Shown here: one piece after another, positions 1 through 64,000 of the stretch | Layout of the letters: every line of letters starts with the position of its first letter | Position numbering within the stretch: position 1 is the stretch's first letter | Program-made: the position numbers and the translations under genes | The notes under the pieces: generated by a model | Told to the model about the DNA's origin: nothing | The model's input: the letters and a program-made list of their open reading frames with translations, nothing else | Database searches by the model: none | NCBI RefSeq assembly: GCF_013391105.1 | Contig: NZ_CP058335.1 | Location: forward strand, 2,294,001-2,358,000 | From: Natronomonas salina | Lineage (GTDB): Archaea; Halobacteriota; Halobacteria; Halobacteriales; Haloarculaceae | DNA: 64,000 bases | Reading direction: 5' to 3'

Positions 1-1
1 C

Positions 2-214
2 ACCGAGCAGCAGGAGTACGTCGTCGGCGCCATCGCGGAGGTCGGTCCCGTCACCGCCCGGGGGCTGCTGGAGCACTTCGGCAGCGTCGAGGCCGTGATG
101 ACCGCGGAGGAGGAGGACCTACTCGAGGTCGACGGCGTCGGCGAGGTGACCGCCGGCCGCATCCGCGAGGTCACCGGCACCGAGTACGCCGGCACCGACC
201 GGCGGGACGACTGA
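2..214 (+). CDS. hef: Hef-type DNA repair nuclease/helicase, C-terminal end (partial)
   Basis: The window opens inside a reading frame whose last 70 residues are visible. They form a tandem helix-hairpin-helix module: one hairpin around VGPVTARGLLEHFGSVEAV and a second around LLEVDGVGEVTAGRI, followed by a short acidic tail. This (HhH)2 arrangement closes XPF/Hef family proteins, where it binds branched DNA and supports dimerisation. Archaeal Hef couples a superfamily 2 helicase to an ERCC4 nuclease and acts on stalled or forked replication structures. The helicase and nuclease parts lie outside the window, so the assignment rests on the HhH tail only; another HhH protein such as a UvrC-like or ligase tail is possible. 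Confidence 0.7.
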   Translation, partial: TEQQEYVVGAIAEVGPVTARGLLEHFGSVEAVMTAEEEDLLEVDGVGEVTAGRIREVTGTEYAGTDRRDD

Positions 215-285
215 CGCATCTCGGCGGTTTTCTGTAGGGTCCCGCGAGAGTCGGTATCCACGGGACCGCGACCGATTCGGCCGGG

Positions 286-438
286 TCAGTCAGCCTCGAG
301 CAGGGAGACTGGCGACCGACACTGGATCCAGGCCTCGTCGCCGTCGGGGTCGAAGAGCAGCAGCGTCCCGTCCTCGAGTTCGACGTGGTCGACCGCTCGG
401 TCCCCCGGGTCGAAGTCGCCGGCGTCGGTGGAGTTCAT
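286..438 (-). CDS. Small acidic haloarchaeal protein (DUF7331-like)
   Basis: This 50-residue protein starts at an ATG at 438 and ends at a TGA at 286-288. It is acidic, and its middle reads as a short beta-rich core (VELEDGTLLLFDPDGDEAWIQC) that resembles the small haloarchaeal DUF7331 family, which typically has a D/E-rich start and an AWIQ/AWLQ motif near the end. No catalytic residues are evident and the function is unknown. It stands alone between the convergent hef tail and the next minus-strand gene. The family name is from memory of the pattern and should be held loosely; that it is a real gene is supported by codon use and the family-like motif. Confidence 0.55.
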   Translation of the reverse strand: MNSTDAGDFDPGDRAVDHVELEDGTLLLFDPDGDEAWIQCRSPVSLLEAD

Positions 439-533
439 ACCGGTCGTCAGAAGCCGAGCCTATAGCCAGTTTTCCGAACTTCGACCCGATTCGGACCCAA
501 ATCTGCAGCGGCCAGAACGGCTGAGCGCCGGCG

Positions 534-1238
534 TCAGAGCCGGCGGAGTTCGCGGAGCGTCTCGGCGGCCTCGCGGGCGGCCGCGAAGAGGTCGCGCTTA
601 CGGCCGACGTCGCGGGTGTCCTCCGCGCGGCGCGTCAGGGACGTGATCTCTCTGACCAGCGCCGCCTCGGCCTCGCCGAGGTCGCCGCCCTCCGCGGCGG
701 TCGTCTCGCGGCCGCCGCGCGGCTCCTCGCGGCGGGCCGGCGGGTCGACGCGGGCCGGTCGTCGCTCGCCGGTGGTCGCCGGCCGCGTCTCGGCGGGGCG
801 GTCCTCGCGGGACGGCGACGACTGCTCGGCGTCGGTCGGACCGGCGTCGGAGCCGTCCGCCGACGCCTCCTCGTCGGGCGTGAGGTCGGCCGGGTCCGGC
901 GTCCCGGAGACCGGCTCCTGGTCCTGCTCGACGGCCTCGGCGGCCTCGCCGTTCGTCGCGGCGTCCGCGGGCGTGCCCTCCCCGGTCGGCGCTTCGGCTC
1001 CCTCCTCGCCGGCGAGTTCGCCCTCCTCGGTGACCTCGCGCTGGCAGGTCGGGCAGAACTCCGTCCCCTCGTAGCGGAACACGGGCGAGTGGCACTCGGG
1101 GCAGTGCTGGTTGGTCATCGTCGCCCCCTGCAGCAGCAGTTCGCTCATCTGTTCGGTGGCCTCCCGCTTCGCCTGGTCGCGCTCGTACTTCTCTCGAAGC
1201 TTCTCGCGCTCGGCCTCGCGGTCGAAGTCCTCGCTCAT
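534..1238 (-). CDS. Sjogren's syndrome/scleroderma autoantigen 1 (p27) family zinc-ribbon protein
   Basis: A 234-residue protein with a charged helical N-terminus (residues 1-40, rich in Arg, Glu and Lys). A four-cysteine zinc ribbon follows at about residues 46-65 (CPECHSPVFRY, then FCPTCQRE), and then a long acidic, low-complexity linker rich in Glu, Asp, Ala and Thr. The last 40 residues form a helical segment. The head-plus-ribbon pattern matches the archaeal members of the autoantigen p27 family, whose role is unknown. I start at the ATG at 1238 (MSEDFD) because the upstream extension of the open frame is Arg/Pro-rich and unlike the family. The linker varies in length between relatives. 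Confidence 0.75.
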   Translation of the reverse strand: MSEDFDREAEREKLREKYERDQAKREATEQMSELLLQGATMTNQHCPECHSPVFRYEGTEFCPTCQREVTEEGELAGEEGAEAPTGEGTPADAATNGEAAEAVEQDQEPVSGTPDPADLTPDEEASADGSDAGPTDAEQSSPSREDRPAETRPATTGERRPARVDPPARREEPRGGRETTAAEGGDLGEAEAALVREITSLTRRAEDTRDVGRKRDLFAAAREAAETLRELRRL

Positions 1239-1276
1239 ATCCAACGTACACGTGATTACCCGGGAAAAGGACTGCG

Positions 1277-1426
1277 CTAGGCGGACTCGTGGTCGTGGAG
1301 GCGGCGCATCCGCTCGGGGAGGTCGACGCCCTGCCGGCGGAACCGCCGGACGCGCCACCGGAAGACCGCCCAGCCGACGCAGAGCCAGCCGAAGACGACG
1401 GCGCCGATCCAGGGCAGTTCGGTCAC
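1277..1426 (-). pseudogene. C-terminal remnant of an APC-family amino acid permease
   Basis: A 49-codon frame from a GTG at 1426 to a TAG at 1277. It encodes one membrane helix (LPWIGAVVFGWLCVGWAVF) followed by a very basic segment and a tail ending LPERMRRLHDHESA. This is how many haloarchaeal amino acid-polyamine-organocation (APC) permeases end. It directly follows, in another frame, the fragment at 1423-1620 that looks like the N-terminus of the same family. The roughly 350-400 residues normally between them are absent. I infer an internal deletion with a frame change. It could instead be a real small membrane protein translated by GTGA coupling to the upstream frame. Confidence 0.5.
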
Positions 1427-1620
1427 TGGAGGATCGTCAGGAGGCTGAAGATCAGCGGGACGCCCGCCAGCAGCATCGCGAGGACGACGCTCGGCCCGGC
1501 GTCGGCGGTCAGCGGCGCCGCGAGCACGAAGATGGCGATTCCGACGACGTTGCCGACGACCAGCCCCGTCGCGCCGACCAGCCCCACGCGCTGGTCGATG
1601 ACGCCGTGTTCGCTAGACAT
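1423..1620 (-). pseudogene. N-terminal remnant of an APC-family amino acid permease
   Basis: A 65-codon frame from an ATG at 1620 to a TGA at 1423-1425. It begins with a short soluble stretch (MSSEHGVIDQRVG). Next is GATGLVVGNVVGIAIFVL, which has the Gly-rich unwound TM1 signature of APC transporters where substrate is bound. A second helix then ends abruptly at LLTILQ. Full-length APC permeases have about 12 helices, so this is only TM1-TM2. The stop codon overlaps the GTG that opens the C-terminal-like fragment at 1277-1426. The most economical reading is one permease gene that lost its middle. Whether the 65-residue product is made is unknown. Confidence 0.55.
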
Positions 1621-1723
1621 TGACAGTCTCTCCTCTCGCGACGGACGGGTAACCGTAGCGCCTCGCCACGCTGGTCGTTTAAGCCCCCGGGAGGGTTTTG
1701 TCGCTGGCCGACGGCCTGCCGGT

Positions 1724-2461
1724 ATGGACGACCTGCACGACACCGTCGCCACCTGGACCTCGCTGTCTGACCCCGCCGTCGCGGAGATGGCCGCCGGCGC
1801 CGGCTTCGACTTCGTCGTCGTCGACACCGAGCACGCGCCGCTGGGCCTCGAGACCGTCGCCGACTGCCTCCGGGCCGTGGAGGCCGGGGGCGGAGCGTCG
1901 ATGGTCCGCGTGCCCTGGAACGACCCAGTCCGCATCAAGCGCCTGCTCGACCTCGGGCCCGACGCGCTGCTCGTCCCGATGGTCGGTACGGCCGCGGAGG
2001 CCCGCGAGGCCGTCGCCGCGACGCGGTACCCGCCGGAGGGCGAGCGCGGCGTCGCCGCGGCCCGCGCCGCCGACTACGGCCGGAACTTCGAGTCCTACGT
2101 CGAGTCCGGCCACCGTGACCTCTCCGTCGTCCTGCAGGTCGAGAGCGCAGAAGCGGTCGAGAACGCCGCCGAGATCGCCGGCGTAGAGGGCGTCGACGCG
2201 CTGTTCGTCGGGCCCGCCGACCTCTCGGCGTCGCTGGACGTCTTCGCCGAGTGGAGCGACGAGGCGTTCCTGGAGGCCGTCGAGGAAGTCCTGGATGCCG
2301 GCGAGGAGGCGGGGGTCCCCGTGGGCACGCTGGGGACGACGACCGAGCAGATACGTGCGCTCGGGTCGCTCGGGTTCGACTACCTCATCGCCGGCGCGGA
2401 CTTCACGCACCTCGTGGAGGGACAGCGGCGCGCCCTCGAGGCGGCCGACGAGGTCCTGTAG
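1724..2461 (+). CDS. HpcH/HpaI aldolase/citrate lyase family protein
   Basis: A 245-residue class II (metal-dependent) aldolase of the phosphoenolpyruvate/pyruvate TIM-barrel fold. Visible family motifs are FVVVDTEHAPLG near residue 30 (Asp/Glu/His near the active site), MVRVPWNDPVRIKRLLDLGPDALLVPMV (catalytic Arg region) and VESAEAVENAAEIAGVEGVDALFVGPADLSASLD (metal-binding Glu and Asp). Relatives cleave 4-hydroxy-2-oxo acids or 2-keto-3-deoxyglucarate to pyruvate plus an aldehyde; the substrate here cannot be told. The ATG at 1724 gives the usual length. It stands alone, divergent from the permease remnants, with no catabolic partner genes next to it. Confidence 0.85.
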   Translation: MDDLHDTVATWTSLSDPAVAEMAAGAGFDFVVVDTEHAPLGLETVADCLRAVEAGGGASMVRVPWNDPVRIKRLLDLGPDALLVPMVGTAAEAREAVAATRYPPEGERGVAAARAADYGRNFESYVESGHRDLSVVLQVESAEAVENAAEIAGVEGVDALFVGPADLSASLDVFAEWSDEAFLEAVEEVLDAGEEAGVPVGTLGTTTEQIRALGSLGFDYLIAGADFTHLVEGQRRALEAADEVL

Positions 2462-2510
2462 CGGAGTCTCTCAGGGACCGCGGACGAACGGAGCGTGGAG
2501 CACCCCGGAG

Positions 2511-3089
2511 TCAGAAGTCGGCCTCGACGGTGCCGTCCTCGTCGAGGTAGACGATGGAGTCGAAGCGGTCCTTGTAGGCCTGGACGTCGGCGTCGTCGTG
2601 GACCTCCTCGGAGAGGTGGAACAACCCGACGGCGTCGTACTCCTCGAGGAGGTCGAGGAGGTCCTGGACGGCCCCGAGGGCGCGCTCCTCGTCGGCGTAG
2701 TAGGCCATCTCGGTCACGGAGTCGAGGCTGATGCGCCGCTTGCCGTCGTTGTCCGCCAGGAAGTCGCGGGTGATATCGACGATGCCGTCGAGGTCGTCCG
2801 GCGAGGAGACGTAGTGGACGTGGTCGGAGCCGCGCCGCGAGTAGCCGCGCTCCACGGAGAGTGTGTCGAGGATGTCGGCCTTCGTCTCGTCGACGTCGTA
2901 GTACTCCAGCTTCTGCTGGACCTCGCGGGCCGTCGTCCGCGTGGAGATGACGAGGATGCGGTCGGTGTCGGTCTTCAGGAAGTCGGTGTCGATGCGGTCG
3001 GTCTCGCCGGTGCTGGGGTGGATGAGGAGGATTCCGGTGCCGCCCGGTATCGATTCGGGCGCGTTCTCGATGGCGAGTTCGTAGTCCAT
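2511..3089 (-). CDS. Conserved haloarchaeal protein with a degenerate RecA/KaiC-like fold
   Basis: A 192-residue acidic protein. The alternation of strands and helices (GTGILLIHPSTGETDRID, then DRILVISTRTTAREVQQKLEYYDVD, then KRRISLDSVTEMAYYADEERALGAVQDLLDLL) resembles the haloarchaeal KaiC/RecA-like proteins that have lost the Walker A lysine: the first loop reads PGGTG with no GKT/S. ATP hydrolysis is therefore unlikely. Such proteins are common in haloarchaea without an assigned function. A TATA-like TTTAAG sits about 25 bp before the ATG, consistent with a single-gene leaderless transcript. I cannot name the family with certainty. Confidence 0.6.
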   Translation of the reverse strand: MDYELAIENAPESIPGGTGILLIHPSTGETDRIDTDFLKTDTDRILVISTRTTAREVQQKLEYYDVDETKADILDTLSVERGYSRRGSDHVHYVSSPDDLDGIVDITRDFLADNDGKRRISLDSVTEMAYYADEERALGAVQDLLDLLEEYDAVGLFHLSEEVHDDADVQAYKDRFDSIVYLDEDGTVEADF

Positions 3090-3136
3090 GGGTGACGTGG
3101 CGAGCGGCGAGGTCTTAAATTGTGGTCAGGTCCCCC

Positions 3137-3565
3137 TCAGAAGACCGAGTCGGCGGTCGCGGCCCCGACGACGCTGAAGACGGCGCCGACGGCGACGGCC
3201 TTCGCGGTCACGATCGCCGACTCCATCGGCGGGAGGTCCGCCAGGAACGTCCCCGGGGCGCCGAAGGCGAGCGCGAGGATCAGCACCGCACCGTAGGCGA
3301 CGAGCATCAGCGAGAGGAACCGCGCGGGGACGCCGGCGAGGTCGAAGTCGTCCTCGGGGTCGCGGTCGGCCGCCTTGTACAGCGCCGCGTAGCCGATGCC
3401 GAAGACGATGGCCACGGTGAGCAGCGACTGGTAGACGTTCATGCCCTCGGCGAGGACCCACACCTCCTCGGTGACGACGAACGGACCCGCCAGCAGGAAC
3501 CCGCCGACGACCTGCTGTGCGGAGTCGGCCAGCCGGAAGTGCCGCCGCGGTCGGAGCCTGACCAT
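3137..3565 (-). CDS. DUF2391 family integral membrane protein
   Basis: A 142-residue membrane protein with four predicted helices: around VVGGFLLAGPFVVTEEVW, SLLTVAIVFGIGYAALY, FLSLMLVAYGAVLILALAFGA and AKAVAVGAVFSVVGAATADS. A basic N-terminus (MVRLRPRRHFR) should stay cytoplasmic. The pattern, especially the GGFLLAGPFVVTEEVW segment, matches the DUF2391 family of putative membrane proteins, whose function is unknown. I use the ATG at 3565 rather than the preceding GTG. A TATA-like GTTATATC lies about 25 bp upstream, supporting this start. Confidence 0.7.
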   Translation of the reverse strand: MVRLRPRRHFRLADSAQQVVGGFLLAGPFVVTEEVWVLAEGMNVYQSLLTVAIVFGIGYAALYKAADRDPEDDFDLAGVPARFLSLMLVAYGAVLILALAFGAPGTFLADLPPMESAIVTAKAVAVGAVFSVVGAATADSVF

Positions 3566-3588
3566 CACGTCACCCCAGCGCCGCGGCG

Positions 3589-3596
3589 GATATAAC
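3589..3596 (-). promoter_or_regulatory. TATA box of the DUF2391 gene
   Basis: Read on the minus strand this is GTTATATC, an archaeal TATA-like element centred about 27 bp before the ATG at 3565. That spacing predicts a transcript that starts at or within a few bases of the start codon. Confidence 0.45.
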
Positions 3597-3670
3597 GGCT
3601 GCCCTCTCGGGCGGCGGCGGGGCCGCGCCGTCCGTGGCGGTTATGGCGGCCCGCGTCGAACGGGCCAGCC

Positions 3671-4351
3671 ATGAGCGTTCGCGCGGAGTTCGACGAGTGG
3701 GCGGCCGACGGCCGCGACCGGGGCATGGAGGAACGGCACTGGCACACCGCCAAGCACGCGCTCGCGCGGATGCCCGTCGAGGCAGGCGAGGCCGTCCTCG
3801 ACCTCGGCTGCGGCAGCGGCTACGCGCTCCGGGCGCTCCGCGACGCGACGGACGCCGGCCGGACCTACGGCCTCGACGGCGCCCCCGAGATGGTCCGGAA
3901 CGCCCGGAGCTACACCGACGACCCGCGGGTGAGCTACGTCGTCGGCGACTTCCAGTCGCTGCCCTTCGAGGCGGACAGCGTCGACCACTGCTTCTCGATG
4001 GAAGCCTTCTACTACGCGCCCGACCCCGTCGGCGCCCTCGAGGAGCTCCGGCGGGTGCTCCGCCCCGGCGGCACCTTCTACTGCGCGGTCAACTTCTTCG
4101 AGGAGAACGTCCACAGCCACGAGTGGCAGGAGAAGATCTCCATCGACATGACGCTGTGGAGCTACGAGGAGTACCGCGAGGCCTTCCGGGCGGCGGGCTT
4201 CCACGTCGCCGAGCAGGACACCATCCCCGACCGCGAGACCGAGATTCCCCCCGAGTCCGAGTTCCCCACCGAGGACTGGGAGACCCGCGAGGACATGGTC
4301 GAGCGCTACCGGGAGTTCGGCACGCTGCTCACCGTCGGGGTGGTCCCCTGA
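3671..4351 (+). CDS. Class I SAM-dependent methyltransferase
   Basis: A 226-residue Rossmann-fold methyltransferase. Motif I is AVLDLGCGSGYALRAL (about residues 42-56). The acidic residue of motif II is in TYGLDGAPEMV. Motif III is VVGDFQSLPFEADSVDHCFSMEAFYYAPD, and the post-motif is LRRVLRPGGTFYCAVNFF. These mark it as a small-molecule type enzyme related to UbiE/Coq5-like methyltransferases. The substrate is not determinable. It lies alone on the plus strand, convergent with the DUF6653/UspA pair, with only 4 bp between stop codons. Confidence 0.8.
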   Translation: MSVRAEFDEWAADGRDRGMEERHWHTAKHALARMPVEAGEAVLDLGCGSGYALRALRDATDAGRTYGLDGAPEMVRNARSYTDDPRVSYVVGDFQSLPFEADSVDHCFSMEAFYYAPDPVGALEELRRVLRPGGTFYCAVNFFEENVHSHEWQEKISIDMTLWSYEEYREAFRAAGFHVAEQDTIPDRETEIPPESEFPTEDWETREDMVERYREFGTLLTVGVVP

Positions 4352-4355
4352 CGGG

Positions 4356-4784
4356 TCAGTCCGCCGCTTCGCCCGCGCCTTCCGTCGTCTTCACCAGTTC
4401 GTTCACGAACCACAGCTTCAGCGCCATCGTCGCCGCCGTCGCCGCGACGGTCGCGGCCGGGCGGCGCCTGACCGCCGCGTAGACGTTGTAGCAGAACACC
4501 GGCACCTGCAGGAGGTTCAGCACCTGCGGGAACCCGAGGCCGAAGAGGGGCTCGCCCGCGTCGGTCCAGCGCTGTTCGGCCCGGACTACCCGCGACATCC
4601 AGGCGTCGGACTCGGTCTCCGGCTCGGCGAAGAGCACCGGATTGACGGCGAGGAACCCCAGAGTCCCGGCGAGCAACCGCCGGTCGCGGGCGTAGACGGC
4701 GAGTATCAGGACGGGGTAGGCGAGCAGGCGCGTCCACCCGCTCCAGGGGTTCGAGTGCCGCGCCCAGGCGTCGTCGGGGAGCAC
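4356..4784 (-). CDS. DUF6653 family membrane protein
   Basis: A 142-residue protein starting at a GTG. The N-terminus DAWARHSNPWSGWTRLLAYPVLILAVYARD carries the RHSNPWSGWTR signature of DUF6653. Helices follow around LLAGTLGFLAVNPVLFAEP, VLNLLQVPVFCYNVYAAV and ATVAATAATMALKLWFV. Function is unknown; it is an inner-membrane protein by composition. It begins only 4 bp after the uspA stop and is probably cotranscribed with it, although an intrinsic functional link is not implied. Confidence 0.7.
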   Translation of the reverse strand: MLPDDAWARHSNPWSGWTRLLAYPVLILAVYARDRRLLAGTLGFLAVNPVLFAEPETESDAWMSRVVRAEQRWTDAGEPLFGLGFPQVLNLLQVPVFCYNVYAAVRRRPAATVAATAATMALKLWFVNELVKTTEGAGEAAD

Positions 4785-4788
4785 GGGA

Positions 4789-5226
4789 TCACCGGACGAC
4801 GGTGACGGGGACCGGCGACCGCCGCATCACGGTCTCGGCGACGCTCCCCACGAGGATCCGCGAGACGCCCGAGCGACCGTGGCTCCCCATCACGACGTGG
4901 TCGACGTCGTGCTCCTCGGCGTATTCGACGATGGTGCGGGCCGGCCGTCCGGACTCCACGGCGGTCTCGACGACCGTCGACGAGAGGTCGCCCGACTCCT
5001 CGGCCCGCTCGAGCGCGCGCTGGCAGAGCTCGTCGCCGCGCTCGACGGCCCGCTCGTGGGCGCCCGCGTCGTAGAAGTCGCCGTCGACCCCGGCGTAGAT
5101 GCCCGTCATCGGGTCGACCACGTTCAGGACGGTTATCCGCTCGCCTGCGAAGGTCACCAGAGCGTGGTCGAGCGCCGCCCACGACTGTTCGGACCCGTCG
5201 ATCGGTACGAGTACGTGCCTGGCCAT
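4789..5226 (-). CDS. Universal stress protein UspA family
   Basis: A 145-residue single-domain Usp. The first strand and loop VLVPIDGSEQSWAALDHAL and the C-terminal ATP-binding signature GSHGRSGVSRILVGSVAE (Gly-2X-Gly-9X-Gly-Ser) are intact, so it is of the ATP-binding subclass. These proteins dimerise in the cytoplasm and modulate stress and energy responses in archaea, mostly by unknown mechanisms. The minus strand reads GTTATTTC about 25 bp upstream of the ATG, a plausible TATA box. It is followed at 4 bp by the DUF6653 gene. Confidence 0.85.
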   Translation of the reverse strand: MARHVLVPIDGSEQSWAALDHALVTFAGERITVLNVVDPMTGIYAGVDGDFYDAGAHERAVERGDELCQRALERAEESGDLSSTVVETAVESGRPARTIVEYAEEHDVDHVVMGSHGRSGVSRILVGSVAETVMRRSPVPVTVVR

Positions 5227-5286
5227 GGGTCCGGGTAGGGACGCCCGGGTGAAATAACGCGGCGCCGACGCGACGGGCGCTCCCCG

Positions 5287-5910
5287 TCAGTCCTCGTGGC
5301 GCTCGCCGGCCGGGATGGCTATCTCCAGCCAGTTCTCCCGCGGCGGCAGCGGGCACTCGTAGGCGTCGCTGTACGCGCAGAAGGGGCTGTACGCGAGGTT
5401 GAAGTCCAGCGGGATGGTGGCGCCGTCCTCGAGTCCCCCGTCTCGCGGGTCGCTTCGCTCCCCGCTCGACGAATTCGCGTCGCTCCGCGACGCGCCCTCG
5501 TAATGGAGCTCCATGTACCGTCCGCCGGGGTAGGTCTGCTGGCCCGTCGTCTTGTCCCGGAACGGGACGAACAGCGACCCCCCGTCGTGGTCGACGCGCT
5601 GGTAGGCGACGAGCGTCTGTTCGGTGGTCTCTCCGGAGGCGTTCGGGACCTCGAAGTGCAGGCGGGCGGTGCGCTCGTACAGCTGTTCGCCGTCGGCGGT
5701 CGTCTCCATCGAGACGGTCTCGTCGCTGTCGTCGAGTTCGACCGTCGCTTCGACCCGGTAGTCGGGGGCGGGCTCGAAGTACTCGAGGCCGTCGAAGCCG
5801 TCGCGCTCCTCGGGCGGCAGCGGCGAGGCGCGGGCGTTCGCGAACTGCTCGTCCTTCTGGTCGCGGTAGGAGTCGAGTTCCTCGCGCCAGGCGTCGACGT
5901 CGAAGTCCAT
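5287..5910 (-). CDS. DUF1684 family protein with a repeat-encoded insert
   Basis: A 207-residue soluble protein. The family's conserved C-terminal block is clear: LDFNLAYSPFCAYSDAYECPLPPRENWLEIAIPAGE, preceded by FRDKTTGQQTYPGGRYMELHY. Between these, residues of about 139-159 form a Ser/Arg/Asp/Gly-rich insert absent from the usual family pattern, where TYPGGRYMEL runs nearly straight into LDFN. The DNA of the insert (about 5434-5497) contains a GC-rich repeat also found near 43.2 kb and a small perfect hairpin, so it looks like a repetitive element absorbed in frame. DUF1684 function is unknown. A TATA-like CTTATCC lies about 25 bp upstream of the ATG. Confidence 0.8.
   Translation of the reverse strand: MDFDVDAWREELDSYRDQKDEQFANARASPLPPEERDGFDGLEYFEPAPDYRVEATVELDDSDETVSMETTADGEQLYERTARLHFEVPNASGETTEQTLVAYQRVDHDGGSLFVPFRDKTTGQQTYPGGRYMELHYEGASRSDANSSSGERSDPRDGGLEDGATIPLDFNLAYSPFCAYSDAYECPLPPRENWLEIAIPAGERHED
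5443..5493. repeat. Haloarchaeal GC-rich repeat inside the DUF1684 gene
   Basis: The stretch at 5443-5468 is the same as 43212-43238 except for one extra base in the latter; a more diverged copy is at 43151-43178. It is followed by a perfect hairpin: GCGTCGC at 5477-5483, a 3-base loop, then GCGACGC at 5487-5493. The whole element is read through in frame as the Ser/Arg/Asp-rich insert of the DUF1684 protein. Confidence 0.6.
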
Positions 5911-5934
5911 GTCCCGGACGTGGCGGCTCGGACG

Positions 5935-5940
5935 GATAAG
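5935..5940 (-). promoter_or_regulatory. TATA-like element of the DUF1684 gene
   Basis: On the minus strand this reads CTTATC, about 25-30 bp before the ATG at 5910, the spacing expected for an archaeal leaderless promoter. Confidence 0.35.
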
Positions 5941-6063
5941 CCGCCCGGCATCGGACGCTCCCGCCCTCGATCCGTCCGCCGCCAGAGGGAGCGGCGGCGC
6001 GCTGGCGGCCCCGAGACCTCGCCGTCCGACACGTCTTTAGGCGAAGGCGCGCCATCTTCGGGT

Positions 6064-8433
6064 GTGTCCTCCGCCGACGAACGGGAGCCGGTTCCCGACG
6101 ACGAGGCCGACTGGCGAGCCATCTTCGGCCACCCGGAGCCGTACGACGACCAGGTCGACGGCATCGAGACGGCCGTCGAGACGGCCCGCGACGGCGGCTT
6201 CCTGGCCCTCGAGGGGGCCTGCGGGACCGGCAAGACGATGCTGGCGCTGACCGCCGGCGCCCACCTCGTCCGCGACCCCGACTCGAAGTACGAGCGCGTC
6301 TTCGTCCTCACGAGCGTCAAACAGCAGCTCCGGCAGTTCGAGGAGGACCTCAGGACCATCAACGCGAACCTCCCGGACGGCTGGAACCCCATCTCCGCGA
6401 TGACGCTCGTCGGGAAGGCCGACGTCTGCCCGTACAACCTCGCGAACGCCGGCGGCATCGACGACTCGAACGTCTACGAGCGCTGCGAGGGGCTCCGCGA
6501 CCGCACCCGGGCGCTGGCCGACGAGACGACCGCCGACTCCCTGGCCGCGAAGGCCCGCAGCCAGCAGGTCGGCCTCGCCGACTCCGGCGGCGGCGCCACG
6601 TACATGGAGGCCGCCGGCGAACCGACCCCCTACCCCCGGGAGACGCCCGAGGAGGGCGACCACGACGTCGAGTACTGCCCGTTCTACGCCCAGTACCTCG
6701 CGGACCTCCCGGAGGAGGGCGACCCCGTCGAGGCCGTCCCCTTCGACCACACCGAACTGGGCCTCATCGAGAGCGAGGACCTCGTCCGGCTGTCGGCCGG
6801 CCACGGCTCCTGTCCCCACTCCGTGATGGGCGCGCTGCTGCCGCACGTCGAGGTCCTCGTCGGGAACTACTACCACGCGTTCGACCCGACCACGGTGGAG
6901 TCGTTCACCGGCGCGCTCGTCGACGACGAGACGTTCCTGATCTGCGACGAGGCGCACATGCTCGAGCCGCGGGTCCGCGACCTCGTCGGCGACGGCGTCT
7001 CCGACCGCGCCCTGCGGGACGCCGAGAACGAGCTCTCCCGGGTCATCCAGCCGCTCGCCGCGATGGAAGAGGCCGGCCAGGGCGCCCGGCATGGCTCCGA
7101 GGCGAAGCAGGACGCCGCCGCCGTCCGCGACGAGCTGAACGAGACCGACGTGACCCTCGGCGAACTGCGCGACACCCGCCGGTTCCTGACCGCGCTGGCC
7201 GACGAACTCGACCGCCGCGTCACCGACCACCTCGACGAGGAGCAACCAGGCTGGCGGCGGAACCTCCCGGACCTCCGCGACGGCGAGATACCCCTGCGGG
7301 ACCCCGAGGAGCCCGGCACCGACGAGCTGACCCGCTGGGCCGAGCGCAACGGCTTCGACGCGAAGGTCTGGACGCGCGCCGAGGCCGTCTGCGCCGTCGC
7401 CGGGCGCGTCCTCGACACCCTCGAGGAGGAGGACAAGCGCCGCGCGGCCCCGCCCGTCGGCCGGACGCTGGGGCTGTGGTACCGCGCCGACCACACCGAC
7501 TTCTTCCGGGAGATCGAGCTCGAGCGGACCTGGGACGACACCCAGCCCGACGAGACCTGGCGGCGCGCCTACGTCGCCCGCTACTCGCTGCACAACTGCC
7601 TGCCGGCGGGCGCCATCGGCGAGCGCCTCGCCGACTTCGGCGGCGGCGTCCTGATGAGCGCGACGCTGGAGCCGCTGGACGTCTTCGCCGAGGTGACCGG
7701 CCTCCGGCACATCGAAGAGGAGGAGGACCGCCCCGTCGTCGAGCGGACCTACGGCCTCGAGTTCCCCGAGGAGAACCGCGCGTCCTTCGCCGTCGCCGCG
7801 CCGAAGTACACCTACTCGAACCGCGGCGACCCCGGCGAGGAGACCGACACCCGCCGCGCCTACGCCCGCGCCATCCGGCAGGTCGCGGCCTCGCCGGGGA
7901 ACGTCCTCGTCGGGATGCCCTCCTACCGCGAGGCCGAGTGGGCCGCCGGGGTCCTCGACGATTGCGAGAAGGAGGTCCTCCTCGACGAGGCCACCGACGA
8001 CGTGGCCACCGAGAGCCTCAAGCGGGAGTTCTTCGACGGCGAGGAGAAGGTCCTCGTGACCAGCCTCCGCGGCACCCTCACCGAGGGCGTCGACTACCGC
8101 GGCGACCGCCTCTCGGCGGCCATCGTCTGCGGCGTCCCCATCATCAACACCGCCAGCCCCCGGACCCGCGCCGTCCGGACCGCCTACGACCGCGCCTTCG
8201 GCGACGGCTTCCGCTACGCCCTCTCGGTACCCGCCGTCCGAAAGGCCCGCCAGGCCGTCGGCCGCGTCATCCGGGGGCCCGACGAGCGCGGCGTCCGGGT
8301 GCTGTGCGACGAACGGTACGCCCGCGAGTCGTGGGACAGCGTGCGCGACCTGCTCGGCGAGGCCGAGCGCGAGGAGTTCCAGCCCGTCAGCGCCGACATG
8401 CTCGACGTCGCGCTGGACCGGTTCTGGGAGTAG
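6064..8433 (+). CDS. XPD/Rad3-family ATP-dependent DNA helicase with Fe-S cysteines
   Basis: A 789-residue superfamily 2 helicase. Walker A is GACGTGKT (about 51-58), the DEAH box is in LICDEAHMLEPR (about 295), and the C-terminal motor contains VTSLRGTLTEGVDYRGDRLSAAIVCGVPI and the arginine-finger motif QAVGRVIRGPDERG. Between motifs I and II four cysteines (VCPYN, ERCEG, EYCPF, GSCPH; about 121, 141, 205, 249) fit the 4Fe-4S cluster of XPD-like 5'-3' helicases. Expected roles are excision repair or replication support. The start is a GTG at 6064; the in-frame sequence upstream lacks helicase character. A second such helicase is at 21702-23471. Confidence 0.88.
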   Translation: MSSADEREPVPDDEADWRAIFGHPEPYDDQVDGIETAVETARDGGFLALEGACGTGKTMLALTAGAHLVRDPDSKYERVFVLTSVKQQLRQFEEDLRTINANLPDGWNPISAMTLVGKADVCPYNLANAGGIDDSNVYERCEGLRDRTRALADETTADSLAAKARSQQVGLADSGGGATYMEAAGEPTPYPRETPEEGDHDVEYCPFYAQYLADLPEEGDPVEAVPFDHTELGLIESEDLVRLSAGHGSCPHSVMGALLPHVEVLVGNYYHAFDPTTVESFTGALVDDETFLICDEAHMLEPRVRDLVGDGVSDRALRDAENELSRVIQPLAAMEEAGQGARHGSEAKQDAAAVRDELNETDVTLGELRDTRRFLTALADELDRRVTDHLDEEQPGWRRNLPDLRDGEIPLRDPEEPGTDELTRWAERNGFDAKVWTRAEAVCAVAGRVLDTLEEEDKRRAAPPVGRTLGLWYRADHTDFFREIELERTWDDTQPDETWRRAYVARYSLHNCLPAGAIGERLADFGGGVLMSATLEPLDVFAEVTGLRHIEEEEDRPVVERTYGLEFPEENRASFAVAAPKYTYSNRGDPGEETDTRRAYARAIRQVAASPGNVLVGMPSYREAEWAAGVLDDCEKEVLLDEATDDVATESLKREFFDGEEKVLVTSLRGTLTEGVDYRGDRLSAAIVCGVPIINTASPRTRAVRTAYDRAFGDGFRYALSVPAVRKARQAVGRVIRGPDERGVRVLCDERYARESWDSVRDLLGEAEREEFQPVSADMLDVALDRFWE

Positions 8434-8457
8434 GTTCGCGTCGCTGTACTCGACGGC

Positions 8458-9510
8458 TCACTCCAGGACCCACGCGTCGTCGGGGTCGAACCCGACGGTC
8501 AGCCGGTCGGTTGCGGGCGGGTCGTCCAGCGCTACCACGACCCGCTGGCTCTCCCACTCGAGGTGCACCCGGGTCGTCTCCCCGAGGAACTCGCTGTGGA
8601 CCACGTCGCCGGTCAGCCGGTTCTCGCCGGCGTCGACCGCGAACGCGCCGGGGCGGACGCAGAAGGTCACCCGGCCGTCCGGCGGGGTCTCCACCCGAGA
8701 CAGTCGGAAATCGCTTCCCCCCACCCGGACCGACAACCCCTTCGTTTCACCTGGAGCCGCTGACCTGTCGGCGTCGACGACCCGACCATCGAAGACGTTG
8801 TTCTCGCCGAGGAACCCGGCGACGAACCGCGTTCGGGGACGGCGGTAGAGCTCCCGCGGGTAGCCGACCTGCTCGACGCGGCCGTCGGAGAGGACGGCCA
8901 CGCGGTCGGAGATGGCCATCGCCTCCGCCTGGTCGTGGGTGACGTAGACGGTCGTGACGCCGAGGTCCCGCTGGATCTCGCGGACGTCGCGGCGGAGGCG
9001 CTCGCGGAGGCGGGCGTCGAGGGCGCTCATCGGCTCGTCGAGCAGCAGGAGGTCGGGGCCGGGCGCCAGCGCCCGCGCGAGGGCGACGCGCTGCTGTTGC
9101 CCGCCGGAGAGCGCGGTCGGGTCGCGGTCCTCGAACCCGCCGAGGCCGACGAGGTCGAGCAGTTCGGCGACGCGGGCCGCGTCGGTGCCGCCGCCCGGCG
9201 GGTCGGCGAAGCGCAGGCCGTAGGCGACGTTCTCGCCGACGGTCATGTGCGGGAACAGCGCGTAGCTCTGGAAGACGATGCCGACGTCGCGGTCCTCCGG
9301 GGGGACGCCGGCGACGTCCGCGCCGCCGAAGCGGACCGTCCCCTCGGTCGGCGCCTCGAAGCCCGCCAGCAGGCGGAGCGTGGTCGTCTTCCCGCACCCC
9401 GAGGGCCCGACGAGCGTGAAGAACTCGCCGTCCTCGACGGTCAGCGAGACGTCCTCGAGAGCCGTCGTGGCGCCGTAGCGCCGCGAGACCCCGTCGAGTT
9501 CGACCTTCAT
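8458..9510 (-). CDS. thiQ: Thiamine ABC transporter ATP-binding protein
   Basis: A 350-residue ABC ATPase: Walker A GPSGCGKTTTLRLL (about 36-49), Q-loop GIVFQSYALFPHMTV, signature LSGGQQQRVALARAL, Walker B LLLLDEP and the H-loop VTHDQAEAMA. A C-terminal TOBE-like domain (about 235-350) is typical of the CUT1/Fe3+/spermidine/thiamine branch. The substrate is inferred from its neighbours: it follows a fused two-domain permease and a thiamine-type binding protein on the same strand, with 43 bp to the permease stop. An iron(III) or spermidine system is the main alternative. Confidence 0.78.
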   Translation of the reverse strand: MKVELDGVSRRYGATTALEDVSLTVEDGEFFTLVGPSGCGKTTTLRLLAGFEAPTEGTVRFGGADVAGVPPEDRDVGIVFQSYALFPHMTVGENVAYGLRFADPPGGGTDAARVAELLDLVGLGGFEDRDPTALSGGQQQRVALARALAPGPDLLLLDEPMSALDARLRERLRRDVREIQRDLGVTTVYVTHDQAEAMAISDRVAVLSDGRVEQVGYPRELYRRPRTRFVAGFLGENNVFDGRVVDADRSAAPGETKGLSVRVGGSDFRLSRVETPPDGRVTFCVRPGAFAVDAGENRLTGDVVHSEFLGETTRVHLEWESQRVVVALDDPPATDRLTVGFDPDDAWVLE

Positions 9511-9553
9511 CGGCCGACCCTCCGTCCCACAACTCTCCCGCTCGTCGGTGCCA

Positions 9554-11245
9554 TCACTCGAAGCCTCCGTAGGAGCCGACGCGCTCGATGATGACGAAGC
9601 TGGCGCCCGTGACGACGAGCAGGACCGACCCCATCGCGGTCGCGGGACCGAGCGTCCGGTCGGAGAGGTACCGCTCGACGGCGATCGGCATCGTGTAGGC
9701 GTCGCTGCCCTCCACGAGGACGACCGTGGCGTTGAACTCGCCGACGCTGATGGCGACGGCGAAGGCGGCGCCCGCTGCGACCGCCGGCGCGATCAGCGGG
9801 AGTTCGACGTCCAGCAGCGCCCGGGTCCGGGAGGCGCCGAGCGCCCGCGCCGACTCGACGAGGCGGCCGTCCATCGACGACAGCGCCGGCGTGACGGTGC
9901 GGACGACGAACGGGTAGGCGCCGACGGCGTGGGCGGCGACGATGGCGACCGCCCCGGTCACCCGCACCTCGTAGCCGAGGACGTCGACGCCGAAGACGAC
10001 CGTCTGGAGCAGCCCGAGCCCGACGACGATACCCGAGACGGCGAACGGCAGCATCGCCAGCGTGCCGACGAGCCGCGCGGACAGGGTGTCCCGAGCGGTC
10101 GCCAGGGCGACGACGACGCCCATCGGCACCGCGAGGGCGAGCGTCCCCACGGCGAACAGCAGGGAATTACGGATGGCGAGGTCGGGCTGGGTGCCGACGG
10201 CGACGTCGCGGCGCGCCAGCAGGAACTCGTACCAGCGGAGGGTGAACTCGCCGCCGGCGTCGGTCACGCTCGCCAGCAGCATCGAGGCGACGGGGCCGAC
10301 GAAGACTACCGCGACGACGAGGGCGTAGCCGGCGATGGCGGTCCGTTCCGGGAGGTCGGCCGCCGCGATTCGCCGGCGCGGGCGCGGCGCGACCTGCCGG
10401 GTGGCGGCCTGCGCCGACTCGTAGTGGAGGTAGGCGTAGGTCAGCCCGAGGGTGACGACCGCCTCGAGGACCGCGAGGGCAGCGGCCTCCTGCAGCCGGA
10501 GGCTCGTGATCCGATCGTAGAGCCACACCTCGACGGTGGCCAGCTGGAGCCCGCCCAGCGCGAGCACGATGGGAAACGACATGAACGTGAAGATGAACAC
10601 GAGCAGCGCGCTCGTGAGGACGGCCGGGGCGAGCTGCGGCAGCACGACGTCCCGGAACGCCCGGGTCGGCGAGGCGCCGAGGCTCCGGGCGGTCTCGACC
10701 ACCCGGGCGTCGACGCCCTCCCAGGCCGAGGCGACCACCCGGACGACGAGGGGGGCGTTGTAGAAGGCGTGGGCCAGCACGACGATCTTCAGGGTGAACA
10801 TCAGCTCCAGGGTCGGCAGGCCGACGGCCGCCAGCGCGCGGTTCAGCGGGCCGTTCGTCCCGAACATCGCAGCGAAGCCGACCGCGACCATGATCGAGGG
10901 GAGGACGAACGGGACGAGCGTCAGCGAACGGATCGTTCGCCGGCCCGGGAACTCGTAGCGCGCGAGGACGTATGCGCCCGGCAGCCCGAGCGCGAGGCTG
11001 GCGAGCGTCGAGAGGACCGCCTGGTAGGCGGTGAACCGGAAGAGCCCCCAGTAGAACGGGTCGGTCGCGACGCCCCGGAGCGCGGCCAGCGACGGACGGC
11101 CGTCGACGACCACCGCCTCGACCAGCACGCTCGCCACCGGGTAGTACAGCAGCACGACGAGCAGCGCCGCCGTCGCCAGCCCGGCGACGACGAACGGCAG
11201 TTCGGCCCGCCGGAGCCGCCCGAGCCGGCGGCGCGGGCGCACCAT
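9554..11245 (-). CDS. thiP: Thiamine ABC transporter permease (fused two-domain)
   Basis: A 563-residue integral membrane protein with about 12 helices built from two tandem BPD_transp_1 modules. Each has an EAA loop that docks on the ATPase: ETARSLGASPTRAFRDVVLPQLAPAVL in the first half and ESARALGASRTRALLDVELPLIAPAVAA in the second. Fused permeases of this kind are found in thiamine (ThiP) and ferric-iron (FbpB) importers. The start is only a few bases after the stop of the binding-protein gene, so the genes are one operon. The basic N-terminus (MVRPRRRLGRLRR) fits the cytoplasmic side. Confidence 0.8.
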   Translation of the reverse strand: MVRPRRRLGRLRRAELPFVVAGLATAALLVVLLYYPVASVLVEAVVVDGRPSLAALRGVATDPFYWGLFRFTAYQAVLSTLASLALGLPGAYVLARYEFPGRRTIRSLTLVPFVLPSIMVAVGFAAMFGTNGPLNRALAAVGLPTLELMFTLKIVVLAHAFYNAPLVVRVVASAWEGVDARVVETARSLGASPTRAFRDVVLPQLAPAVLTSALLVFIFTFMSFPIVLALGGLQLATVEVWLYDRITSLRLQEAAALAVLEAVVTLGLTYAYLHYESAQAATRQVAPRPRRRIAAADLPERTAIAGYALVVAVVFVGPVASMLLASVTDAGGEFTLRWYEFLLARRDVAVGTQPDLAIRNSLLFAVGTLALAVPMGVVVALATARDTLSARLVGTLAMLPFAVSGIVVGLGLLQTVVFGVDVLGYEVRVTGAVAIVAAHAVGAYPFVVRTVTPALSSMDGRLVESARALGASRTRALLDVELPLIAPAVAAGAAFAVAISVGEFNATVVLVEGSDAYTMPIAVERYLSDRTLGPATAMGSVLLVVTGASFVIIERVGSYGGFE

Positions 11246-11248
11246 CCG

Positions 11249-12298
11249 CTACTGGACCACCTGTCGGGCCCAGTCCTCGACCCAGCCGTCGAGGTTGCCG
11301 GCCAGCTCCTCGTAGGTGAAGGTGACCGGCTCCGGCGGCACGTGGGCGTACTGTTCGAACTCGTCGTCGAGTTCCGCGTCGTCGACCGCCGGGAACTGGA
11401 CGTTCCGCATGGCGATCTCGCCCTGGGCCTCGGGCGTCAGCACGAACTCCATGAAGTCGGCGGTCGCCTCGGGGTCGCCGGCGTCGGCGAAGCGGGCCAT
11501 CCCCTCGGGGTTGGCGTACCCCTGGTCGTTCAGGAACCCGACCTGGTGGCGCGTCAGGTCGTCGGTCTCCTGGCTGGCGAACACCTGGTCCGTCGAGTAG
11601 GAGACCACCATCGGGGCCTCCCCGGCGGTGTAGGCGTTGTAGGCGTCGTTCCACGACCCCAGGATCCTGACGTCGTTGTCCTCCAGATCCTGCCAGTAGT
11701 CGAGGTAGCCGTCCGGTCCGAACTCCTTGATCGTCCACAGCAGGAACGCCCGCCCCGGGTCGGAGTTCTGGGCGTTCTGGGCGATGAGGTCCCCGCGGTT
11801 CTCTTCGGCGGTGAGGTCCGCGAACGTCTGCGGTTCGACCTCGCTCTCGTCGTAGACGAGGCTGATGTAGCCGGTGTCGTAGGGGAGGACCCGGCCGTCG
11901 GGGTCGAACCGGAGCTCGTCGAGGATGCGGTCGCTCCCCTCGAGGTCGCCGTCGAGGGTGTCGAACAGCGGGTCGTCGAGCTCGTCGTCCACCCGGATCA
12001 GCTCGTCGACGTTGAGGCCGACGTAGCAGTCCGCCTCGACGTCGGCGCCCTCCCGGGCGCGCTGGATGTACTGGTTGACGCCGCTGTCGGGGACGGTGAA
12101 CTCCACCTCGGCGTCGTGTTCGGACTCGAAGGCGTCCTTCAGCCACGGCCCGGCGGGGTCCGAACCGTCGACCATCGACTCGTAGGTGGCGACCGTCACG
12201 ACCCCGTCGCCGCCGTTCCCTCCACCGGAGTCACCGAGACAGCCCGCCGTCGCCGCGATCGTCGCTCCGGCGCTCGCGAGGAAGGCTCGTCGTCTCAT
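11249..12298 (-). CDS. thiB: Thiamine ABC transporter substrate-binding lipoprotein
   Basis: A 349-residue extracellular binding protein. The N-terminus MRRRAFLASAGATIAATAGC has twin arginines and a lipobox with Cys20, so it should leave by the Tat pathway as a lipid-anchored protein, the usual haloarchaeal arrangement. The mature part fits the TbpA/ThiB family: VATYESMVDG at the first strand, ADCYVGLNVDEL, VLPYDTGYISLVYDE, DPGRAFLLWTIKEFG and NAYTAGEAPMVVSYSTDQVF. I start at ATG 12298 because it gives the Tat signal. A CTTAAGT box about 25 bp upstream drives the thiB-thiP-thiQ operon. No TPP riboswitch is visible upstream. Confidence 0.8.
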   Translation of the reverse strand: MRRRAFLASAGATIAATAGCLGDSGGGNGGDGVVTVATYESMVDGSDPAGPWLKDAFESEHDAEVEFTVPDSGVNQYIQRAREGADVEADCYVGLNVDELIRVDDELDDPLFDTLDGDLEGSDRILDELRFDPDGRVLPYDTGYISLVYDESEVEPQTFADLTAEENRGDLIAQNAQNSDPGRAFLLWTIKEFGPDGYLDYWQDLEDNDVRILGSWNDAYNAYTAGEAPMVVSYSTDQVFASQETDDLTRHQVGFLNDQGYANPEGMARFADAGDPEATADFMEFVLTPEAQGEIAMRNVQFPAVDDAELDDEFEQYAHVPPEPVTFTYEELAGNLDGWVEDWARQVVQ

Positions 12299-12321
12299 TA
12301 CCTGGTGGTACCTCCGCGTGT

Positions 12322-12329
12322 ACTTAAGT
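12322..12329 (-). promoter_or_regulatory. TATA-like box of the thiBPQ operon
   Basis: On the minus strand ACTTAAGT lies about 25-30 bp before the thiB ATG. The 85 bp between thiB and the divergent AI-2E gene hold no recognisable TPP-riboswitch core, so thiamine control, if present, is likely by a protein. Confidence 0.45.
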
Positions 12330-12383
12330 CGCGCGTTCGAGCCGCGGGAAACGGTTTTCCCACCGGGGGGTGAATCGCCGCGC

Positions 12384-13382
12384 GTGTCTTCCCTGCGCCG
12401 CCGCCGGTACGTTCTCGCCGGCCTGCTCGTCGCCGTCGGGCTGCTGGCGGCCGCCATCCTCTGGGAGGTCCTGGAGGTCGTCTTCTTCGCCATCACGGTC
12501 GCCTACGTCCTCTACCCCGTCCGCCAGCGGCTCGTCCACCGCGGCGTCTCCCGGCGGATCGCCAGCGCCCTCGTGACGACGCTGGCGTTCGTCGCCCTGG
12601 TGGCGCTGCTCGCACCGATCGCCTGGACGCTCTTCCGGCGCCGACAGGCGATCATCGACCTGCTGCGGGACCTCCCCGCGACCATCCCGGTCCAGGTGAC
12701 GGGGTTCACCGTGGACGTCGACGTCGCCAGCGCCGTCGACTCGGCGGTGGTGTTCCTGCGCGAGGTCGCCGCCTCGCTGGCGCTGTCCTCGGTGGTCATC
12801 GCCCTCCAGCTGGCGCTGTTCACGTTCCTGCTGTACGGACTGCTGCTGCGGCCCAGCGCGGTGGGGCGGGCCGCCTTCGAGATCACGCCGCCGGAGTACC
12901 ACGACGTCATCCGCGCGCTCCACCGGCGGACCGCCGGCACGCTGTACGCGCTGTACGTCATCCAGGCGGCCACGGCCGTCGTCACCTTCCCCATCGCCCT
13001 CGCCGTCTTCTACGGGCTCGGCTACGCCGACGCGTTCATGCTGGCGGTCATCGCGGCCATCCTCCAGTTCATCCCCATCGTCGGTCCGGGCGCCCTGGCC
13101 GTCGGGATGGCCGGCTACGACCTCGTCGCCGGCGTGCCGGAGCGGGCCGTCGCCGTCGCCATCCTCGGCCCCACCCTCATCGGGCTGCTGCCCGACGTCC
13201 TCGTCCGTCCGCGGCTGGCGACCAGCCGGGCGGACCTCTCGGCGAGCCTCTACTTCGTCGGGTTCGTCGGCGGCGTCCTCACCCTCGGCGTCATCGGCAT
13301 CATCGCCGGACCGCTGGTCGTCGCCCTGCTCGTCGAGGTGGTCGACCTGCTGAGCGACGACCGGCGGCCGATCGAGGCCTGA
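12384..13382 (+). CDS. AI-2E family transporter (PerM-like membrane protein)
   Basis: A 332-residue membrane protein with about eight helices. Family landmarks are the N-terminal helix pair around VLAGLLVAVGLLAAAILWEVLEVVFFAITVAYVLYPV, the helix-rich soluble middle (about 85-150), and the conserved C-terminal stretch AVIAAILQFIPIVGPG followed by GVIGIIAGPLVVALLVE. Members include the disputed autoinducer-2 exporter and Na+/H+ antiporters, so the substrate here is unknown. The start is a GTG at 12384. The gene is divergent from the thi operon and its TGA abuts the htpX stop codon on the other strand. Confidence 0.82.
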   Translation: MSSLRRRRYVLAGLLVAVGLLAAAILWEVLEVVFFAITVAYVLYPVRQRLVHRGVSRRIASALVTTLAFVALVALLAPIAWTLFRRRQAIIDLLRDLPATIPVQVTGFTVDVDVASAVDSAVVFLREVAASLALSSVVIALQLALFTFLLYGLLLRPSAVGRAAFEITPPEYHDVIRALHRRTAGTLYALYVIQAATAVVTFPIALAVFYGLGYADAFMLAVIAAILQFIPIVGPGALAVGMAGYDLVAGVPERAVAVAILGPTLIGLLPDVLVRPRLATSRADLSASLYFVGFVGGVLTLGVIGIIAGPLVVALLVEVVDLLSDDRRPIEA

Positions 13383-14249
13383 TCAGCGCTCCATCTCGCG
13401 TTCGAGCTCCCGGAGCTGCTCGATGCGCTTCTCCGTCGGCGGGTGCGTCGAGGCCAGCTTGCCGATGAATCCCGACCGGATGGGGATGATGAAGAAGGCG
13501 TTCATCTCGGCCTGGTCGCGGAGGTCCTCCTCGGGGACCTGGTCCATGCGGCCCGAGATCTTCATCAGCGCCGACGCCAGCGCCGACGGCTTGCCGGTGA
13601 TGGTCACCGCCCCGCGGTCCGCCGAGTACTCCCGGTACCGCGAGAGCGCCCGGATCAGGAAGAACGAGACGACCCAGACGAGCAGCGAGACGATAATGGC
13701 GACGATGACCGGCGCCTGGTTCCGCCCGCGGCCGCCGAACAGCCAGCCCCACCGGACGATGATGAACGCCAGCGTCGAGAGGAACGACGCGATGGTCATG
13801 ACCGCGACGTCGCGGTTCTTGACGTGGGCGAGTTCGTGGGCCAGCACGCCCTCGAGTTCGTCGTCGTCGAGCGTGTCGAGCAGAGCGGTCGTCACGCAAA
13901 CCGCCGAGTTCGAGGGCGACCGCCCCGTCGCGAAGGCGTTGGGGGTGCGGCTGTTCGCGACGGCCACCGTCGGCTTCGGCAGGTCGGCCTGCTGGGAGAG
14001 CCGGCCGACCTGCGCGTGGAGCCGGGGGTACTCGTCCTCGGAGACCGTCTTCGCACCCATCGACCGGAGCGCGAGCTTGTCGCTGAAGAAGTACTGGAAC
14101 AGCGAGAAGCCGCCCATCAGGACGACCGGGACCAGCAGGTTCCCGAAGTACAGCGTCAGGATGCCGACGAAGACGATGTAGAGAGCGAACAGGAGGAACA
14201 TGGTGAACCCCATCCGGAACCGGAGTCCCCAGTCTGGTTGCCACTGCAT
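13383..14249 (-). CDS. htpX: HtpX-type M48 zinc metalloprotease
   Basis: A 288-residue membrane protease. Two N-terminal helices (residues about 12-52) are followed by the catalytic HELAH motif in LEGVLAHELAHVKNRD (about 138) with the third zinc ligand in SRYREYSADRGA. A further helix pair lies between, around IASFLSTLAFIIV and IVAIIVSLLVWVVSFFLI. The NAFATGRSPSNSAVCVTTALLD stretch upstream of the zinc site is typical of HtpX. The family degrades damaged membrane proteins in the cytoplasmic membrane. A TTTAACC box about 25 bp before the ATG suggests its own promoter. Confidence 0.9.
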   Translation of the reverse strand: MQWQPDWGLRFRMGFTMFLLFALYIVFVGILTLYFGNLLVPVVLMGGFSLFQYFFSDKLALRSMGAKTVSEDEYPRLHAQVGRLSQQADLPKPTVAVANSRTPNAFATGRSPSNSAVCVTTALLDTLDDDELEGVLAHELAHVKNRDVAVMTIASFLSTLAFIIVRWGWLFGGRGRNQAPVIVAIIVSLLVWVVSFFLIRALSRYREYSADRGAVTITGKPSALASALMKISGRMDQVPEEDLRDQAEMNAFFIIPIRSGFIGKLASTHPPTEKRIEQLRELEREMER

Positions 14250-14272
14250 ACGCCGCCGTTCGGTCCGCTCGG

Positions 14273-14279
14273 GTTAAAG
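14273..14279 (-). promoter_or_regulatory. TATA-like box of htpX
   Basis: On the minus strand this reads CTTTAAC, about 25-30 bp before the htpX ATG at 14249, consistent with a leaderless start. Confidence 0.4.
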
Positions 14280-14357
14280 CTTCACGCGCTCGGGTCGCGG
14301 GTCGGCGAATCCTCGCGGGGACACAAAGCACTTACCGGTTTCCTCGAAGGGAAGACC

Positions 14358-15671
14358 ATGCGGGCCCCGACTCCCCACTTCGCCGCGCTGCTCTGCCTGG
14401 TCTGCGTCGGGCTCGCGGTCGGTACCGCGCCGGCCGCGGCCGCCGACGGCGACGTGTCGCTGTATCAGGCCGCCGACGACGTCGACGACGCGGCCGACCT
14501 CGAGGCGGCCGTCGCGGACGGCTCCGCCGCGCCGGCGGAGAAACTCGTCGCCGGCGACGGCCTCGGCGTCGTCGTCGAGTCCGACCGCCTCGCGAGCGAC
14601 CTCGAGAACCGCAGCGGGTCGACGACCGAGCGGTTCTTCGCGGCCCTGGACGGCGAGGCCGACCTCCGGGTCGTCCAGGCCGACCCGGCCTCCGACCGCG
14701 CCGCGAAGCGAACCCGTCTCGGCCCCGAGAACGCGACGGTTCACCGCAACGGGTCGACCGTCTACGTCCTCGCCGACACCGGCGGGCTCACCTTCGAGCG
14801 CGCCGGCGATGACGACGGCGAGCCGGAACCCCTCCGCGACGACGAGCGCTACGCGTTCACCTTCGGCTACGACCTCGACGAGACGGCCGCCGACGGCCCC
14901 GCGGTCGACCTGTACACGACCCCCAGCGAGTTCAACACCGGCTCGACGAACTGGTTCGCGCCGCTGCCGCCCGAGGAGGTGCGGCGCTCGGTGACGGTCA
15001 ACGTCGAGCCCGAGGAGCGCCACGTCGCGCGGATCACCCTCGAGGACGGCCGCGAGGTGACCGACGCGGTCGGGCCGGTGGAGTGGGCCGAGAAGCCGGG
15101 CGTCACGCTCGACCTCCGCGACGTCGAGCCCGGGACCGACTACACCCTCGAGCTGCTCCACGACGGCGAGGTCGTCGACAGCTACGAGGGGACCGTCCGG
15201 GAACCCGAGGCGACGGTGACGAACGTGTCCGTGACCGTGGTGAACAACTGGACGGCCGTCAACGCCACCGCGAACCTCTCGCACGGCGGCGAGGTCCGCG
15301 TCGTCAACGAGGACGGCGACCGCCTCGGCTGGTCGGCCGTGCCGCCGAGCGCCGAGACCCACGTCTCGGTCCGGCTCCGTGGCTCCGCCGAGGAGCTCGT
15401 CGTGAAACCGGCCCGGGAGGTCGGCGCCGACGAGCGGTTCTACGCCGGGTCGTGGACGACCATCGACGCCAGCGACCTCGAGATACGCGACCCGCTGGCG
15501 TCGCCGACACCGACGCCGATGGACACCGCGACCGCCACGCCGACCGGGACGGCGACGGACGCTTCGACGGCCAGCGACGCCAGCCCCGAGGAGGACCAGC
15601 CCGGCTTCGGCGTCGGTCTCGGCGTCGTGGCGCTGCTGGCCACCGCCCTCCTGGCTCGGCGGCGAGCCTAG
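14358..15671 (+). CDS. Secreted PGF-CTERM-anchored surface protein
   Basis: A 437-residue exported protein. The first 29 residues form a Sec-type signal peptide ending near APAAAA. The mature part is acidic and beta-rich with several N-glycosylation sequons (NRS, NAT, NGS, NVS, NWT, NLS). A Thr/Pro/Ser-rich stalk (PTPTPMDTATATPTGTATD) precedes the C-terminal tripartite signal QPGFGVGLGVVALLATALLARRR, the PGF-CTERM signal that archaeosortase A removes when the protein is moved to a lipid anchor. The central domain is not recognised. Its TAG stop shares a CTAG with the gamma-glutamyltransferase stop on the opposite strand. Confidence 0.82.
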   Translation: MRAPTPHFAALLCLVCVGLAVGTAPAAAADGDVSLYQAADDVDDAADLEAAVADGSAAPAEKLVAGDGLGVVVESDRLASDLENRSGSTTERFFAALDGEADLRVVQADPASDRAAKRTRLGPENATVHRNGSTVYVLADTGGLTFERAGDDDGEPEPLRDDERYAFTFGYDLDETAADGPAVDLYTTPSEFNTGSTNWFAPLPPEEVRRSVTVNVEPEERHVARITLEDGREVTDAVGPVEWAEKPGVTLDLRDVEPGTDYTLELLHDGEVVDSYEGTVREPEATVTNVSVTVVNNWTAVNATANLSHGGEVRVVNEDGDRLGWSAVPPSAETHVSVRLRGSAEELVVKPAREVGADERFYAGSWTTIDASDLEIRDPLASPTPTPMDTATATPTGTATDASTASDASPEEDQPGFGVGLGVVALLATALLARRRA

Positions 15672-17290
15672 AAGTTCGCCACGGTGCCGTCCTTTCTGGG
15701 TTCCGTCGCGCCCGACAGCGTGCCGTCCTCGTTGCGGACGACCTGCGCGCCGCCGAACATCCCGGGCGAGAGGACCTCGAGGTCGTGGCCGCGCCGGAGG
15801 AGGCCGTTCTGGACCGCGGTCGGCATCCGCGCCTCGACGGCGAGGCGGCCGTCCTCGCGGTAGCGCCACCGCGGGCTGTCGAGGGCTTCCTGCAGCGTCT
15901 GGCCGTCGTCGAGCATCCCGACGAGCGTCTGGAGGTGCCCCTGCGGCTGCATGTACCCGCCCATGACGCCGAAGGCCGACCAGTCGTCCGCGCCGCGCTT
16001 CAGGAGCCCCGGGATGAGCGTGTGGAAGGGCTTCTTCCCCGGCTCCAGGCGGTTCGGGTGGTCGTCGTCCAGCGAGAAGGAGGCCCCGCGGTTCTGCAGG
16101 GCGATCCCGGTGTCGCCGGCGACGAGGCCGCTGCCGAACCCGGCGAAGCGGGAGTTGATGTAGGAGACGACGTTGCCCTCGCCGTCCCCGACGCACAGCA
16201 GGACGGTGTCGGCGTCCTCGGCGTGTGCATCCGGCACACCGAAGCTGACGTCCGAGGCCGTCTCGCCGACGTTCGCGGCGCGCTGCTCCGCCCACGCCTC
16301 GGAGGCCAGCGGCGGGATCTCCTCGAAGTCGGGGTCGGTGATGTAGCGGTGGCCGTCGTGGAAGGCGAGCTTCATCGCCTCCGCGAGGTAGTGGACCCGC
16401 GCGGCGGATCCGGCCGGATGCTCGCGAGCGCCGAGCTCCTCGGCGATGTTCAGCGCCTCCAGCGCGATGAGCCCCTGGTTGTTCGGTGGGAGCTCGTAGA
16501 CCTCCGCGTCCCCGTAGGTCGTCGACACGGGCTCGGGGTACTCGACCTCGAAGTCCGCGAGGTCGTCGACGGTCAGGAAGCCGCCCGCCGCCTGGACCTC
16601 CTCGGCGATGGCCTCGGCGACGTGGCCCTCGTAGACGACGTCGGCGCCTTCCTCGGCGATGGCCCGCATCGTCTCCCCGAGGTTCTCCAGCCGAACCGTC
16701 TCGCCCGGCCGCGGCGCCCGTTCGCCGTCGACCAGGTAGTGCTCGCGGGCGTGCTCGGACTCGAAGAGCTCCTCGCCGTGTTCCCAGGCGCTCGCGATGA
16801 CCTCGGTCACCGGGTACCCCTCCGTGGCGTAGCCGATAGCGGGTTCGAGGACGTCCGCCAGCGAGAGCCGGCCGAACTCCTCGACGGTGGCCTCCCAGCC
16901 GCGGGCGGTCCCCGGCACCGTGACCGCGTGGGGGCCGGTCTGCGGCATCTCGGCCGCCTCGGGTTCGACGCCCTGCTCGTCGGCGACGGCCTCGCGGACG
17001 TTCTCCCGGGTGGCGTTCGACGGTGCGCTCCCGCAGGCGCGCATCGCGCCGACCTCGCCGTCGGCGCTGCGGTAGAGCATGAACACGTCGCCGCCGAGGC
17101 CCGTCGAGGTGGGCTCGGTGACGTTCAGCGTCGCGGCGGTCGCCACGGCCGCGTCGAAGGCGTTGCCGCCGTCCTGCAGCGTCCGCAGGCCGGCCTGGGC
17201 GGCCAGCGGCTGGCTCGTCGCGACGGCCCCGTTCGGTCCGTAGACGGTCGAGCGCCGCGACCCGAACTCGTCGACTGAGGGGTTCTCCAT
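15668..17290 (-). CDS. ggt: Gamma-glutamyltransferase family protein
   Basis: A 540-residue Ntn-hydrolase precursor. The N-terminal block GPNGAVATSQPLAAQAGLRTLQDGGNAFDAAVATAATLNVTEPTSTGLGGDVFML is the hallmark of the family. Autocleavage would create a catalytic Thr at the start of the small subunit near ADTVLLCVGDGEGNVVSYINS, followed by FGSGLVAGDTGIALQNRG. The enzyme transfers or hydrolyses gamma-glutamyl groups; haloarchaea use gamma-glutamylcysteine rather than glutathione as a thiol, so that is a plausible substrate (inference). The canonical Thr-Thr-His is changed to DTVLLC. The ATG at 17290 matches the usual family start. No signal peptide is seen, so it is probably cytoplasmic. Confidence 0.85.
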   Translation of the reverse strand: MENPSVDEFGSRRSTVYGPNGAVATSQPLAAQAGLRTLQDGGNAFDAAVATAATLNVTEPTSTGLGGDVFMLYRSADGEVGAMRACGSAPSNATRENVREAVADEQGVEPEAAEMPQTGPHAVTVPGTARGWEATVEEFGRLSLADVLEPAIGYATEGYPVTEVIASAWEHGEELFESEHAREHYLVDGERAPRPGETVRLENLGETMRAIAEEGADVVYEGHVAEAIAEEVQAAGGFLTVDDLADFEVEYPEPVSTTYGDAEVYELPPNNQGLIALEALNIAEELGAREHPAGSAARVHYLAEAMKLAFHDGHRYITDPDFEEIPPLASEAWAEQRAANVGETASDVSFGVPDAHAEDADTVLLCVGDGEGNVVSYINSRFAGFGSGLVAGDTGIALQNRGASFSLDDDHPNRLEPGKKPFHTLIPGLLKRGADDWSAFGVMGGYMQPQGHLQTLVGMLDDGQTLQEALDSPRWRYREDGRLAVEARMPTAVQNGLLRRGHDLEVLSPGMFGGAQVVRNEDGTLSGATEPRKDGTVANF

Positions 17291-17541
17291 ACCCGGCCTG
17301 CGGACCCCGGCGGTATAGGAACCACGGCTCCGGCGGGCCGCTCCACTTCCGCTCCCCCGTCGACGAATCGGAAACGACAGCGAATAGACCGGTTCGGCAG
17401 GGTTCGGACAAGCCGCGCGCCGGTCCGCGAGCGGTAGCGACTTCCGGTAGACCCCGCCGCCCTCCGGCAGTTCCGTCGAAGTGTCCAGTTTCACCGCGGC
17501 CTCGAAAGCGATTGATTACGCTTCCTCCCCTGCGTATCTAT

Positions 17542-17790
17542 ATGGACCTTCGAGTGGCAACCGACGGTAGCAGCGATCGGGACGCTCAGCAGGTCGTCGT
17601 CGACAGCGACGACCCGACGGCCCGCTGGCGGTGGCGCTGCCCGAACCGCCACTGCGACTGGGAGCCGACGAACAGCCACATCTGGTGTGCGACCTGCGCG
17701 TCGCTGCACGACGTCGACCCCGAGTACTGGGAGCTGCTGGACACCAAGACCGGCGAGCGCGTCCCCTGGGGGACGGTGGAGTTCCGATGA
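17542..17790 (+). CDS. Small zinc-ribbon protein
   Basis: An 82-residue protein with two cysteine pairs, CPNRHC (about 35-40) and CATC (about 53-56), with HIW between, making a compact zinc ribbon. The C-terminus (LHDVDPEYWELLDTKTGERVPWGTVEFR) looks like a small beta domain. I start at the ATG at 17542 because the upstream in-frame ATG would use part of the promoter-like sequence TATCTATA. The function is unknown. Its TGA overlaps the ATG of the next gene as ATGA, so the two are translationally coupled. Confidence 0.6.
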   Translation: MDLRVATDGSSDRDAQQVVVDSDDPTARWRWRCPNRHCDWEPTNSHIWCATCASLHDVDPEYWELLDTKTGERVPWGTVEFR

Positions 17791-18017
17791 GCCTCCTGGA
17801 CGCCCTCCTGGTCCGCGTCGGCGCGGTGCTGCTGGCCGCCGCCGTCCCGCTGTCGACGCTCGCGGTGGTGGCCGTCGTCCAGGCGCTCGTGGCCGTGCCG
17901 GCCGTCCAGGTCGGCGGGGCGGCGCTGCGTCCGACGGAGGCCGTCGCGGCCGTCGCGGTGGGGCAGCTCGCCGTCCGGCTCTACCGGCTGAACACGGGTC
18001 GGACGTGGCCGGAGTGA
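17787..18017 (+). CDS. Small membrane protein coupled to a zinc-ribbon gene
   Basis: A 76-residue protein with two hydrophobic segments: about 8-36 (VRVGAVLLAAAVPLSTLAVV and on) and about 46-62 around the conserved-looking PTEAVAAVAVGQLAVRLY. There is a basic tail. It overlaps the upstream zinc-ribbon gene by ATGA and ends before the nmd3 promoter. No family is recognised; the overlap suggests the pair functions together. Confidence 0.55.
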   Translation: MSLLDALLVRVGAVLLAAAVPLSTLAVVAVVQALVAVPAVQVGGAALRPTEAVAAVAVGQLAVRLYRLNTGRTWPE

Positions 18018-18054
18018 CGCGCAGACGGGGGCTCGCCGCGGCGCTCCCGCGCCG

Positions 18055-18060
18055 TTTAAA
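18055..18060 (+). promoter_or_regulatory. TATA box of the nmd3-taw2 operon
   Basis: TTTAAA sits 25-30 bp before the nmd3 ATG at 18085. It is one of the clearer TATA elements of the window. Confidence 0.5.
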
Positions 18061-18084
18061 CGCCTCCGCCATCTACGACCGCCA

Positions 18085-19215
18085 ATGAGTTCCAGTTCCC
18101 GCTCGGGGGAGTTCTGCCCGCGCTGCGGCGACCCCGTCGAGCGGCCGGCGGACGCCGACCTCCCCGGCGGACAGCAGGACCCGGACGCCGTGCTCTGCGA
18201 CGCCTGCTACTTCGAGGACTTCGACCTCGTCGACGCGCCGGACCGCATCGAGGTCCGCGTGTGCAGCCGGTGCGGCGCCGTCCACCGCGGCAACCGCTGG
18301 GTCGACGTCGGCGCCCGCGACTACACCGACATCGCCGTCGAGGAGACCGCCGACCGGCTGGCGGTCCACGTCGACGCCCGCGACGTCGATTGGGGCGTCG
18401 AGCCCGAGCAGGTCGACCAGAACACCATCCGGATGCACTGCCTGTTCACCGGGTTCATCCGCGACACCCCGCTGCAGGAGGAGGTGACGGTCCCCGTCTA
18501 CGTCTCCCGGGAGACCTGCGACCGCTGCGGCCGCATCGCCGGCGACTACTACGCCTCCATCGTCCAGGTGCGGGGGACCGACCGGACGCCGACCGAGGCG
18601 GAGAACGACCGCGCCGTCGAGATCGCGGAGTCCTACGTCGCCGAGCGCGAGGCGACCGGCGACCGCGACGCGTTCATCACCGAGACGAACCGGACGAAGG
18701 ACGGCGTCGACATGAAGATCTCGACGAACCAGCTCGGCCAGGGCGTCGCCAACCACGTCGTCCGCGAGCTCGGCGGGTCGGTCTCGGAGGCCCCGACACT
18801 CGTCACCGAGGACGGCGACGGCAACGAGGTCTACCGCGTCACCTTCACCGCCCGCCTGCCGCCGTTCACGCCGGGCGACGTCATCGACCTCGACGACGGC
18901 GACGGCCCCGTCCTGGTGACCAGCGCCCACGGCAACCTCAAGGGCCGGCGCCTGGAGACCGGCGCGCGCTACGAGGCGTCCTTCGAGGAGGGCATCGACC
19001 CGGACGCCCGCAAGATCGGGACGCGCGAGGACGCCGAGCCCACGACGGTCGTCGCCGTCGAGGACGACCGCGCCGTCCAGGTGCTCGACCCCGAGACCTT
19101 CGAGTCGAAGACCGTCCCGCGACCCGACTACATGGACCCCGACGCCGACGAGGTGCCCGTCCTGAAGCACCGCGACGGGCTGCACGTGCTACCCGACGAC
19201 TCCGACGATGAGTGA
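18085..19215 (+). CDS. nmd3: Archaeal NMD3-related 60S export/ribosome maturation protein
   Basis: A 376-residue protein. The N-terminus carries the NMD3 cysteine pairs: CPRCG (about 11-15), CDAC (about 38-41), CSRCG (about 59-63) and later CDRCG (about 152-156), forming zinc-binding modules. The middle (EIAESYVAEREATGDRDAFITETNRTKDGVDMKISTNQLGQGVANHVV) is the family's most conserved block. In eukaryotes NMD3 escorts the large ribosomal subunit from the nucleus; in archaea a role in large-subunit biogenesis or eIF6-like quality control is assumed. Its 3' end overlaps the taw2 start by 8 bp, so the two are cotranscribed. Confidence 0.88.
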   Translation: MSSSSRSGEFCPRCGDPVERPADADLPGGQQDPDAVLCDACYFEDFDLVDAPDRIEVRVCSRCGAVHRGNRWVDVGARDYTDIAVEETADRLAVHVDARDVDWGVEPEQVDQNTIRMHCLFTGFIRDTPLQEEVTVPVYVSRETCDRCGRIAGDYYASIVQVRGTDRTPTEAENDRAVEIAESYVAEREATGDRDAFITETNRTKDGVDMKISTNQLGQGVANHVVRELGGSVSEAPTLVTEDGDGNEVYRVTFTARLPPFTPGDVIDLDDGDGPVLVTSAHGNLKGRRLETGARYEASFEEGIDPDARKIGTREDAEPTTVVAVEDDRAVQVLDPETFESKTVPRPDYMDPDADEVPVLKHRDGLHVLPDDSDDE

Positions 19216-20326
19216 GGGCAGCGAGGGCGAGCAAAGCGAGCCCTCGGAACGGGCGAGCGGTGACGCAGGAGCCGCGAGCGACGCGGGCGAGCGAAACGGG
19301 CCCGACGACCCCGAACTGGCCGCCATCGTCGAGCAATCGCGGACCGAGACGACCATCGACGAGCTTCGCGAAGAGGGTGTCTACGACCCGACGCGCAGCG
19401 TCCGACCGCACGAGGGCGACCGGGTAGCGATCCCGGTCGTCGCCGCTCCCGCCGAGACCACCGTCGACGAGGTCCGGGCCGTCGAGCTACCGCGCCGCGA
19501 GCGCGGCCTCGAGGACCTGCTGGCCGGCCGCGGGTTCACCGACGACGAGATCGCCGCGGCGCCCGCCTCCTGGGCGGTCGTCGGCAGCGTCGTCCTCGCG
19601 GACTTCGGGGACGTCTCCGCCGAGGGCGCGCTGTCCGCCGACCGCCGCGAGGCCGTCGGCGACGCCCTGCTGGATCTGCACGGCGAGGCAGACACCGTCC
19701 TCGCCCGCGGCGGCGTCTCCGGGACCCGGCGGGAGCCGTCCGCCGAGGTCGTCGCCGGCAGCGGCGAGACGGAGACCGTCCACGTCGAGCACGGCACGAA
19801 GTACGCGCTGGACCTCTCGCGGGTGATGTTCTCGCCGGGCAACGAGGCCGAGCGCGTCCGGATGGGCGAGGTCGTCGAGCCGGGCGAGCGCGTCTTCGAC
19901 ATGTTCGCCGGCGTCGGCTACTTCGCGCTGCCGATGGCGCGGGCGGGCGCCGACGTGACCGCCGCCGAGATCAACCCCGAGGCCTACCGCCTGCTCGTCG
20001 AGAACGCGATGCTCAACGGCGTCTCCGACCGCGTCCGGGCGGTCCTCGGGGACTGCCGCGACGTCGAGACGACCGCCGACCGGGTGGTGATGGGCTACTA
20101 CGACGCTTCCGAGTACCTGGACGCCGCGCTGGCGGCGCTCGTCCCCGGCGGCACCCTCCACCTCCACGAGGCGACGCCCGAGGACCTGTTCCCCGAGCGC
20201 CCGATCGAGCGGCTCGAAGCGGCGGCCGCCGAGGCCGGCCGAGAGGTGGAGGTCCTGGAGACGACCGTCGTGAAGTCCCACAGCGCCGGCGTGGTCCACG
20301 GCGTCGTCGACGCGCGGGTGGACTGA
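19208..20326 (+). CDS. taw2: Taw2/Trm5-type tRNA(Phe) wyosine-pathway methyltransferase fold enzyme
   Basis: A 372-residue enzyme. The SAM-binding core has motif I VFDMFAGVGYFALPMARAGADVTAAEINPEA (about 222-252), a preceding block KYALDLSRVMFSPGNEAERVRM, and the motif ADRVVMGYYDASEYL. Trm5 methylases have NLP at this last place; MGY is seen in Taw2, which moves the aminocarboxypropyl group of SAM to 4-demethylwyosine at G37 of tRNA(Phe). This favours Taw2 over Trm5. The first 37 residues are a low-complexity Ser/Glu/Gly segment encoded by GAGCGA-like repeats and look like an added extension. It is coupled to nmd3 by an 8-bp overlap. Confidence 0.72.
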   Translation: MSEGSEGEQSEPSERASGDAGAASDAGERNGPDDPELAAIVEQSRTETTIDELREEGVYDPTRSVRPHEGDRVAIPVVAAPAETTVDEVRAVELPRRERGLEDLLAGRGFTDDEIAAAPASWAVVGSVVLADFGDVSAEGALSADRREAVGDALLDLHGEADTVLARGGVSGTRREPSAEVVAGSGETETVHVEHGTKYALDLSRVMFSPGNEAERVRMGEVVEPGERVFDMFAGVGYFALPMARAGADVTAAEINPEAYRLLVENAMLNGVSDRVRAVLGDCRDVETTADRVVMGYYDASEYLDAALAALVPGGTLHLHEATPEDLFPERPIERLEAAAAEAGREVEVLETTVVKSHSAGVVHGVVDARVD

Positions 20327-20379
20327 CCGAACGCCCCCGCCCGGCAACCCCTTTGTGGGTGGCCGTCACACACCGGAGC

Positions 20380-21591
20380 ATGCACGTAGACTGCGGCACG
20401 CTCGTCGACGGCGACGGCCGGGTGCTGGAGGACGCCAGGTTCCGCGTCGAGGACGGCACAATCGTCGAGGCCGGCCCGCGGGAGGAGATCGACACCGAGG
20501 GCGACCGGATCGACCACTCCGGGGCGGTCGTCGTCCCCGGGTTCGTCGACGCCCACGTTCACATGCAGGGCCTGCGGACGATGGACCCGCGGGACTGGGC
20601 GCTGGCCGACGAGACGGCCTGCGCCGCCCGCGCGACGGCCGACTGCCGGCGGCTGCTCGAGGCGGGATTCACCGCCGTCCGGGACCTCGGCAGTTCCGTC
20701 GCCCTGGGGCTCCGGGAGGCCGTCGAATCGGGCGACGTCCCGGGGCCGCGCATCTACACCAGCGGCCGCTCCATCTCCCAGACCGGCGGCCACGGGGACG
20801 CCCACTTCCTGCCGTACGAGTGGTCCCGCGGCGGCGGGCTCGGCATCTCCGAGCTGGCCGACGGCCCCGACGAGTGCCGGAAGACCGCCCGCAAGCGCAT
20901 CCGCGAGGGCGTCGACTGCCTGAAGATCATGACCACCGGGGGCGTGCTCTCCGAGAAGGACTCCCCGGGCCAGGCGCAGTACACCGACGCCGAGATCCGG
21001 GCGTTCACCGAGGAGGCCGACCGCGTCGGCATCCCCGTCGCCAGTCACGCCCAGGGCACCGAGGGCGTGCTGGCGGCCCTGGACAACGGCGTCGACACCA
21101 TCGAGCACGGCTTCTACCTCGACGACGCGGCCGTCGAGCGCCTGCTGGAGACCGACGCGACGCTCGTGCCGACGCTTGCCATCATGTTCCGCATCGTCGA
21201 GGAAGGCGCCGACCACGGCGTCCCCGAGTACGGCCTCCGGAAGGCCGAGGAGGCGTTCGAGGCGCACGTCGAGTCGACGCGGCGCGCCTACGAGGCCGGC
21301 GTCCCCGTCGCGACCGGGACGGACTTCCTGGGCCCGGAGCTGATCCCCCATGGCGAGAACGCCCTGGAGCTGGAGCTGCTGGTCGAGGAGATCGGCCTCT
21401 CGCCCGTCGAGGCCGTCGAGGCCGCGACCGGCGTCGCGGGGCGGACGGTCCCCGACGACGTGGGGGCGCTGACGCCCGGCGCCCACGCCGACTTCGTCGT
21501 CCTCGGGAGCGACCCGCGGGACGGCATCGAGGCCGTGCGGGACGTCGAGACCGTCTACAGGGCCGGCGAGCGCGTCGTTCCAGACCGATAG
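20380..21591 (+). CDS. Metal-dependent amidohydrolase (Xaa-Pro dipeptidase/imidazolonepropionase-related)
   Basis: A 403-residue TIM-barrel amidohydrolase. Metal ligands are visible: HVH in GFVDAHVHMQG (59-61), the probable carbamylated Lys in CLKIMTTGG (about 183), His in VASHAQG and IEHGFYL, and Asp in VATGTDFLG. The ISQTGGHGD stretch is typical of the subgroup that includes prolidase-like and carboxypeptidase-like amidohydrolases. The end PGAHADFVVLGSDPRD is the small beta-sandwich domain. Exact substrate unknown. The ATG at 20380 gives the family's start MHVDCGTLVDGDG. Confidence 0.82.
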   Translation: MHVDCGTLVDGDGRVLEDARFRVEDGTIVEAGPREEIDTEGDRIDHSGAVVVPGFVDAHVHMQGLRTMDPRDWALADETACAARATADCRRLLEAGFTAVRDLGSSVALGLREAVESGDVPGPRIYTSGRSISQTGGHGDAHFLPYEWSRGGGLGISELADGPDECRKTARKRIREGVDCLKIMTTGGVLSEKDSPGQAQYTDAEIRAFTEEADRVGIPVASHAQGTEGVLAALDNGVDTIEHGFYLDDAAVERLLETDATLVPTLAIMFRIVEEGADHGVPEYGLRKAEEAFEAHVESTRRAYEAGVPVATGTDFLGPELIPHGENALELELLVEEIGLSPVEAVEAATGVAGRTVPDDVGALTPGAHADFVVLGSDPRDGIEAVRDVETVYRAGERVVPDR

Positions 21592-21599
21592 CTTATACC
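21591..21599 (+). promoter_or_regulatory. TATA-like box before the 27-residue gene
   Basis: GCTTATACC begins within the stop codon region of the amidohydrolase and lies about 25 bp before the ATG at 21622. It supports independent transcription of the very short downstream gene. Confidence 0.4.
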
Positions 21600-21621
21600 G
21601 GGGGAACGACAAACGCCGGCC

Positions 21622-21705
21622 ATGGACCGACAGAAAGCGATCGCGCTGCTGTTCGCCTTCCTCATGGTGATGTGGATGGTGGCCACCGCGGCGACCCTCC
21701 TCTAG
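21622..21705 (+). CDS. 27-residue single-helix membrane microprotein
   Basis: This frame encodes MDRQKAIALLFAFLMVMWMV plus seven further residues ending LL: a short charged start and one hydrophobic helix. It has its own TATA-like box at -25 and similar short one-helix proteins recur in haloarchaea. Its TAG shares a CTAG with the stop codon of the convergent helicase gene. Function unknown; proteomic support would be needed because the size allows chance. Confidence 0.5.
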   Translation: MDRQKAIALLFAFLMVMWMVATAATLL

Positions 21706-23471
21706 CCGTCGCCCCAGACGTCCGACAGCGGGTGGTCGTCGATGGACCCGGAGCGGCGCGCGCTCGCCGACGAGCGCGACTCCGTGCGGGTCGAGGCGGG
21801 CTCCGTCGTCGAGCCGTCGCCGGCGACCGAGTCGGGGTCGAACGGCGGCAGGTCGGGGCGGCTCGTGCGGTCGACCTGCTCCTCGAACCACTCCGGCATG
21901 TCGTGGCGGGAGCGCTCGAAGAGGTCGAGCAGCGACGAGTCCGCGAGGTACGTCGCGCCGTAGTCGTCGGGCGCGCGGACGACGCGGCCGCAGGCCTGGA
22001 TGACCGTCCGGAGGGCGGTCCGGTAGTACCAGCCCCACTGGTCGTCCTCGAGCCGCTGGGCGACCCGGGAGTCGTTCGTGTTCGGGTACGGCGCCTTGCA
22101 GAGCACCTGCCAGCGGCAGAGGTCGCCCTTCAGGTCGAGGGCCTCCTCCATCTTCACGGAGACGAAGACGTCGGCCCCGTCGCTGCGCTTCCACCCGGAC
22201 AGCGCGGCGTCGCGGTTCTCGCGGTCGTGGCCCCGGATGCGCGCCGAAACGCCGAAGTCGTCGAACAGCTCGTGGAGGCGGTCGGCGATGGCGTAGGAGT
22301 GGGCGTGGATCAGCCCCTTCTCGTCGGGGTGCTTCGCCATCAGCCGGACGACGGTGCGGGCGACCTTCGGCAGCGTCTCGTCGCGGTCCTCGTAGGTCAT
22401 CTTCCCCTGCGTGACGTCGTACAGCGGCCGGTTCTCGACGGGGAAGGTGTGCGGGACGTCGACCAGGGCGACGGTGTCGGGATCCAGCCCCGCCCCGCGG
22501 CAGAAGGCGTCCTTGTTGAGGATGGTCGCCGACAGCAGCGCGAACTTCTCGCCGCGGTCCCAGACCGTGTGGTGGAGGTAGCGGGCGGGGTCCAGCGGCT
22601 TGACCGTGATGGCGAGGTTCTCCGACTGGTCGGCGACCCATGTGGTGGGGCTCTCGATGTCCCGGAGGTCCTCGAGGAACCACTTCAGGTCGCGGACGAG
22701 CTCCGCGAGGCGGTCGCGCTCCTCGGCTTCCGACGGCGTGAGTTCGACCTCCCCGCGGAGCTCCTCCTGGCGGCGCGAGCAGGTGCCGAGGAGCCGCTCG
22801 GCGTAGTCCTCGACGTCCCCAAGCCCGTCGATCTCCGGGGGCTCGCAGCCGTCCCAGACCGGGACGCTCGACGGCGACAGCTCGATGGCCGCGTACATCT
22901 CGGCCCACTCGGCGAGCCCGTGGGCCTCGTCGACGACCACGACGTCGCGCTTGCCGAAGACGTCGCTGCCGGCGGTCTGCATGAAGTACGCGAGCGTCAT
23001 CGCGGCGATCGACCGGTTCGACGCGATCGACCGGTCCGAGAAGTACGGACACCGGTGCTTGACCGGGCAGTTGAAGCCGCGCTCGCGGGCGCAGGGGGCC
23101 TTGTTCACCGGCGTCGAGGTCTCGCCGGGGAGGATGCAGGAGTAGTTGGACTTCCCGCGGATGACGCTGAGGTCCTCGAGCAGTTCGTCCCCCGCGACGT
23201 CGTCGAGCTGGGAGACCTGCGGCGTCGTGTAGTAGGCGCCGACGGGCCGGACGCCGGCGACCTCGTCGTCGGAGCCGTCCGAGGAGCCGGGCTGGCGGGC
23301 GCAGCCGGCGATGGCGCGGGCGAGCAGCGACTTGCCGCTGCCGGTCGGCGCGCGCACCAGGACGACGTCGTTGCCCGCCTCGAAGGCGTCGCGGATGTCG
23401 CTGAGGGCCTGCTCCTGTGCTCCCCGGAACGAGGGCGCGGGGAACTCCTCGACGATACGCGACGGGTCCAC
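21702..23471 (-). CDS. Second XPD/Rad3-like ATP-dependent DNA helicase with Fe-S cysteines
   Basis: A 589-residue helicase: Walker A APTGSGKS (41-48), DEAH box in VVVVDEAHGLAEW (about 180), and the C-terminal motor with SVKMEEALDLKGDLCRWQVLCKAPYPN and QACGRVVRAPDDYG. Cysteines in SNYSCILPG, KAPCARERGFNCPVKHRCPYFSD match the Fe-S cluster insert. It is shorter than the helicase at 6064-8433 and the two are clearly diverged, so they are not recent duplicates. Such proteins in haloarchaea are annotated as Rad3/DinG-like; the physiological substrate is unknown. The gene is convergent with the 27-residue gene, sharing CTAG. Confidence 0.85.
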   Translation of the reverse strand: MDPSRIVEEFPAPSFRGAQEQALSDIRDAFEAGNDVVLVRAPTGSGKSLLARAIAGCARQPGSSDGSDDEVAGVRPVGAYYTTPQVSQLDDVAGDELLEDLSVIRGKSNYSCILPGETSTPVNKAPCARERGFNCPVKHRCPYFSDRSIASNRSIAAMTLAYFMQTAGSDVFGKRDVVVVDEAHGLAEWAEMYAAIELSPSSVPVWDGCEPPEIDGLGDVEDYAERLLGTCSRRQEELRGEVELTPSEAEERDRLAELVRDLKWFLEDLRDIESPTTWVADQSENLAITVKPLDPARYLHHTVWDRGEKFALLSATILNKDAFCRGAGLDPDTVALVDVPHTFPVENRPLYDVTQGKMTYEDRDETLPKVARTVVRLMAKHPDEKGLIHAHSYAIADRLHELFDDFGVSARIRGHDRENRDAALSGWKRSDGADVFVSVKMEEALDLKGDLCRWQVLCKAPYPNTNDSRVAQRLEDDQWGWYYRTALRTVIQACGRVVRAPDDYGATYLADSSLLDLFERSRHDMPEWFEEQVDRTSRPDLPPFDPDSVAGDGSTTEPASTRTESRSSASARRSGSIDDHPLSDVWGDG

Positions 23472-23539
23472 ACCGAATCGAACGAGGGCAGGGCAGTAAA
23501 GTCATCGCTTGTTCGGCGACGGCGGGGGCGGCGGGCCGG

Positions 23540-23845
23540 TCACTCGCAGACGTACGACCGGTGGTCCCCCCGCGTCCGCACGTCGACGAACTGGTGGCGC
23601 TCGCCGTCGCCGACGTCGCCCGCGAAGGAGGGGTCGTCGGCAGTGTTCCCGTAGACCTCGTTGGCCCCCAAGAGGTCGCGGTCCGCGAGGTCGCCCCGCA
23701 GGTCCGTCGGCAGGGTCGCCTCCGCCCGGACGTCGACGACGAGGAGCCGGTCGGTGAAGCTCTTCGCGAGCCAGGCGTCCGCGACGGCGTCCCGCTCGCG
23801 GATCCGCCCGGCGAGCTCGCGGAGTTCGAGTTCCCTGTCGGTCAT
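23540..23845 (-). CDS. Hypothetical haloarchaeal protein
   Basis: A 101-residue acidic protein starting MTDRELELRELAGRIRERDAV. It has a helical first third, a beta-rich middle (DRLLVVDVRAEATLP) and a C-terminal YVCE. No motif that I recognise; only one cysteine. It sits between the helicase and the DoxX gene, transcribed away from the latter. The codon use and acidic composition match the neighbours, so it is probably a genuine gene. Confidence 0.5.
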   Translation of the reverse strand: MTDRELELRELAGRIRERDAVADAWLAKSFTDRLLVVDVRAEATLPTDLRGDLADRDLLGANEVYGNTADDPSFAGDVGDGERHQFVDVRTRGDHRSYVCE

Positions 23846-23947
23846 CGGCAGCGTGTTCGGACCGCCGGTCCTCGAACCCTCGCGCGAAGATGTTCGGGCG
23901 CCGCGGGCCGGCCGGGGATTTACCTGTCTGCCCCCGCAGGACCCCCC

Positions 23948-25048
23948 ATGGGACCGGTTCGCTCGCTCCGGGTGGGTATCGCGACGCTGGTCGGCTGTCT
24001 CGCCGCGGCGGGCGTCGTCGCCGGCCACGTCAGGTACGTGACGGACGCCGACCAGGCCGGCGACGGGATGGCGTTCCTGGCGGCGGCGCTGACCGACCCG
24101 GTGAACGCCGCCGTCCTCGGCGCCGGCGGGGTCGGGGTGCTCGCGGCCGTCGCGGGCTACCTGCGGGTCCGGCCCTTCCGTCGCGACGTCGAGGTGTTCC
24201 GCGAGACCGTGACCGGCTACGCCGACCTGCTGCCGTGGCTCCTCCGGCTGGGGTTCGGCCTCCCCCTGGTCGGCGCCGGCTTCGCGGGCTACCTGTTCAA
24301 CCCGGTCGTCGTCCCCGCGGACGCGGGCGGCGCCGTCCGCCTGTTCCAGATCGCCCTCGGGTTCGCGCTCCTGTTCGGGCTGGCGACCCGCGTCGCGGCG
24401 CTCGTCGGACTCGTCGCCTACCTCTTGACGCTCGCCGCCGAACCGCTGCTCGTCTACTCCCTGGAGTGGATCCCCGGGTTCCTCGCCGTCGCGCTCGTCG
24501 GCAGCGGCCGACCGAGCGCCGACGACGCGCTCGCCGAGGTCGCCGCCGCCGAGGGGACCTTCTACGGGCGAGTCGACCCGGTCTACGACGCCGCCGCCTG
24601 GCTCAACCGGGTCGTCGAGCCCTACGAGCGGCTCGTCCCGACGGTCGTCCGCGTGGGCCTGGGCGTCTCGTTCGCCTTCCTCGGGATCTTCGAGAAGCTG
24701 CTGGCCCCCGAGATGGCCACCAGCGTCGTGGCGCAGTACCGACTCGCCGAGATCGCCCCCATCTCGCCGGAGCTGTGGGTGCTCGGCGCCGGCTTCGCCG
24801 AACTCGGCCTCGGGATCGCCATCGCGCTCGGCGCGTTCACCCGGATGGCCTCGCTGTCGGCGCTGGGCGTGTTCACGCTCACGCTGTTCGGCCTCCCGGA
24901 CGACCCCGTCCTCGCCCACATCGGCGCGTTCAGCCTCGCGTCGGCGCTGCTCATCACCGGTGCCGGACCCTACGCGCTGGACAACCGCATCGGCGCGACC
25001 AAACCGAGCGGGACGGCGGACGAGCGGGCCGCCGCCGGCGACGACTGA
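23948..25048 (+). CDS. DoxX family membrane protein with duplicated domain
   Basis: A 366-residue protein with about nine or ten helices. After an N-terminal pair of helices there are two DoxX-like four-helix units. The first is around YADLLPWLLRLGFGLPLVGAGFAGYLFNP (about 95-200). The second is around YERLVPTVVRVGLGVSFAFLGIFEKLLAPE (about 220-350). The paired Y..L.P...R.G.G start shows internal duplication. DoxX proteins are quinone-linked or redox-associated membrane proteins of diverse function. The ATG at 23948 lies a few bases after a purine-poor leader. It is not part of an obvious operon. Confidence 0.72.
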   Translation: MGPVRSLRVGIATLVGCLAAAGVVAGHVRYVTDADQAGDGMAFLAAALTDPVNAAVLGAGGVGVLAAVAGYLRVRPFRRDVEVFRETVTGYADLLPWLLRLGFGLPLVGAGFAGYLFNPVVVPADAGGAVRLFQIALGFALLFGLATRVAALVGLVAYLLTLAAEPLLVYSLEWIPGFLAVALVGSGRPSADDALAEVAAAEGTFYGRVDPVYDAAAWLNRVVEPYERLVPTVVRVGLGVSFAFLGIFEKLLAPEMATSVVAQYRLAEIAPISPELWVLGAGFAELGLGIAIALGAFTRMASLSALGVFTLTLFGLPDDPVLAHIGAFSLASALLITGAGPYALDNRIGATKPSGTADERAAAGDD

Positions 25049-25096
25049 GGCCGGGCCCTGTATGGCCGAGGGGGCCCGCGGCCGTGCGAGTACCCG

Positions 25097-25303
25097 CTAC
25101 TCCGAGACCAGGTCGCGGACGTCCGACTCGTCGGGCTCGTCGGGGAGGTCGGCGAGGCAGTCGAAGCAGAGGAAGAACTCGCTGCCGTCGTCGAACGCCA
25201 GCGTCATCCCGCCGGTCGACTGCGGGTTCGTGGACCAGAAGCCGGAGATGCCGCCGCCGATCGGCACCTCTTCGCCGCAGGCGTCGCATGGTTCGCGGGC
25301 CAT
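25097..25303 (-). CDS. Small treble-clef/zinc-ribbon protein
   Basis: A 68-residue protein with CDACG near the N-terminus (7-11) and CFDC (about 46-49), giving a four-cysteine zinc site. The core GGMTLAFDDGSEFFLCFDCL is typical of a family of tiny haloarchaeal zinc proteins. An acidic tail follows. The role is unknown. It is the downstream member of a same-strand pair with the membrane protein at 25342-25599. Confidence 0.6.
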   Translation of the reverse strand: MAREPCDACGEEVPIGGGISGFWSTNPQSTGGMTLAFDDGSEFFLCFDCLADLPDEPDESDVRDLVSE

Positions 25304-25341
25304 ACCCCCGTTACGGGGCCGACTCTCAAAAGCCGTCGCAC

Positions 25342-25599
25342 CTACTGCGGCGGGTTGACCGCCAGTCCGTCGGCGAGCAGCGGGAGCACGACCAGCGCGC
25401 CCGCCGCGAGCGTCGCCCAGAGGGGCGCGCCCGTGAACCGGCCGACGATCCACCCCACCAGCAGGCCCAGCGGGATCGCCGCGAGCAGGAGATCGTAGCG
25501 AGAGAGCGGGGGCCCGCCGACGTACTGCTCCTCGTCCGGTCGGGTCGGACGGACGATGCCGAAGCCGTCGCTACTGGGTTGTCGTTGCGACACGTCCAT
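25342..25599 (-). CDS. Small two-helix membrane protein
   Basis: An 85-residue protein with a soluble acidic N-terminus (about 1-32) and two helices, around YDLLLAAIPLGLLVGWIVG and PLWATLAAGALVVLPLLAD, joined by a short loop FTGAP. I use the ATG at 25599, not the GTG before it. No recognised family; it looks like the many haloarchaeal small membrane proteins with a DE-rich head. Confidence 0.55.
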   Translation of the reverse strand: MDVSQRQPSSDGFGIVRPTRPDEEQYVGGPPLSRYDLLLAAIPLGLLVGWIVGRFTGAPLWATLAAGALVVLPLLADGLAVNPPQ

Positions 25600-25658
25600 C
25601 ACCTCGTTTCTAGCTATCTATCTCCCCCGACTAAAACGTTACTCTCGAACGGTCGGAA

Positions 25659-25690
25659 ATTCGAGAGGTTATATTCGAGTATTATTCGAG
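25659..25690. promoter_or_regulatory. Three direct repeats ATTCGAG in an AT-rich intergenic region
   Basis: ATTCGAG occurs at 25659-25665, 25673-25679 and 25684-25690, with 14 and 11 bp between starts. It lies in the 245 bp between the divergent membrane-protein gene and the NAD(P)-binding gene, a stretch with clearly lower GC than its surroundings. It looks like a multi-site operator or part of the minus-strand promoter (start codon at 25599). Confidence 0.35.
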
Positions 25691-25844
25691 AATAGACCAC
25701 CACCGTTCGGCGTGACGTCGGCCGCGGTTTTTCGCGGTCGAACGGCGTTCTCGAGTGCTAACAAGCAACACATCATAACAGGCTTCCAGTATGCGGTCTC
25801 GACGGCCGCCCGGGATTAAGGAACTGGCGCCCCATCCTGTCGAT

Positions 25845-26732
25845 ATGCGCGTGCTCGTGACGGGCGCGACGGGATTCGTCGGTGGGCGACTGGTTCCGGC
25901 GCTCCGCGACAGCGGCCACGACGTCGTCGCGCTCGTCCGCGACGCCGACCGCTACGACGCGGCCCCGGGCGTCGAGGTCGTCGAGGCCGACCTGCTGGAG
26001 CCGCCGGTGTCGTTCCCCGACGTCGACGCCGCCTACTACCTGGTCCACTCGATGCGGGCCGGCGGCGACTTCGCGGCGCGGGACCGCCTCGCCGCCCGGA
26101 CGTTCGTCGACGCGGCCGACGCCGCCGGGGTCGAGCGGGTGGTCTACCTCGGCGGCCTCGGCGACGACGGTGACACCCTCTCGTCGCACCTCCGCTCGCG
26201 CCGCGAGGTCGAACACGTCCTCGCCTCCGGCGAGGCCGAGCTGACGACGCTCCGGGCGGCGATAATCGTCGGGGAGGGCTCGATCAGCTTCGAGCTGATC
26301 GAACAGCTCGCCTCGCGGCTGCCGGTCATGGTGACGCCGGAGTGGGTCCGCACCGAGTGTCAGCCCATCTACGTCGACGACGTGGTGGCGTACCTGGTCG
26401 GCGTCCTCGAGACCCCCGAGACCGCCGGCGAGACCTACGAGATCGGCGGCCCGGACGTCCTCACCTACGAGGCGATGCTCGAGCGCACCGCCGAGGCGCT
26501 CGACCGCCGGCCGCCGGTCGTCCTCCCCGTTCCCGTGTTGAGTCCGCGGCTGTCGGCCCGCTGGCTGTGGCTCCTGACCGACGTCCCGCTGAGCGTCGCC
26601 CGGCCGCTCGTCGACGGTCTGGGGAACACGGTGGTCGTCACCGACCGGCGGATCGAAGAGCACGTCGACGTCGACCCGACGCCGTTCGACGAGGCGGTCC
26701 GGCTGGCGCTGGGCGACCGGGCCGGGCGGTAG
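25845..26732 (+). CDS. NAD(P)-binding atypical SDR (NmrA/complex I subunit-like)
   Basis: A 295-residue protein of the extended/atypical SDR group. The dinucleotide motif is VLVTGATGFVGGRLVPAL (GxxGxxG, residues about 4-20). The usual Tyr-Lys pair is absent; instead there is VEADLLEPP, AAYYLVHSM and VERVVYLGGLGDDGD. That pattern is typical of the haloarchaeal proteins related to NDUFA9 and to NmrA. A C-terminal region (about 215-295) is likely the substrate domain. The exact reaction is unknown. An AT-rich GGATTAAG about 25 bp before the ATG may be the TATA box. Confidence 0.75.
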   Translation: MRVLVTGATGFVGGRLVPALRDSGHDVVALVRDADRYDAAPGVEVVEADLLEPPVSFPDVDAAYYLVHSMRAGGDFAARDRLAARTFVDAADAAGVERVVYLGGLGDDGDTLSSHLRSRREVEHVLASGEAELTTLRAAIIVGEGSISFELIEQLASRLPVMVTPEWVRTECQPIYVDDVVAYLVGVLETPETAGETYEIGGPDVLTYEAMLERTAEALDRRPPVVLPVPVLSPRLSARWLWLLTDVPLSVARPLVDGLGNTVVVTDRRIEEHVDVDPTPFDEAVRLALGDRAGR

Positions 26733-26852
26733 TCGGCGTCGACAGCGCCGTCGCCGGGCGGTTCTGCGGTTGGCGGCGCTCGCGTGCGGGTTCGGCGCTC
26801 GTCAGTAACGACTCGGCGAGGAAGGGTCGGCCGGAAGAAGTCGGTCGGTCAC

Positions 26853-27020
26853 CTACTCGGACTGCATCTGCTTGAACTGGTCGAGCAGCGCCTCCGCGGA
26901 GTCCCCCGAGTCGTACTCGATCTCGCCCTCGTAGTCCGTCCGCTCGTCGTCGAAGGCCGCGTCGACCGTGGAGGCCTTCTGCTCGCGCCGCTCGTGTTCG
27001 TCTTCGTCATAGGCACCCAT
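26853..27020 (-). CDS. DUF5786 family protein
   Basis: A 55-residue very acidic protein starting MGAYDEDEHERREQKASTVD and ending in a helix LLDQFKQMQSE. This is the pattern of DUF5786, a tiny family restricted to haloarchaea and highly conserved there. Function unknown. An in-frame ATG two codons upstream (at 27026) could also serve. The region upstream is AT-rich and contains several TATA-like runs. Confidence 0.75.
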   Translation of the reverse strand: MGAYDEDEHERREQKASTVDAAFDDERTDYEGEIEYDSGDSAEALLDQFKQMQSE

Positions 27021-27198
27021 TGACATGGTATACAACCCCTTACGAATTCTCCGTATTCAATGTGTCGGGGGATATAGTGGGCGACTTAAGAGGAGAACGC
27101 GGTTCGGCTCCCCGTTCGTCGAATTCCGTCGCCTCCCCGCGGTCAGAACGTGGACGCGCGGTCCGGTCGAGCGTAACCGGTAAGCGACGGGGCCGAGT

Positions 27199-28203
27199 AT
27201 GGCGGGTGTGGCAGGCCCCCTCCGCTTCCGCCGGTCGGACGAGTCGTGGTCGCGCGAACGCGTCCGCGAACAGCTCCTCGCACCGCTGGACGCCTCCTTC
27301 GGCGCCCGGCTGGAGGACCCGTGGTTCCGCGTCGGCGACGACCGCTACGACGCCGTCCGCCTGGAGATGGACAACGGCGACTTCGCGCTGTTCTGCTTCC
27401 GCCCGGGGCGGGCCTACTGGCTCGGCAACACCGAGACCCCCGAACCGCTGTGGCGCACCGAGAAGGAGACGTTCACCGAGGCGCCCTACGCCGTCTCGCG
27501 GTGGGCCCAGCGGGAGCTGACCGCCCGCCTCGAGGTGACCGACCCCTGGCTCGCCGACTACGGGTACGTGACGTGGTTCTTCCTGCCGGTGTTCTGCTCG
27601 AAGGACGGCCGCGACACCACCCGCCGGTTCTTCGAGGAGGACGCCGCCGGCTTCCCCGACGCGACCCGCGAGCAGGGCCTGCAGTTCTACGAGGACCTCC
27701 TCGAGACGGGCGTCCTCGACGAGCACCGCTACACGATGGCCTCGAAGCTGGGGACCAGCCCCGGCTACGACGTCGGCCGGATGCGCGCGACGATGGCCGA
27801 GTTCAACGTCGCGAAGATCCTCGCCGACGCCGGCCTCCCGTTCGAGCCGGAGGTCGAGCAGGACAGCGGACACGCCCTCGACTTCTCGGTCGACGGCCAC
27901 CTCGTCGAGGTGACCCGGCCGGAGCCGCCCGCGCGGCGCTCCCACGCCGACCACCCCGTGGCCGCCGTCGTCGAGACCGGCGGCGCGAAACGGACCGACC
28001 AGCTGGCCAAACACCCCGAGGCGGCGCTGTTCGTCGACTGCACCTCCTTCACCGACGCCGAGTGGGCCGCCGTCAAGGGCGAGCAACCGGGCGTCGGCCA
28101 CGAGCCGACCGTCGTCTTCCGCGCCCGCCCGGACGGCACCGTCGAGGGCTACCGGTACGGCGCGCTCCCGTTCGACCTGGGCGACGCGATAACGTGGGCG
28201 TAG
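27199..28203 (+). CDS. DUF5784 family protein
   Basis: A 334-residue soluble protein matching the haloarchaeal DUF5784 pattern: RFRRSDESWSRERVREQLL at the start, VTWFFLPVFCSKDGRDTTRRFF in the middle and LDFSVDGHLVEVTRPEPP near residue 235. The last block has the sheet-helix look of a restriction-endonuclease-like fold (D, then E-V-T after about 8 residues), but I cannot assert catalysis. It is flanked by DUF5786 and a DUF7344 regulator. Function unknown. Confidence 0.7.
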   Translation: MAGVAGPLRFRRSDESWSRERVREQLLAPLDASFGARLEDPWFRVGDDRYDAVRLEMDNGDFALFCFRPGRAYWLGNTETPEPLWRTEKETFTEAPYAVSRWAQRELTARLEVTDPWLADYGYVTWFFLPVFCSKDGRDTTRRFFEEDAAGFPDATREQGLQFYEDLLETGVLDEHRYTMASKLGTSPGYDVGRMRATMAEFNVAKILADAGLPFEPEVEQDSGHALDFSVDGHLVEVTRPEPPARRSHADHPVAAVVETGGAKRTDQLAKHPEAALFVDCTSFTDAEWAAVKGEQPGVGHEPTVVFRARPDGTVEGYRYGALPFDLGDAITWA

Positions 28204-28215
28204 GCGCGGAGCGGG

Positions 28216-28782
28216 CTACTCCTCGCGGGACGACTGGAAGTGCAATCCGACGATGACTGCGAGCGCGAAAAGCGAGAGCGCGAACGTCGCGGCGACGGCC
28301 GACTGGAGGAACAGCCAGGTGGCGACCAGGGCGACGGCGCTCGCGCCCGCGTGCGCGGCGTAGTACTTCGGCCACTCCCCGTCGGGGTCGTCGCTCGTGT
28401 CCAGGAACTGGTAGACGGGCTCGGCGTTCGGACCGAGCGTGACCGCCCCGCGGTCGTCGACGTCGACGACGGCGGCGTCGTCCATCTTCGGCAGGTGCGT
28501 CTGGTAGATGCCGACGTAGACGCGCTTGCGCTCCTGGGACGTCAGGTCGGACTGCGGCTTGTCGTTCTCGATTGCGGCGATGTACTCGGCGAGGTCGCTG
28601 GTCGTCGACTCGCCGCCGACCTCCTCGAGTCGCGACAGGATGAGCCGCCGCCGGGAGTTGCTCAGGATGTCGAAGACGACGTCGAGGGAGACGGACTCCG
28701 GCTTCACCGGGTCCTCCAGGTCCAGGGTCACGCCCCCGTCCTCGCCGGCCTCGCCGTCACTCTCCGTCGATCCTTCCGTCAT
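28216..28782 (-). CDS. DUF7344 winged-helix protein with membrane tail
   Basis: A 188-residue protein. An acidic head is followed by a winged-helix domain at about residues 30-125: SLDVVFDILSNSRRRLILSRL, then DLAEYIAAIEN, RKRVYVGIYQTHLPKMDDAAVVDVDDRG. This is the DUF7344 domain that is abundant in haloarchaea and assumed to bind DNA. The C-terminus has two hydrophobic helices (about 142-182), so this is a membrane-anchored regulator-like protein. A soluble paralogue is at 38583-39011. Targets unknown. Confidence 0.75.
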   Translation of the reverse strand: MTEGSTESDGEAGEDGGVTLDLEDPVKPESVSLDVVFDILSNSRRRLILSRLEEVGGESTTSDLAEYIAAIENDKPQSDLTSQERKRVYVGIYQTHLPKMDDAAVVDVDDRGAVTLGPNAEPVYQFLDTSDDPDGEWPKYYAAHAGASAVALVATWLFLQSAVAATFALSLFALAVIVGLHFQSSREE

Positions 28783-28993
28783 CGTCTGTCCTCGATAGGA
28801 ATCCTTCGAGGTCGGTGTATGTAATCCCCGGGGAAAGCCTGACCTCGACCAGTCGCGTGCGCTCCCGCGGCCCGTCGGCGCGTCGTCGACTGCCGTCCCG
28901 ACCGCGCCGGGTCGCCCGACGTGCCGAACCGCTGCTCGTCAGTTCCCACCATTCTTGCTTGTCGTTTAATTCTCAGCTATTTGAACTTTGCTC

Positions 28994-29032
28994 CTCCCGG
29001 TCAGTTCCCGGCGAGCGCGACGTAGCCGGGAG
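28994..29032. repeat. Inverted repeat upstream of the alanine dehydrogenase-like gene
   Basis: CTCCCGG at 28994-29000 and CCGGGAG at 29026-29032 are perfect inverted arms 25 bp apart, 38 bp before the start codon. The 287 bp between 28783 and 29069 otherwise hold only promoter-like AT-rich runs (around 28965-28990). Confidence 0.35.
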
Positions 29033-29069
29033 GGCGGGAAGCTAAGTAGGTTCGCGCAAGTTTTGCCGT

Positions 29070-30065
29070 ATGGAGACGCTGCTGTTGAACCGCGACGACG
29101 TGGGCGGGAACGCCCGGATGGCGGAGGTGATCGTCGCCGTCGAGGAGGCCTTCGCCGCCTACCAGCGCGGCGACGTACAGATGCCCGCGAAGTCCTACAT
29201 CGACCTCCCCGAGTACGACGGGGACTTCCGGTCGATGCCCGCCTACATGGACGCGGGCGACTGGGACGCCGCCGGCATCAAGTGGGTGAACGTCCACACC
29301 GGCAACCCCGAGCGGTACGACCTCCCGACGGTCATGGGGACGATGATCTACTCGGACCCGCGGAACGCCTTCCCGCTGGCCATCATGGACGGGACGACGC
29401 TCACCCGCAAGCGGACCGGCGCGGCCGCCGCCGTCGCCACCGACCACCTGGCGGTCGAGGACGCCACCTCGCTGGGCATCGTCGGCGCGGGCGTCCAGTC
29501 GTACACGCAACTGGAGGCGATCGGCGTCGTCCGGGACATCGAGACCGTCGTCGTCGCCGACAAGCGCGAGGACGCCATCGAGGCGTTCGCCGACCGCTTC
29601 GGCGACGAGTTCGACGTCCGCGCCGGCTCCATCGCGGAGGCAGCGTCGTGCGATATCCTCTCGACGGTCACCCCCGTCGAGTCGCCGCTGGTCTCGGCGG
29701 CCGACCTCGGCGAGCGCACCCACGTCAACGCGATGGGCGCCGACGCCCCCGGGAAGAACGAACTCGGCCGGGACGTCGTCACGGACGCCAAACTCGTCAT
29801 CGACGACTACGAGCAGTGCACCCACTCCGGGGAGATCAACGTCCCCTGGAGCCAGAACGTCCTCACCGACGCCGACCTCTACGGCGAACTCGGCGAGATC
29901 GTCGCCGGCGAGAAGTCCGGTCGGACCGCCGAGGACGGCGTCACCGTCTTCGACTCGACGGGCCTGGCCATCCAGGACGTCGCCGCGGCTCACGTCGTCT
30001 ACGAGCGCGCGAACGAGAAGGACAACGGCACGCCGTTCGAGCTGGTCGACACGCGGCTGCGGTAG
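29070..30065 (+). CDS. Ornithine cyclodeaminase/alanine dehydrogenase family protein
   Basis: A 331-residue NAD-dependent enzyme of the mu-crystallin/OCD family. A substrate-binding half with Lys in MPAKSYIDLP and Arg in TLTRKRTGAAAAVATDHLA is followed by the Rossmann motif LGIVGAGVQSYTQLEAIGVV (about 137-156). The C-terminus STGLAIQDVAAAHVVYERA is also conserved. Archaeal members act as alanine dehydrogenases, making L-alanine from pyruvate and ammonia; ornithine cyclodeaminase is the other common activity. The start at 29070 follows a short leader with CTAAGTAGG at about -28. Confidence 0.85.
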   Translation: METLLLNRDDVGGNARMAEVIVAVEEAFAAYQRGDVQMPAKSYIDLPEYDGDFRSMPAYMDAGDWDAAGIKWVNVHTGNPERYDLPTVMGTMIYSDPRNAFPLAIMDGTTLTRKRTGAAAAVATDHLAVEDATSLGIVGAGVQSYTQLEAIGVVRDIETVVVADKREDAIEAFADRFGDEFDVRAGSIAEAASCDILSTVTPVESPLVSAADLGERTHVNAMGADAPGKNELGRDVVTDAKLVIDDYEQCTHSGEINVPWSQNVLTDADLYGELGEIVAGEKSGRTAEDGVTVFDSTGLAIQDVAAAHVVYERANEKDNGTPFELVDTRLR

Positions 30066-30102
30066 CTACGGAGGGCGAACATCCGGGGCCGTCGGCCGCG
30101 AC

Positions 30103-30306
30103 CTACTCCCAGGAGACCCGCTCGCGGACGCCGCGGAGCGTCCGGGAGATGCTCCAGGCCACGAGGAAGAACGGGAGCAGCGGGACCAGCAGGAGCAGCA
30201 CCACTGCCGCGCCCGCGATCCAGGGGTTGCCGAGTTCGTCGTTCGATCCCCCCGTCGAATCCTCGAACGGCCGGAACACTCGCTTCAGCGGACTGTCATT
30301 CGCCAT
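30103..30306 (-). CDS. Small single-helix membrane protein
   Basis: A 67-residue protein: polar head (MANDSPLKRVFRPFEDSTGGSND), one long hydrophobic segment (PWIAGAAVVLLLLVPLLPFFLVAWSI) and a basic tail RTLRGVRERVSWE. No family recognised. It occupies the gap between the dehydrogenase and leuS. Confidence 0.5.
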   Translation of the reverse strand: MANDSPLKRVFRPFEDSTGGSNDELGNPWIAGAAVVLLLLVPLLPFFLVAWSISRTLRGVRERVSWE

Positions 30307-30421
30307 ATTGGGGGTATGTTCGTCCAGACGTTTGAACCTTGGCGTGGCCTCGCAGGGACGGCGTCTGTCGGATGGAAAGCTTAAGGGCCGAACCCCCGGA
30401 AGGTCCGGGTAACTTCTCTCT

Positions 30422-33088
30422 ATGCACGACGACGACGGCTACGACCACACGGCGGTCGAACGGCGGTGGCAGGAGGCGTGGGACGACGCCTCCGCGTACC
30501 GGACGCCCGACGACGTCGAGGACCCGACGTACGTCCTCGGGATGTACCCCTACCCGTCCGGCCAGCTCCACATGGGCCACGTCCGCAACTACACCATTAC
30601 GGACGCCTACGCCCGATACCGGCGGCTCCGCGGCGACGACGTCCTCCACCCGATGGGGTGGGACGCCTTCGGCCTCCCGGCGGAGAACGCCGCCAAGGAG
30701 CGGGACACCAACCCCCGCGACTGGACCTTCGACTGCATCGAGACGATGAAGGGCCAGATGGAGTCGATGGGCTTCGGCTACGACTGGGAGCGGGAGGTCA
30801 CCACGTGCACGCCCGAGTACTACCGGTGGAACCAGTGGCTCTTCCGGCGGTTCGTCGAGGAGGACCTCGCGGAGCGCCGCGACGCCGAGGTCAACTGGTG
30901 TCCGTCCTGCGAGACCGTCCTGGCCGACGAGCAGGTCGAGGGCGACGACGAGCTCTGCTGGCGCTGCGGCACGCCCGTCGAGCAGCGCGACCTCGAGCAG
31001 TGGTTCCTGAAGATCACCGAGTACGCCGACGAGCTGGTCGAGGACATCGACGACCTCGAGGGCTGGCCCGACTCCGTCCGCCAGATGCAGCGAAACTGGA
31101 TCGGCCGCCAGTACGGTTCCCGCGTGAACTTCGAAATAGCGGGCTACGGCGACGTCGAGGCGTTCACCACCCGCCTGGACACCATCTTCGGCGCGACCTT
31201 CTTCGCGCTGGCGCCGGACCACCCCATCGCCGAGGACCTCCTCGAGACCGACGACGCCGTCCACGAGTTCGTCCACCACGAGGCCGACCCCGACGGCGAC
31301 GAGCCCAACGGCGTCGAGACGGACCTCACCGCCACCAACCCCGCGACGGGCGAGGAGGTCCCGGTCTTCGTCGCCGACTTCGTCCTCTCCGACGTCGGCA
31401 CCGGCGCGCTGATGGGCGTCCCCGGCCACGACGACCGCGACCACGCCTTCGCCGAGAAGATGGGCGCCCCCATCGAACCGGTCGTCGCGCCCGAACCCGA
31501 GGACGGCGGCGAGCCGGAAGCTCCCGACGTCAGCGAGAGGGCCTACACCGAGGACGGCGTCCTCGTGAACTCCGGGGAGTACAGCGGCCTGGACAGCGAG
31601 ACCGCCCGGGAGCGCCTGACCGAGGACCTCGACGGCGCCGCCCACCACACCCAGTACCGGCTGCGCGACTGGGGCATCTCCCGGCAGCGCTACTGGGGGA
31701 CGCCCATCCCGGTCGTCCACTGCGACGACTGCGGGCCCGTCCTCGTCCCCGAAGAAGACCTGCCGGTCGAGCTGCCGGAGTTCATCAACACGACCGGCAA
31801 TCCGCTGGACGAGGCCGAGGAGTGGAAGCAGACGACGTGTCCGGAGTGCGGCGGCGACGCGACCCGCGAGACGGACACGATGGACACCTTCGTCGACTCC
31901 TCGTGGTACTTCCTGCGGTACGTCTCGCCGGGGCTCGAGGACGCGCCGTTCGACCTCGAGCGCGCCAACGACTGGATGCCCGTCGACCAGTACGTCGGCG
32001 GCATCGAGCACGCCGTGATGCACCTGCTGTACTCGCGGTTCGTCACGAAGACGCTGGCCGACCACGAGGGGCTCGAGCACCGCGAGCCGTTCACGAACCT
32101 GCTGGCCCAGGGGATGGTCCAGCTGGAGGGCGAGAAGATGTCGAAGTCGAAGGGCAACGTCGTCTCCCCGCAGGCCATCGTCGAGGAGTACGGCGCCGAC
32201 ACCGCGCGGCTGTTCATGATGCAGGCCGCCCAGCCCGAGCGGGACTTCGACTGGTCCGACAAGGGCGTCCGCTCGGCCTACCAGTTCCTGACCCGGCTGA
32301 AGGAGACCGTCGAGTCGTTCGCGAGCGGCGACCTCGCGAGCGAGGCGCCGGACGACGCCGACGCCGCGGTCGCGGGCTACGTCGAGAGCGAGATCGACGC
32401 CGCCGTCGCCGTCACCACCGAGGAGTACGACGACCTGACGTTCAACGCCGCCGTCCGGGAGGCCCAGGGTCTCGTCAACACGCTCCGGCAGTACCGCGAG
32501 TACGCCGCCGTCGACCCCGACACCTTCGAGCGCGGTCTCGAGGTGGCGGTGACGCTGCTCTCGCCGGTCGCCCCGCACATCTGCGAGGAGCTGTGGGACG
32601 AACTCGACCGCGACGGGTTCGTCGTCGACGCCGAGTGGCCGGCGACCGACGCCGACCGCGACGTCGTCGCGCGCCGCCGACGGCTCGTCGAGAACACCCG
32701 CGAGGACGTCCGCCAGATCGTCGACGTCGCCGGCATCGAGGACCCCGAGCGCATCGACATCGTCGTCACGCCCGAGTGGAAGTACGAGGCCCACGGCATC
32801 GCCGTGGAGAGCGACGCGCCGAACCTCATCGGCGAGCTGATGCAGCACGACGCCATCAAGCGCCACGGCGACGACGCCGCCTCGTACGGCCAGGACCTCC
32901 AGGAGGAACGGGAGGCCCTGCAGCCGGTGCTCGACCCCGAGACCGAGTACGAGGCCCTGGAGGCCGCCGCCTGGCTCGTCGAGCGCGAGTTCGACGCGGA
33001 CGTGCGCGTGCTGACCGCCGAGGAGGCCCCCGACGACGTCGCCGCGAAGGCCCAGCCGAGCCGCCCGGCCATCGACATCAGCGAGTGA
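30422..33088 (+). CDS. leuS: Leucine--tRNA ligase
   Basis: An 888-residue class I synthetase that charges tRNA(Leu). The HIGH motif is in YPYPSGQLHMGHVRNY (about 41-56) and KMSKS in EGEKMSKSKGN (about 572). A zinc site CPSCETVLADEQ...CWRCG sits at about 160-187, and the editing domain with its Thr-rich and Asp motifs lies between (YGSRVNFEIAGYGDVEAFTTRLDTIFGATF, DFVLSDVGTGALMGVPGHDDRDHAF). The architecture is bacterial-like LeuRS, as in other haloarchaea. Single gene with its own short leader. Confidence 0.97.
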   Translation: MHDDDGYDHTAVERRWQEAWDDASAYRTPDDVEDPTYVLGMYPYPSGQLHMGHVRNYTITDAYARYRRLRGDDVLHPMGWDAFGLPAENAAKERDTNPRDWTFDCIETMKGQMESMGFGYDWEREVTTCTPEYYRWNQWLFRRFVEEDLAERRDAEVNWCPSCETVLADEQVEGDDELCWRCGTPVEQRDLEQWFLKITEYADELVEDIDDLEGWPDSVRQMQRNWIGRQYGSRVNFEIAGYGDVEAFTTRLDTIFGATFFALAPDHPIAEDLLETDDAVHEFVHHEADPDGDEPNGVETDLTATNPATGEEVPVFVADFVLSDVGTGALMGVPGHDDRDHAFAEKMGAPIEPVVAPEPEDGGEPEAPDVSERAYTEDGVLVNSGEYSGLDSETARERLTEDLDGAAHHTQYRLRDWGISRQRYWGTPIPVVHCDDCGPVLVPEEDLPVELPEFINTTGNPLDEAEEWKQTTCPECGGDATRETDTMDTFVDSSWYFLRYVSPGLEDAPFDLERANDWMPVDQYVGGIEHAVMHLLYSRFVTKTLADHEGLEHREPFTNLLAQGMVQLEGEKMSKSKGNVVSPQAIVEEYGADTARLFMMQAAQPERDFDWSDKGVRSAYQFLTRLKETVESFASGDLASEAPDDADAAVAGYVESEIDAAVAVTTEEYDDLTFNAAVREAQGLVNTLRQYREYAAVDPDTFERGLEVAVTLLSPVAPHICEELWDELDRDGFVVDAEWPATDADRDVVARRRRLVENTREDVRQIVDVAGIEDPERIDIVVTPEWKYEAHGIAVESDAPNLIGELMQHDAIKRHGDDAASYGQDLQEEREALQPVLDPETEYEALEAAAWLVEREFDADVRVLTAEEAPDDVAAKAQPSRPAIDISE

Positions 33089-33129
33089 CGGCCCGACGGC
33101 GACCCGCCACCGTGCGCATCAGTAGCGCG

Positions 33130-33145
33130 CCGTACGTCTCCGTAC
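33130..33145 (+). promoter_or_regulatory. Direct repeats CCGTAC upstream of the pst promoter
   Basis: CCGTAC at 33130-33135 and again at 33140-33145 are exactly 10 bp apart, one helical turn, and lie about 20-35 bp upstream of the TATA box of pstS. That is the usual place for an archaeal activator site. They may mediate phosphate control, but no known phosphate box is matched. Confidence 0.35.
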
Positions 33146-33164
33146 TGCTATAGAACTACAGGGA

Positions 33165-33177
33165 GATATATAGATAA
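33165..33177 (+). promoter_or_regulatory. TATA box of the pstSCA operon
   Basis: GATATATAGATAA, an AT-only core in very GC-rich DNA, lies about 42-54 bp before the pstS ATG. Transcription should start near 33200 and give a leader of about 20 bases. Confidence 0.5.
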
Positions 33178-33218
33178 CATAGTATCCTTCTTACCCGTCG
33201 GTTCGTTCTCCCCGGACG

Positions 33219-34217
33219 ATGACAGCGGACTCGACCGGGACGGGCACCGGGGCGAGCAGTCGCCGGGACGTGCTCCTGGCCGGAGCCGGGCTCGCCGGCG
33301 GCGCGCTCTCCGGGTGCCTCACGCGCGTCGACGGCGACGTCGGCGACGGGCTCTCGGGATCGATCGCCATAGCCGGCAGCAGTACCGTCTTCCCGCTGAT
33401 GTCCGCGATGGCCGAGGAGTTCCGGCGGGAACACCCCGACGTCAGCATCGACATCAGCCGGACGGGCAGCGGCGGCGGCTTCTCGAACTTCTTCTGCGTC
33501 GGCGACACCGACTTCAACAACGCCAGCCGCGAGATCCAGCCGGAGGAGGAGGAGCTCTGCGCCAGCAACCGCGTCGAGCCGGTGGAGATCCGGGTCGCGA
33601 CGGACGCGCTCACCGTCATCGTGAACAACGAGGCGGGCTTCGTCGACTGCGTCACCGTCGAGGAGCTCCAGCAGATCTGGGGCCCCGACGCCGTGTCTCG
33701 CTGGAGCCAGGTTCGCGACGACTGGCCGGACGCCGAGATCCAGCGGTACGGCGCCGCCGAGACCTCCGGGACCTTCGACTACTTCTCGATGGCCATCAAC
33801 GGCGAGGAGGGCGCCCACACGAGCGACTACCAGGCGACCGAGCGGGACAACGACATCGTCACCGGCGTCACGGGCAACCAGTACGCGATGGGGTACTTCG
33901 GCTTCTCGTACTACTACAGCAACCCCGAGCAGGTGACGGCCCTGCAGGTGGACCACGAGGGCGGCGGCTGCGTCGGCCCCTCGCTGGACGCGGCCGCGGC
34001 CGGCGAGTACACGCCGCTGTCCCGGCCGCTGTTCACCTACGCGGCGAAGGACGCCCTCGCCAGGGAGCCGGTCGCCGAGTTCGCCCGGTTCGTCGTCGAG
34101 CAGTCCGGCCGCCAGGAGCTCGTCGCCGACGCAATCGGCTACGTTCCCCTGAACGACGAACAGCAGGCCGAACAGCGCGACACGGTCGAGAAAGCGATCG
34201 AGGAGGTACAGCAGTGA
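33219..34217 (+). CDS. pstS: Phosphate ABC transporter substrate-binding lipoprotein PstS
   Basis: A 332-residue binding protein. SRRDVLLAGAGLAGGALSGC (twin arginine, lipobox Cys33) directs Tat export and lipid anchoring. The mature domain shows PstS phosphate-loop motifs: IAGSSTVFPLMSAMAEEFRRE, ISRTGSGGGFSNF, DFNNASREIQPEE and AAETSGTFDYFSMAINGEE. It captures phosphate outside the membrane for PstC-PstA. First gene of a cluster with pstC and pstA; its TGA overlaps an ATG that begins a 19-codon frame reaching pstC. Confidence 0.92.
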   Translation: MTADSTGTGTGASSRRDVLLAGAGLAGGALSGCLTRVDGDVGDGLSGSIAIAGSSTVFPLMSAMAEEFRREHPDVSIDISRTGSGGGFSNFFCVGDTDFNNASREIQPEEEELCASNRVEPVEIRVATDALTVIVNNEAGFVDCVTVEELQQIWGPDAVSRWSQVRDDWPDAEIQRYGAAETSGTFDYFSMAINGEEGAHTSDYQATERDNDIVTGVTGNQYAMGYFGFSYYYSNPEQVTALQVDHEGGGCVGPSLDAAAAGEYTPLSRPLFTYAAKDALAREPVAEFARFVVEQSGRQELVADAIGYVPLNDEQQAEQRDTVEKAIEEVQQ

Positions 34218-34276
34218 TGGAACCCACACATCGACGGACCGAGACGCACCGACGCGGCCGGGGTGAGACCGCGTGA
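34217..34276 (+). CDS. Possible 19-codon minicistron linking pstS and pstC
   Basis: The ATG overlaps the pstS stop (TGATG) and the TGA overlaps the pstC start (GTGA). The product is MEPTHRRTETHRRGRGETA, very basic and unlike the acidic proteins around it. The arrangement would pass ribosomes from pstS to pstC. It may only be a translated spacer with no functional peptide. Confidence 0.25.
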   Translation: MEPTHRRTETHRRGRGETA

Positions 34277-35235
34277 GCGGCGCCTCCGACGCCCCCGACC
34301 TGCAACGCTCGAACCGCTGGCGGGAGCTCCGCGAGGGCACCTACGGCGGGCTCTTCGCGGCCTGCGCGCTGGCGTCCGTGCTGACGACCGTCGCCATCGT
34401 GCTGACGCTGTTCGTCGACGCCAGCTCCTTCTTCGCCGAGTACTCCATCGTCGAGTTCCTGACCGGCTACGACTGGAGCGCGCGGAACGGCGTCTTCGGC
34501 GTCGTCCCGCTGGTCTTCGGGACGCTCGTCGTCACGCTCACCTCGGCGCTGGTCGCGCTGCCCATCGGGACGCTGACCGCCATCTACCTCTCGGAGTACG
34601 CCACCCCGCGGATGCGGTCGATCCTGAAGCCGATGCTGGAGATCCTGGCCGGCGTGCCGACCGTCGTCTACGGCTACTTCGCGCTCGTCTACGTGACGCC
34701 GCTGCTGCGGGCGACGCTGTTCCCCTCGATCAGCACGTTCAACGCGCTGTCGGCGTCGCTGATGGTCGGCATCATGATCATCCCGATGGTGTCGTCGATC
34801 AGCGAGGACGCGATGAGCTCGGTGCCCGACGACCTCCGGCAGGCCGGCTACGGCCTCGGCGCCACCAAGTACGAGGTCTCGACCGGCATCGTCGTCCCCG
34901 CCGCCGTCTCCGGCATCGCCTCCTCGTACATCCTGGCCATCTCGCGGGCCATCGGCGAGACGATGATCGTCGTCGTCGCGATGGGCGCGCAGGCCCGCCT
35001 GCCGCCGGTCCGGGAGGGCCTCTTCGGGCTGCCGTTCCTGCACCCCGGCGACGTGCTCCTCGAGCCAGGGCAGACGATGACCGTCGCGATGGTCCAGATC
35101 GGCCAGAGCGACCTGACGGGCGGGACCCTCGCCTACGACAGCCTGTTCGCGATCGGACTGACACTGTTCGTGATCACACTGGTCATGAACATCCTGAGCG
35201 ACATCATCGCGGAACGCTACCGGGAGGAGTACTGA
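34273..35235 (+). CDS. pstC: Phosphate ABC transporter permease PstC
   Basis: A 320-residue permease with six helices and the BPD_transp_1 fold. The EAA loop is SSVPDDLRQAGYGLGATKYEV (about 180-200), followed by AISRAIGETMIVVVAMGAQA, a highly conserved PstC block. The cytoplasmic start is polar. It begins at a GTG overlapping the preceding minicistron and ends 1 bp before the ATG of pstA, so all three are one operon. Confidence 0.92.
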   Translation: MSGASDAPDLQRSNRWRELREGTYGGLFAACALASVLTTVAIVLTLFVDASSFFAEYSIVEFLTGYDWSARNGVFGVVPLVFGTLVVTLTSALVALPIGTLTAIYLSEYATPRMRSILKPMLEILAGVPTVVYGYFALVYVTPLLRATLFPSISTFNALSASLMVGIMIIPMVSSISEDAMSSVPDDLRQAGYGLGATKYEVSTGIVVPAAVSGIASSYILAISRAIGETMIVVVAMGAQARLPPVREGLFGLPFLHPGDVLLEPGQTMTVAMVQIGQSDLTGGTLAYDSLFAIGLTLFVITLVMNILSDIIAERYREEY

Positions 35236-35236
35236 G

Positions 35237-37009
35237 ATGGCGACCGAGACCACCTCTCGCGACGACTTCGGCGAGGTGAGCCAGCTGCGGGGGCTGCTCT
35301 TCGAGTACCTCTCGCTGGGCGCGTCGGTCGTCGGCATCCTCGCGCTCGCCCTGCTGCTCGTCTACGTCACCATCGACGCCTTTGGCCTCTGGAACGCGGA
35401 CGACGCCTGGCTGCTCGCGTACGTCGCCGCGTTCGCGTTCCCGGCCGTCGGCTTCCTGCTGTACGCCGCCGACGACCCCCGGGTGACGCGGCAGTCCGGC
35501 CTCGCGCTCGTCGGCGGCCTCGTCGGCTTCTTCGCGCTGTTCCGGGGCCTCGAGGCCCTCGGGATGGGCGTCCCGCGGCTCTCGTGGCCGCTGGCGTACA
35601 TCTTCGGCGTCCTCGTCCCCGTCACCGGCTACGTCGGCTACGCCGCCTACCAGCGACCCGCCGGCGCCGTCGGCATCGGCCTCCTGGGCCGGGTGGCCGG
35701 CGGCCTCGGCCTGGCGGTCGCCGTCACCTCGGTGTTCGTCATCGCCGACGTCTACCGCTGGTTCCTCGTGTTCACGCTCGGCATCGCGCCGGCGGCCGCC
35801 ATCTACGCCGCCGGTCGCGTCCGCGCGTCCCGACCGCTCACGTACCTGGCGGTCCCGGTCGCCCTGCTCGGCGCCGCCGCCGGGTTCGTCCTCCGCGAGT
35901 TCCTCGTCGTCTACCCGAGACAGTGGCTCATCTACGCGCTGACGCTCGGCGTCCCGGTCGCCGTCGCCGTCGCCGCGCTGGTGTGGCGCCGCCGCGGGGA
36001 GCGGTCCGCCGCGGCCGTCGCCGTCGGCCTCGTCGCCGTCGTCACGACGCTCGGCTACGTCTCGGGGATGGTCGGCCTCTCCCGGGCGGCCGTCGTCCTG
36101 CTGCTGCTCACGGTGGCCGTCCCGGTCGGCCTCCAGATCGACCGCGTCCTGTCCCACGGCCGTGGCAGCGTCGGCCTGCTGTTCCCCGTGGTCCTCGTCG
36201 CCGGCGCGCTCGCCGGGACGGTCCTGGTCGACCTGCTGGCCGCGACGGGGCCGAGCCCGTGGCTCGACTGGTCGTACGTCACCAATCCCCCGTCGACCAC
36301 CATCGCCGACGACGCCGGCCTCTACCCCGCCATCGTCGGGTCGATCTTCATCATCACCATCGTCGCCCTGCTGTCGTTCGCCCTCGGCGTCGGCACCGCC
36401 GTCTTCCTCGAGGACTACACCCCCGACACCGGCCCGCTGGCGACGGTCACCCGGCTGATCCAGATCAACATCTCGAACCTCGCGGGCGTCCCGTCGGTCG
36501 TCTACGGCCTGCTCGGCCTCGGCCTGTTCGTCAACCTGCTAGGCCTCGGCTTCGGGACCGTCGTCGTCGCCGCGGTCACGCTGTCGCTGCTCATCCTGCC
36601 CATCGTCATCATCTCCGCCCAGGAGGCCATCCGGTCGGTGCCCGACGACATGCGGCAGGCCTCCTACGGCCTCGGCGCGACGCGCTGGCAGACCACCAAG
36701 AACGTCGTCCTCCCGGAGTCGCTGCCCGGCATCCTCACCGGCACCATCCTCTCGCTGGGCCGGGCCATCGGCGAGACCGCGCCGCTCATCATGATCGGCG
36801 CGCCGACGACCGTCTTTGCGCCGCCAGAGGGGCTCCTCGCCCGAACCAGCGCGATGCCCATGCAGATCTACGCGTGGGCGGCCCTCCCGCAGCAGGACTT
36901 CCGCTACGGCGTCGTCGCGGCCGGCGTCGTCACGCTGCTGGTCGTCCTGATCGGGCTGAACGCCACCGCCATCCTCGTCCGGAACCGCTACGAGCGGTCC
37001 GACGGCTGA
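35237..37009 (+). CDS. pstA: Phosphate ABC transporter permease PstA, extended N-terminus
   Basis: A 590-residue membrane protein. The C-terminal 280 residues are PstA: YPAIVGSIFIITIVALLSFALGVGTAVFLEDY, the EAA loop RSVPDDMRQASYGLGATRWQ and SLGRAIGETAPLIMIGAPTTVF. The first roughly 330 residues add about nine extra helices without recognised motifs, a long extension compared with the usual PstA of about 300 residues. Such extended PstA proteins are found in haloarchaea. The ATPase gene pstB and the regulator phoU do not follow. Confidence 0.9.
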   Translation: MATETTSRDDFGEVSQLRGLLFEYLSLGASVVGILALALLLVYVTIDAFGLWNADDAWLLAYVAAFAFPAVGFLLYAADDPRVTRQSGLALVGGLVGFFALFRGLEALGMGVPRLSWPLAYIFGVLVPVTGYVGYAAYQRPAGAVGIGLLGRVAGGLGLAVAVTSVFVIADVYRWFLVFTLGIAPAAAIYAAGRVRASRPLTYLAVPVALLGAAAGFVLREFLVVYPRQWLIYALTLGVPVAVAVAALVWRRRGERSAAAVAVGLVAVVTTLGYVSGMVGLSRAAVVLLLLTVAVPVGLQIDRVLSHGRGSVGLLFPVVLVAGALAGTVLVDLLAATGPSPWLDWSYVTNPPSTTIADDAGLYPAIVGSIFIITIVALLSFALGVGTAVFLEDYTPDTGPLATVTRLIQINISNLAGVPSVVYGLLGLGLFVNLLGLGFGTVVVAAVTLSLLILPIVIISAQEAIRSVPDDMRQASYGLGATRWQTTKNVVLPESLPGILTGTILSLGRAIGETAPLIMIGAPTTVFAPPEGLLARTSAMPMQIYAWAALPQQDFRYGVVAAGVVTLLVVLIGLNATAILVRNRYERSDG

Positions 37010-37049
37010 GGGGGTAGACTTTTCTCCCGGCTCGCCCGAGAGCGAGCTC

Positions 37050-37520
37050 GTGGGCAGTGACGCAGCACGGGTAGCCGGAGCGCTCGAGGCCGCACTCGCA
37101 GCGCGGCTGCCATCGCTGACCTGGACCACCGAACGCTACGTCGGGCGGACGCCGGTCGACGTGGCCGGGGAGGGCGACGGAGAGGACGCCGCGCTGACGC
37201 TCGTCGAACTCGAGTGGCGCCGGGCCGACCCCGCCGACAACACGGTGACGCTGTTCCGGCATCTCGACGCCGGCGAAATCGGCGGGGACGTCTGCGTCGT
37301 CCAGCTTTTCACCCGGTACTACGACCTCCAGTCCGGTGGCGTCGCCTCGAAGCGGAAGAACGCCGAATTCGTCGGCGACCTGGCCGCCGAGACCTTCGCA
37401 GACGTCGGCTACCACGCCCTGACCCTCGACGTCGACCCGCCGAAGCGGGGTGGGGAGTTACCCGACGACTGGCGGAACGCCGTCGGCACGGCGGCCGACC
37501 GGATCGCGAACCGTCTCTAG
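37050..37520 (+). CDS. Hypothetical protein downstream of pstA
   Basis: A 156-residue acidic protein from a GTG start. The sheet-helix pattern (VTLFRHLDAGEIGGDVCVVQLFTRYYDLQSGGVASKRKNAEFVGDLAAETF) is of a compact alpha/beta domain with a conserved-looking KRKNAEF. No known family or catalytic site. The stop TAG shares a CTAG with the convergent peroxiredoxin gene. It may be cotranscribed with the pst genes (40-bp gap), but nothing links it to phosphate. Confidence 0.5.
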   Translation: MGSDAARVAGALEAALAARLPSLTWTTERYVGRTPVDVAGEGDGEDAALTLVELEWRRADPADNTVTLFRHLDAGEIGGDVCVVQLFTRYYDLQSGGVASKRKNAEFVGDLAAETFADVGYHALTLDVDPPKRGGELPDDWRNAVGTAADRIANRL

Positions 37521-37960
37521 TCGAGCGACTCGACCGCGGCGAGGACGTCCGCCGCGTGGCCCTCGGGCTGCATCGTGTCGGCGTCGACGACGGCCTGGAC
37601 CTCGCCGCCCGCGAGGACGAAGGTGATGCGGTCGACGAAGTCGTCCTGGACCTCGAGACCGAACGCCTCGGCCACGTCGCCGTCCGGGTCCGCCAGCAGG
37701 TCGAACGAGAGCCCTTCCTCGTCGGCGAACTCGCGGTGGGAGTCGACGTCGTCGGTCGAGACGCCGTAGACCGCGACGCCGGTCTGGCGGAACGACTCGA
37801 TGTCGGCCTCGAACTCCCGGGCCTCCAGCGTACAGCCCGGCGTGCCGTCGCGCGGGTAGAAGTAGACGACGGTGGGCTCCGCGAACTCCGGCGAGACGGT
37901 CTCGCCGTGCTGGTTCGCCGCCTGTACGTCCGGGGCCGGGTCGCCCGCCTCGAGTGCCAT
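37517..37960 (-). CDS. bcp: Peroxiredoxin, Bcp/PrxQ type
   Basis: A 147-residue thiol peroxidase. The peroxidatic Cys43 is in the intact Bcp motif YFYPRDGTPGCTLEAREFEAD. Other family features are VYGVSTDDVDSHREFADEEGLSFDLLADPDG and the final VDRITFVLAGGEV. There is no second cysteine, so it works as a 1-Cys type with an external thiol such as gamma-glutamylcysteine or thioredoxin. A paralogue lies 52 bp upstream on the same strand (38013-38462), so this is a tandem pair. Confidence 0.88.
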   Translation of the reverse strand: MALEAGDPAPDVQAANQHGETVSPEFAEPTVVYFYPRDGTPGCTLEAREFEADIESFRQTGVAVYGVSTDDVDSHREFADEEGLSFDLLADPDGDVAEAFGLEVQDDFVDRITFVLAGGEVQAVVDADTMQPEGHAADVLAAVESLD

Positions 37961-38012
37961 GTCGCAGGTGCCGCGGCCGGCCACATCAATCCAACGCGGG
38001 TGGACCGCGCCG

Positions 38013-38462
38013 CTACAGCGCCGCCAGGCCGTCGTCCATCATGTCCAGCAGGACGTCGCGGGCGTGGCCGTCGGCGGAGACGCCGGCGTAGGCCGCCTTC
38101 ACCTCGCCGTCCGCGAGGACGAAGGTGGTCCGCTCGGCCCGCCCCTGGTCGTCGCGGTCGACGCCGAAGGCCGCACAGAGGTCGCCGTCGGGATCGGCCA
38201 GCAGGTCGTACGGGACGTCGTGTTCGTCGGCGAACTCGCGGTGGGAGTCGACGTCGTCCGTCGAGACGCCGTAGACGGTCACCTCGGCGTCGTCGTAGGT
38301 GTCGGCCTCCCGGGTGAACTGGTCGGCCTGCGTCGCGCAGCCGGGGGTGCCGTCCTCGACGTAGAAGTAGAGGACCGTCGGCTCCTCGAAGTCCGGGGAG
38401 ACCGTCTCGCCGTCCTGGTTCGGTGCCGAAACGTCGGGTGCGGGGTCGCCTGCTTCGAGCAT
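38013..38462 (-). CDS. Second peroxiredoxin of a tandem pair, motif altered
   Basis: A 149-residue homologue of the adjacent Bcp, with the same order EAGDPAPDV, DFEEPTVLYFY, DSHREFADEHDVPYDLLADPDG. The peroxidatic Cys42 is kept in DGTPGCATQAD, but the conserved Pro of the P-x3-T-x2-C motif is Val (VEDGTPGC). It has an additional Cys near residue 91 (GDLCAAFG), which could be a resolving cysteine. It therefore may differ in mechanism or substrate from its neighbour. Confidence 0.8.
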   Translation of the reverse strand: MLEAGDPAPDVSAPNQDGETVSPDFEEPTVLYFYVEDGTPGCATQADQFTREADTYDDAEVTVYGVSTDDVDSHREFADEHDVPYDLLADPDGDLCAAFGVDRDDQGRAERTTFVLADGEVKAAYAGVSADGHARDVLLDMMDDGLAAL

Positions 38463-38582
38463 ACCCGACGTTCGTCCGCGAGGGGCATCAGTGGTGGGTC
38501 CCGTCGGCAGGGGCACGTTACCCCGAACTAACCGCAACCATCGACCGAATTAGGTTATCTCCGCTCGGCGCGTGGGATATCC

Positions 38583-39011
38583 ATGGAAGCCATGGTGGGC
38601 CCCGATGACCGGCCCGACGACCCGGAATCGGCGCTCGACGGCCTCTCGGAGGACCGGATCTTCTCGCTGCTCTCCGCGGGACGGCGGCGCGAACTGCTCC
38701 GGGCCCTCGAGGCGGCCGGCGAGGCGGTGCCGCTCTCCGTGCTCACCCGGGAGGTCGCGCTGGCGGAGGGCATCGAGTCCGACGCCGACGCGGGGGCCTT
38801 CAAGACGGTGTACGTCTCGCTGTACCAGACGCACGTCCCCTCGCTCGCCGCCGCCGGCGCCGTCGAGTACGACCCGGTCGAGAAGCACGTCGAACTGACC
38901 TCGCGTGCCGCGCCGCTGTTCACCTACCTGGACATCGCCGGCGGGTCCGACGACGAGGAGACGACGGGGCTGCTCTCCCGGTTCTTCGGAGCAGACCACG
39001 CGGCGAACTAG
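38583..39011 (+). CDS. DUF7344 winged-helix protein
   Basis: A 142-residue soluble member of the haloarchaeal DUF7344 family. The domain covers about residues 20-110: [21 protein letters not shown], then [36 protein letters not shown]. Here there is no membrane tail, unlike the member at 28216-28782. A presumed DNA-binding regulator. A TTAGGTTATC stretch about 27 bp before the ATG may be the promoter. It shares a CTAG stop with the GIY-YIG gene. Confidence 0.72.
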
Positions 39012-39280
39012 TCGGACTCGGCCGCCCGCTCCTCGAAGACGAGCCGCTCCTTCTCCGCGCGGCTGAACTGCTTGATCTCGTACTCGCGGCTCATCGCGGC
39101 CGACCGGGAGTCGTAGCTCTCCGAGTGGACGAGTTCGACCGGCGTCCGACAGCGGGTGTACTTCGCGCCGTCGCCGGCGTCGTGCTCGGCGACGCGCCGC
39201 TCGAGGTCGGTCGTGTACCCGGTGTACAGCGACCCGTCGGCGCACTCGAGGACGTAGACGTGGTGGTCGCCGTCTGCCAT
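39008..39280 (-). CDS. GIY-YIG nuclease domain protein (UPF0213/YhbQ-like)
   Basis: A 90-residue single-domain protein. The GIY-YIG signature appears as [30 protein letters not shown] (Tyr, Tyr and Arg at the active site), followed by [43 protein letters not shown]. This is the small YhbQ-like group found in bacteria and archaea; the in vivo role is not settled, perhaps DNA repair. Confidence 0.88.
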
Positions 39281-39409
39281 CGGTTCCGAGATGGGACTGT
39301 GTCGGCTAAAGCTGTCGGTCCGTTCCGGAAAGAATTCGACCGCTACCGCGAGGGTCGCGTGACGAGGGCACCCTGTGGTTGGAACACAGTGCGAACGACC
39401 GTACGGTCG

Positions 39410-39556
39410 TTACTCGTGTGCGCGCTCCCTCGAGACCTCGGCGATCCCGGCGTTCGCGGAGCAGTTCGGGCAGGCTCGTACCTGGCCGAACTCGTCGGCG
39501 AACACGCGGGCGAACCGGTCCGAGACGTGCGCGTCACAGTGATCACACCTGGGCAT
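39410..39556 (-). CDS. DUF7563 family small zinc-ribbon protein (copy 1)
   Basis: A 48-residue protein with MPRCDHCDAHVSDRFARVFADE at the start and CPNC at about residues 30-33: four cysteines for one zinc. The pattern fits DUF7563, a family of tiny haloarchaeal proteins of unknown role. A second member is at 44658-44816. TATACCGAGGGTATT about 60-75 bp upstream may be part of its promoter. Confidence 0.7.
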   Translation of the reverse strand: MPRCDHCDAHVSDRFARVFADEFGQVRACPNCSANAGIAEVSRERAHE

Positions 39557-39638
39557 TCTGGCCGCCGACGTGGGTATCCCCTGTCGGCACCCCCCTTTGG
39601 TCCCGGAGGCACAAATACCCTCGGTATACAGTGACAAA

Positions 39639-40433
39639 CTACCGCGACCCGTCGGTTTCCGCCCCCTCCGAGGCTCTCGCTTCCGATATCGAGCGAGCCA
39701 CGAGTCCGGCCTGCGAGCCGGCGGTGAACCCGGCGTCCACGTTCACGACCGTCAGCGGTGTACAGGACTGGAGCATCCCCGAGAGCGCCGCCTCCCCCTC
39801 GCCGCCGGCGCCGTAGCCCGTCGACACCGGCAGGCCGATCAGCGGGACGTCGACGAGGCCGGCAACGACCGTGGGCAGGGCGCCCTCCCGGCCCGCGGCA
39901 ACGATCAGGACATCCGTCTCCCTGAGATCCGCCAGACGGTCGAAGAGGCGGGCGATGCCCGCGACGCCGACGTCGTCGATCCGCTCGACGGTCGCGCCCA
40001 TCTCCCGGGCGACGACGGCCGCCTCGCCCGCCGCCTCGGCGTCCGAGGTGCCGGCGGTGACCACGCCCACGGTGGCGTCGAGTTCCGGCGGCTCGAACGT
40101 CGGAGCCTGGACGACGAGCGTCCTGGCCCTGGCGTCGCGCTCGATGGTCGCCTCGGGGGCCTCCTCCGCCAGTCGCTGCCGGCAGGCGTCGACCGCGTCG
40201 TCGTCGGCCCGGGTGACCAGCGCCCGGCCGGTCGTCTCCACGGCCCCGGCGGTCATCGCCGCGGTCTCCTCGGGCGTCTTCCCCTCGGCCAGTACCGCCT
40301 CCGGGATGCCGGTCCGGTCCTCCCGGGCCGCGTCGAACCGGCCCGCCTCCGTCCGGGCGTACCCCCGGAGCTCAGCTTCGGCCTCGGCCGCCGATAGCTC
40401 GCCGGCGGCGACCGCCTCGAGTATCTCGCGCAT
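39639..40433 (-). CDS. larB: Nickel-pincer cofactor biosynthesis protein LarB
   Basis: A 264-residue enzyme with a C-terminal AIR-carboxylase-like (PurE) domain. The N-terminal helical third begins REILEAVAAGELSAAEAEAELRGY; the catalytic part has VGVVTAGTSDAEAAGEAAVVAREMG, DVGVAGIARLFDRL, DVLIVAAGREGALPTVVAGLVDVPLIGLPVSTGYGAG. LarB carboxylates and hydrolyses nicotinic acid adenine dinucleotide in making the nickel-pincer nucleotide used by lactate racemase and related enzymes. larC and larE are not adjacent here, so the pathway, if complete, is dispersed. Confidence 0.88.
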   Translation of the reverse strand: MREILEAVAAGELSAAEAEAELRGYARTEAGRFDAAREDRTGIPEAVLAEGKTPEETAAMTAGAVETTGRALVTRADDDAVDACRQRLAEEAPEATIERDARARTLVVQAPTFEPPELDATVGVVTAGTSDAEAAGEAAVVAREMGATVERIDDVGVAGIARLFDRLADLRETDVLIVAAGREGALPTVVAGLVDVPLIGLPVSTGYGAGGEGEAALSGMLQSCTPLTVVNVDAGFTAGSQAGLVARSISEARASEGAETDGSR

Positions 40434-40506
40434 GTTCCCGTGTTCGCGTCGGCGACTACCAACCTGTCGACTCGACCGGGGGCGTCGGCGCGCGTGAGCC
40501 GCTGTT

Positions 40507-40524
40507 AGCGCGCTCGAGCGCGCT
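40507..40524. repeat. Perfect 18-bp palindrome upstream of larB
   Basis: AGCGCGCTC followed by GAGCGCGCT forms a perfect palindrome about 75-90 bp upstream of the larB start. Its position and symmetry fit a dimeric regulator site, but a role is not shown. Confidence 0.3.
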
Positions 40525-40570
40525 CGAGGCGCCGGTTCGCGGACTCGAGGAATGAACTGGCCAAAACACG

Positions 40571-40578
40571 TATATAAG
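40571..40578 (+). promoter_or_regulatory. Upstream TATA-like box, target unclear
   Basis: TATATAAG lies about 120 bp before the DUF1931 gene, too far to be its immediate box. It would start a transcript near 40600 that contains the inverted repeat at 40604-40626, giving either a leader or a small RNA. Confidence 0.35.
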
Positions 40579-40603
40579 CAGTCCAACTCCGCGTCGGTTC
40601 TCC

Positions 40604-40626
40604 CCGGTTTTACACGGCTAAACCGG
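40604..40626. repeat. Inverted repeat between two TATA boxes
   Basis: CCGGTTT at 40604-40610 and AAACCGG at 40620-40626 are perfect inverted arms around 9 bp. It falls between the upstream TATATAAG and the ATTATATAAG box of the DUF1931 gene, so it is a candidate operator or 5' hairpin. Confidence 0.35.
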
Positions 40627-40660
40627 CGGTAGAAGCGGCGATACCGCCCCCTTTTGGGAA

Positions 40661-40670
40661 ATTATATAAG
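40661..40670 (+). promoter_or_regulatory. TATA box of the DUF1931 gene
   Basis: ATTATATAAG lies 25-34 bp before the ATG at 40695, the strongest TATA match in the window. It predicts a leaderless transcript. Confidence 0.6.
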
Positions 40671-40694
40671 GGGCCCGGGTAAACCGCGATTTGT

Positions 40695-40862
40695 ATGGCA
40701 GACCTGATCGTCAAAGCCGCTGTGAAGGAAGCGCTCAACGACATGAACGTCGCCTCCGACTTCTACGACGCCCTCGACGACGAGGTCGAGGAGCTGCTCG
40801 AGGACGCCGCCCGGCGTGCCGAGGACAACGACCGAAAGACCGTCCAGCCGCGCGACCTGTAA
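40695..40862 (+). CDS. DUF1931 histone-fold-like small protein
   Basis: A 55-residue protein starting MADLIVKAAVKEALNDMNVA and ending DRKTVQPRDL. The helix-loop-helix pattern with V(K/Q)xxDL at the end resembles half of a histone fold and is the DUF1931 signature. In related archaea the domain is thought to bind DNA, but the function is unproven. A strong TATA box suggests abundant expression. The gene is isolated from its neighbours by about 260 bp upstream. Confidence 0.75.
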   Translation: MADLIVKAAVKEALNDMNVASDFYDALDDEVEELLEDAARRAEDNDRKTVQPRDL

Positions 40863-40990
40863 GGTCGCTTCCACTCGTATTCTTTCGCGGGTCGCAGCGT
40901 ACAGCCGAGCGCGTCGACCGATAGCAGCCGGTCCCGCTCCCACCGTGGGTACTAACCGACGTGAACTACTAATCCCGGTGAACAGTCACT

Positions 40991-42268
40991 GTGACTGAAA
41001 CGACACACCACCCCCGGCTGGCCGAGGAGTCGACCCCCGAACCCGTCGACTGGGTCCGCGAGCACGAGGACCGGGCCGCGGAGTTGCTGCTGGAGTTGCT
41101 GTCGTTCGACACGCAGAACCCCCCGGGCCGGACCGGCGAGATCGCCGACTGGATCGAGGGCCGCTTCGACGACTGGGGGCTGGAGACCGATCGGGTGGTC
41201 TCCGAGCCGGCGAAGCCGAACCTCGTGACGACGCTGCAGGGCGAGCGCGACGAGACCGTGCTGTTCAACGGCCACCTCGACACCGTCCCGTTCCACGCCG
41301 GGCGCTGGAGTCGGGACCCACTCGGCGAACGCGACGACGACCGGATCTTCGGCCGCGGCGCCACCGACATGAAGGGTCCCGTCGCCTCACTGCTCCTGAC
41401 CGCGAATGCGTTCGCGGCGACGGACACGACGCCCCCGTTCACCCTCCAGTTCGCCCTGGTGGCCGACGAGGAGACCGGCGGCCCCGCGGGCACCGAGACC
41501 CTCCTGGAGCGCGACGCCGTCGACCCCGACGTCTGCGTCGTCGCCGAGACCACCTCCGCGCCGGAGCGCCGCTCGGTCACCGTCGCCGAGCGGGGCCGTC
41601 TGTGGCTCACCCTCGAGGCGACCGGCCAGGCCGCCCACGGCTCCCGCCCGATGCTGGGCGTCAACGCCATCGACCGCCTGGACGACGCCATCGAGGACTG
41701 CCGGGCCGTCCTCGAGGACCTCGACCTCTCGATCGACCCGCAGATGGAGTCGGTCATCGAGGAGTCCGTGGAGTACTACGCGCCCGCGATGGGTCGGGAG
41801 ACCGCCCGCTCGCTCTTCGAGCAGCCGACGGCCAACCTCGGGACGTTCAACGGCGGCGACGCCATCAACAGCGTCCCCGAGCGCGCCGTCGCCGAACTCG
41901 ACGTCCGGCTGACCCCCAGCGTCGACCCGTCGGCCGTCCTCACGACCGTCGGCGACGTCCTCGAGGACCACGACCGCGTCTCGGTCCGCGAGGTCTCCTC
42001 CACCGCCGGCACCTACGAGTCCCAGGACAGCCCGGTCATCGACCCCGCCGTCGAGGCCACGCGCCAGGTGACCGGCGACCGCGTCTACCGCCGGTGTGCC
42101 AGCGGCGGCAGCGACGCCCGCCTCTTCAGGAACGAGGGCGTCCCCACCGTCGAACTCGGCCTCGGGCACGGCAACGCCCACTCGACCGACGAGTACACCA
42201 CGACGGACACGCTCGTCGGCAACGCCGCCGTCTACACGCTGCTGCCGTACCGCTGCGGGCAGAACTGA
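40991..42268 (+). CDS. M20 family metallopeptidase (ArgE/DapE-like)
   Basis: A 425-residue zinc hydrolase. Catalytic-domain landmarks are LFNGHLDTVP (zinc His and Asp), IFGRGATDMKGPVAS (bridging Asp), ALVADEETGGPAG (catalytic Glu pair) and GGSDARLFRN/LGHGNAHSTDE (last zinc His). The dimerisation domain starts at AERGRLWLTLEATGQAAHGS. Family activities include acetylornithine deacetylase and succinyl-diaminopimelate desuccinylase; which it is cannot be decided, and no arginine or lysine biosynthesis genes adjoin it. The start is a GTG at 40991. Confidence 0.85.
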   Translation: MTETTHHPRLAEESTPEPVDWVREHEDRAAELLLELLSFDTQNPPGRTGEIADWIEGRFDDWGLETDRVVSEPAKPNLVTTLQGERDETVLFNGHLDTVPFHAGRWSRDPLGERDDDRIFGRGATDMKGPVASLLLTANAFAATDTTPPFTLQFALVADEETGGPAGTETLLERDAVDPDVCVVAETTSAPERRSVTVAERGRLWLTLEATGQAAHGSRPMLGVNAIDRLDDAIEDCRAVLEDLDLSIDPQMESVIEESVEYYAPAMGRETARSLFEQPTANLGTFNGGDAINSVPERAVAELDVRLTPSVDPSAVLTTVGDVLEDHDRVSVREVSSTAGTYESQDSPVIDPAVEATRQVTGDRVYRRCASGGSDARLFRNEGVPTVELGLGHGNAHSTDEYTTTDTLVGNAAVYTLLPYRCGQN

Positions 42269-42292
42269 GTTCTCGAACGGAAGCGCCTCTGC

Positions 42293-42431
42293 GCCGTCGT
42301 CAACGACGACGCCGTCGACCGCACAACTTCACCGACCTACTGCTCCAGCACTTCGACGCCGTCGTCAGCGACGACGCCGTCGACCGCACAACATCACCGA
42401 CCTACTACTTCAGCACTTCGACGCCGTCGTC
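42293..42431. repeat. 65-bp tandem duplication of the rpiA 3' end
   Basis: Two units, 42293-42357 and 42358-42422, are exactly 65 bp each and nearly identical, followed by 9 bp of a third. The rpiA stop codon lies in the second unit. The first unit carries the same final codons in the minus direction (DDGVEVLEQ then TAG), which corresponds to the true end DDGVEVLK. So the last nine or so codons plus about 30 bp of 3' flank were duplicated downstream of rpiA. Confidence 0.85.
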
Positions 42432-43085
42432 GGTCCCCACGTACACCGCGTCCGCCATCCCCACGAACAGCCCGTGTTCGACGACGCCCGGGACGGCCGC
42501 CAGGTCGGCCGCCAGCGCCTCCGGCGCCGCGATCGCGCCGAACTCGCAGTCGACGACGAGGTTGCCGTTGTCCGTGACCACCGGCCCGTCCTTCCGCTCG
42601 GCGTCCCGGAGCGTCGGCTCGCCGCCGAGGGCCCGCAGGTCCGCGTTCACCACCGGGACGGCGTCGGGCAGCACCTCGACGGGGACCGCCAGGTCGAGCG
42701 TCCGCGCTCGCTTCGTCTCGTCGACGACGACCAGGAACCGGTCGGCCGCCGCGTCCACGAGCTTCTCGCGGGCGTGCGCGGCACCGCCGCCCTTGATCAG
42801 GTCGCCGTCGGCCACCTGGTCGGCGCCGTCGACGGCGACGTCCGGCGTGGCGTCCTCCAGCGTCGTCAGCGGGATACCCACCTCGCGGGCGAGCTGCCGT
42901 GACTGGTAGGACGTCGGGATTCCACGGACGTCGAGTCCGGCGTCGACCTCGCGGCCGAGCGCCCGGATGGCCGCCGCGGCCGTCGACCCCGTGCCCAGGC
43001 CGACGACCATCCCGTCGTCGACCGCCTCGGCGGCGCGTGCTCCGGCGCGGCGCTTCTGTTCGTCGGTCCCGCCGCTCTGCTTCAT
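42405..43085 (-). CDS. rpiA: Ribose-5-phosphate isomerase A
   Basis: A 226-residue enzyme that interconverts ribose 5-phosphate and ribulose 5-phosphate. Motifs are [17 protein letters not shown] (phosphate loop), [29 protein letters not shown] (catalytic Asp and Lys), ERFLV-like [12 protein letters not shown] and the catalytic Glu region PVEVLPDA. Start at the ATG at 43085, [20 protein letters not shown]. The 3' end is duplicated downstream of the stop codon as a 65-bp repeat. In archaea this supplies ribose from hexose since the oxidative pentose pathway is mostly absent. Confidence 0.93.
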
Positions 43086-43150
43086 GTCTGTCAGTGGCAC
43101 CGACTCGGGAAAAGCACTTGCGGTGCTGGGCGTCCGAACTGGGTCGTTGC

Positions 43151-43239
43151 TCGCGGGTCGTGTGCGCTCTCTGTTCGGCTAGTCGGGGGCGCTCAGAATG
43201 TATCTCCCTGTTCGCGGGTCGCTTGCGCTCCCCGCTCGC
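43151..43239. repeat. Two copies of a GC-rich intergenic repeat between rpiA and glmM
   Basis: TCGCGGGTCG begins copies at 43151 and 43212. The second, to 43239, matches the insert of the DUF1684 gene at 5443-5468 almost perfectly; the first is diverged. Just after, GGGACC at 43246-43251 and GGTCCC at about 43263-43268 form a hairpin. The rest of the 225 bp between rpiA and glmM holds only the glmM promoter region. Confidence 0.55.
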
Positions 43240-43310
43240 CATAACGGGACCTCCCTTCGGTCGGTCCCGCAGCCGACGGGATTTTTACCACCCCGCGAGA
43301 CCGTCTCCAC

Positions 43311-44615
43311 ATGTTCGGAACGAGCGGTATCCGCGGCCCCGTCGGCGACGAGGTGACGGCCGACCTCGCGCTCCGCGTCGGGCGGGCGCTCGGCGCCGAG
43401 ACCGACCGCGTCGTCGTCGGACGGGACCCCCGCGGCAGCGGCGAACTCCTCGCGGACGCCCTCGCGGCGGGGCTGCGCGAACTCGGGACCGACGTCGTCG
43501 ACCTGGGCCTCGCCGCGACGCCCACCGTCGCCCGCGCCGTCGCGTGGCGGGACGCCGACGCCGGGGCCGTCGTCACCGCGAGCCACAACCCCCCGGAGGA
43601 CAACGGCATCAAGCTCTGGCAGCCCTCCGGGCAGGCCTACGACGCCGAGGGGCGCCAGCGCATGACCGAGCGCATCGAGGCCGACGACCCAGACCTCGAA
43701 CCGTGGGACGGCATCGGCGAGCGGACGACCGCCAGCGACGTCGACCGGCACCTCGAGACGCTCGTCGACGCCGTCGACGGACCCCTCGACCTCACCGTCG
43801 CGGTGGACGTCGGGAACGGTGCTGGAGGTGTCACTCCGGACGCGCTCGTCGAACTCGGCTGCGAGGTCGAGACGCTGAACGCCCAGCCGGACGGCCGGTT
43901 CCCGGGGCGGCCCTCCGAGCCCACGGCGGAGAACTGCGCGGCGCTCGCGACCCTCGTCGAGGGCGGCGACTACGACCTCGGGATCGCCCACGACGGCGAC
44001 GCCGACCGGATGCGCGCCGCCGCCGGCGACGGGACGTTCCTCGCCGGCGACGTCCTGCTGGCGCTGTTCGCGGCCGACGCCGCGGCGGCCGGCCAGCGCG
44101 TGGCGGTCCCGGTCGACACCAGCCTCGCCGTCGAGGACTTCCTCGCCGAGCGCGACGTCGACGTCACCCGGACGCCAGTCGGCGACGTCTACGTGGCCGA
44201 GGCCGCGGCTGAACCGGACGTCGCCTTCGGCGGCGAACCCTCCGGCGCCTGGATCTGGCCCGAGGAGACGCTGTGTCCCGACGGCCCCCTGGCCGCGGTG
44301 CGGATCGCAGCGCTCGCGGCCGAGAAGCCGCTCGAGGACCGCATCGACGAGATCCCCACCTACCCAATCCGACGGGCGAACGTCGAGACCGACGACAAGG
44401 CGGCGGTGATGGCGGCAGTCGAGGACAGCGTCTTCGAGCGGTACGACTCCGTCGAGACGCTCGACGGCGTCCGCGTCAGCACCGACGCGGGCTGGTTCCT
44501 CGTGCGGGCGAGCGGCACCCAGCCGCTGATCCGCGTGACCGCGGAGGCGCGCGAGTCGGATCGGGCGGAGGAACTCCTGGCGGACGCGCGGAACCTCGTC
44601 GAAGCGGCCCGGTGA
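43311..44615 (+). CDS. glmM: Phosphoglucosamine/phosphohexomutase GlmM family
   Basis: A 434-residue alpha-D-phosphohexomutase with its four domains. The phosphoserine loop is VVTASHNPPEDNGIKLW (Ser91), the metal loop GIAHDGDADRMRA, the sugar-binding loop FGGEPSGAWIW and the phosphate loop VRASGTQPLIRVTAEA. GEPSG and the start MFGTSGIRG fit archaeal GlmM, which makes glucosamine 1-phosphate for UDP-GlcNAc; phosphomannomutase or phosphoglucomutase activity is also possible. An independent gene. Confidence 0.85.
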   Translation: MFGTSGIRGPVGDEVTADLALRVGRALGAETDRVVVGRDPRGSGELLADALAAGLRELGTDVVDLGLAATPTVARAVAWRDADAGAVVTASHNPPEDNGIKLWQPSGQAYDAEGRQRMTERIEADDPDLEPWDGIGERTTASDVDRHLETLVDAVDGPLDLTVAVDVGNGAGGVTPDALVELGCEVETLNAQPDGRFPGRPSEPTAENCAALATLVEGGDYDLGIAHDGDADRMRAAAGDGTFLAGDVLLALFAADAAAAGQRVAVPVDTSLAVEDFLAERDVDVTRTPVGDVYVAEAAAEPDVAFGGEPSGAWIWPEETLCPDGPLAAVRIAALAAEKPLEDRIDEIPTYPIRRANVETDDKAAVMAAVEDSVFERYDSVETLDGVRVSTDAGWFLVRASGTQPLIRVTAEARESDRAEELLADARNLVEAAR

Positions 44616-44657
44616 GAGCCGGCAGACGAGAGAAGAGACGCTCGGTCGCGGTGCCAG

Positions 44658-44816
44658 TTACGTCCGACGGGTGGAGCGGGCCTCGCGGACGTCGGAGCCG
44701 TCGCGGATCTTGTCCTCACACTGGGGACAGACGCGCGGATCTTCGATACCGTTCGGCGTGAAAACCCGAGCGTACGCTGCCGTTACGAACGCGCCGCAGT
44801 TCTGGCATTCCGGCAT
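44658..44816 (-). CDS. DUF7563 family small zinc-ribbon protein (copy 2)
   Basis: A 52-residue paralogue of the protein at 39410-39556: MPECQNCGAFVTAAYARVF at the start and CPQC at about 33-36. The two share the C-x2-C, V-x4-ARVF and C-x2-C spacing. A basic tail (DVREARSTRRT) is added. A TATTATTATG box is about 25-34 bp upstream. Confidence 0.72.
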   Translation of the reverse strand: MPECQNCGAFVTAAYARVFTPNGIEDPRVCPQCEDKIRDGSDVREARSTRRT

Positions 44817-44840
44817 ACCCCTACCCTGGAACTGGACCCA

Positions 44841-44850
44841 CATAATAATA
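44841..44850 (-). promoter_or_regulatory. TATA box of the second DUF7563 gene
   Basis: On the minus strand TATTATTATG, 25-34 bp before the ATG at 44816. The 140 bp up to the next minus-strand gene contain no other clear signal. Confidence 0.45.
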
Positions 44851-44957
44851 GTGTGTCAACATGTATCGAACGGGCGACAGAATCCCGATAGCAGCCGGAT
44901 TCGACCGTCTCGAGGCGACGGGTTCCGGCAAGATATGCGTTCGCTGACAGGAAGTGG

Positions 44958-46052
44958 TCACAGCAGATCGAGGAGCGCGTCGACGTCGGCCTCGTCGTTG
45001 AACGCGTGGACCGACGCCCGGACCGCATCGGAGGGAAGGTCGCGGACGACCACGTCCGCCGCGTTCGCGCGGTCGACGAACGCCTGGGCGTCCTCGACGG
45101 CGAAGGTGACCAGCCCGGACTCGTAGGCCTCCGGCGAGACGAGGCGGTCGCCGAGCCCGGCCTTGAGCCGGTCGGTCAGCCGCTCGATGCGGTTCTCCAC
45201 CGCGTCCATCCCCACAGCCTCGAGCATCTCGACGGCCTCGACCAGACCGGCGTACGGCGCCACCGCCGACGTCGACACCTCGAACCGCCCGGCGTCGTCG
45301 CGGTACTCGAACCCCTCGCCCGTCGGGTCGACGACGCTGTGGTACCCGACGTGTCGCGGCCGGAACGCCGAGAGCGAATCGGGGTCGACGTAGCAGAATC
45401 CGGCGCCCCAGGGGCCGAGCAACCACTTGTGCCCCGAAGCGCAGACCACGTCGGCGCCCCATGCCTCGACGTCGACCGGGTGCTGGCCGACCGTCTGGAC
45501 CGCGTCGACGAGGACCAAGGCGCCGGCGTCGTGGGCTATCTCGACGGCCTCCGCGACCGGCAGCCGGGTGCCGTGCAGCCAGCTCTCGGAGCTGAGACAG
45601 ACCAGCCGCGCGTCGGCGACCGCCTCGCGGTAGTCGTTCATCGGCAGCCGGCCACCGGGGCACTCGACCGTCGTCACCTCGACGCCCTCGTCCCGGAGCC
45701 GCCGCCACGGGAGGACGCCGGAGGGGTGTTCGAGGTCCGTCCGGACGACGCGGTCGCCGGCCGACCAGTCGACGGCGTTGGCCACGCGGCTGATCCCGTC
45801 GCCGGTCGACGCGACGAGCGCGACGTCCTCGGGCCGACAGCCCAGGTGGTCGGCCAGCGTCTCGCGGGCCGACGCCCGGACCGACTCGGCGACCTCGTAG
45901 TGGCCCGCCGAGCAGGCCTCGAACTCCTGGTCCCGCTGGGCCGACTCGACCGCCTCGACGACGCGGCGCGGCGCCGGGCCGCTCGCCCCCGTGTTCAGGT
46001 ACGCGCACGACTCGCAGGCCGGGACGTCCGCGCGGAGTGCCGCTGGATCCAT
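44958..46052 (-). CDS. Class V aminotransferase/cysteine desulfurase-like protein
   Basis: A 364-residue PLP enzyme. Fold type I landmarks are YLNTGASGPAPRRVVEAV at the start, ALVASTGDGISRVANAVDWSAGDRVV, the Asp/Gln pair LVLVDAVQTVGQHPVDV and the PLP lysine in VVCASGHKWLLGPWGAGF (about 202). Such sequences are often named cysteine desulfurase or isopenicillin-N epimerase-like, but the active-site Cys loop typical of SufS/IscS is not seen, and the reaction is unknown. No Fe-S assembly genes are nearby. Confidence 0.8.
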   Translation of the reverse strand: MDPAALRADVPACESCAYLNTGASGPAPRRVVEAVESAQRDQEFEACSAGHYEVAESVRASARETLADHLGCRPEDVALVASTGDGISRVANAVDWSAGDRVVRTDLEHPSGVLPWRRLRDEGVEVTTVECPGGRLPMNDYREAVADARLVCLSSESWLHGTRLPVAEAVEIAHDAGALVLVDAVQTVGQHPVDVEAWGADVVCASGHKWLLGPWGAGFCYVDPDSLSAFRPRHVGYHSVVDPTGEGFEYRDDAGRFEVSTSAVAPYAGLVEAVEMLEAVGMDAVENRIERLTDRLKAGLGDRLVSPEAYESGLVTFAVEDAQAFVDRANAADVVVRDLPSDAVRASVHAFNDEADVDALLDLL

Positions 46053-46160
46053 ACCGCGGCTACGCCCGCCACCGCCAAGGAAGTGGCGAGGTGCCCCGAC
46101 CCGGGGTCCGGTTCCAGTGGAAGCGCAACCGGCATACGCCCCCCGGCCGTGGTCGCCTCC

Positions 46161-46946
46161 ATGCCGACGGTCACGACCGAGGGGACGACGCTCGCCTACG
46201 AGGTCGCCGGGGAGCCGGACCGACCGACGGTGGTCTTCGTCGCCGACGCCGGCTTCGGCCCCTGGATCTGGGGCTGGCAGGCGCCACAACTGTCCGGGCC
46301 GTACCGAACGGTCGTCTACGCGACCCGCGGGACCGACGGCTCCGACGCGGCGGGGCCGTACGACGTCGACCGCCTCGCCGCGGACCTGGAGGCCGTCCTC
46401 GCGGACGCCGACGTCCCTCGCGTCCACGTCGTCGGCGCGGGCCTCGGCGGGATGGTCGCGCTCCGATACGCGCGCGAGTACGCCCGCGCCCGCTCGTTGA
46501 CACTCGTCGGGACTGCCCCCTCGGGCCAGGAGATCGACGACGAAGCCCTGTCGGCGCTCCATCCGGAGGATCCCACGCGGCTCCGAGAATCCCTCTCGCT
46601 GGCGTTCACCGACGGTTTCCTGGCCGAGACGGGACTGGTCGACGACGTCGTCGAGTGGCGGCGCGAGGAGGACGCCGTCGGGGACGCCCTGGCCGGCCAC
46701 CGCGAGGCGGTCCGGTCCTTCGAGGCGGGTCCCCGCTACGAGATCGCGCTGCCGACGCTCGTCCTCCACGGCCTCGAGGACCCGGTCGTCGACGTCGAAG
46801 CGGGCCGCGAACTCGCGGCCGACCTCCCGCGCGGGCGGTTCGAGGCCGTCGAGGGGAAACGGTGCTGTTACGTCGAGCACTCGGCGGCCGTCTCCGACGC
46901 GATAGACCGGTTCGTCGACGGCGTAAGCGCCGATTACTCGGGCTAA
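46161..46946 (+). CDS. Alpha/beta hydrolase-fold protein lacking the nucleophile serine
   Basis: A 261-residue alpha/beta hydrolase. The nucleophile elbow should read G-x-S-x-G, but here VHVVGAGLGGMVALRYA places Gly94 where the serine belongs. The acid (TLVLHGLEDPVVDV) and the histidine (CYVEHSAAV) of the triad are still recognisable. It may bind ligand without hydrolysing it or use another mechanism. The ATG at 46161 matches the family start. TTCCAGTGGAA, a small palindrome at about 46110, lies in the promoter region. Confidence 0.75.
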   Translation: MPTVTTEGTTLAYEVAGEPDRPTVVFVADAGFGPWIWGWQAPQLSGPYRTVVYATRGTDGSDAAGPYDVDRLAADLEAVLADADVPRVHVVGAGLGGMVALRYAREYARARSLTLVGTAPSGQEIDDEALSALHPEDPTRLRESLSLAFTDGFLAETGLVDDVVEWRREEDAVGDALAGHREAVRSFEAGPRYEIALPTLVLHGLEDPVVDVEAGRELAADLPRGRFEAVEGKRCCYVEHSAAVSDAIDRFVDGVSADYSG

Positions 46947-47180
46947 GCGCGGGGACTGTGGGGGGTCGCCGACACGGTTCGGGATCGCCGTCGGGGACAC
47001 TTCGCATCTGACTAGCCATACCCGATAGTAGGTCGGCACCGAGACGGGGTACGTCGCTGTTTCCAGACGGTAGCTTCGTTCGAATCCTCCCGAATGTGGC
47101 GTTCTGGAGCCGCATTACGACTCTCTTACGGGCGGGCGGGAGCGTCGGAGGTCGGCACGGTCGTTTGTGTCTGACGCGTC

Positions 47181-47208
47181 CTTTATGTACGTCGAAACGG
47201 TACGACGT
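47181..47208 (+). promoter_or_regulatory. TATA-like box and inverted repeat before the amidotransferase gene
   Basis: CTTTATGT at 47181-47188 lies 25-32 bp before the ATG. Overlapping the expected start site, ACGTCG at 47189-47194 and CGACGT at 47203-47208 form an inverted repeat with 8 bp between, a possible repressor site. Confidence 0.35.
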
Positions 47209-47212
47209 TCCG

Positions 47213-47929
47213 ATGAGAACACGTATCGCGCTACTGAACGCCTCTCACAACGACCCTAACACGACGCGGAACTTCCGCCGCGAACTCGACGCCGACCTCT
47301 CGGAGTTCTCGGTCACCGACGGGGAGCTCCCCGACGACTACGAGTACGACGCCTTCGTCGTCACCGGGTCGCGCGCCTCCGTCTACTGGGACGAACCCTG
47401 GATCGAGGGGACGCGCGACTGGGTGCGCGGCGCGGTCGAACGCGACCTCCCCGCCCTCGGCATCTGCTGGGGCCACCAGCTGCTGGCCGACGTCCTCGGC
47501 GGCACCGTCGAGCCGATGGGCGAGTACGAACTCGGCTACCGGACCGTCACCCACACCGGCGACGACCTCTTCGCGGGCGTCCCCGAGGAGTTCACCGTCT
47601 TCACCACCCACTCCGACGCCGTCACCGAACTCCCGGACGGCGCCGACCTGATCGCGGAGAACGACTACGGCGTCCACGGCTTCCGGCACGGCGACGTCTT
47701 CGGCCTCCAGTCCCACCCCGAGTACGACCCCGAGACCGCCGAGTCCGTCGTCCGCGGGAAGGACCACCTCCCGGCCGAGCGCATCGAGGCCGTCTGCGAC
47801 GGCATCACCGAGGCCGCCTACGCCGACGCGAAACCGGCCAAGTCTATCTTCGAGAACTTCGCCGAGACCATCCGGACGGTCGACCCCGCCGCCGAAGCCG
47901 CTTCCGGGACCGTCGCCGCAGACGACTAA
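47213..47929 (+). CDS. Type 1 glutamine amidotransferase
   Basis: A 238-residue class I GATase domain protein. The nucleophile cysteine is in LGICWGHQLLADVLGG (about 85), and the His-Glu pair is in GLQSHPEYDPE. YRTVTHTGDDLFAGVPEEFTVFTTHSDAV separates them. It is free-standing, with no synthase partner nearby; such proteins are often annotated as GMP synthase-like or gamma-glutamyl hydrolase-like. It could supply ammonia or break down gamma-glutamyl compounds. Confidence 0.85.
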   Translation: MRTRIALLNASHNDPNTTRNFRRELDADLSEFSVTDGELPDDYEYDAFVVTGSRASVYWDEPWIEGTRDWVRGAVERDLPALGICWGHQLLADVLGGTVEPMGEYELGYRTVTHTGDDLFAGVPEEFTVFTTHSDAVTELPDGADLIAENDYGVHGFRHGDVFGLQSHPEYDPETAESVVRGKDHLPAERIEAVCDGITEAAYADAKPAKSIFENFAETIRTVDPAAEAASGTVAADD

Positions 47930-48011
47930 CCGGCCGCCGGCGCCGGCGGCGGCCCCGTCAACTCCTTCTGCGTGTGCGAGCGTTTTTGGTGGTACGACTC
48001 CACGTTCCGGT

Positions 48012-49172
48012 ATGCTGGATTACGTGAGTCTCGAGGCGGACCTGGACGAGGAAGAACGGATGGTCCGCGACACGGCCCGCGACTTCGTGGAGGACAAGGT
48101 CCGCCCCGACATCGGCGAGCACTGGATCGAGGGGACGTTCCCGATGGACCTCATCCCCGAGATGGGCGAACTCGGCTTCTACGCGCCGAACCTCGAGGGA
48201 TACGGCTCACCGAACGTCAGCGAGAAAGCCTACGGCCTGCTGATGCAGGAACTGGAGGCCTGCGACTCCGGGCTCCGCTCGATGGCCTCCGTCCAGGGCG
48301 CCCTCGTGATGTACCCGCTGCACGCCTACGGCAGCGAGGAGCAGAAGGAGGAGTACCTCTGGGACCTCGGGTCGGGCGAGAAGGTCGGCTGCTTCGGGCT
48401 CACCGAACCCGCCCACGGCTCCAACCCCTCGGGGATGGAGACCAGCGCCGAGAAGGACGGCGACGAGTACGTCCTCAACGGCGCGAAGACCTGGATCACC
48501 AACTCCCCCATCTCCGACGTCGCCATCGTCTGGGCGAAGGACCGTTCCGACGACGACACCGTCCGCGGGTTCGTCGTCGACACCGACCTCGACGGCGTCA
48601 CCACGAACAAGATCGAGGAGAAGCTCTCGCTGCGCGCCTCGATCACCGGCGAGATCCACCTCGACGACGTCCGCGTCAACGAGGCCGACGTCCTCCCGGA
48701 CGTCCGGGGGATGAAGGGCCCGCTCTCCTGTCTGTCGCAGGCGCGCTTCGGCATCGCGTGGGGCGCCGTCGGCGCCGCCCGCGACTGCTTCGAGACCGCC
48801 CGCGGATACGCCCAGGATCGCGAGCAGTTCGGCGGTCCCATCGGTCGCTTCCAGATCCAACAGCAGAAACTCGCCGAGATGGCCACCCAGATCACCCTCG
48901 CCCAGCTGCTCGTCTACCGCATCACCGACCTCAAGGAGCGCGGGGACCTCCGGCCCCAGCACATCTCGATGGCCAAGCGGAACAACGTCCGGATGGCCCG
49001 CGACCAGTCGCGCATCGCCCGCGAGATGCTCGGCGGCAACGGCATCACCGCCGACTACTCGCCGATGCGCCACATGACGAACCTCGAGACCGTCTACACC
49101 TACGAGGGCACCCACGACATCCACACCCTCATCCTCGGCGAGGACCTCACGGGCCTGAAGGCCTACCAGTAG
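48012..49172 (+). CDS. Acyl-CoA dehydrogenase, glutaryl-CoA dehydrogenase-like
   Basis: A 386-residue flavoenzyme. The stretch GLRSMASVQGALVMYPLHAYGSEEQKEEYL is close to glutaryl-CoA dehydrogenases, as is CFGLTEPAHGSNPSGMETSAEKDGDEYVLNGAKTWITNSP. The catalytic base Glu is in VYTYEGTHDIHTLILGE near the end. It oxidises an acyl-CoA using FAD and passes electrons to ETF. No fatty-acid or amino-acid degradation genes adjoin it, so the true substrate is open. Confidence 0.87.
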   Translation: MLDYVSLEADLDEEERMVRDTARDFVEDKVRPDIGEHWIEGTFPMDLIPEMGELGFYAPNLEGYGSPNVSEKAYGLLMQELEACDSGLRSMASVQGALVMYPLHAYGSEEQKEEYLWDLGSGEKVGCFGLTEPAHGSNPSGMETSAEKDGDEYVLNGAKTWITNSPISDVAIVWAKDRSDDDTVRGFVVDTDLDGVTTNKIEEKLSLRASITGEIHLDDVRVNEADVLPDVRGMKGPLSCLSQARFGIAWGAVGAARDCFETARGYAQDREQFGGPIGRFQIQQQKLAEMATQITLAQLLVYRITDLKERGDLRPQHISMAKRNNVRMARDQSRIAREMLGGNGITADYSPMRHMTNLETVYTYEGTHDIHTLILGEDLTGLKAYQ

Positions 49173-49182
49173 GGCTCGCCCG

Positions 49183-49965
49183 TCAGTCCTCGAGGGCCTC
49201 GAACGTCTTCTCCGCCCATCGCACGGCGTAGGCCGCCCCGTGGTCCCGATACACCTCGGCGTCCAGGGCGTCGAACGGCGACGGCACCGACACCTCGTGC
49301 TTGACGGCGCTGCAGGCCAGTTCCGCGCCGTCGGCGAAGTCGGTCTGTCCCCTCGCGACGTCGCTCGTCAGATTCGAGAGCCGCGGTTCCAGTCGTTCCC
49401 CGGCGTCGACCCACTCCCCGTAGAGGGCCGGGTGCTCGTCGTCCCACTCCCGGAACACCTCCCGGGTGTGCAGGCCCACGTACGCGTCGAACAGCGCCGC
49501 CGCTAGCTGGTAGGTCTCGGTCGCCGATAGCGGGACCGCCTCGTCGAGCGCGCGGTACTCCGATCCGAAGAACCCCAGGAAGTGCTCCGGGAGCCCCAGG
49601 CCGACCTCGACGAACGCCTCCGCGAGCAGGAAGTCGACGAAGCCGGCGGGCGAACCCTCCAGGCGCGGCTTGACGAACACCGACGGCGGGTCGGTCTGTC
49701 GGGTCCAGGCGACGCCGCCGTCCCCGGGCGCGCCGATCGTGAACTCCCCGCCGGCGATGCGGTGGAGCGTCTGCGGGGCGTCTTTCGGGACCCACGACTC
49801 GTCATAGGTCAGCAGGTCGATGCCGTCGACGACCGCCAGCAGGTTCTCGGCGACCGACGACGGGAGCGTCTCGAAGTCGCCGTCGCTGTCGAAGACGGCG
49901 GCCGACGGCGCGTGCGCCTCGCGGACGGCCGCCAGTTCGCCGGACAGCTTCCGGCGCTCGAACAT
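49183..49965 (-). CDS. Conserved haloarchaeal protein (DUF7089-like)
   Basis: A 260-residue soluble protein, MFERRKLSGELAAVREAHAPSAAVFDSDGDFETLP. The middle (GFVDFLLAEAFVEVGLGLPEHFLGFFG) is helical and amphipathic. I see no catalytic motif. I associate it with a haloarchaea-only family (possibly DUF7089), with limited certainty. Its start codon directly abuts the stop of the 29-residue gene upstream, so the two are cotranscribed and probably functionally linked. Confidence 0.6.
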   Translation of the reverse strand: MFERRKLSGELAAVREAHAPSAAVFDSDGDFETLPSSVAENLLAVVDGIDLLTYDESWVPKDAPQTLHRIAGGEFTIGAPGDGGVAWTRQTDPPSVFVKPRLEGSPAGFVDFLLAEAFVEVGLGLPEHFLGFFGSEYRALDEAVPLSATETYQLAAALFDAYVGLHTREVFREWDDEHPALYGEWVDAGERLEPRLSNLTSDVARGQTDFADGAELACSAVKHEVSVPSPFDALDAEVYRDHGAAYAVRWAEKTFEALED

Positions 49966-50055
49966 CTATCCGAGCGTGATGCCGGCGAACAACAGGACGC
50001 CGACGACCAGCGAGGCGACGAGCGTCGCGAGCAGGATCTTGGTGGGGTCGCTCAT
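49966..50055 (-). CDS. 29-residue single-helix membrane microprotein
   Basis: The product starts MSDPTKILLATLVASLVVGV and continues with nine hydrophobic/Gly residues: one helix with a small polar head. The stop codon (49966-49968) is adjacent to the ATG of the 260-residue gene, a translational coupling arrangement. The conserved-looking MSDPTK start suggests a real gene. Confidence 0.55.
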   Translation of the reverse strand: MSDPTKILLATLVASLVVGVLLFAGITLG

Positions 50056-50150
50056 GCACGGACCTTCCGCGGCGGAGCGTTTAAAGATTCGACTTTCGAC
50101 CCGGGCGGTTCGCCACCGGAACTATGTTCCCGGGTGGTGCGCACCGGACC

Positions 50151-50537
50151 ATGGAACGACAGCGCGTCACGACGGGTACGGAGTGGGAACCCCACGTCGG
50201 CTACTCCCGGGCGGTCCGGGTCGGAGACCGGATCCTCGTCTCCGGAACGACGGCGACCGACGACGATGGAAATCCGGTCGCCCCCGGCGACCCCGAGGCG
50301 CAGACCCGGCGCGCCCTCGACATCGTCGTCGACGCCATCGAGGAGGCCGGCGGCGCTCGCGAGGACGTCGTCCGGACCCGGATGTACGTGACCGACGCGG
50401 ACGACTGGGAAGCCGTCGGTGAGGTCCACGGGGAGTTCTTCGGTGACGTGCGGCCAGCAGCGACGCTGGTCGAGGTGTCGAGTCTCGTGGAACCGGAGTA
50501 CGTCGTCGAGGTCGAAGCCGAGGCCGTCGTCTCCTGA
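50151..50537 (+). CDS. ridA: RidA family enamine/imine deaminase
   Basis: A 128-residue RidA/YjgF protein. Family features are WEPHVGYSRAVRVGDRILVSGTTA, the catalytic Arg in DVVRTRMYVTD and the final RPAATLVEVSSLVEPEYVVEVEAEAV. It removes reactive 2-aminoacrylate-type intermediates. I start at the ATG at 50151, since the upstream in-frame ATG adds a Gly/Pro-rich lead. An ORB sequence lies 14 bp after its stop codon. Confidence 0.85.
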   Translation: MERQRVTTGTEWEPHVGYSRAVRVGDRILVSGTTATDDDGNPVAPGDPEAQTRRALDIVVDAIEEAGGAREDVVRTRMYVTDADDWEAVGEVHGEFFGDVRPAATLVEVSSLVEPEYVVEVEAEAVVS

Positions 50538-50550
50538 CGGGCGCCGATAT

Positions 50551-50585
50551 CTCCAATCGAAACGAAGGGGTTGGTGGGTGGGAGG
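50551..50585 (+). repeat. Origin recognition box (ORB) downstream of orc1
   Basis: CTCCA-N3-GAAAC-N3-GGGGT with a following G-rich tail (TTGGTGGGTGGGAGG) matches the ORBs of the main origin closely. It lies between the convergent ends of ridA and orc1, about 2.4 kb from the main ORB pair, facing orc1. Confidence 0.75.
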
Positions 50586-50618
50586 AACTCGGTCAGTTAA
50601 TCGAGGTGACCCGACCGA

Positions 50619-52424
50619 TCAGTTGTCGAATCGCGCCTGGACGAACGGCTGGGCGTCCTCGACCTGTCCGATGCGGGAGTCCGAGAGGAGCACGGCCTCC
50701 GTCTCTTCCAGTGGAACCGAGAGGCTGATCTCCTTGGTGCGGCCGTAGCGGCCCTTCGAGACGACGACGGCGTTGACGATGCCGAGCATGTCGAGTTCGC
50801 TGATGAGGTCGGTCACTCGACGTTGGGTGAGCACGTCCGCGTCCATCTCCTGACAGAGGCGCTTGTAGATGTTGAACACCTCGCCCGTGTTCACGTTGTG
50901 GACGCCGTTCTTCTCGAGGAGGATCGTCGCGTAGAGGACGAGCTTCGACTGGGTGGGCAGGGTCCGGACGACCTCGACGACCCGATCGAGTTCGATCTTC
51001 TCCTGGGCCCGGCGGACGTGCTTCTCCTCGACGGTCTCGGTGCGGTCGCGCTCGGCGAGTTCGCCGGCGGTCCGGAGCAGGTCGAGGGCTCGACGGGCGT
51101 CGCCGTGCTCCTGGGCGGCGAAGGCCGCACAGAGCGGGATGACGTCTTCCGAGAGCGTGTCGCCCTTGAACGAGATCTCCGAGCGGTGCCGGAGGATGTC
51201 CCGGAGCTGCGTCGCGTCGTACGGCGGGAAGACGATCTCCTCCTCGCCGAGGCTCGACTTGACGCGGGGGTCGAGGAAGTCGGTGAACTTCAGGTCGTTC
51301 GAGATGCCCATGATGCTCACCCGGGAGTTCTCCAGCTCCGAGTTCATCCGCGAGAGGTTGTAGAGGGTGTCGTCGCCGGACTTCTCGACGAGCTTGTCGA
51401 TCTCGTCGAGCATGATGACCACGACGCGCTCGTGGTAGTCGACGGCGTCGAAGAACGTCGAGTAAACGCGGTCGGTCGGCCACCCCGTCATCGGCACCGG
51501 TTCGAACTCCTCGAGGTCGGCCTCGAGTTGCGTGATCTCGTTCTCCACCGCGGCGACGCTGTCGAACTCGGTGTCGGCGAGCGCGCCGTGGTCCTCGGCG
51601 GCCCGGTCCCGGAGGTCGCCGAGCTCCTCGAGTCGGTCCTCGATGTACGCCTCGTTCTTCTCGATGAACTTGTTGGCGAGCTGGGCGAGGACGCGGTACT
51701 GCGTGTCGGTGACCTCGCAGTTGATGTACTCGACCTCGCAGGGCACCTCGTACTTCTGGGAGGTGCTCTCGAGTTCCTCGCTGACGAACTTCGCGCTGGC
51801 GGTCTTGCCGGTCCCCGTCTTCCCGTAGATGAGGATGTTCGAGGGGGTCTCCCCGCGCAGCGCGGTCACGAGGATGGTCGCCATGTTGTTGATCTGCTCC
51901 TCGCGGTGGGGGAGCTCACGGGGTGTGTAGGAGGGACGCAGCACCTCCTTGTTCTCGAAGATGGGTTCGCCCTCCAGGAGGTCGTCGAAGAGCCCCCTGG
52001 ACGCCTCGTCGGTGTCGCCCGAGGCTGCGTCGGGGTCGGCGTCGAGATCCAGGTCCTCGAGGTCGACGTCCCCGGAGAACCCGTCGACGGTGTGGCCGGG
52101 GGCGGTCCCCTCCCCGCCGATCTCGTCGCCGGCGGGAGCCGTCTCGATGGATTCGCGGAGACCACTATCGCTCGGGTCGGGAGTGTCGCCGGAGCTGGCT
52201 GCGTTGCCGTCGATATCCGACCCCTCTGTTTCAACTGGAGTCCGATCGACGAATCCGGATGCGTTACCCGCTCCAGTAGTCTCGTGGCTGGAATCGTCGT
52301 CGACGGTATCGGCTTCGGTTCCAGTCGAACTCGTGTCCTCCTCCCCGTGGGCGGCTCGGTCGTCCTCGTCCCGGGATTCGACTTTGTGCTCCTCGGACGT
52401 GTCGGTGGAATCTCCCTCTGTCAT
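50619..52424 (-). CDS. orc1: Orc1/Cdc6 replication initiator of oriC1
   Basis: A 601-residue initiator that binds ORB sites and loads the MCM helicase. The first ~155 residues are a long acidic, low-complexity extension. The AAA+ core has Walker A LIYGKTGTGKTAS (about 200), Walker B VVVIMLDEIDKL (about 338) and sensor 1 SIMGISNDL; the C-terminal winged helix ends in TQRRVTDLISELDMLGIVNAVVV. The usual archaeal length is about 400, so the extension is notable. An ORB lies in the coding DNA of the extension (52217-52240) and another just upstream of the start codon (52435-52455), which suggests autoregulation. It faces away from the origin region. Confidence 0.95.
   Translation of the reverse strand: MTEGDSTDTSEEHKVESRDEDDRAAHGEEDTSSTGTEADTVDDDSSHETTGAGNASGFVDRTPVETEGSDIDGNAASSGDTPDPSDSGLRESIETAPAGDEIGGEGTAPGHTVDGFSGDVDLEDLDLDADPDAASGDTDEASRGLFDDLLEGEPIFENKEVLRPSYTPRELPHREEQINNMATILVTALRGETPSNILIYGKTGTGKTASAKFVSEELESTSQKYEVPCEVEYINCEVTDTQYRVLAQLANKFIEKNEAYIEDRLEELGDLRDRAAEDHGALADTEFDSVAAVENEITQLEADLEEFEPVPMTGWPTDRVYSTFFDAVDYHERVVVIMLDEIDKLVEKSGDDTLYNLSRMNSELENSRVSIMGISNDLKFTDFLDPRVKSSLGEEEIVFPPYDATQLRDILRHRSEISFKGDTLSEDVIPLCAAFAAQEHGDARRALDLLRTAGELAERDRTETVEEKHVRRAQEKIELDRVVEVVRTLPTQSKLVLYATILLEKNGVHNVNTGEVFNIYKRLCQEMDADVLTQRRVTDLISELDMLGIVNAVVVSKGRYGRTKEISLSVPLEETEAVLLSDSRIGQVEDAQPFVQARFDN
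52217..52240 (-). repeat. ORB inside the orc1 coding region
   Basis: On the minus strand, CTCCA-GTT-GAAAC-AGA-GGGGT-CGG, a full match to the window's ORB pattern. It encodes part of the acidic N-terminal extension (TPVETEGSD), a stretch free to drift, so the site may be kept by selection on the DNA. Confidence 0.65.
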
Positions 52425-52434
52425 TCGTGCTAGT

Positions 52435-52455
52435 ACCCCCCAGTTTCACGTGGAG
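52435..52455 (-). repeat. ORB at the orc1 promoter
   Basis: On the minus strand, CTCCA-CGT-GAAAC-TGG-GGGGT-A ends 11 bp before the orc1 ATG. It lies in the promoter or leader, so Orc1 binding here could repress its own gene. Confidence 0.7.
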
Positions 52456-52743
52456 CTTTACTCCGCGACGGCCGAACGGTCCGATTTCGGGGGTCAGAAA
52501 CCCGGTACGTCGAATCCGTCGATGTGTGGCCGTCCACTTGATGCAAGGGAACCGATGGTCGAACATTCTATTAAAAGTTGTGATGCGAGCGGCGTGCCAG
52601 TGGCTTCTCGATTCGGTGGTGGAGTCATTCTGACGAACTGGTCAGTAGAGAGTGGCGTTCGAGGGGAGCTACCGCTCGGTTTCTAGTTTCTGCTGTTCCA
52701 GTCCGGATATATCTGGAGCCGTCCGGTGGTCTCGGTGGAACGA

Positions 52744-52764
52744 ACACCGATGTTTCGGGTGGAA
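52744..52764 (-). repeat. Weaker ORB-like site
   Basis: On the minus strand, TTCCA-CCC-GAAAC-ATC-GGTGT: the core is kept but the G-string is poor. Confidence 0.45.
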
Positions 52765-52986
52765 TAGAGCTATCGAGAGCGAGTATCCGGGGATCCAGCG
52801 CAATGCCGAAGACAGATGATTCTCGGTTGATACTTCTGGAGCGACGAGGATCGTCGAGCTCCTGCGTCGAATCCCGAGAAGTTGGCGTGCTGATGGAGGC
52901 TGAAGGCAGAAAGTCGGGGAGTGGTCGGTCTGGGAGGGGTGGTTATCGGGTGTGTTCCAGTGGATGCATGGGAAGCGGAGGGGAGT

Positions 52987-53015
52987 CCCCCCACACCCCT
53001 TGGTTTCGTGTGGAG
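52987..53015 (-). repeat. Main left ORB with G-string
   Basis: On the minus strand, CTCCA-CAC-GAAAC-CAA-GGGGT followed by GTGGGGGG. It has the full haloarchaeal ORB form with the extra G-string, left of the AT-rich zone. Confidence 0.85.
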
Positions 53016-53056
53016 CGGCGAGAAGGCGGGGAGGGGGTCAGCAGGGACGGGCCCAA

Positions 53057-53184
53057 CTAGCGATAGCAACCTTTAACACGTGTTAACAATAACCATAGCC
53101 GTAGTGGAGAAGAAAACGATTCTTCCTACCGCTTTTCTATCTAGTATTACTAGACGTCACGACGTTACCGCGTCTCTAGTCTAG
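53057..53184. other. AT-rich duplex unwinding element of oriC1
   Basis: The zone has clearly lower GC than anything nearby and lies between the inverted main ORBs. It contains the palindrome TTAACACGTGTTAA (53073-53086) and CTAGTA-T-TACTAG (53141-53153). CTAG occurs at five places (53057, 53141, 53150, 53176, 53181). Confidence 0.8.
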
Positions 53185-53238
53185 TCTTCGTGACAGCTTC
53201 CCGCCGCTTCTGGCGGCCCACCACACCCCCTCATCCCG

Positions 53239-53266
53239 CTCCAGGCGAAACGAAGGGGTAGGGGCC
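53239..53266 (+). repeat. Main right ORB with G-string
   Basis: CTCCA-GGC-GAAAC-GAA-GGGGT followed by AGGGG, right of the AT-rich zone and inverted relative to the left main ORB. Confidence 0.85.
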
Positions 53267-53575
53267 TCCGCCACCTCTCGCCTCCCCCGACTTCTCCGCC
53301 TCGGCTCTCCCATTCGACTCGAACCTGCTCCCCGTCACGACCTGTGTCTCCATTCTTCGAGTAGCTCGAGAGCCTCCTCGACGTTCCTCTCTGAACTCCG
53401 ACCGATTTCCCGACCTCTCCGCAGCGCTGGACTTCCCGACACACCGACCGCTCCGCCGCGATTTCGGAACAGGATCTGACCTCTCGGGAAGGCTTATCCC
53501 CGTTCTATCCGGTTTGTGACGTGTGTCTGACGCAGAGTTAAGTGATTGGGCCGAGGTAGTACGGGCAGAGCGACT

Positions 53576-53596
53576 CCGATTTCGACCCGAAATCGG
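53576..53596. promoter_or_regulatory. Perfect inverted repeat before the Era-like GTPase gene
   Basis: CCGATTTC (53576-53583) and GAAATCGG (53589-53596) with GACCC between. It ends 17 bp before the ATG at 53614, where an operator or a leader hairpin could act on the GTPase-oapB-oapC operon. Confidence 0.5.
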
Positions 53597-53613
53597 GGCC
53601 GTGGGAGGATGAG

Positions 53614-54255
53614 ATGGGACTGCTAACCGAACTCAAATCGAGTATCTCGAACGCGACGTCGAGCCTGTTCGCGGGGAGCGATCCGAAGCGGATCGGCATC
53701 TACGGCCCCCCGAACGCGGGTAAGACGACGCTCGCGAACCGTATCGCCAGAGACTGGACCGGCGACGCCGTCGGTCCGGAGAGCCACGTTCCCCACGAGA
53801 CGCGCCGCGCGCGTCGCAAGGAGAACGTCGAGATCAAGCGCAACGGCAAGTCGGTGACGATAGACGTCGTCGACACGCCGGGTGTGACCACCAAGGTGGA
53901 CTACAAGGAGTTCCTCGAACACGACATCGAGAAGGACGACGCCGTCCGCCGCTCCCGCGAGGCCACGGAGGGCGTCGCCGAGGCGATGCACTGGCTCCGC
54001 GAGGACGTCGACGGCGTCATCTACGTCCTCGACTCCACCGAGGACCCGTTCACGCAGGTCAACACGATGCTCATCGGCATCATCGAGAGCCAGAACCTGC
54101 CGGTGCTCATCTTCGCGAACAAGATAGACCTCGACGACTCGAGCGTCCAGCGGATCAGCAACGCCTTCCCGCAGCACGAGACGGTGCCGCTGTCGGCCCT
54201 CGAGGGGGACAACATGGACGAAGTGTACGACAAGATCGCGGAGTACTTCGGGTGA
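53614..54255 (+). CDS. Era-like GTPase of the origin cluster
   Basis: A 213-residue GTPase. G1 is IYGPPNAGKTTLANRI (about 29-44), G3 VVDTPGVTTK, G4 FANKIDLDD and G5 PLSALEG. The insert between G1 and G3 is rich in Arg/Lys (RRARRKENVEIKRNG). It lies next to the haloarchaeal oriC1 in other genomes and is called an origin-associated or Era-like GTP-binding protein (OapA/ArvA group, as far as I recall). The link to replication is by conserved context only. Followed at 4 bp by oapB. Confidence 0.88.
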   Translation: MGLLTELKSSISNATSSLFAGSDPKRIGIYGPPNAGKTTLANRIARDWTGDAVGPESHVPHETRRARRKENVEIKRNGKSVTIDVVDTPGVTTKVDYKEFLEHDIEKDDAVRRSREATEGVAEAMHWLREDVDGVIYVLDSTEDPFTQVNTMLIGIIESQNLPVLIFANKIDLDDSSVQRISNAFPQHETVPLSALEGDNMDEVYDKIAEYFG

Positions 54256-54259
54256 TATC

Positions 54260-54661
54260 ATGCCCGAGATAACTACAGGCGACGGCGACGACGGACTCGC
54301 GGACGGCATCCAGATCGACATGATCAGCGCCGAGCGGATGGAGGACATGCGGACGATGGAGAAGATCCGCCTGATCCTCGACGGCGTCCACGACGGCAAC
54401 ATCGTCATCCTCGAGTCCGGCCTGGAGCCGGAGGAGGAGTCGAAGCTCATCGAGGTGACGATGTCCGAGATCAACCCCGACGGGTTCACCGGCATCGAGA
54501 TCGAGACCTACCCCGGCGGCGACGGCGGGGACAGCAGCTTCCTCGGCCGCCTCATGGGCAACGACGAGCCGAACAAGCTCACCGTCATCGGGCCGGCCAA
54601 CCGCATCGAGACGCTCCACAAGGACGAGACGCTCATCAGCACGCTCATCACGCGGACGTGA
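54260..54661 (+). CDS. oapB: OapB/ArvB family protein (DUF2073)
   Basis: A 133-residue protein: acidic head, then IQIDMISAERMEDMRTMEKIRLILDGVHDGNIVILESGLEPEEESKLIEVTMSEINPDGFTGIEIETYP, the DUF2073 core, and a C-terminal strand NKLTVIGPANRIETL. The fold is a small alpha/beta domain with no catalytic motif. It is always found beside the Era-like GTPase and OapC at archaeal origins of this type. Confidence 0.88.
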   Translation: MPEITTGDGDDGLADGIQIDMISAERMEDMRTMEKIRLILDGVHDGNIVILESGLEPEEESKLIEVTMSEINPDGFTGIEIETYPGGDGGDSSFLGRLMGNDEPNKLTVIGPANRIETLHKDETLISTLITRT

Positions 54662-54668
54662 CCTAGCG

Positions 54669-55481
54669 ATGCCTCACCAGTGTACCGGCTGCGGCCACAC
54701 GTTCGCCGACGGCTCCAAGGAGATGCTCTCGGGCTGTCCGGAGTGTGGCGGCAACAAGTTCCAGTTCCGGCCCGAGGGGGCGTCACTGCCCGACGACCCG
54801 AGCGAGACCGACTCGGGAGCGGCGCAATCTGGCCCCGATAGCCAAGAGCCGTCTCCCGACGCGGAGCCGCCGGAACCGGATGGAAGCTCTTCGTCGGTGG
54901 CCGAGACGGTCGGCCGTGCCACGACGAAGGTCCGGGACTTCGTCTCCTCGGACCCCGCGGAGATCGACTCGCCGGACCCGGAGGCGTCCTGGCCGAGCGA
55001 GCGCGAGGAGGCTGCCGGTTCCGGGGCTTCCGGCACCGCCGACCCGTCCCCGGACCCCTCCCCTTCGAGTGGAACCGACGACGACATAATCGACGCCGAC
55101 GCGCGGCGCGAGGCCGTCGAGACCGACGAGGACGACGCCCAGGCGAGCGCACGGTCCGACGTCGTCTCCGACGAGGAACTGGACGGCGCCGACGCCGTCG
55201 AGGGGCGCGACCCTCTGGCCGGCGACGCCGCCGGTGGACTGGCCGGTTCGGGCGGCGAGGTGGTCAGCGAACCGTCCGAGGCGGACCCCGACATCGCGGA
55301 GCTCCGCGAGCAGCTCAACGACCAGTTCGAATCCATCAAGATCGTCGAGCCGGGCCAGTACGAGCTCAACCTGATGGAGCTGTACGACCGCGAGGAGTAC
55401 ATCATCGCACTCCAGGAGAACGGCCGGTACGTCATCCAGGTCCCCGAGCAGTGGATCGGCGACCAGCCGGGCGACAGCTGA
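54669..55481 (+). CDS. oapC: OapC/ArvC family zinc-ribbon protein
   Basis: A 270-residue protein. The N-terminal zinc ribbon is CTGCGHTF and CPECGGNKFQF (residues about 5-30). A long acidic, disordered region follows (about 35-200), and the C-terminal domain is LREQLNDQFESIKIVEPGQYELNLMELYDREEYIIALQENGRYVIQVPEQW. Third gene of the GTPase-oapB-oapC operon. Its coding DNA contains a degenerate ORB-like stretch at about 55065-55080. The sequence after its stop codon holds the second ORB pair. Confidence 0.85.
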   Translation: MPHQCTGCGHTFADGSKEMLSGCPECGGNKFQFRPEGASLPDDPSETDSGAAQSGPDSQEPSPDAEPPEPDGSSSSVAETVGRATTKVRDFVSSDPAEIDSPDPEASWPSEREEAAGSGASGTADPSPDPSPSSGTDDDIIDADARREAVETDEDDAQASARSDVVSDEELDGADAVEGRDPLAGDAAGGLAGSGGEVVSEPSEADPDIAELREQLNDQFESIKIVEPGQYELNLMELYDREEYIIALQENGRYVIQVPEQWIGDQPGDS

Positions 55482-55575
55482 CACGACCCTCCCTCATCCC
55501 ACGGTTCCGAAGTCGCGTTACCGACGACAATCTTCACCCAGTAGCCTGCTCAGCAGTTCAAGACCCTTCCACTCG

Positions 55576-55648
55576 ACCCCACCGTTTCGGGTCGAGAACT
55601 AGTGTAGAGCTGAGTGATAAGACAACTGTCCACCCGAAACTCTGCGGT
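55576..55648. repeat. Second outward-facing ORB-like pair around a low-GC spacer
   Basis: On the minus strand at 55576-55596: CTCGA-CCC-GAAAC-GGT-GGGGT, one mismatch to the window's ORB pattern. On the plus strand at 55628-55648: GTCCA-CCC-GAAAC-TCT-GCGGT, two mismatches. They face apart, as at the main origin, around 31 bp with low GC and one CTAG. The pair lies in the 218 bp between the convergent ends of oapC and the second orc gene; the rest of that gap shows nothing else. Confidence 0.6.
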
Positions 55649-55699
55649 GAGCCGCCGGTCTGGTCGTCGAACGGCTGATTCGCTCGCCGCCCCAGCCAG

Positions 55700-56824
55700 T
55701 CACTCCTCGAGACGGTCGAGGATCGCCGAGGGCTCGTAGGCGAGCGACAGCGACCGCGACCGGCCGCGCCCCTCGACGTCGGTGTACTCGGCGTCGATGA
55801 GCCCGAGCTGGTCGAGCTTGTTGATAATCTCGGAATAGCGGGTGTACCCGAGGTCGGTCTCCTCGCTGAAGGCCTCGTAAACCTCGCCAGCCTGCTCGCC
55901 GTCGTGCTCGGCGAGGACGCGGACCAGCGCGGTCTCGGAGTCCGAGAGCCCGCGGAGGTGCCGGGAGAGGTGGACGTACTTCGCCTTCTCGTAGGCCTCG
56001 TCGACGTCCTCGGTGCCGACCTCGGCGGAGCCGCGCATCTCGGCGTTCAGGCCGGCCCGCCGGAGCAGGTCGATGCCCACGCGGAGGTCGCCGCCGCTGT
56101 CGGCGGTGTGGGCGGCGACCCGGTCGAGGACCGCCGGCCCGACGGCGTCCTCACGGAAGCCGCGCTTGACGCGCTCCTGGAGGATGTCGACGATCTCGCG
56201 CTCGCCGTAGGCGGAGAAGTACACCTCCTCGGGCCGGAACACCGACTGGACGCGGCTGTCGAGTTCGTCGATGACGTTCAGGTCGAGGTCAGAGGAGACG
56301 ACGATGACGCCGATCTTCGCGCCGGAGTGGGCCTCGTGGGCGCGGAGCAGCGAGTACAGCGTGTCGGAGGCCTCGTCCTCGTAGAAGAGGTAGTTGACGT
56401 CGTCGAGCGCGACGACGAGCACCTCGTCCTCCTCGACGAGGCGGTCGGTGATCTGCCCGAAGAGCTTCTTAAAGGAGATGCCCGAGGTCGGCGGTTCGTA
56501 CTCGAAGAGCCCCTCGAACAGCCGCGAGAAGACGGCGTAGCGGGTCGAGTCGACCTGGCAGTTGACGCGGACGACCTCGACGTCGCTGACGCTCGTCAGC
56601 TCGTCGAACAGCTTGTGGACGGCGGTGGTCTTGCCGGTCCCCGGCGGCCCGCGGGCCATCACGTTCAGCGGGCGCGAACCCCTGACCGCGGGGCGGAGCG
56701 CGTACTTCAGCGTCTCCATCTGTTCGTCGCGGTGCAGGAACGCCTCGGGGAGGTAGTCGAGCTCGAGGACGTGCTCGTCGCGGAACACAGATTCGTCCCA
56801 CGAGAGCATGTCGTCGTCCGCCAT
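55700..56824 (-). CDS. cdc6: Second Orc1/Cdc6 family protein
   Basis: A 374-residue initiator-family AAA+ protein without the acidic extension. Walker A is MARGPPGTGKTTAVHKLF (about 57-74), Walker B VLVVALDDVNYLF (about 138), and sensor 1 GVIVVSSDLDLNVID. The C-terminal winged helix is EEVYEAFSEETDLGYTRYSEIINKLDQLGLIDAEY. Here Walker B has DD instead of the usual DE. Many haloarchaea carry several Orc paralogues; this one sits within 3 kb of oriC1 and next to its own ORB-like pair. A TTAAG box is about 27 bp upstream. Confidence 0.9.
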   Translation of the reverse strand: MADDDMLSWDESVFRDEHVLELDYLPEAFLHRDEQMETLKYALRPAVRGSRPLNVMARGPPGTGKTTAVHKLFDELTSVSDVEVVRVNCQVDSTRYAVFSRLFEGLFEYEPPTSGISFKKLFGQITDRLVEEDEVLVVALDDVNYLFYEDEASDTLYSLLRAHEAHSGAKIGVIVVSSDLDLNVIDELDSRVQSVFRPEEVYFSAYGEREIVDILQERVKRGFREDAVGPAVLDRVAAHTADSGGDLRVGIDLLRRAGLNAEMRGSAEVGTEDVDEAYEKAKYVHLSRHLRGLSDSETALVRVLAEHDGEQAGEVYEAFSEETDLGYTRYSEIINKLDQLGLIDAEYTDVEGRGRSRSLSLAYEPSAILDRLEE

Positions 56825-56850
56825 TTCACTTTCACCACGCTTCGGCGGGT

Positions 56851-56860
56851 GTTAAGCCTT
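56851..56860 (-). promoter_or_regulatory. TATA-like box of the second orc gene
   Basis: On the minus strand this reads AAGGCTTAAC, about 26-35 bp before the ATG at 56824. Confidence 0.4.
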
Positions 56861-56914
56861 CGGGGGAGTTCGCCGGAAGTGGAAGGCACAAGGACCGACC
56901 GGAAAGCGAACCAG

Positions 56915-58894
56915 TCAGTCGAACTTCTCCAGTAACTCCCCGTAAAGCGGGTCGCCGTCCTGTTCGGCGAGCTTCTCGACGATGAGTTCGGGCGTCGATC
57001 GCGCGAGGTGGTCCTTGACCGGGGAGCGGTTCACCTGGAGCTCGCCGTCCTCGAGGCCGAGCGCCTGGATGCCGTCGACGGTCACGTCCACGCCGGCCGC
57101 CTCGCGGATCTCGCCGGCGAGGTGGGAGACGAACACCGCGGTGGAGTCGCTCTCGGTCAGCGCCTCGAGGATGCCGGCGATGATGACCGCGCTGGCGCCC
57201 GGCTCCGTGATGGACTCGAGTTCGTCGACGAGCACGAGCCGGGTCCGGTCGCCGGCCACGAGCGACCCGAACTCCCGGAGGGTCGACTCGAAGGCGCCGG
57301 CGTCGAGGGTCCCCTGGGTCTTCGCCTGGTAGTGCAGCGCCTCGAACCGCTCCAGGCGGGCGTCCTCGGCGGGGACCGGCAGGCCCATCTGGCCGAGTAC
57401 CACCACGAGCGCCACGAGGTCCAGCGTCGACGTCTTCCCGCCGCTGTTGACACCCGAGAGGAGGGCGACGCCCTCCACGCCGTAGTCGACCGGCTCGACG
57501 GCCTCGAAGTCGACGTCCAGCAGCGGCGACCGGCCCCCCTCGATCCGGAACCCCCGACCCTCGAACGTCGGGAAGGTGCAGTCGAAGTCGCGGGCGAACC
57601 GCGAGACGGCGAGTTCGACGTCCAGGTCGAGGGCCGCGTCGACGAGGTCGCCCGCGGGCTCGCGCATCTCCCGGAGGTCGTCGGCCAGGTCGCGCTTCAG
57701 CCGCGCGGCACGCCGGTCGCGTTCGGCGGTCAGCTCCTCGCGAAGCCGGTCGACGACGCGGTCGTCGTGTTCCACCGGAAACGTGGGGTCCTCGCCGAAG
57801 GCCTGCCGGGCCATCGACTCGTAGTCCTCGAGGCCGAGCGCGTCGGCGAAGTGGTCCCGGGCCGCTTCCACTGCGGCGGCGAACTCGTCGGCCAGCTCCC
57901 GCTCCAGCAGCGAGTCGACGCCCGCGCCGCGCTCGACCAGCGAGAGGAGGTCGTTACCCTCGATGGTGACGTCGCGCTCCTGGATGGCCTCCCGGAGGTG
58001 GTCGTTGGCGACGTTCTCGGCCATCGAGACAGCGGCGTCGAGGTCGTCGATGGCGTCCTCGAGTTCGTTCAGGGCCTCGTCGTCGGCGACGGTCCCGTCC
58101 TGGTTGAGCCGCGAGAGCGCCTCGTCGAGCGCGTCGACGTCGCAGGGGGCCTCCAGGTCGGCGGCCTGGTGGACCGCGGCGGCCGCCCGGAGCCGGTCGC
58201 GGTTCCGTGCGAAGAAGGCGAGGGTCCGCTCCGGGACGACCTCCGCGGGGTTCTCCAGGGCGTCGGGCTCCACCCGGACGTCGCCCTCCACTTCGACGCC
58301 GGAGAACTCCTCGTCGAGCACCACGACGGTGGAGTACCCGCGCGCGAGGTCGGCGATGCCGCGGGCGTCCTCGACCAGTTCGACGCTCAGCTCGGGGACG
58401 GCCTCACGCGCTTCCGAGTACGTCTCCGCGTCGTTCGTCGCGAGACAGCGGTCCCGGACCCGGACGTCCCGCGGCGGTTCGAGCGGCTCGACGCCTTCCA
58501 GGGCCTCGAGGACCTCCGGCGTCGGCTCCCGCTCGACGGCCTCGCAGGTGAACGTCCGGACCTCCTCGATGCGTGAGGCCGCCGCGCTCGGGTAGAGGGT
58601 CTCCAGGCGCTTCTCGGCGTAGCGGGTGACGGCGCGGTCCTGCAGGAGGCCGAGCGCCGACTCGTATATCTCGCGGGCCCGCGGGGTCGCGAGGAAGTCG
58701 CCGTCGTCGTCGTGCTGGCTGCGGATGGCGGCGCGGGCGATCCGGGCGGCCCGCCCCTCGCTGATGCCCGGCGCGCGGGCGACGGCCGCGACGTCCCCGG
58801 ACGCGAGCGCCCGCTCGGGGTCGTCGAGTTCGGCGAGGCGCTCGGCCGTCTTCGCCCCCACGCCCGGGATCGCCTCCAGCTCCTCCAGTTCCAT
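56915..58894 (-). CDS. MutS-related ATPase with N-terminal HhH
   Basis: A 659-residue protein. The N-terminus has a helix-hairpin-helix (ELEAIPGVGAKTAERLAELDD). A long coiled-coil-rich middle (lever and clamp region) follows, then the MutS ATPase: Walker A LLSGVNSGGKTSTLDLVAL (about 485), Walker B TRLVLVDELESITEPG, and AVFVSHLAGEI. The mismatch-reading domain I is absent, as in the archaeal MutS2/MutS5-like group, which is thought to act on recombination intermediates. Its nearness to the origin cluster may be incidental. Confidence 0.87.
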   Translation of the reverse strand: MELEELEAIPGVGAKTAERLAELDDPERALASGDVAAVARAPGISEGRAARIARAAIRSQHDDDGDFLATPRAREIYESALGLLQDRAVTRYAEKRLETLYPSAAASRIEEVRTFTCEAVEREPTPEVLEALEGVEPLEPPRDVRVRDRCLATNDAETYSEAREAVPELSVELVEDARGIADLARGYSTVVVLDEEFSGVEVEGDVRVEPDALENPAEVVPERTLAFFARNRDRLRAAAAVHQAADLEAPCDVDALDEALSRLNQDGTVADDEALNELEDAIDDLDAAVSMAENVANDHLREAIQERDVTIEGNDLLSLVERGAGVDSLLERELADEFAAAVEAARDHFADALGLEDYESMARQAFGEDPTFPVEHDDRVVDRLREELTAERDRRAARLKRDLADDLREMREPAGDLVDAALDLDVELAVSRFARDFDCTFPTFEGRGFRIEGGRSPLLDVDFEAVEPVDYGVEGVALLSGVNSGGKTSTLDLVALVVVLGQMGLPVPAEDARLERFEALHYQAKTQGTLDAGAFESTLREFGSLVAGDRTRLVLVDELESITEPGASAVIIAGILEALTESDSTAVFVSHLAGEIREAAGVDVTVDGIQALGLEDGELQVNRSPVKDHLARSTPELIVEKLAEQDGDPLYGELLEKFD

Positions 58895-59023
58895 CTACAC
58901 GGCGTTGGGTCGGCAGCCGGGAAAACTTCTCCGCCCGGAACGGCTCGTGCAACCGCCGGCGGGGGTCGTCTGTCGGCCTCGCCCCGACTCAATCCTCTTA
59001 CGGGCTCGGCCCGAACTAGGCGC

Positions 59024-59575
59024 ATGACGACCCACGTCAGCGAGGACCAGGTCCGCTGGTGGCTCGACGACAGCGCGGTCCAGGACGTGACGGCCCACGC
59101 CGGCGAGGAGACGGAGTTCAACCTCCAGGTGACGCTCTCCCGGCTCCCCATCCACCTCATCAAGGAGCGACCTGACGACCCGGTCCGCGTCGTCGGGCGC
59201 AGCGGGTTCGACACCGACCGGGCCAAGCGGATGCTCCGCGAGGAGGAGTCCCGGACGGAGCTTCTGAGTCAGCTCGGCCCGGTGCTCGCGACGACGCCGG
59301 GCTTCTACACGTTCCTCGACGAGGACAGCACCGCCTGCGAGCTCCGACACGCCGAGACGCTGCAGATCGAACACCGAATCTACCCCGACGAGGCGACCCA
59401 GCAGCGGCTGATGGACAGCGTGATGGATATCGCGACGGGCATGCGCTACGTCCAGAACGTGCTGGCGGCGACCCACCCGGGCGTCCCGCCGGAGGAGGAC
59501 GACGTCGAAGAGATCGAACCCCACGACCCCGGTGACGCGGGCGACGACGCCGAGCCCGGCGACGACGCAGACTGA
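59024..59575 (+). CDS. DUF2299 family protein
   Basis: A 183-residue acidic protein: VRWWLDDSAVQDVTAHAGEETEFNLQVTLSRLPIHLIKERPDDPVRVVGRSG, then IEHRIYPDEATQQRLMDSVMDIATGMRYVQNVL. The pattern (a small alpha/beta domain of about 150 residues) matches DUF2299, of unknown function. A disordered acidic tail follows. It stands alone between the MutS-like and polC genes. Confidence 0.7.
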   Translation: MTTHVSEDQVRWWLDDSAVQDVTAHAGEETEFNLQVTLSRLPIHLIKERPDDPVRVVGRSGFDTDRAKRMLREEESRTELLSQLGPVLATTPGFYTFLDEDSTACELRHAETLQIEHRIYPDEATQQRLMDSVMDIATGMRYVQNVLAATHPGVPPEEDDVEEIEPHDPGDAGDDAEPGDDAD

Positions 59576-59608
59576 TTCCGAATCGCGCGGATTCGAGTTC
59601 CCGACGCC

Positions 59609-62600
59609 CTACATGAAGTCCGCGATGCCGCTCTGCTTGTTCGTGTCGTCCTCGAAGATGGACTCCAGGGCCCGGTCGAGGATCTTCAGCCGCTGCTTCG
59701 TGTACTCCCGGCAGTCGTACTCCTCGGCGACGGTGATGGCCGTGTCCATGTACTTGTTCACCGACCCCTCGTGGACGGTGAGGTTCACCCGGCCACCGCA
59801 CTCCCGGCAGTCGCCGGTCAGCGGCATGCGACGGTACTTCTCCCCGCAGTCGAGGCAACGGGTCTCCTGGCGGGAGAACGCCCGCAGGTTGCCGATGAGG
59901 TCCGGCAGGAAGTGGTACTCGATGACGCGCTCGGCGACGTCGGTCTCGTCGACGGCCCGGAGCTTCCGGGCCAGCTCGAGCTGGGCGTCCATCTTGTCCA
60001 TCATGCTGCCGAGGGTCTTGTACGCTGAGAGGTCCGGCCCGAGCGCGATGTCGGCGGTGTCGTGGGTGTGGTCGAAGCCGCGGTACTGGTCCTTGGTGCC
60101 GAGGGTGTCCTCGCCGAGCTGGACGAGATCCTCGACGGCGCCGGGGTCGTCCATCTCCCTGGTGGCCTCGTAGAACTCCCGCGGGTACTCCCGGACGATG
60201 TCCATGTTGTGGGCCTCGTCGTCGATCTCGGCGGGGTCGATGCGCGAGGACATGACCAGCGGCGCGTCCATCCGGCCGCCGCGCTTGTCGGGGAGGAAAC
60301 TCTTCGAGAAGTTGAGAAGACCGTCCATGAGGAGCATCACGCAGTCCTCGTCACCATCGCAGTTCCGACGCTTCGCGGCGTGAAAGTACGGATGAGCGTA
60401 CCCGACGGCCGCGGAGGTGAATCCTATCACCCTCCCGACAACAGCCGCCGACGTGTGCGGCGCCATCCCGAAGACCAGTTCGCCGACGAGGTCGTCGCGG
60501 TCGTCGATCTCGTAGAACGGGTCCATGCCGTAGTACTGCTCGAGGAGGTCGTCGACGAAGTCCGCCGTGCGCATCATGTGCTCGGCGGCGCCGTTCGAGA
60601 GGACGACGTCCTGGACCCGTAATTCGACGAGCTGGTCCTCGTTCCGGAGCGGCTGGCCGTGGACGTCCTCCTCGTAGCCGAGCGCCTGCAGCTGGCCGAC
60701 GGAGACGTCGAGCTCCGAGGCTCGGACGGAGGTGACCGGCAGGTCGGTCATGTCGTAGCGGACGGTGCCGTCCTTGAACGACGAGACGCCGTTCTTCGCC
60801 CGCAGGACGCCCTTCTCGATGGGCTCGGGGACCTTGTGCTCCGAGGAGAGCCCTTTGACGCCCTTCAGGACGTCGAAGGCGTTCTCCCGCTCGCCGACGT
60901 TCCCGAGGGCGTTCCGGTACTCCTCGTTGACGTCGATGGTCTTCGTCTGGACGGCGTCGGCCTCCTTCTCGCAGCGGTGACAGATCGCGCGGCCGGCCTC
61001 GTCGGGTTCGACGTCGATGTCGCAGTCCCAGCAGACGTAGTGGGGCTCCGTGACGGCGTTGCAGTCGGGACAGCGCGCCCGGAAGGTCTCGGTCTCGCAG
61101 GCCTCGCAGCGGCGCCGGCCGACCTGCACCTCGACGAGGCCGGGGGTGTCCTGCATGGACTCGGCGTGCTTGCCGGCGGCGGCGACGTCGCGCTGGGAGC
61201 CGCCGGCCTCGCCGATGGGGAACAGCGTGTGGACGGCCGGCGAGAGGTCGCGCTTCTCGGACTTCTCCGGGCGGCCCATCCGGCAGCCGATGCGGGTCGG
61301 CGCGCGCTCCTGGACCTCGAACGGCGCGACCTCGTTGACGGCCTTCACGGCGTTGTCGCCGCCGTCCCACTCGCGGGCCGCCGCCGAGAGGTCGGCCCAG
61401 CGCTTCTCGAGGTCGTCGGTGAGCCCGAGGGACCGGACCAGCGGGACGGCGTCGGGGATCGTCAGCGTCTCCTCGCCCTGCGTGTGCTCGACGGTGATGT
61501 TCTCCAGGGCCTCGCGGACGGGTTCGGTCCGCGGGACGACGAGCGTCCGCTCGGTCGCCGAGTCCGCGTCCGGGGGCGCCACTGCAGCCCCGTCGGCTTC
61601 GGCCCAGTGGCCCTCGCTCGCGGCCGCCGCCAGCGCCTCGAACCCGTCGACGCCGAGGTCGTGCCAGAGGTAGGTGTACTCCGGGTGGAGCGGGGCGTCG
61701 TACTCCTCGGCCCACTCGAGGGCCTGGGCGGCGTCGGGGTGTTCGAGGTCGACGCGCGGGGAGTCCTCCATCGCCTGCACGTCGGCGCCGGCGGCCGCGA
61801 GGTCCTGCTTCCACCACTCCGGGGCGTAGGAGGCCGGCGACAGCGGGTGGTTGTTCTCGACGAACTCGCCGTAGTTGACGAGGTACTCCCCGAGGTCGAG
61901 GATCTTCTCGACGCCGTTGCGGATCTCCAGGGCCTCCTCGGGGTCGTCGATGCGGCGGACGTCGCCGTTGGCCAGCCGGACGGTCGGCCCCTCGATGCTG
62001 TCGACCGGGACGACCCCGGCGGCCTTCCCGGGGCGCTCGGTCTTGATCTGGGTCCCGGTCGCCAGGAAGTCGTCGATGAGGTGCATCGTCGCGGGGTGGA
62101 CGCCCGCGGTCGCGAAGCCGTGGTTCCGGGAGCGGCCGTACCGGAGGCGGAAGCCGCCGTCTTCGGAGGGGTGGCCGAACACCGGCCGCCCGGCGATGAG
62201 GTCACGGAGGAACTTCGTGGCGGGCTCCGGTCGCGGCGGGCCATCGGGTTCGGCGTTACCGTCGCCGTCGCCCGACTCCGGCGCCTCCACTTCGTCGTCC
62301 TGGGCGTCGGCTTCGTCGCCGGCGTCGTCGTCCTCACCCTCCGCGTCGTCGCCGTTCTCCTTCTTCTTGTACGTCCCGTCGATGAGGTCCTGGAGCCACG
62401 GCCAGTCGACCTCGTCGAGCTGGGAGGTGTACCGCTGGATCTTCGGGGCCTTCTGGGCGATCCCCTCCCCGAGGACGAGGCACATCCCGCCGCGGGCGTT
62501 GTTGGTGTCGACGCGCTCGAGGTCGCGGAAGCCCGAGACCTCCTCGTCGCCCGTCGCCTCGCCGTCGAGCATGATGGGCATGTTCCGGGCGATGAACTTC

Positions 62601-63211
62601 GTCTCGGCGTCCTTCGGCGCGTACTGCAGGCCCGTCTCGTTGTCGTACAGGCCCAGCTCCTCGGCGTAGCGCTCCACCTCGTCGTCCCGCGGGCGGTACT
62701 CGTCGATACCGATGAGCGTTCGGGTGTAGTCGGCGACGAGGACGGACAGCGCCTGGGCGGTCCCGCCGGCCGAGCGGATCGGCCCGGCGTAGTAGATGTT
62801 GATGAACTCGGAGCCGTCGTCGTTCTCCAGCAGTTCGACGCGGTCGATGCCCTCGATCGGCGCCGCGACGACGCCCTCGGTCAGCAGCGCGACCGCGGTG
62901 CGGACGGCGCCCTCGACCTTCCCGGCGCGGGTGTCGTAGTCGCCGACCCGCCCTTCGGCGAAGTCCTCCGCGAGTTCGAGGGCGGCCTCCTCCCGGGAGA
63001 GGTCGGGGTCGTCCTCCATCTCGCGGACGCGCTCGGCGACGCCGTCGATGCCGAGGATGTTCTCGACGCGGTCGGCCATGTCCTTCGCGATGGGGATCTC
63101 GACGTCCTCGGTGGGGTCGCCGCCGCGCTCGCGGGCCTCGCTGGCGACGGCCATCGCCTCGTCGAGCCCGGATTCCAGCCGCTCGAAGTAGGCCTCGTCG
63201 TCGGGGCGCAT
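59609..63211 (-). CDS. polC: DNA polymerase D large subunit (DP2)
   Basis: A 1200-residue catalytic subunit of the archaeal replicative polymerase D. The active-site acidic pair is in RRNCDGDEDCVMLLMDGLLNFS (about 952-958). Zinc-finger cysteines appear as CEACETETFRARCPDCNAV...CWDC...CHRC (about 700-750) and near the end as CLDCGEKYR...CRECGG. An acidic low-complexity insert lies at about 290-340. Many haloarchaeal relatives carry an intein in this gene; none is seen. The small subunit (DP1) is not in the window. Confidence 0.96.
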   Translation of the reverse strand: MRPDDEAYFERLESGLDEAMAVASEARERGGDPTEDVEIPIAKDMADRVENILGIDGVAERVREMEDDPDLSREEAALELAEDFAEGRVGDYDTRAGKVEGAVRTAVALLTEGVVAAPIEGIDRVELLENDDGSEFINIYYAGPIRSAGGTAQALSVLVADYTRTLIGIDEYRPRDDEVERYAEELGLYDNETGLQYAPKDAETKFIARNMPIMLDGEATGDEEVSGFRDLERVDTNNARGGMCLVLGEGIAQKAPKIQRYTSQLDEVDWPWLQDLIDGTYKKKENGDDAEGEDDDAGDEADAQDDEVEAPESGDGDGNAEPDGPPRPEPATKFLRDLIAGRPVFGHPSEDGGFRLRYGRSRNHGFATAGVHPATMHLIDDFLATGTQIKTERPGKAAGVVPVDSIEGPTVRLANGDVRRIDDPEEALEIRNGVEKILDLGEYLVNYGEFVENNHPLSPASYAPEWWKQDLAAAGADVQAMEDSPRVDLEHPDAAQALEWAEEYDAPLHPEYTYLWHDLGVDGFEALAAAASEGHWAEADGAAVAPPDADSATERTLVVPRTEPVREALENITVEHTQGEETLTIPDAVPLVRSLGLTDDLEKRWADLSAAAREWDGGDNAVKAVNEVAPFEVQERAPTRIGCRMGRPEKSEKRDLSPAVHTLFPIGEAGGSQRDVAAAGKHAESMQDTPGLVEVQVGRRRCEACETETFRARCPDCNAVTEPHYVCWDCDIDVEPDEAGRAICHRCEKEADAVQTKTIDVNEEYRNALGNVGERENAFDVLKGVKGLSSEHKVPEPIEKGVLRAKNGVSSFKDGTVRYDMTDLPVTSVRASELDVSVGQLQALGYEEDVHGQPLRNEDQLVELRVQDVVLSNGAAEHMMRTADFVDDLLEQYYGMDPFYEIDDRDDLVGELVFGMAPHTSAAVVGRVIGFTSAAVGYAHPYFHAAKRRNCDGDEDCVMLLMDGLLNFSKSFLPDKRGGRMDAPLVMSSRIDPAEIDDEAHNMDIVREYPREFYEATREMDDPGAVEDLVQLGEDTLGTKDQYRGFDHTHDTADIALGPDLSAYKTLGSMMDKMDAQLELARKLRAVDETDVAERVIEYHFLPDLIGNLRAFSRQETRCLDCGEKYRRMPLTGDCRECGGRVNLTVHEGSVNKYMDTAITVAEEYDCREYTKQRLKILDRALESIFEDDTNKQSGIADFM

Positions 63212-63658
63212 CTACAGCGGCCAGAGGTCGAGGTCGGTCACGCCGTCGTGCTCGCGCGCCAGCGTCGCGTCGAACTCCCGGACGTACAGTTCGCCGGCGA
63301 AGGTGGTCGCCGAGTCGAGGTGGCCGCCGACCATCGAGCCGTCCTCGCGGGAGAGCGTGACGTGGGTGTGGGCGAACCGCTCGCCCTCGAGATGCGAGAC
63401 GTTCCCCAGCGCCGTCGTCACCTCGAAGGGTTCGTCGAACTCGACGGGGTAGTACTCCTGTTCGTCCTGGTCGTAGAAGTAGACGGTCGCGTCCTGCACC
63501 GCGCCGAGGCCGAGGAAGAAGGCGGCGTCGATGCCCTCCTCGTCGGCGAAGGCCTCGATCTGGCCGCGCCAGTCGCGACCGTGCTCCAGTCGGGCGACGT
63601 ACTCGCGGTCACCCTCGACGCGCTGGTAATCCATGTACGGACCGTCTACGGCAGCCAT
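63212..63658 (-). CDS. PPC (DUF296) domain protein
   Basis: A 148-residue single PPC domain protein: YVARLEHGRDWRGQIEAFADEEGIDAAFFLGLGAVQDATVYFYD, then FEVTTALGNVSHLEGERFAHTHVTLSREDGSMVGGHLDSATTFAGELYVREF. The His residues H-x-H and GGH match the trimeric metal-binding site of prokaryotic PPC proteins. The role is unknown; plant relatives bind AT-rich DNA through a separate motif not present here. Start at ATG 63658; an ATG at 63634 is also possible. It ends directly before the polC start codon. Confidence 0.85.
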   Translation of the reverse strand: MAAVDGPYMDYQRVEGDREYVARLEHGRDWRGQIEAFADEEGIDAAFFLGLGAVQDATVYFYDQDEQEYYPVEFDEPFEVTTALGNVSHLEGERFAHTHVTLSREDGSMVGGHLDSATTFAGELYVREFDATLAREHDGVTDLDLWPL

Positions 63659-63755
63659 CAAAAAGTTGTGCTCTTCCTGCCTCGCTGACCCGACCGCGGG
63701 GGTCGGGTCGCGCGGTCGCTACGCGGCTACGTCGGGTCCCCACCCGGCCGCCCGG

Positions 63756-63923
63756 TCAGCGCCAGTCGTCGACGTCGACCGTGACGTCAGTGGACACCGA
63801 GAGATAAGCCTCCTCGCTGCAGAGCTCCGCGATGATGAGCCGCTCGCCGTCGGAGCCGCTGTCGATGGACGCCATGACCTCGCACTCGGAAACCGTGACC
63901 GGGGTGGCCGTCTCCTGTGCCAT
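63756..63923 (-). CDS. Small acidic haloarchaeal protein (DUF7556-like)
   Basis: A 55-residue protein: MAQETATPVTVSECEVMASI, followed by a stretch IIAELCSEEAYLSVSTDVTVDVDDWR. The VMASID...IIAE...A-W/Y-LS pattern resembles a tiny haloarchaeal family. Function unknown. Beyond it the last 77 bases of the window hold no gene that I can support. Confidence 0.6.
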   Translation of the reverse strand: MAQETATPVTVSECEVMASIDSGSDGERLIIAELCSEEAYLSVSTDVTVDVDDWR

Positions 63924-64000
63924 GCATGTGCATAGTTCACAGGGAGTACATAAGGGTAACGATGTGACACGGTACCATACTGCGATTCGAAACACTGATA

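Follow-up and report, generated by a model that had tools for sequence, protein, structure and literature searches.

A predicted Orc1 box between oapC and orc2 in Natronomonas and its possible place in a satellite ORB set around oriC1

Introduction

Haloarchaeal oriC1 origins consist of inverted ORBs, with a G-string, around an AT-rich region (PMC3936714; PMC3528665), and in Haloarcula hispanica mutation of the G-string of either oriC1 ORB abolishes the origin (PMC3936714). ORBs are also found elsewhere. In the same organism, the ORB-rich region oriC2D, located downstream of cdc6E, lowers the activity of oriC2, likely by titration; it holds 11 ORBs in 722 bp, and its counterpart in Halorubrum lacusprofundi holds three (PMC3936714). 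Many other haloarchaeal orc genes have also been noted to have ORBs downstream (PMC3936714; PMC3528665). The published ORB survey was limited to intergenic regions flanking orc genes (PMC3528665), and boxes inside coding genes would therefore be missed by it. In bacteria, removal of six DnaA-box clusters outside the origin of Bacillus subtilis results in early initiation (PMC5295017). Archaeal safeguards against excess origin firing are poorly known, with one haloarchaeal titration region described in the literature searched.

The window analysed here is a stretch of 64,000 nucleotides from a Natronomonas-like genome of 3.75 Mb, and it includes oriC1, its associated initiator gene orc1 and a second orc1/cdc6 gene, orc2. 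The initial annotation had described two ORB-like sites in the gap between the 3′ ends of oapC and orc2 as a miniature pair built like the main origin, and had offered four readings: a second binding site for Orc1, a dormant mini-origin, a site read by the second Orc protein, or a control element for the oapC and orc ends. As an ORB downstream of an orc gene, the gap site is a small example of a kind that is already known. For the boxes in the coding linkers of orc1 and oapC, and for the box pair in the DNA polymerase gene considered below, no description was found in the open-licence literature searched, and an earlier description elsewhere is possible.

Sequence and chance expectation of the gap sites

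The features of the gap are as follows (window coordinates).

55482–55699, no strand: gap between the convergent 3′ ends of oapC and orc2; 218 bp (3–457 bp in relatives)
55576–55596, minus strand: left ORB-like site, CTCGACCCGAAACGGTGGGGT; one mismatch to CTCCA-N3-GAAAC-N3-GGGGT; conserved predicted accessory box
55597–55627, no strand: spacer of the two sites; 31 bp, 39% GC, contains ACTAGT (CTAG)
55628–55648, plus strand: right ORB-like site, GTCCACCCGAAACTCTGCGGT; two mismatches, one of them in the G-string; weak and unconserved

The coordinates, strands, outward orientation and mismatch counts of both sites were all confirmed, and both G-strings point outward. The left box differs from the core by a C-to-G change at core position 4, and the G-string of the right site reads GCGGT and is broken. 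The earlier judgement that the match is better than chance also stands, as two sites with at most two mismatches never occurred together when the gap was dinucleotide-shuffled 20,000 times, and any such site occurred in just 13 of the shuffles (one shuffle with a one-mismatch site and 12 in which the best site had two). Across the whole genome, the ORB core was found 9, 1, 15 and 63 times at zero, one, two and three mismatches, compared with 0, 0, 2 and 64 times for a reversed-pattern control, and the sole one-mismatch ORB is the left gap site. Such pairs proved uncommon in the genome: among the 25 sites with at most two mismatches, only two pairs lie less than 100 bp apart, namely the gap pair and an exact pair at 2359383/2359440, and both face outward.

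The two gap sites are of unequal quality. Scored with a weight matrix trained on 82 sites taken from other genomes in the genus, the left site reaches 24.7 bits, close to the 24.1 bits of the orc1-promoter box, although its score is slightly raised by the inclusion of the relatives' gap boxes in the training set; the right site, at 8.6 bits, lies in the noise range. Judged by the ORB core (CTCCA/TTCCA-N3-GAAAC-N3-GGGGT) and the G-string, the left site classes as an ORB and the right site does not. The gap thus holds one good and one poor predicted ORB, for which the term pair is an overstatement. The outward orientation and the low-GC spacer with CTAG are as described; the spacer measures 31 bp at 39% GC, and that of the main ORB pair at oriC1 223 bp at 55% GC.

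The gap in relatives with the same gene order

Eighteen other genomes of the genus have a readable gap, whose length ranges from 3 to 457 bp and falls below 60 bp in eight. Conservation of the pair among relatives with the same gene order was not borne out, as an outward pair was found in none of these 18 gaps and only the left box recurs. It does so on the same strand, clearly in three genomes (TTCGACCCGAAACGGAGGGGT in G005, TTCGACCCGAAACAGAGGGGA in G010 and TTCGACCCGAAACAAAGGGGA in G011) and weakly in two (TTCGACTCGAAACCGAGTGGT in G003 and TTCGAGTCGAAGGAGAGGGGT in G004). The three clear copies share the form YTCGACCCGAAAC-N3-GGGGW and keep 13–14 of the 15 core bases, while their flanks do not align except between G010 and G011, which are close relatives, so that the recurrences are not all independent. 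The gaps of G010 and G011 also hold a plus-strand box, and in both the resulting pair faces inward. When searched as YTCGAN3GAAACN3GGGGW, this variant gave 13 matches in 20 genomes, four of which lie in the oapC-orc2 gap, a region that amounts to about 3 kb of the roughly 60 Mb summed.

In four further relatives (G001, G007, G013 and G019), a minus-strand box is located in the adjoining oapC linker instead of the gap, and the window genome has both. The genomes with the linker box are nearly complementary to those with the gap box. Since about half of the relatives have neither, the position is dispensable. What about half of the genus conserves is a single predicted minus-strand box, placed either in the gap or in the oapC linker, and not a pair.

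The TTCGA variant was considered as a general second class of ORB and rejected, as its other matches in the genus are scattered and two of them lie in one genome beside plasmid-type primase or MCM genes. In that genome (G004; loci L191:4113 and L192:3777), both variants adjoin plasmid-type primase genes and one is also near an MCM gene, which suggests integrated replicons with related boxes.

ORBs around oriC1

All nine exact ORBs of the genome fall within 2302736–2383172, that is, in 80 kb or about 2% of the genome, around oriC1. The genes and boxes of this region are listed below, in window coordinates unless genome coordinates are stated.

8736–8756, minus strand: exact ORB in the reading frame of an ABC-transporter ATPase, reading PGETKG; 44 kb from oriC1
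50551–50571, plus strand: exact ORB in the gap next to the orc1 3′ end; G002, G003, G004, G008, G016 and G019 have one in a similar place
50619–52424, minus strand: orc1, the oriC1-associated initiator gene (NCBIfam NF001625)
52220–52240, minus strand: exact ORB in the coding N-terminal linker of orc1, reading TPVETEGS; counterparts in most of the genus
52435–52455, minus strand: exact ORB just upstream of the orc1 start codon (promoter)
52744–52764, minus strand: weaker ORB between orc1 and oriC1; two mismatches, 19.0 bits
52995–53015, minus strand: left ORB of the main oriC1 pair, exact
53239–53259, plus strand: right ORB of the main oriC1 pair, exact
53614–54255, plus strand: oapA-like GTPase gene
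54260–54661, plus strand: oapB (PF09846)
54669–55481, plus strand: oapC (PF09845)
55054–55074, minus strand: ORB-like site in the oapC coding linker; 25.1 bits; same-strand counterparts in four relatives
55700–56824, minus strand: orc2, the second orc1/cdc6 gene (NCBIfam NF001626)
Genome 2359383–2359403 (minus strand) and 2359440–2359460 (plus strand): outward ORB pair in the DP1 gene; exact, identical boxes CTCCAGTCGAAACGGAGGGGT; 36-bp spacer
Genome 2382878–2383172: further outward ORB pair in a gap 36 kb from oriC1; 274 bp from start to start, near the spacing of the origin pair; one box exact, the other with two mismatches, one being C/T at the first base

A layout is repeated among the other genomes of the genus: a plus-strand box at the orc1 3′ end, minus-strand boxes in the orc1 N-terminal linker and promoter, the main pair (minus/plus), sometimes a minus-strand box in oapC or the gap, and the DP1 pair. 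Where the other genomes of the genus are assembled in few contigs, their exact ORBs are almost always found no further than about 30 kb from oriC1, and those beyond that distance stay within about 100 kb. All three genomes from one genus of another family (G351, G161 and G395) carry an extra exact ORB, which is about 185–193 kb from oriC1 and on the opposite side from DP1.

A different picture is seen at orc2. Of 68 haloarchaeal loci at which orc2 does not adjoin oapC, 63 showed no ORB with at most two mismatches to the CTCCA core in the flanks covered, which extend up to 10 kb. Predicted ORBs thus accompany oriC1 and not orc2.

An outward pair inside the DP1 gene

A mini-pair of the design originally described does exist, but it lies inside the DP1 gene, 9.8 kb from the gap sites and 1.4 kb past the window end, and not in the oapC-orc2 gap. 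Its host frame encodes DP1, the DNA polymerase D small subunit (NF003116, E 7e-290), and the pair sits in a coding linker reading DPSVSTG...SPVETEGS; the peptide TPVETEGS at the orc1-linker ORB resembles that of this site. In the window genome the spacer has 64% GC. The two pairs have in common two outward boxes, a short spacer and a position near oriC1, whereas the exact boxes, 36-bp spacer, coding linker and conservation across Halobacteria of the DP1 pair are all lacking at the gap.

A perfect outward close pair was found in 137 of 391 Halobacteria genomes, representing 41 of 86 genera, as one copy per genome except for one genome with two, and a reversed-pattern control gave none in the same 391 genomes. 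Elsewhere in the phylum, the pair occurred in 0 of 312 non-Halobacteria genomes, compared with 26 of 81 Halobacteria. The listed matches have lengths of 73, 76 or 88 bp, corresponding to calculated spacers of 33, 36 or 48 bp that differ by multiples of three, and among them nearly all genomes have a spacing of 33–36 bp. The pair was inside DP1 at all 30 loci examined. Of 30 further genomes, mostly selected for giving no match to the exact pair, the majority keep one or two near-exact DP1 boxes, 54 or 57 bp from start to start. About 3–4.5 kb separate the pair from the main ORB pair in 14 genomes of nine genera, which is explained by DP1 usually adjoining orc1; with no more than about 3 kb between the two genes in 25 of 29 genomes, exceptions are too few for a comparison of distance. 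In Natronomonas genomes with DP1 and oriC1 on one contig, DP1 is about 11–25 kb away, or more in G007, and most of these genomes retain the pair.

Codon use indicates what is conserved. A peptide-level search of 48 DP1 genes recovered both peptide motifs in 21, of which 19 are from this genus. At the box positions, GTT is used in 20 of 20 cases (against 7.8% elsewhere in the gene), CCA in 17 of 17 (5.3%), GGA in 20 of 21 (6.7%), GAA in 21 of 21 (25%) and GGG in 21 of 21 (21%), and the peptide varies at the N positions of the box. The DP1 genes in this comparison are related, which makes the binomial p values too small, but the bias still departs strongly from ordinary codon use. An explanation of the pair by constraint on the protein was rejected, given the fixation of GTT, CCA and GGA, each at 5–8% in the rest of the gene. 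Because rare codons are fixed at the box positions, the DP1 pair is considered to be under selection at the level of DNA, with the DNA and not the peptide conserved.

Weighing the explanations

Of the four readings proposed at the outset, a second binding site for Orc1 has fared best: relatives retain the left box on the same strand and the exact ORBs cluster at oriC1, but the right site is weak. In an elaborated form of this reading, to which we give roughly even chances, the gap site is an accessory Orc1-binding element in a satellite ORB set around oriC1 that buffers the initiator, and is not an origin. It is somewhat unlikely, by comparison, that the site is a drifting remnant, with a left box that is either a relic of an ancestral function or of recent origin, a right box that is a product of chance, and neither of consequence now. 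The outward pair is unrepeated in relatives, the right site scores as noise, and the gap is often too short for any box; yet the left box is the only one-mismatch box of the genome, and G005, G010 and G011 retain nearly its entire core within flanks that cannot be aligned with the window genome. Very improbable is a role in chromosome organisation, in which Orc1 bound at many sites near oriC1 would cluster or tether the origin region. The boxes ring oriC1 over tens of kilobases, also inside genes, and the spacing of the DP1 pair is near-fixed across the class, but to our knowledge no such role of Orc1 is known in haloarchaea.

The remaining three of the initial readings have lost ground. Haloarchaea are known to have dormant origins, and outward boxes around a 39% GC spacer with CTAG would suit a minimal second origin at which two Orc1 molecules load helicase on the AT-rich 31 bp. 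This is nevertheless the most doubtful of the readings, since one G-string is broken, where both are essential at the Har. hispanica oriC1 (PMC3936714), the pair is unconserved, and the conserved DP1 mini-pair has a spacer of 64% GC, so that the design needs no melting region. The spacer is also far shorter than that of oriC1, the right box is weak, eight of the 18 gaps are below 60 bp, and two relatives have an inward pair instead, all of which speaks against a mini-origin built like the main origin. A site for Orc2, for example an autoregulatory one, is disfavoured and very improbable: the site adjoins orc2 and its TTCGA variant departs from the Orc1 consensus, but it stands at the 3′ end of the gene and not at the promoter, and Orc2-specific boxes were rejected because ORBs with the CTCCA core, the one scanned for, are generally absent near orc2 when the gene lies away from oriC1; an Orc2 motif of another kind is conceivable. 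A control element that terminates transcription or shapes mRNA 3′ ends where the oapC and orc2 transcripts converge is held to be just as improbable. The left site also forms an 8-bp hairpin (CTCGACCC/GGGTCGAG, −13.9 kcal/mol, z −1.9), and on the minus strand the two gap sites can base-pair with each other; against this, G005 and G010 keep the box but lack the hairpin arm, no T-run follows, and the folding energies are just about 2 sd beyond those of shuffles, on which grounds the hairpin was discarded.

Proposed role of the satellite boxes

The left box probably belongs to the Orc1-box family and to the satellite set of oriC1, whose positions are the orc1 3′ end, the orc1 linker, the orc1 promoter, the oapC linker, the gap and the DP1 pair. 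Orc1, the product of the gene at oriC1, would bind these boxes, which may then compete with the two essential oriC1 ORBs for initiator or hold a local reserve of it; in either case, they could damp or time the firing of oriC1. The right box would be a weak neighbour that may add little. This buffering is proposed by analogy with oriC2D and the B. subtilis DnaA-box clusters, and one or two gap boxes are few for titration, given the eleven ORBs of the oriC2D region (PMC3936714).

More tentatively, and with slightly less than even confidence, the outward pair in the DP1 linker, kept by codon choice, may be an origin-control element found class-wide in Halobacteria, which together with the satellite boxes in the orc1 linker, the oapC linker and the gap would buffer initiator or time initiation, and which may couple the level of initiator to polymerase expression. 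The pair is single-copy and near-fixed in spacing, in a replicative polymerase gene of most Halobacteria, and its boxes can be separated from the protein by synonymous recoding.

Comparison with known systems

The gap resembles oriC2D in that its ORBs are found downstream of an orc/cdc6 gene but not in the origin itself, and that titration of the initiator is proposed. It differs in number, with one good and one weak ORB in place of 11, and it adjoins orc2, and not the gene of its presumed binder, Orc1. With haloarchaeal oriC1, the gap sites share the ORB family and the outward orientation, whereas the 31-bp spacer, the weak right box, the position at a gene 3′ end and the lack of conservation set them apart. 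A more distant likeness is to the oriC-proximal DnaA-box clusters of B. subtilis (PMC5295017) and to datA of Escherichia coli, where initiator boxes outside the origin are likewise proposed to limit free or active initiator; these systems use bacterial DnaA and have many boxes per cluster, making the parallel one of analogy and not of homology. If the proposal is correct, the DP1 pair and the satellite boxes would constitute an archaeal functional counterpart of datA and the DnaA-box clusters.
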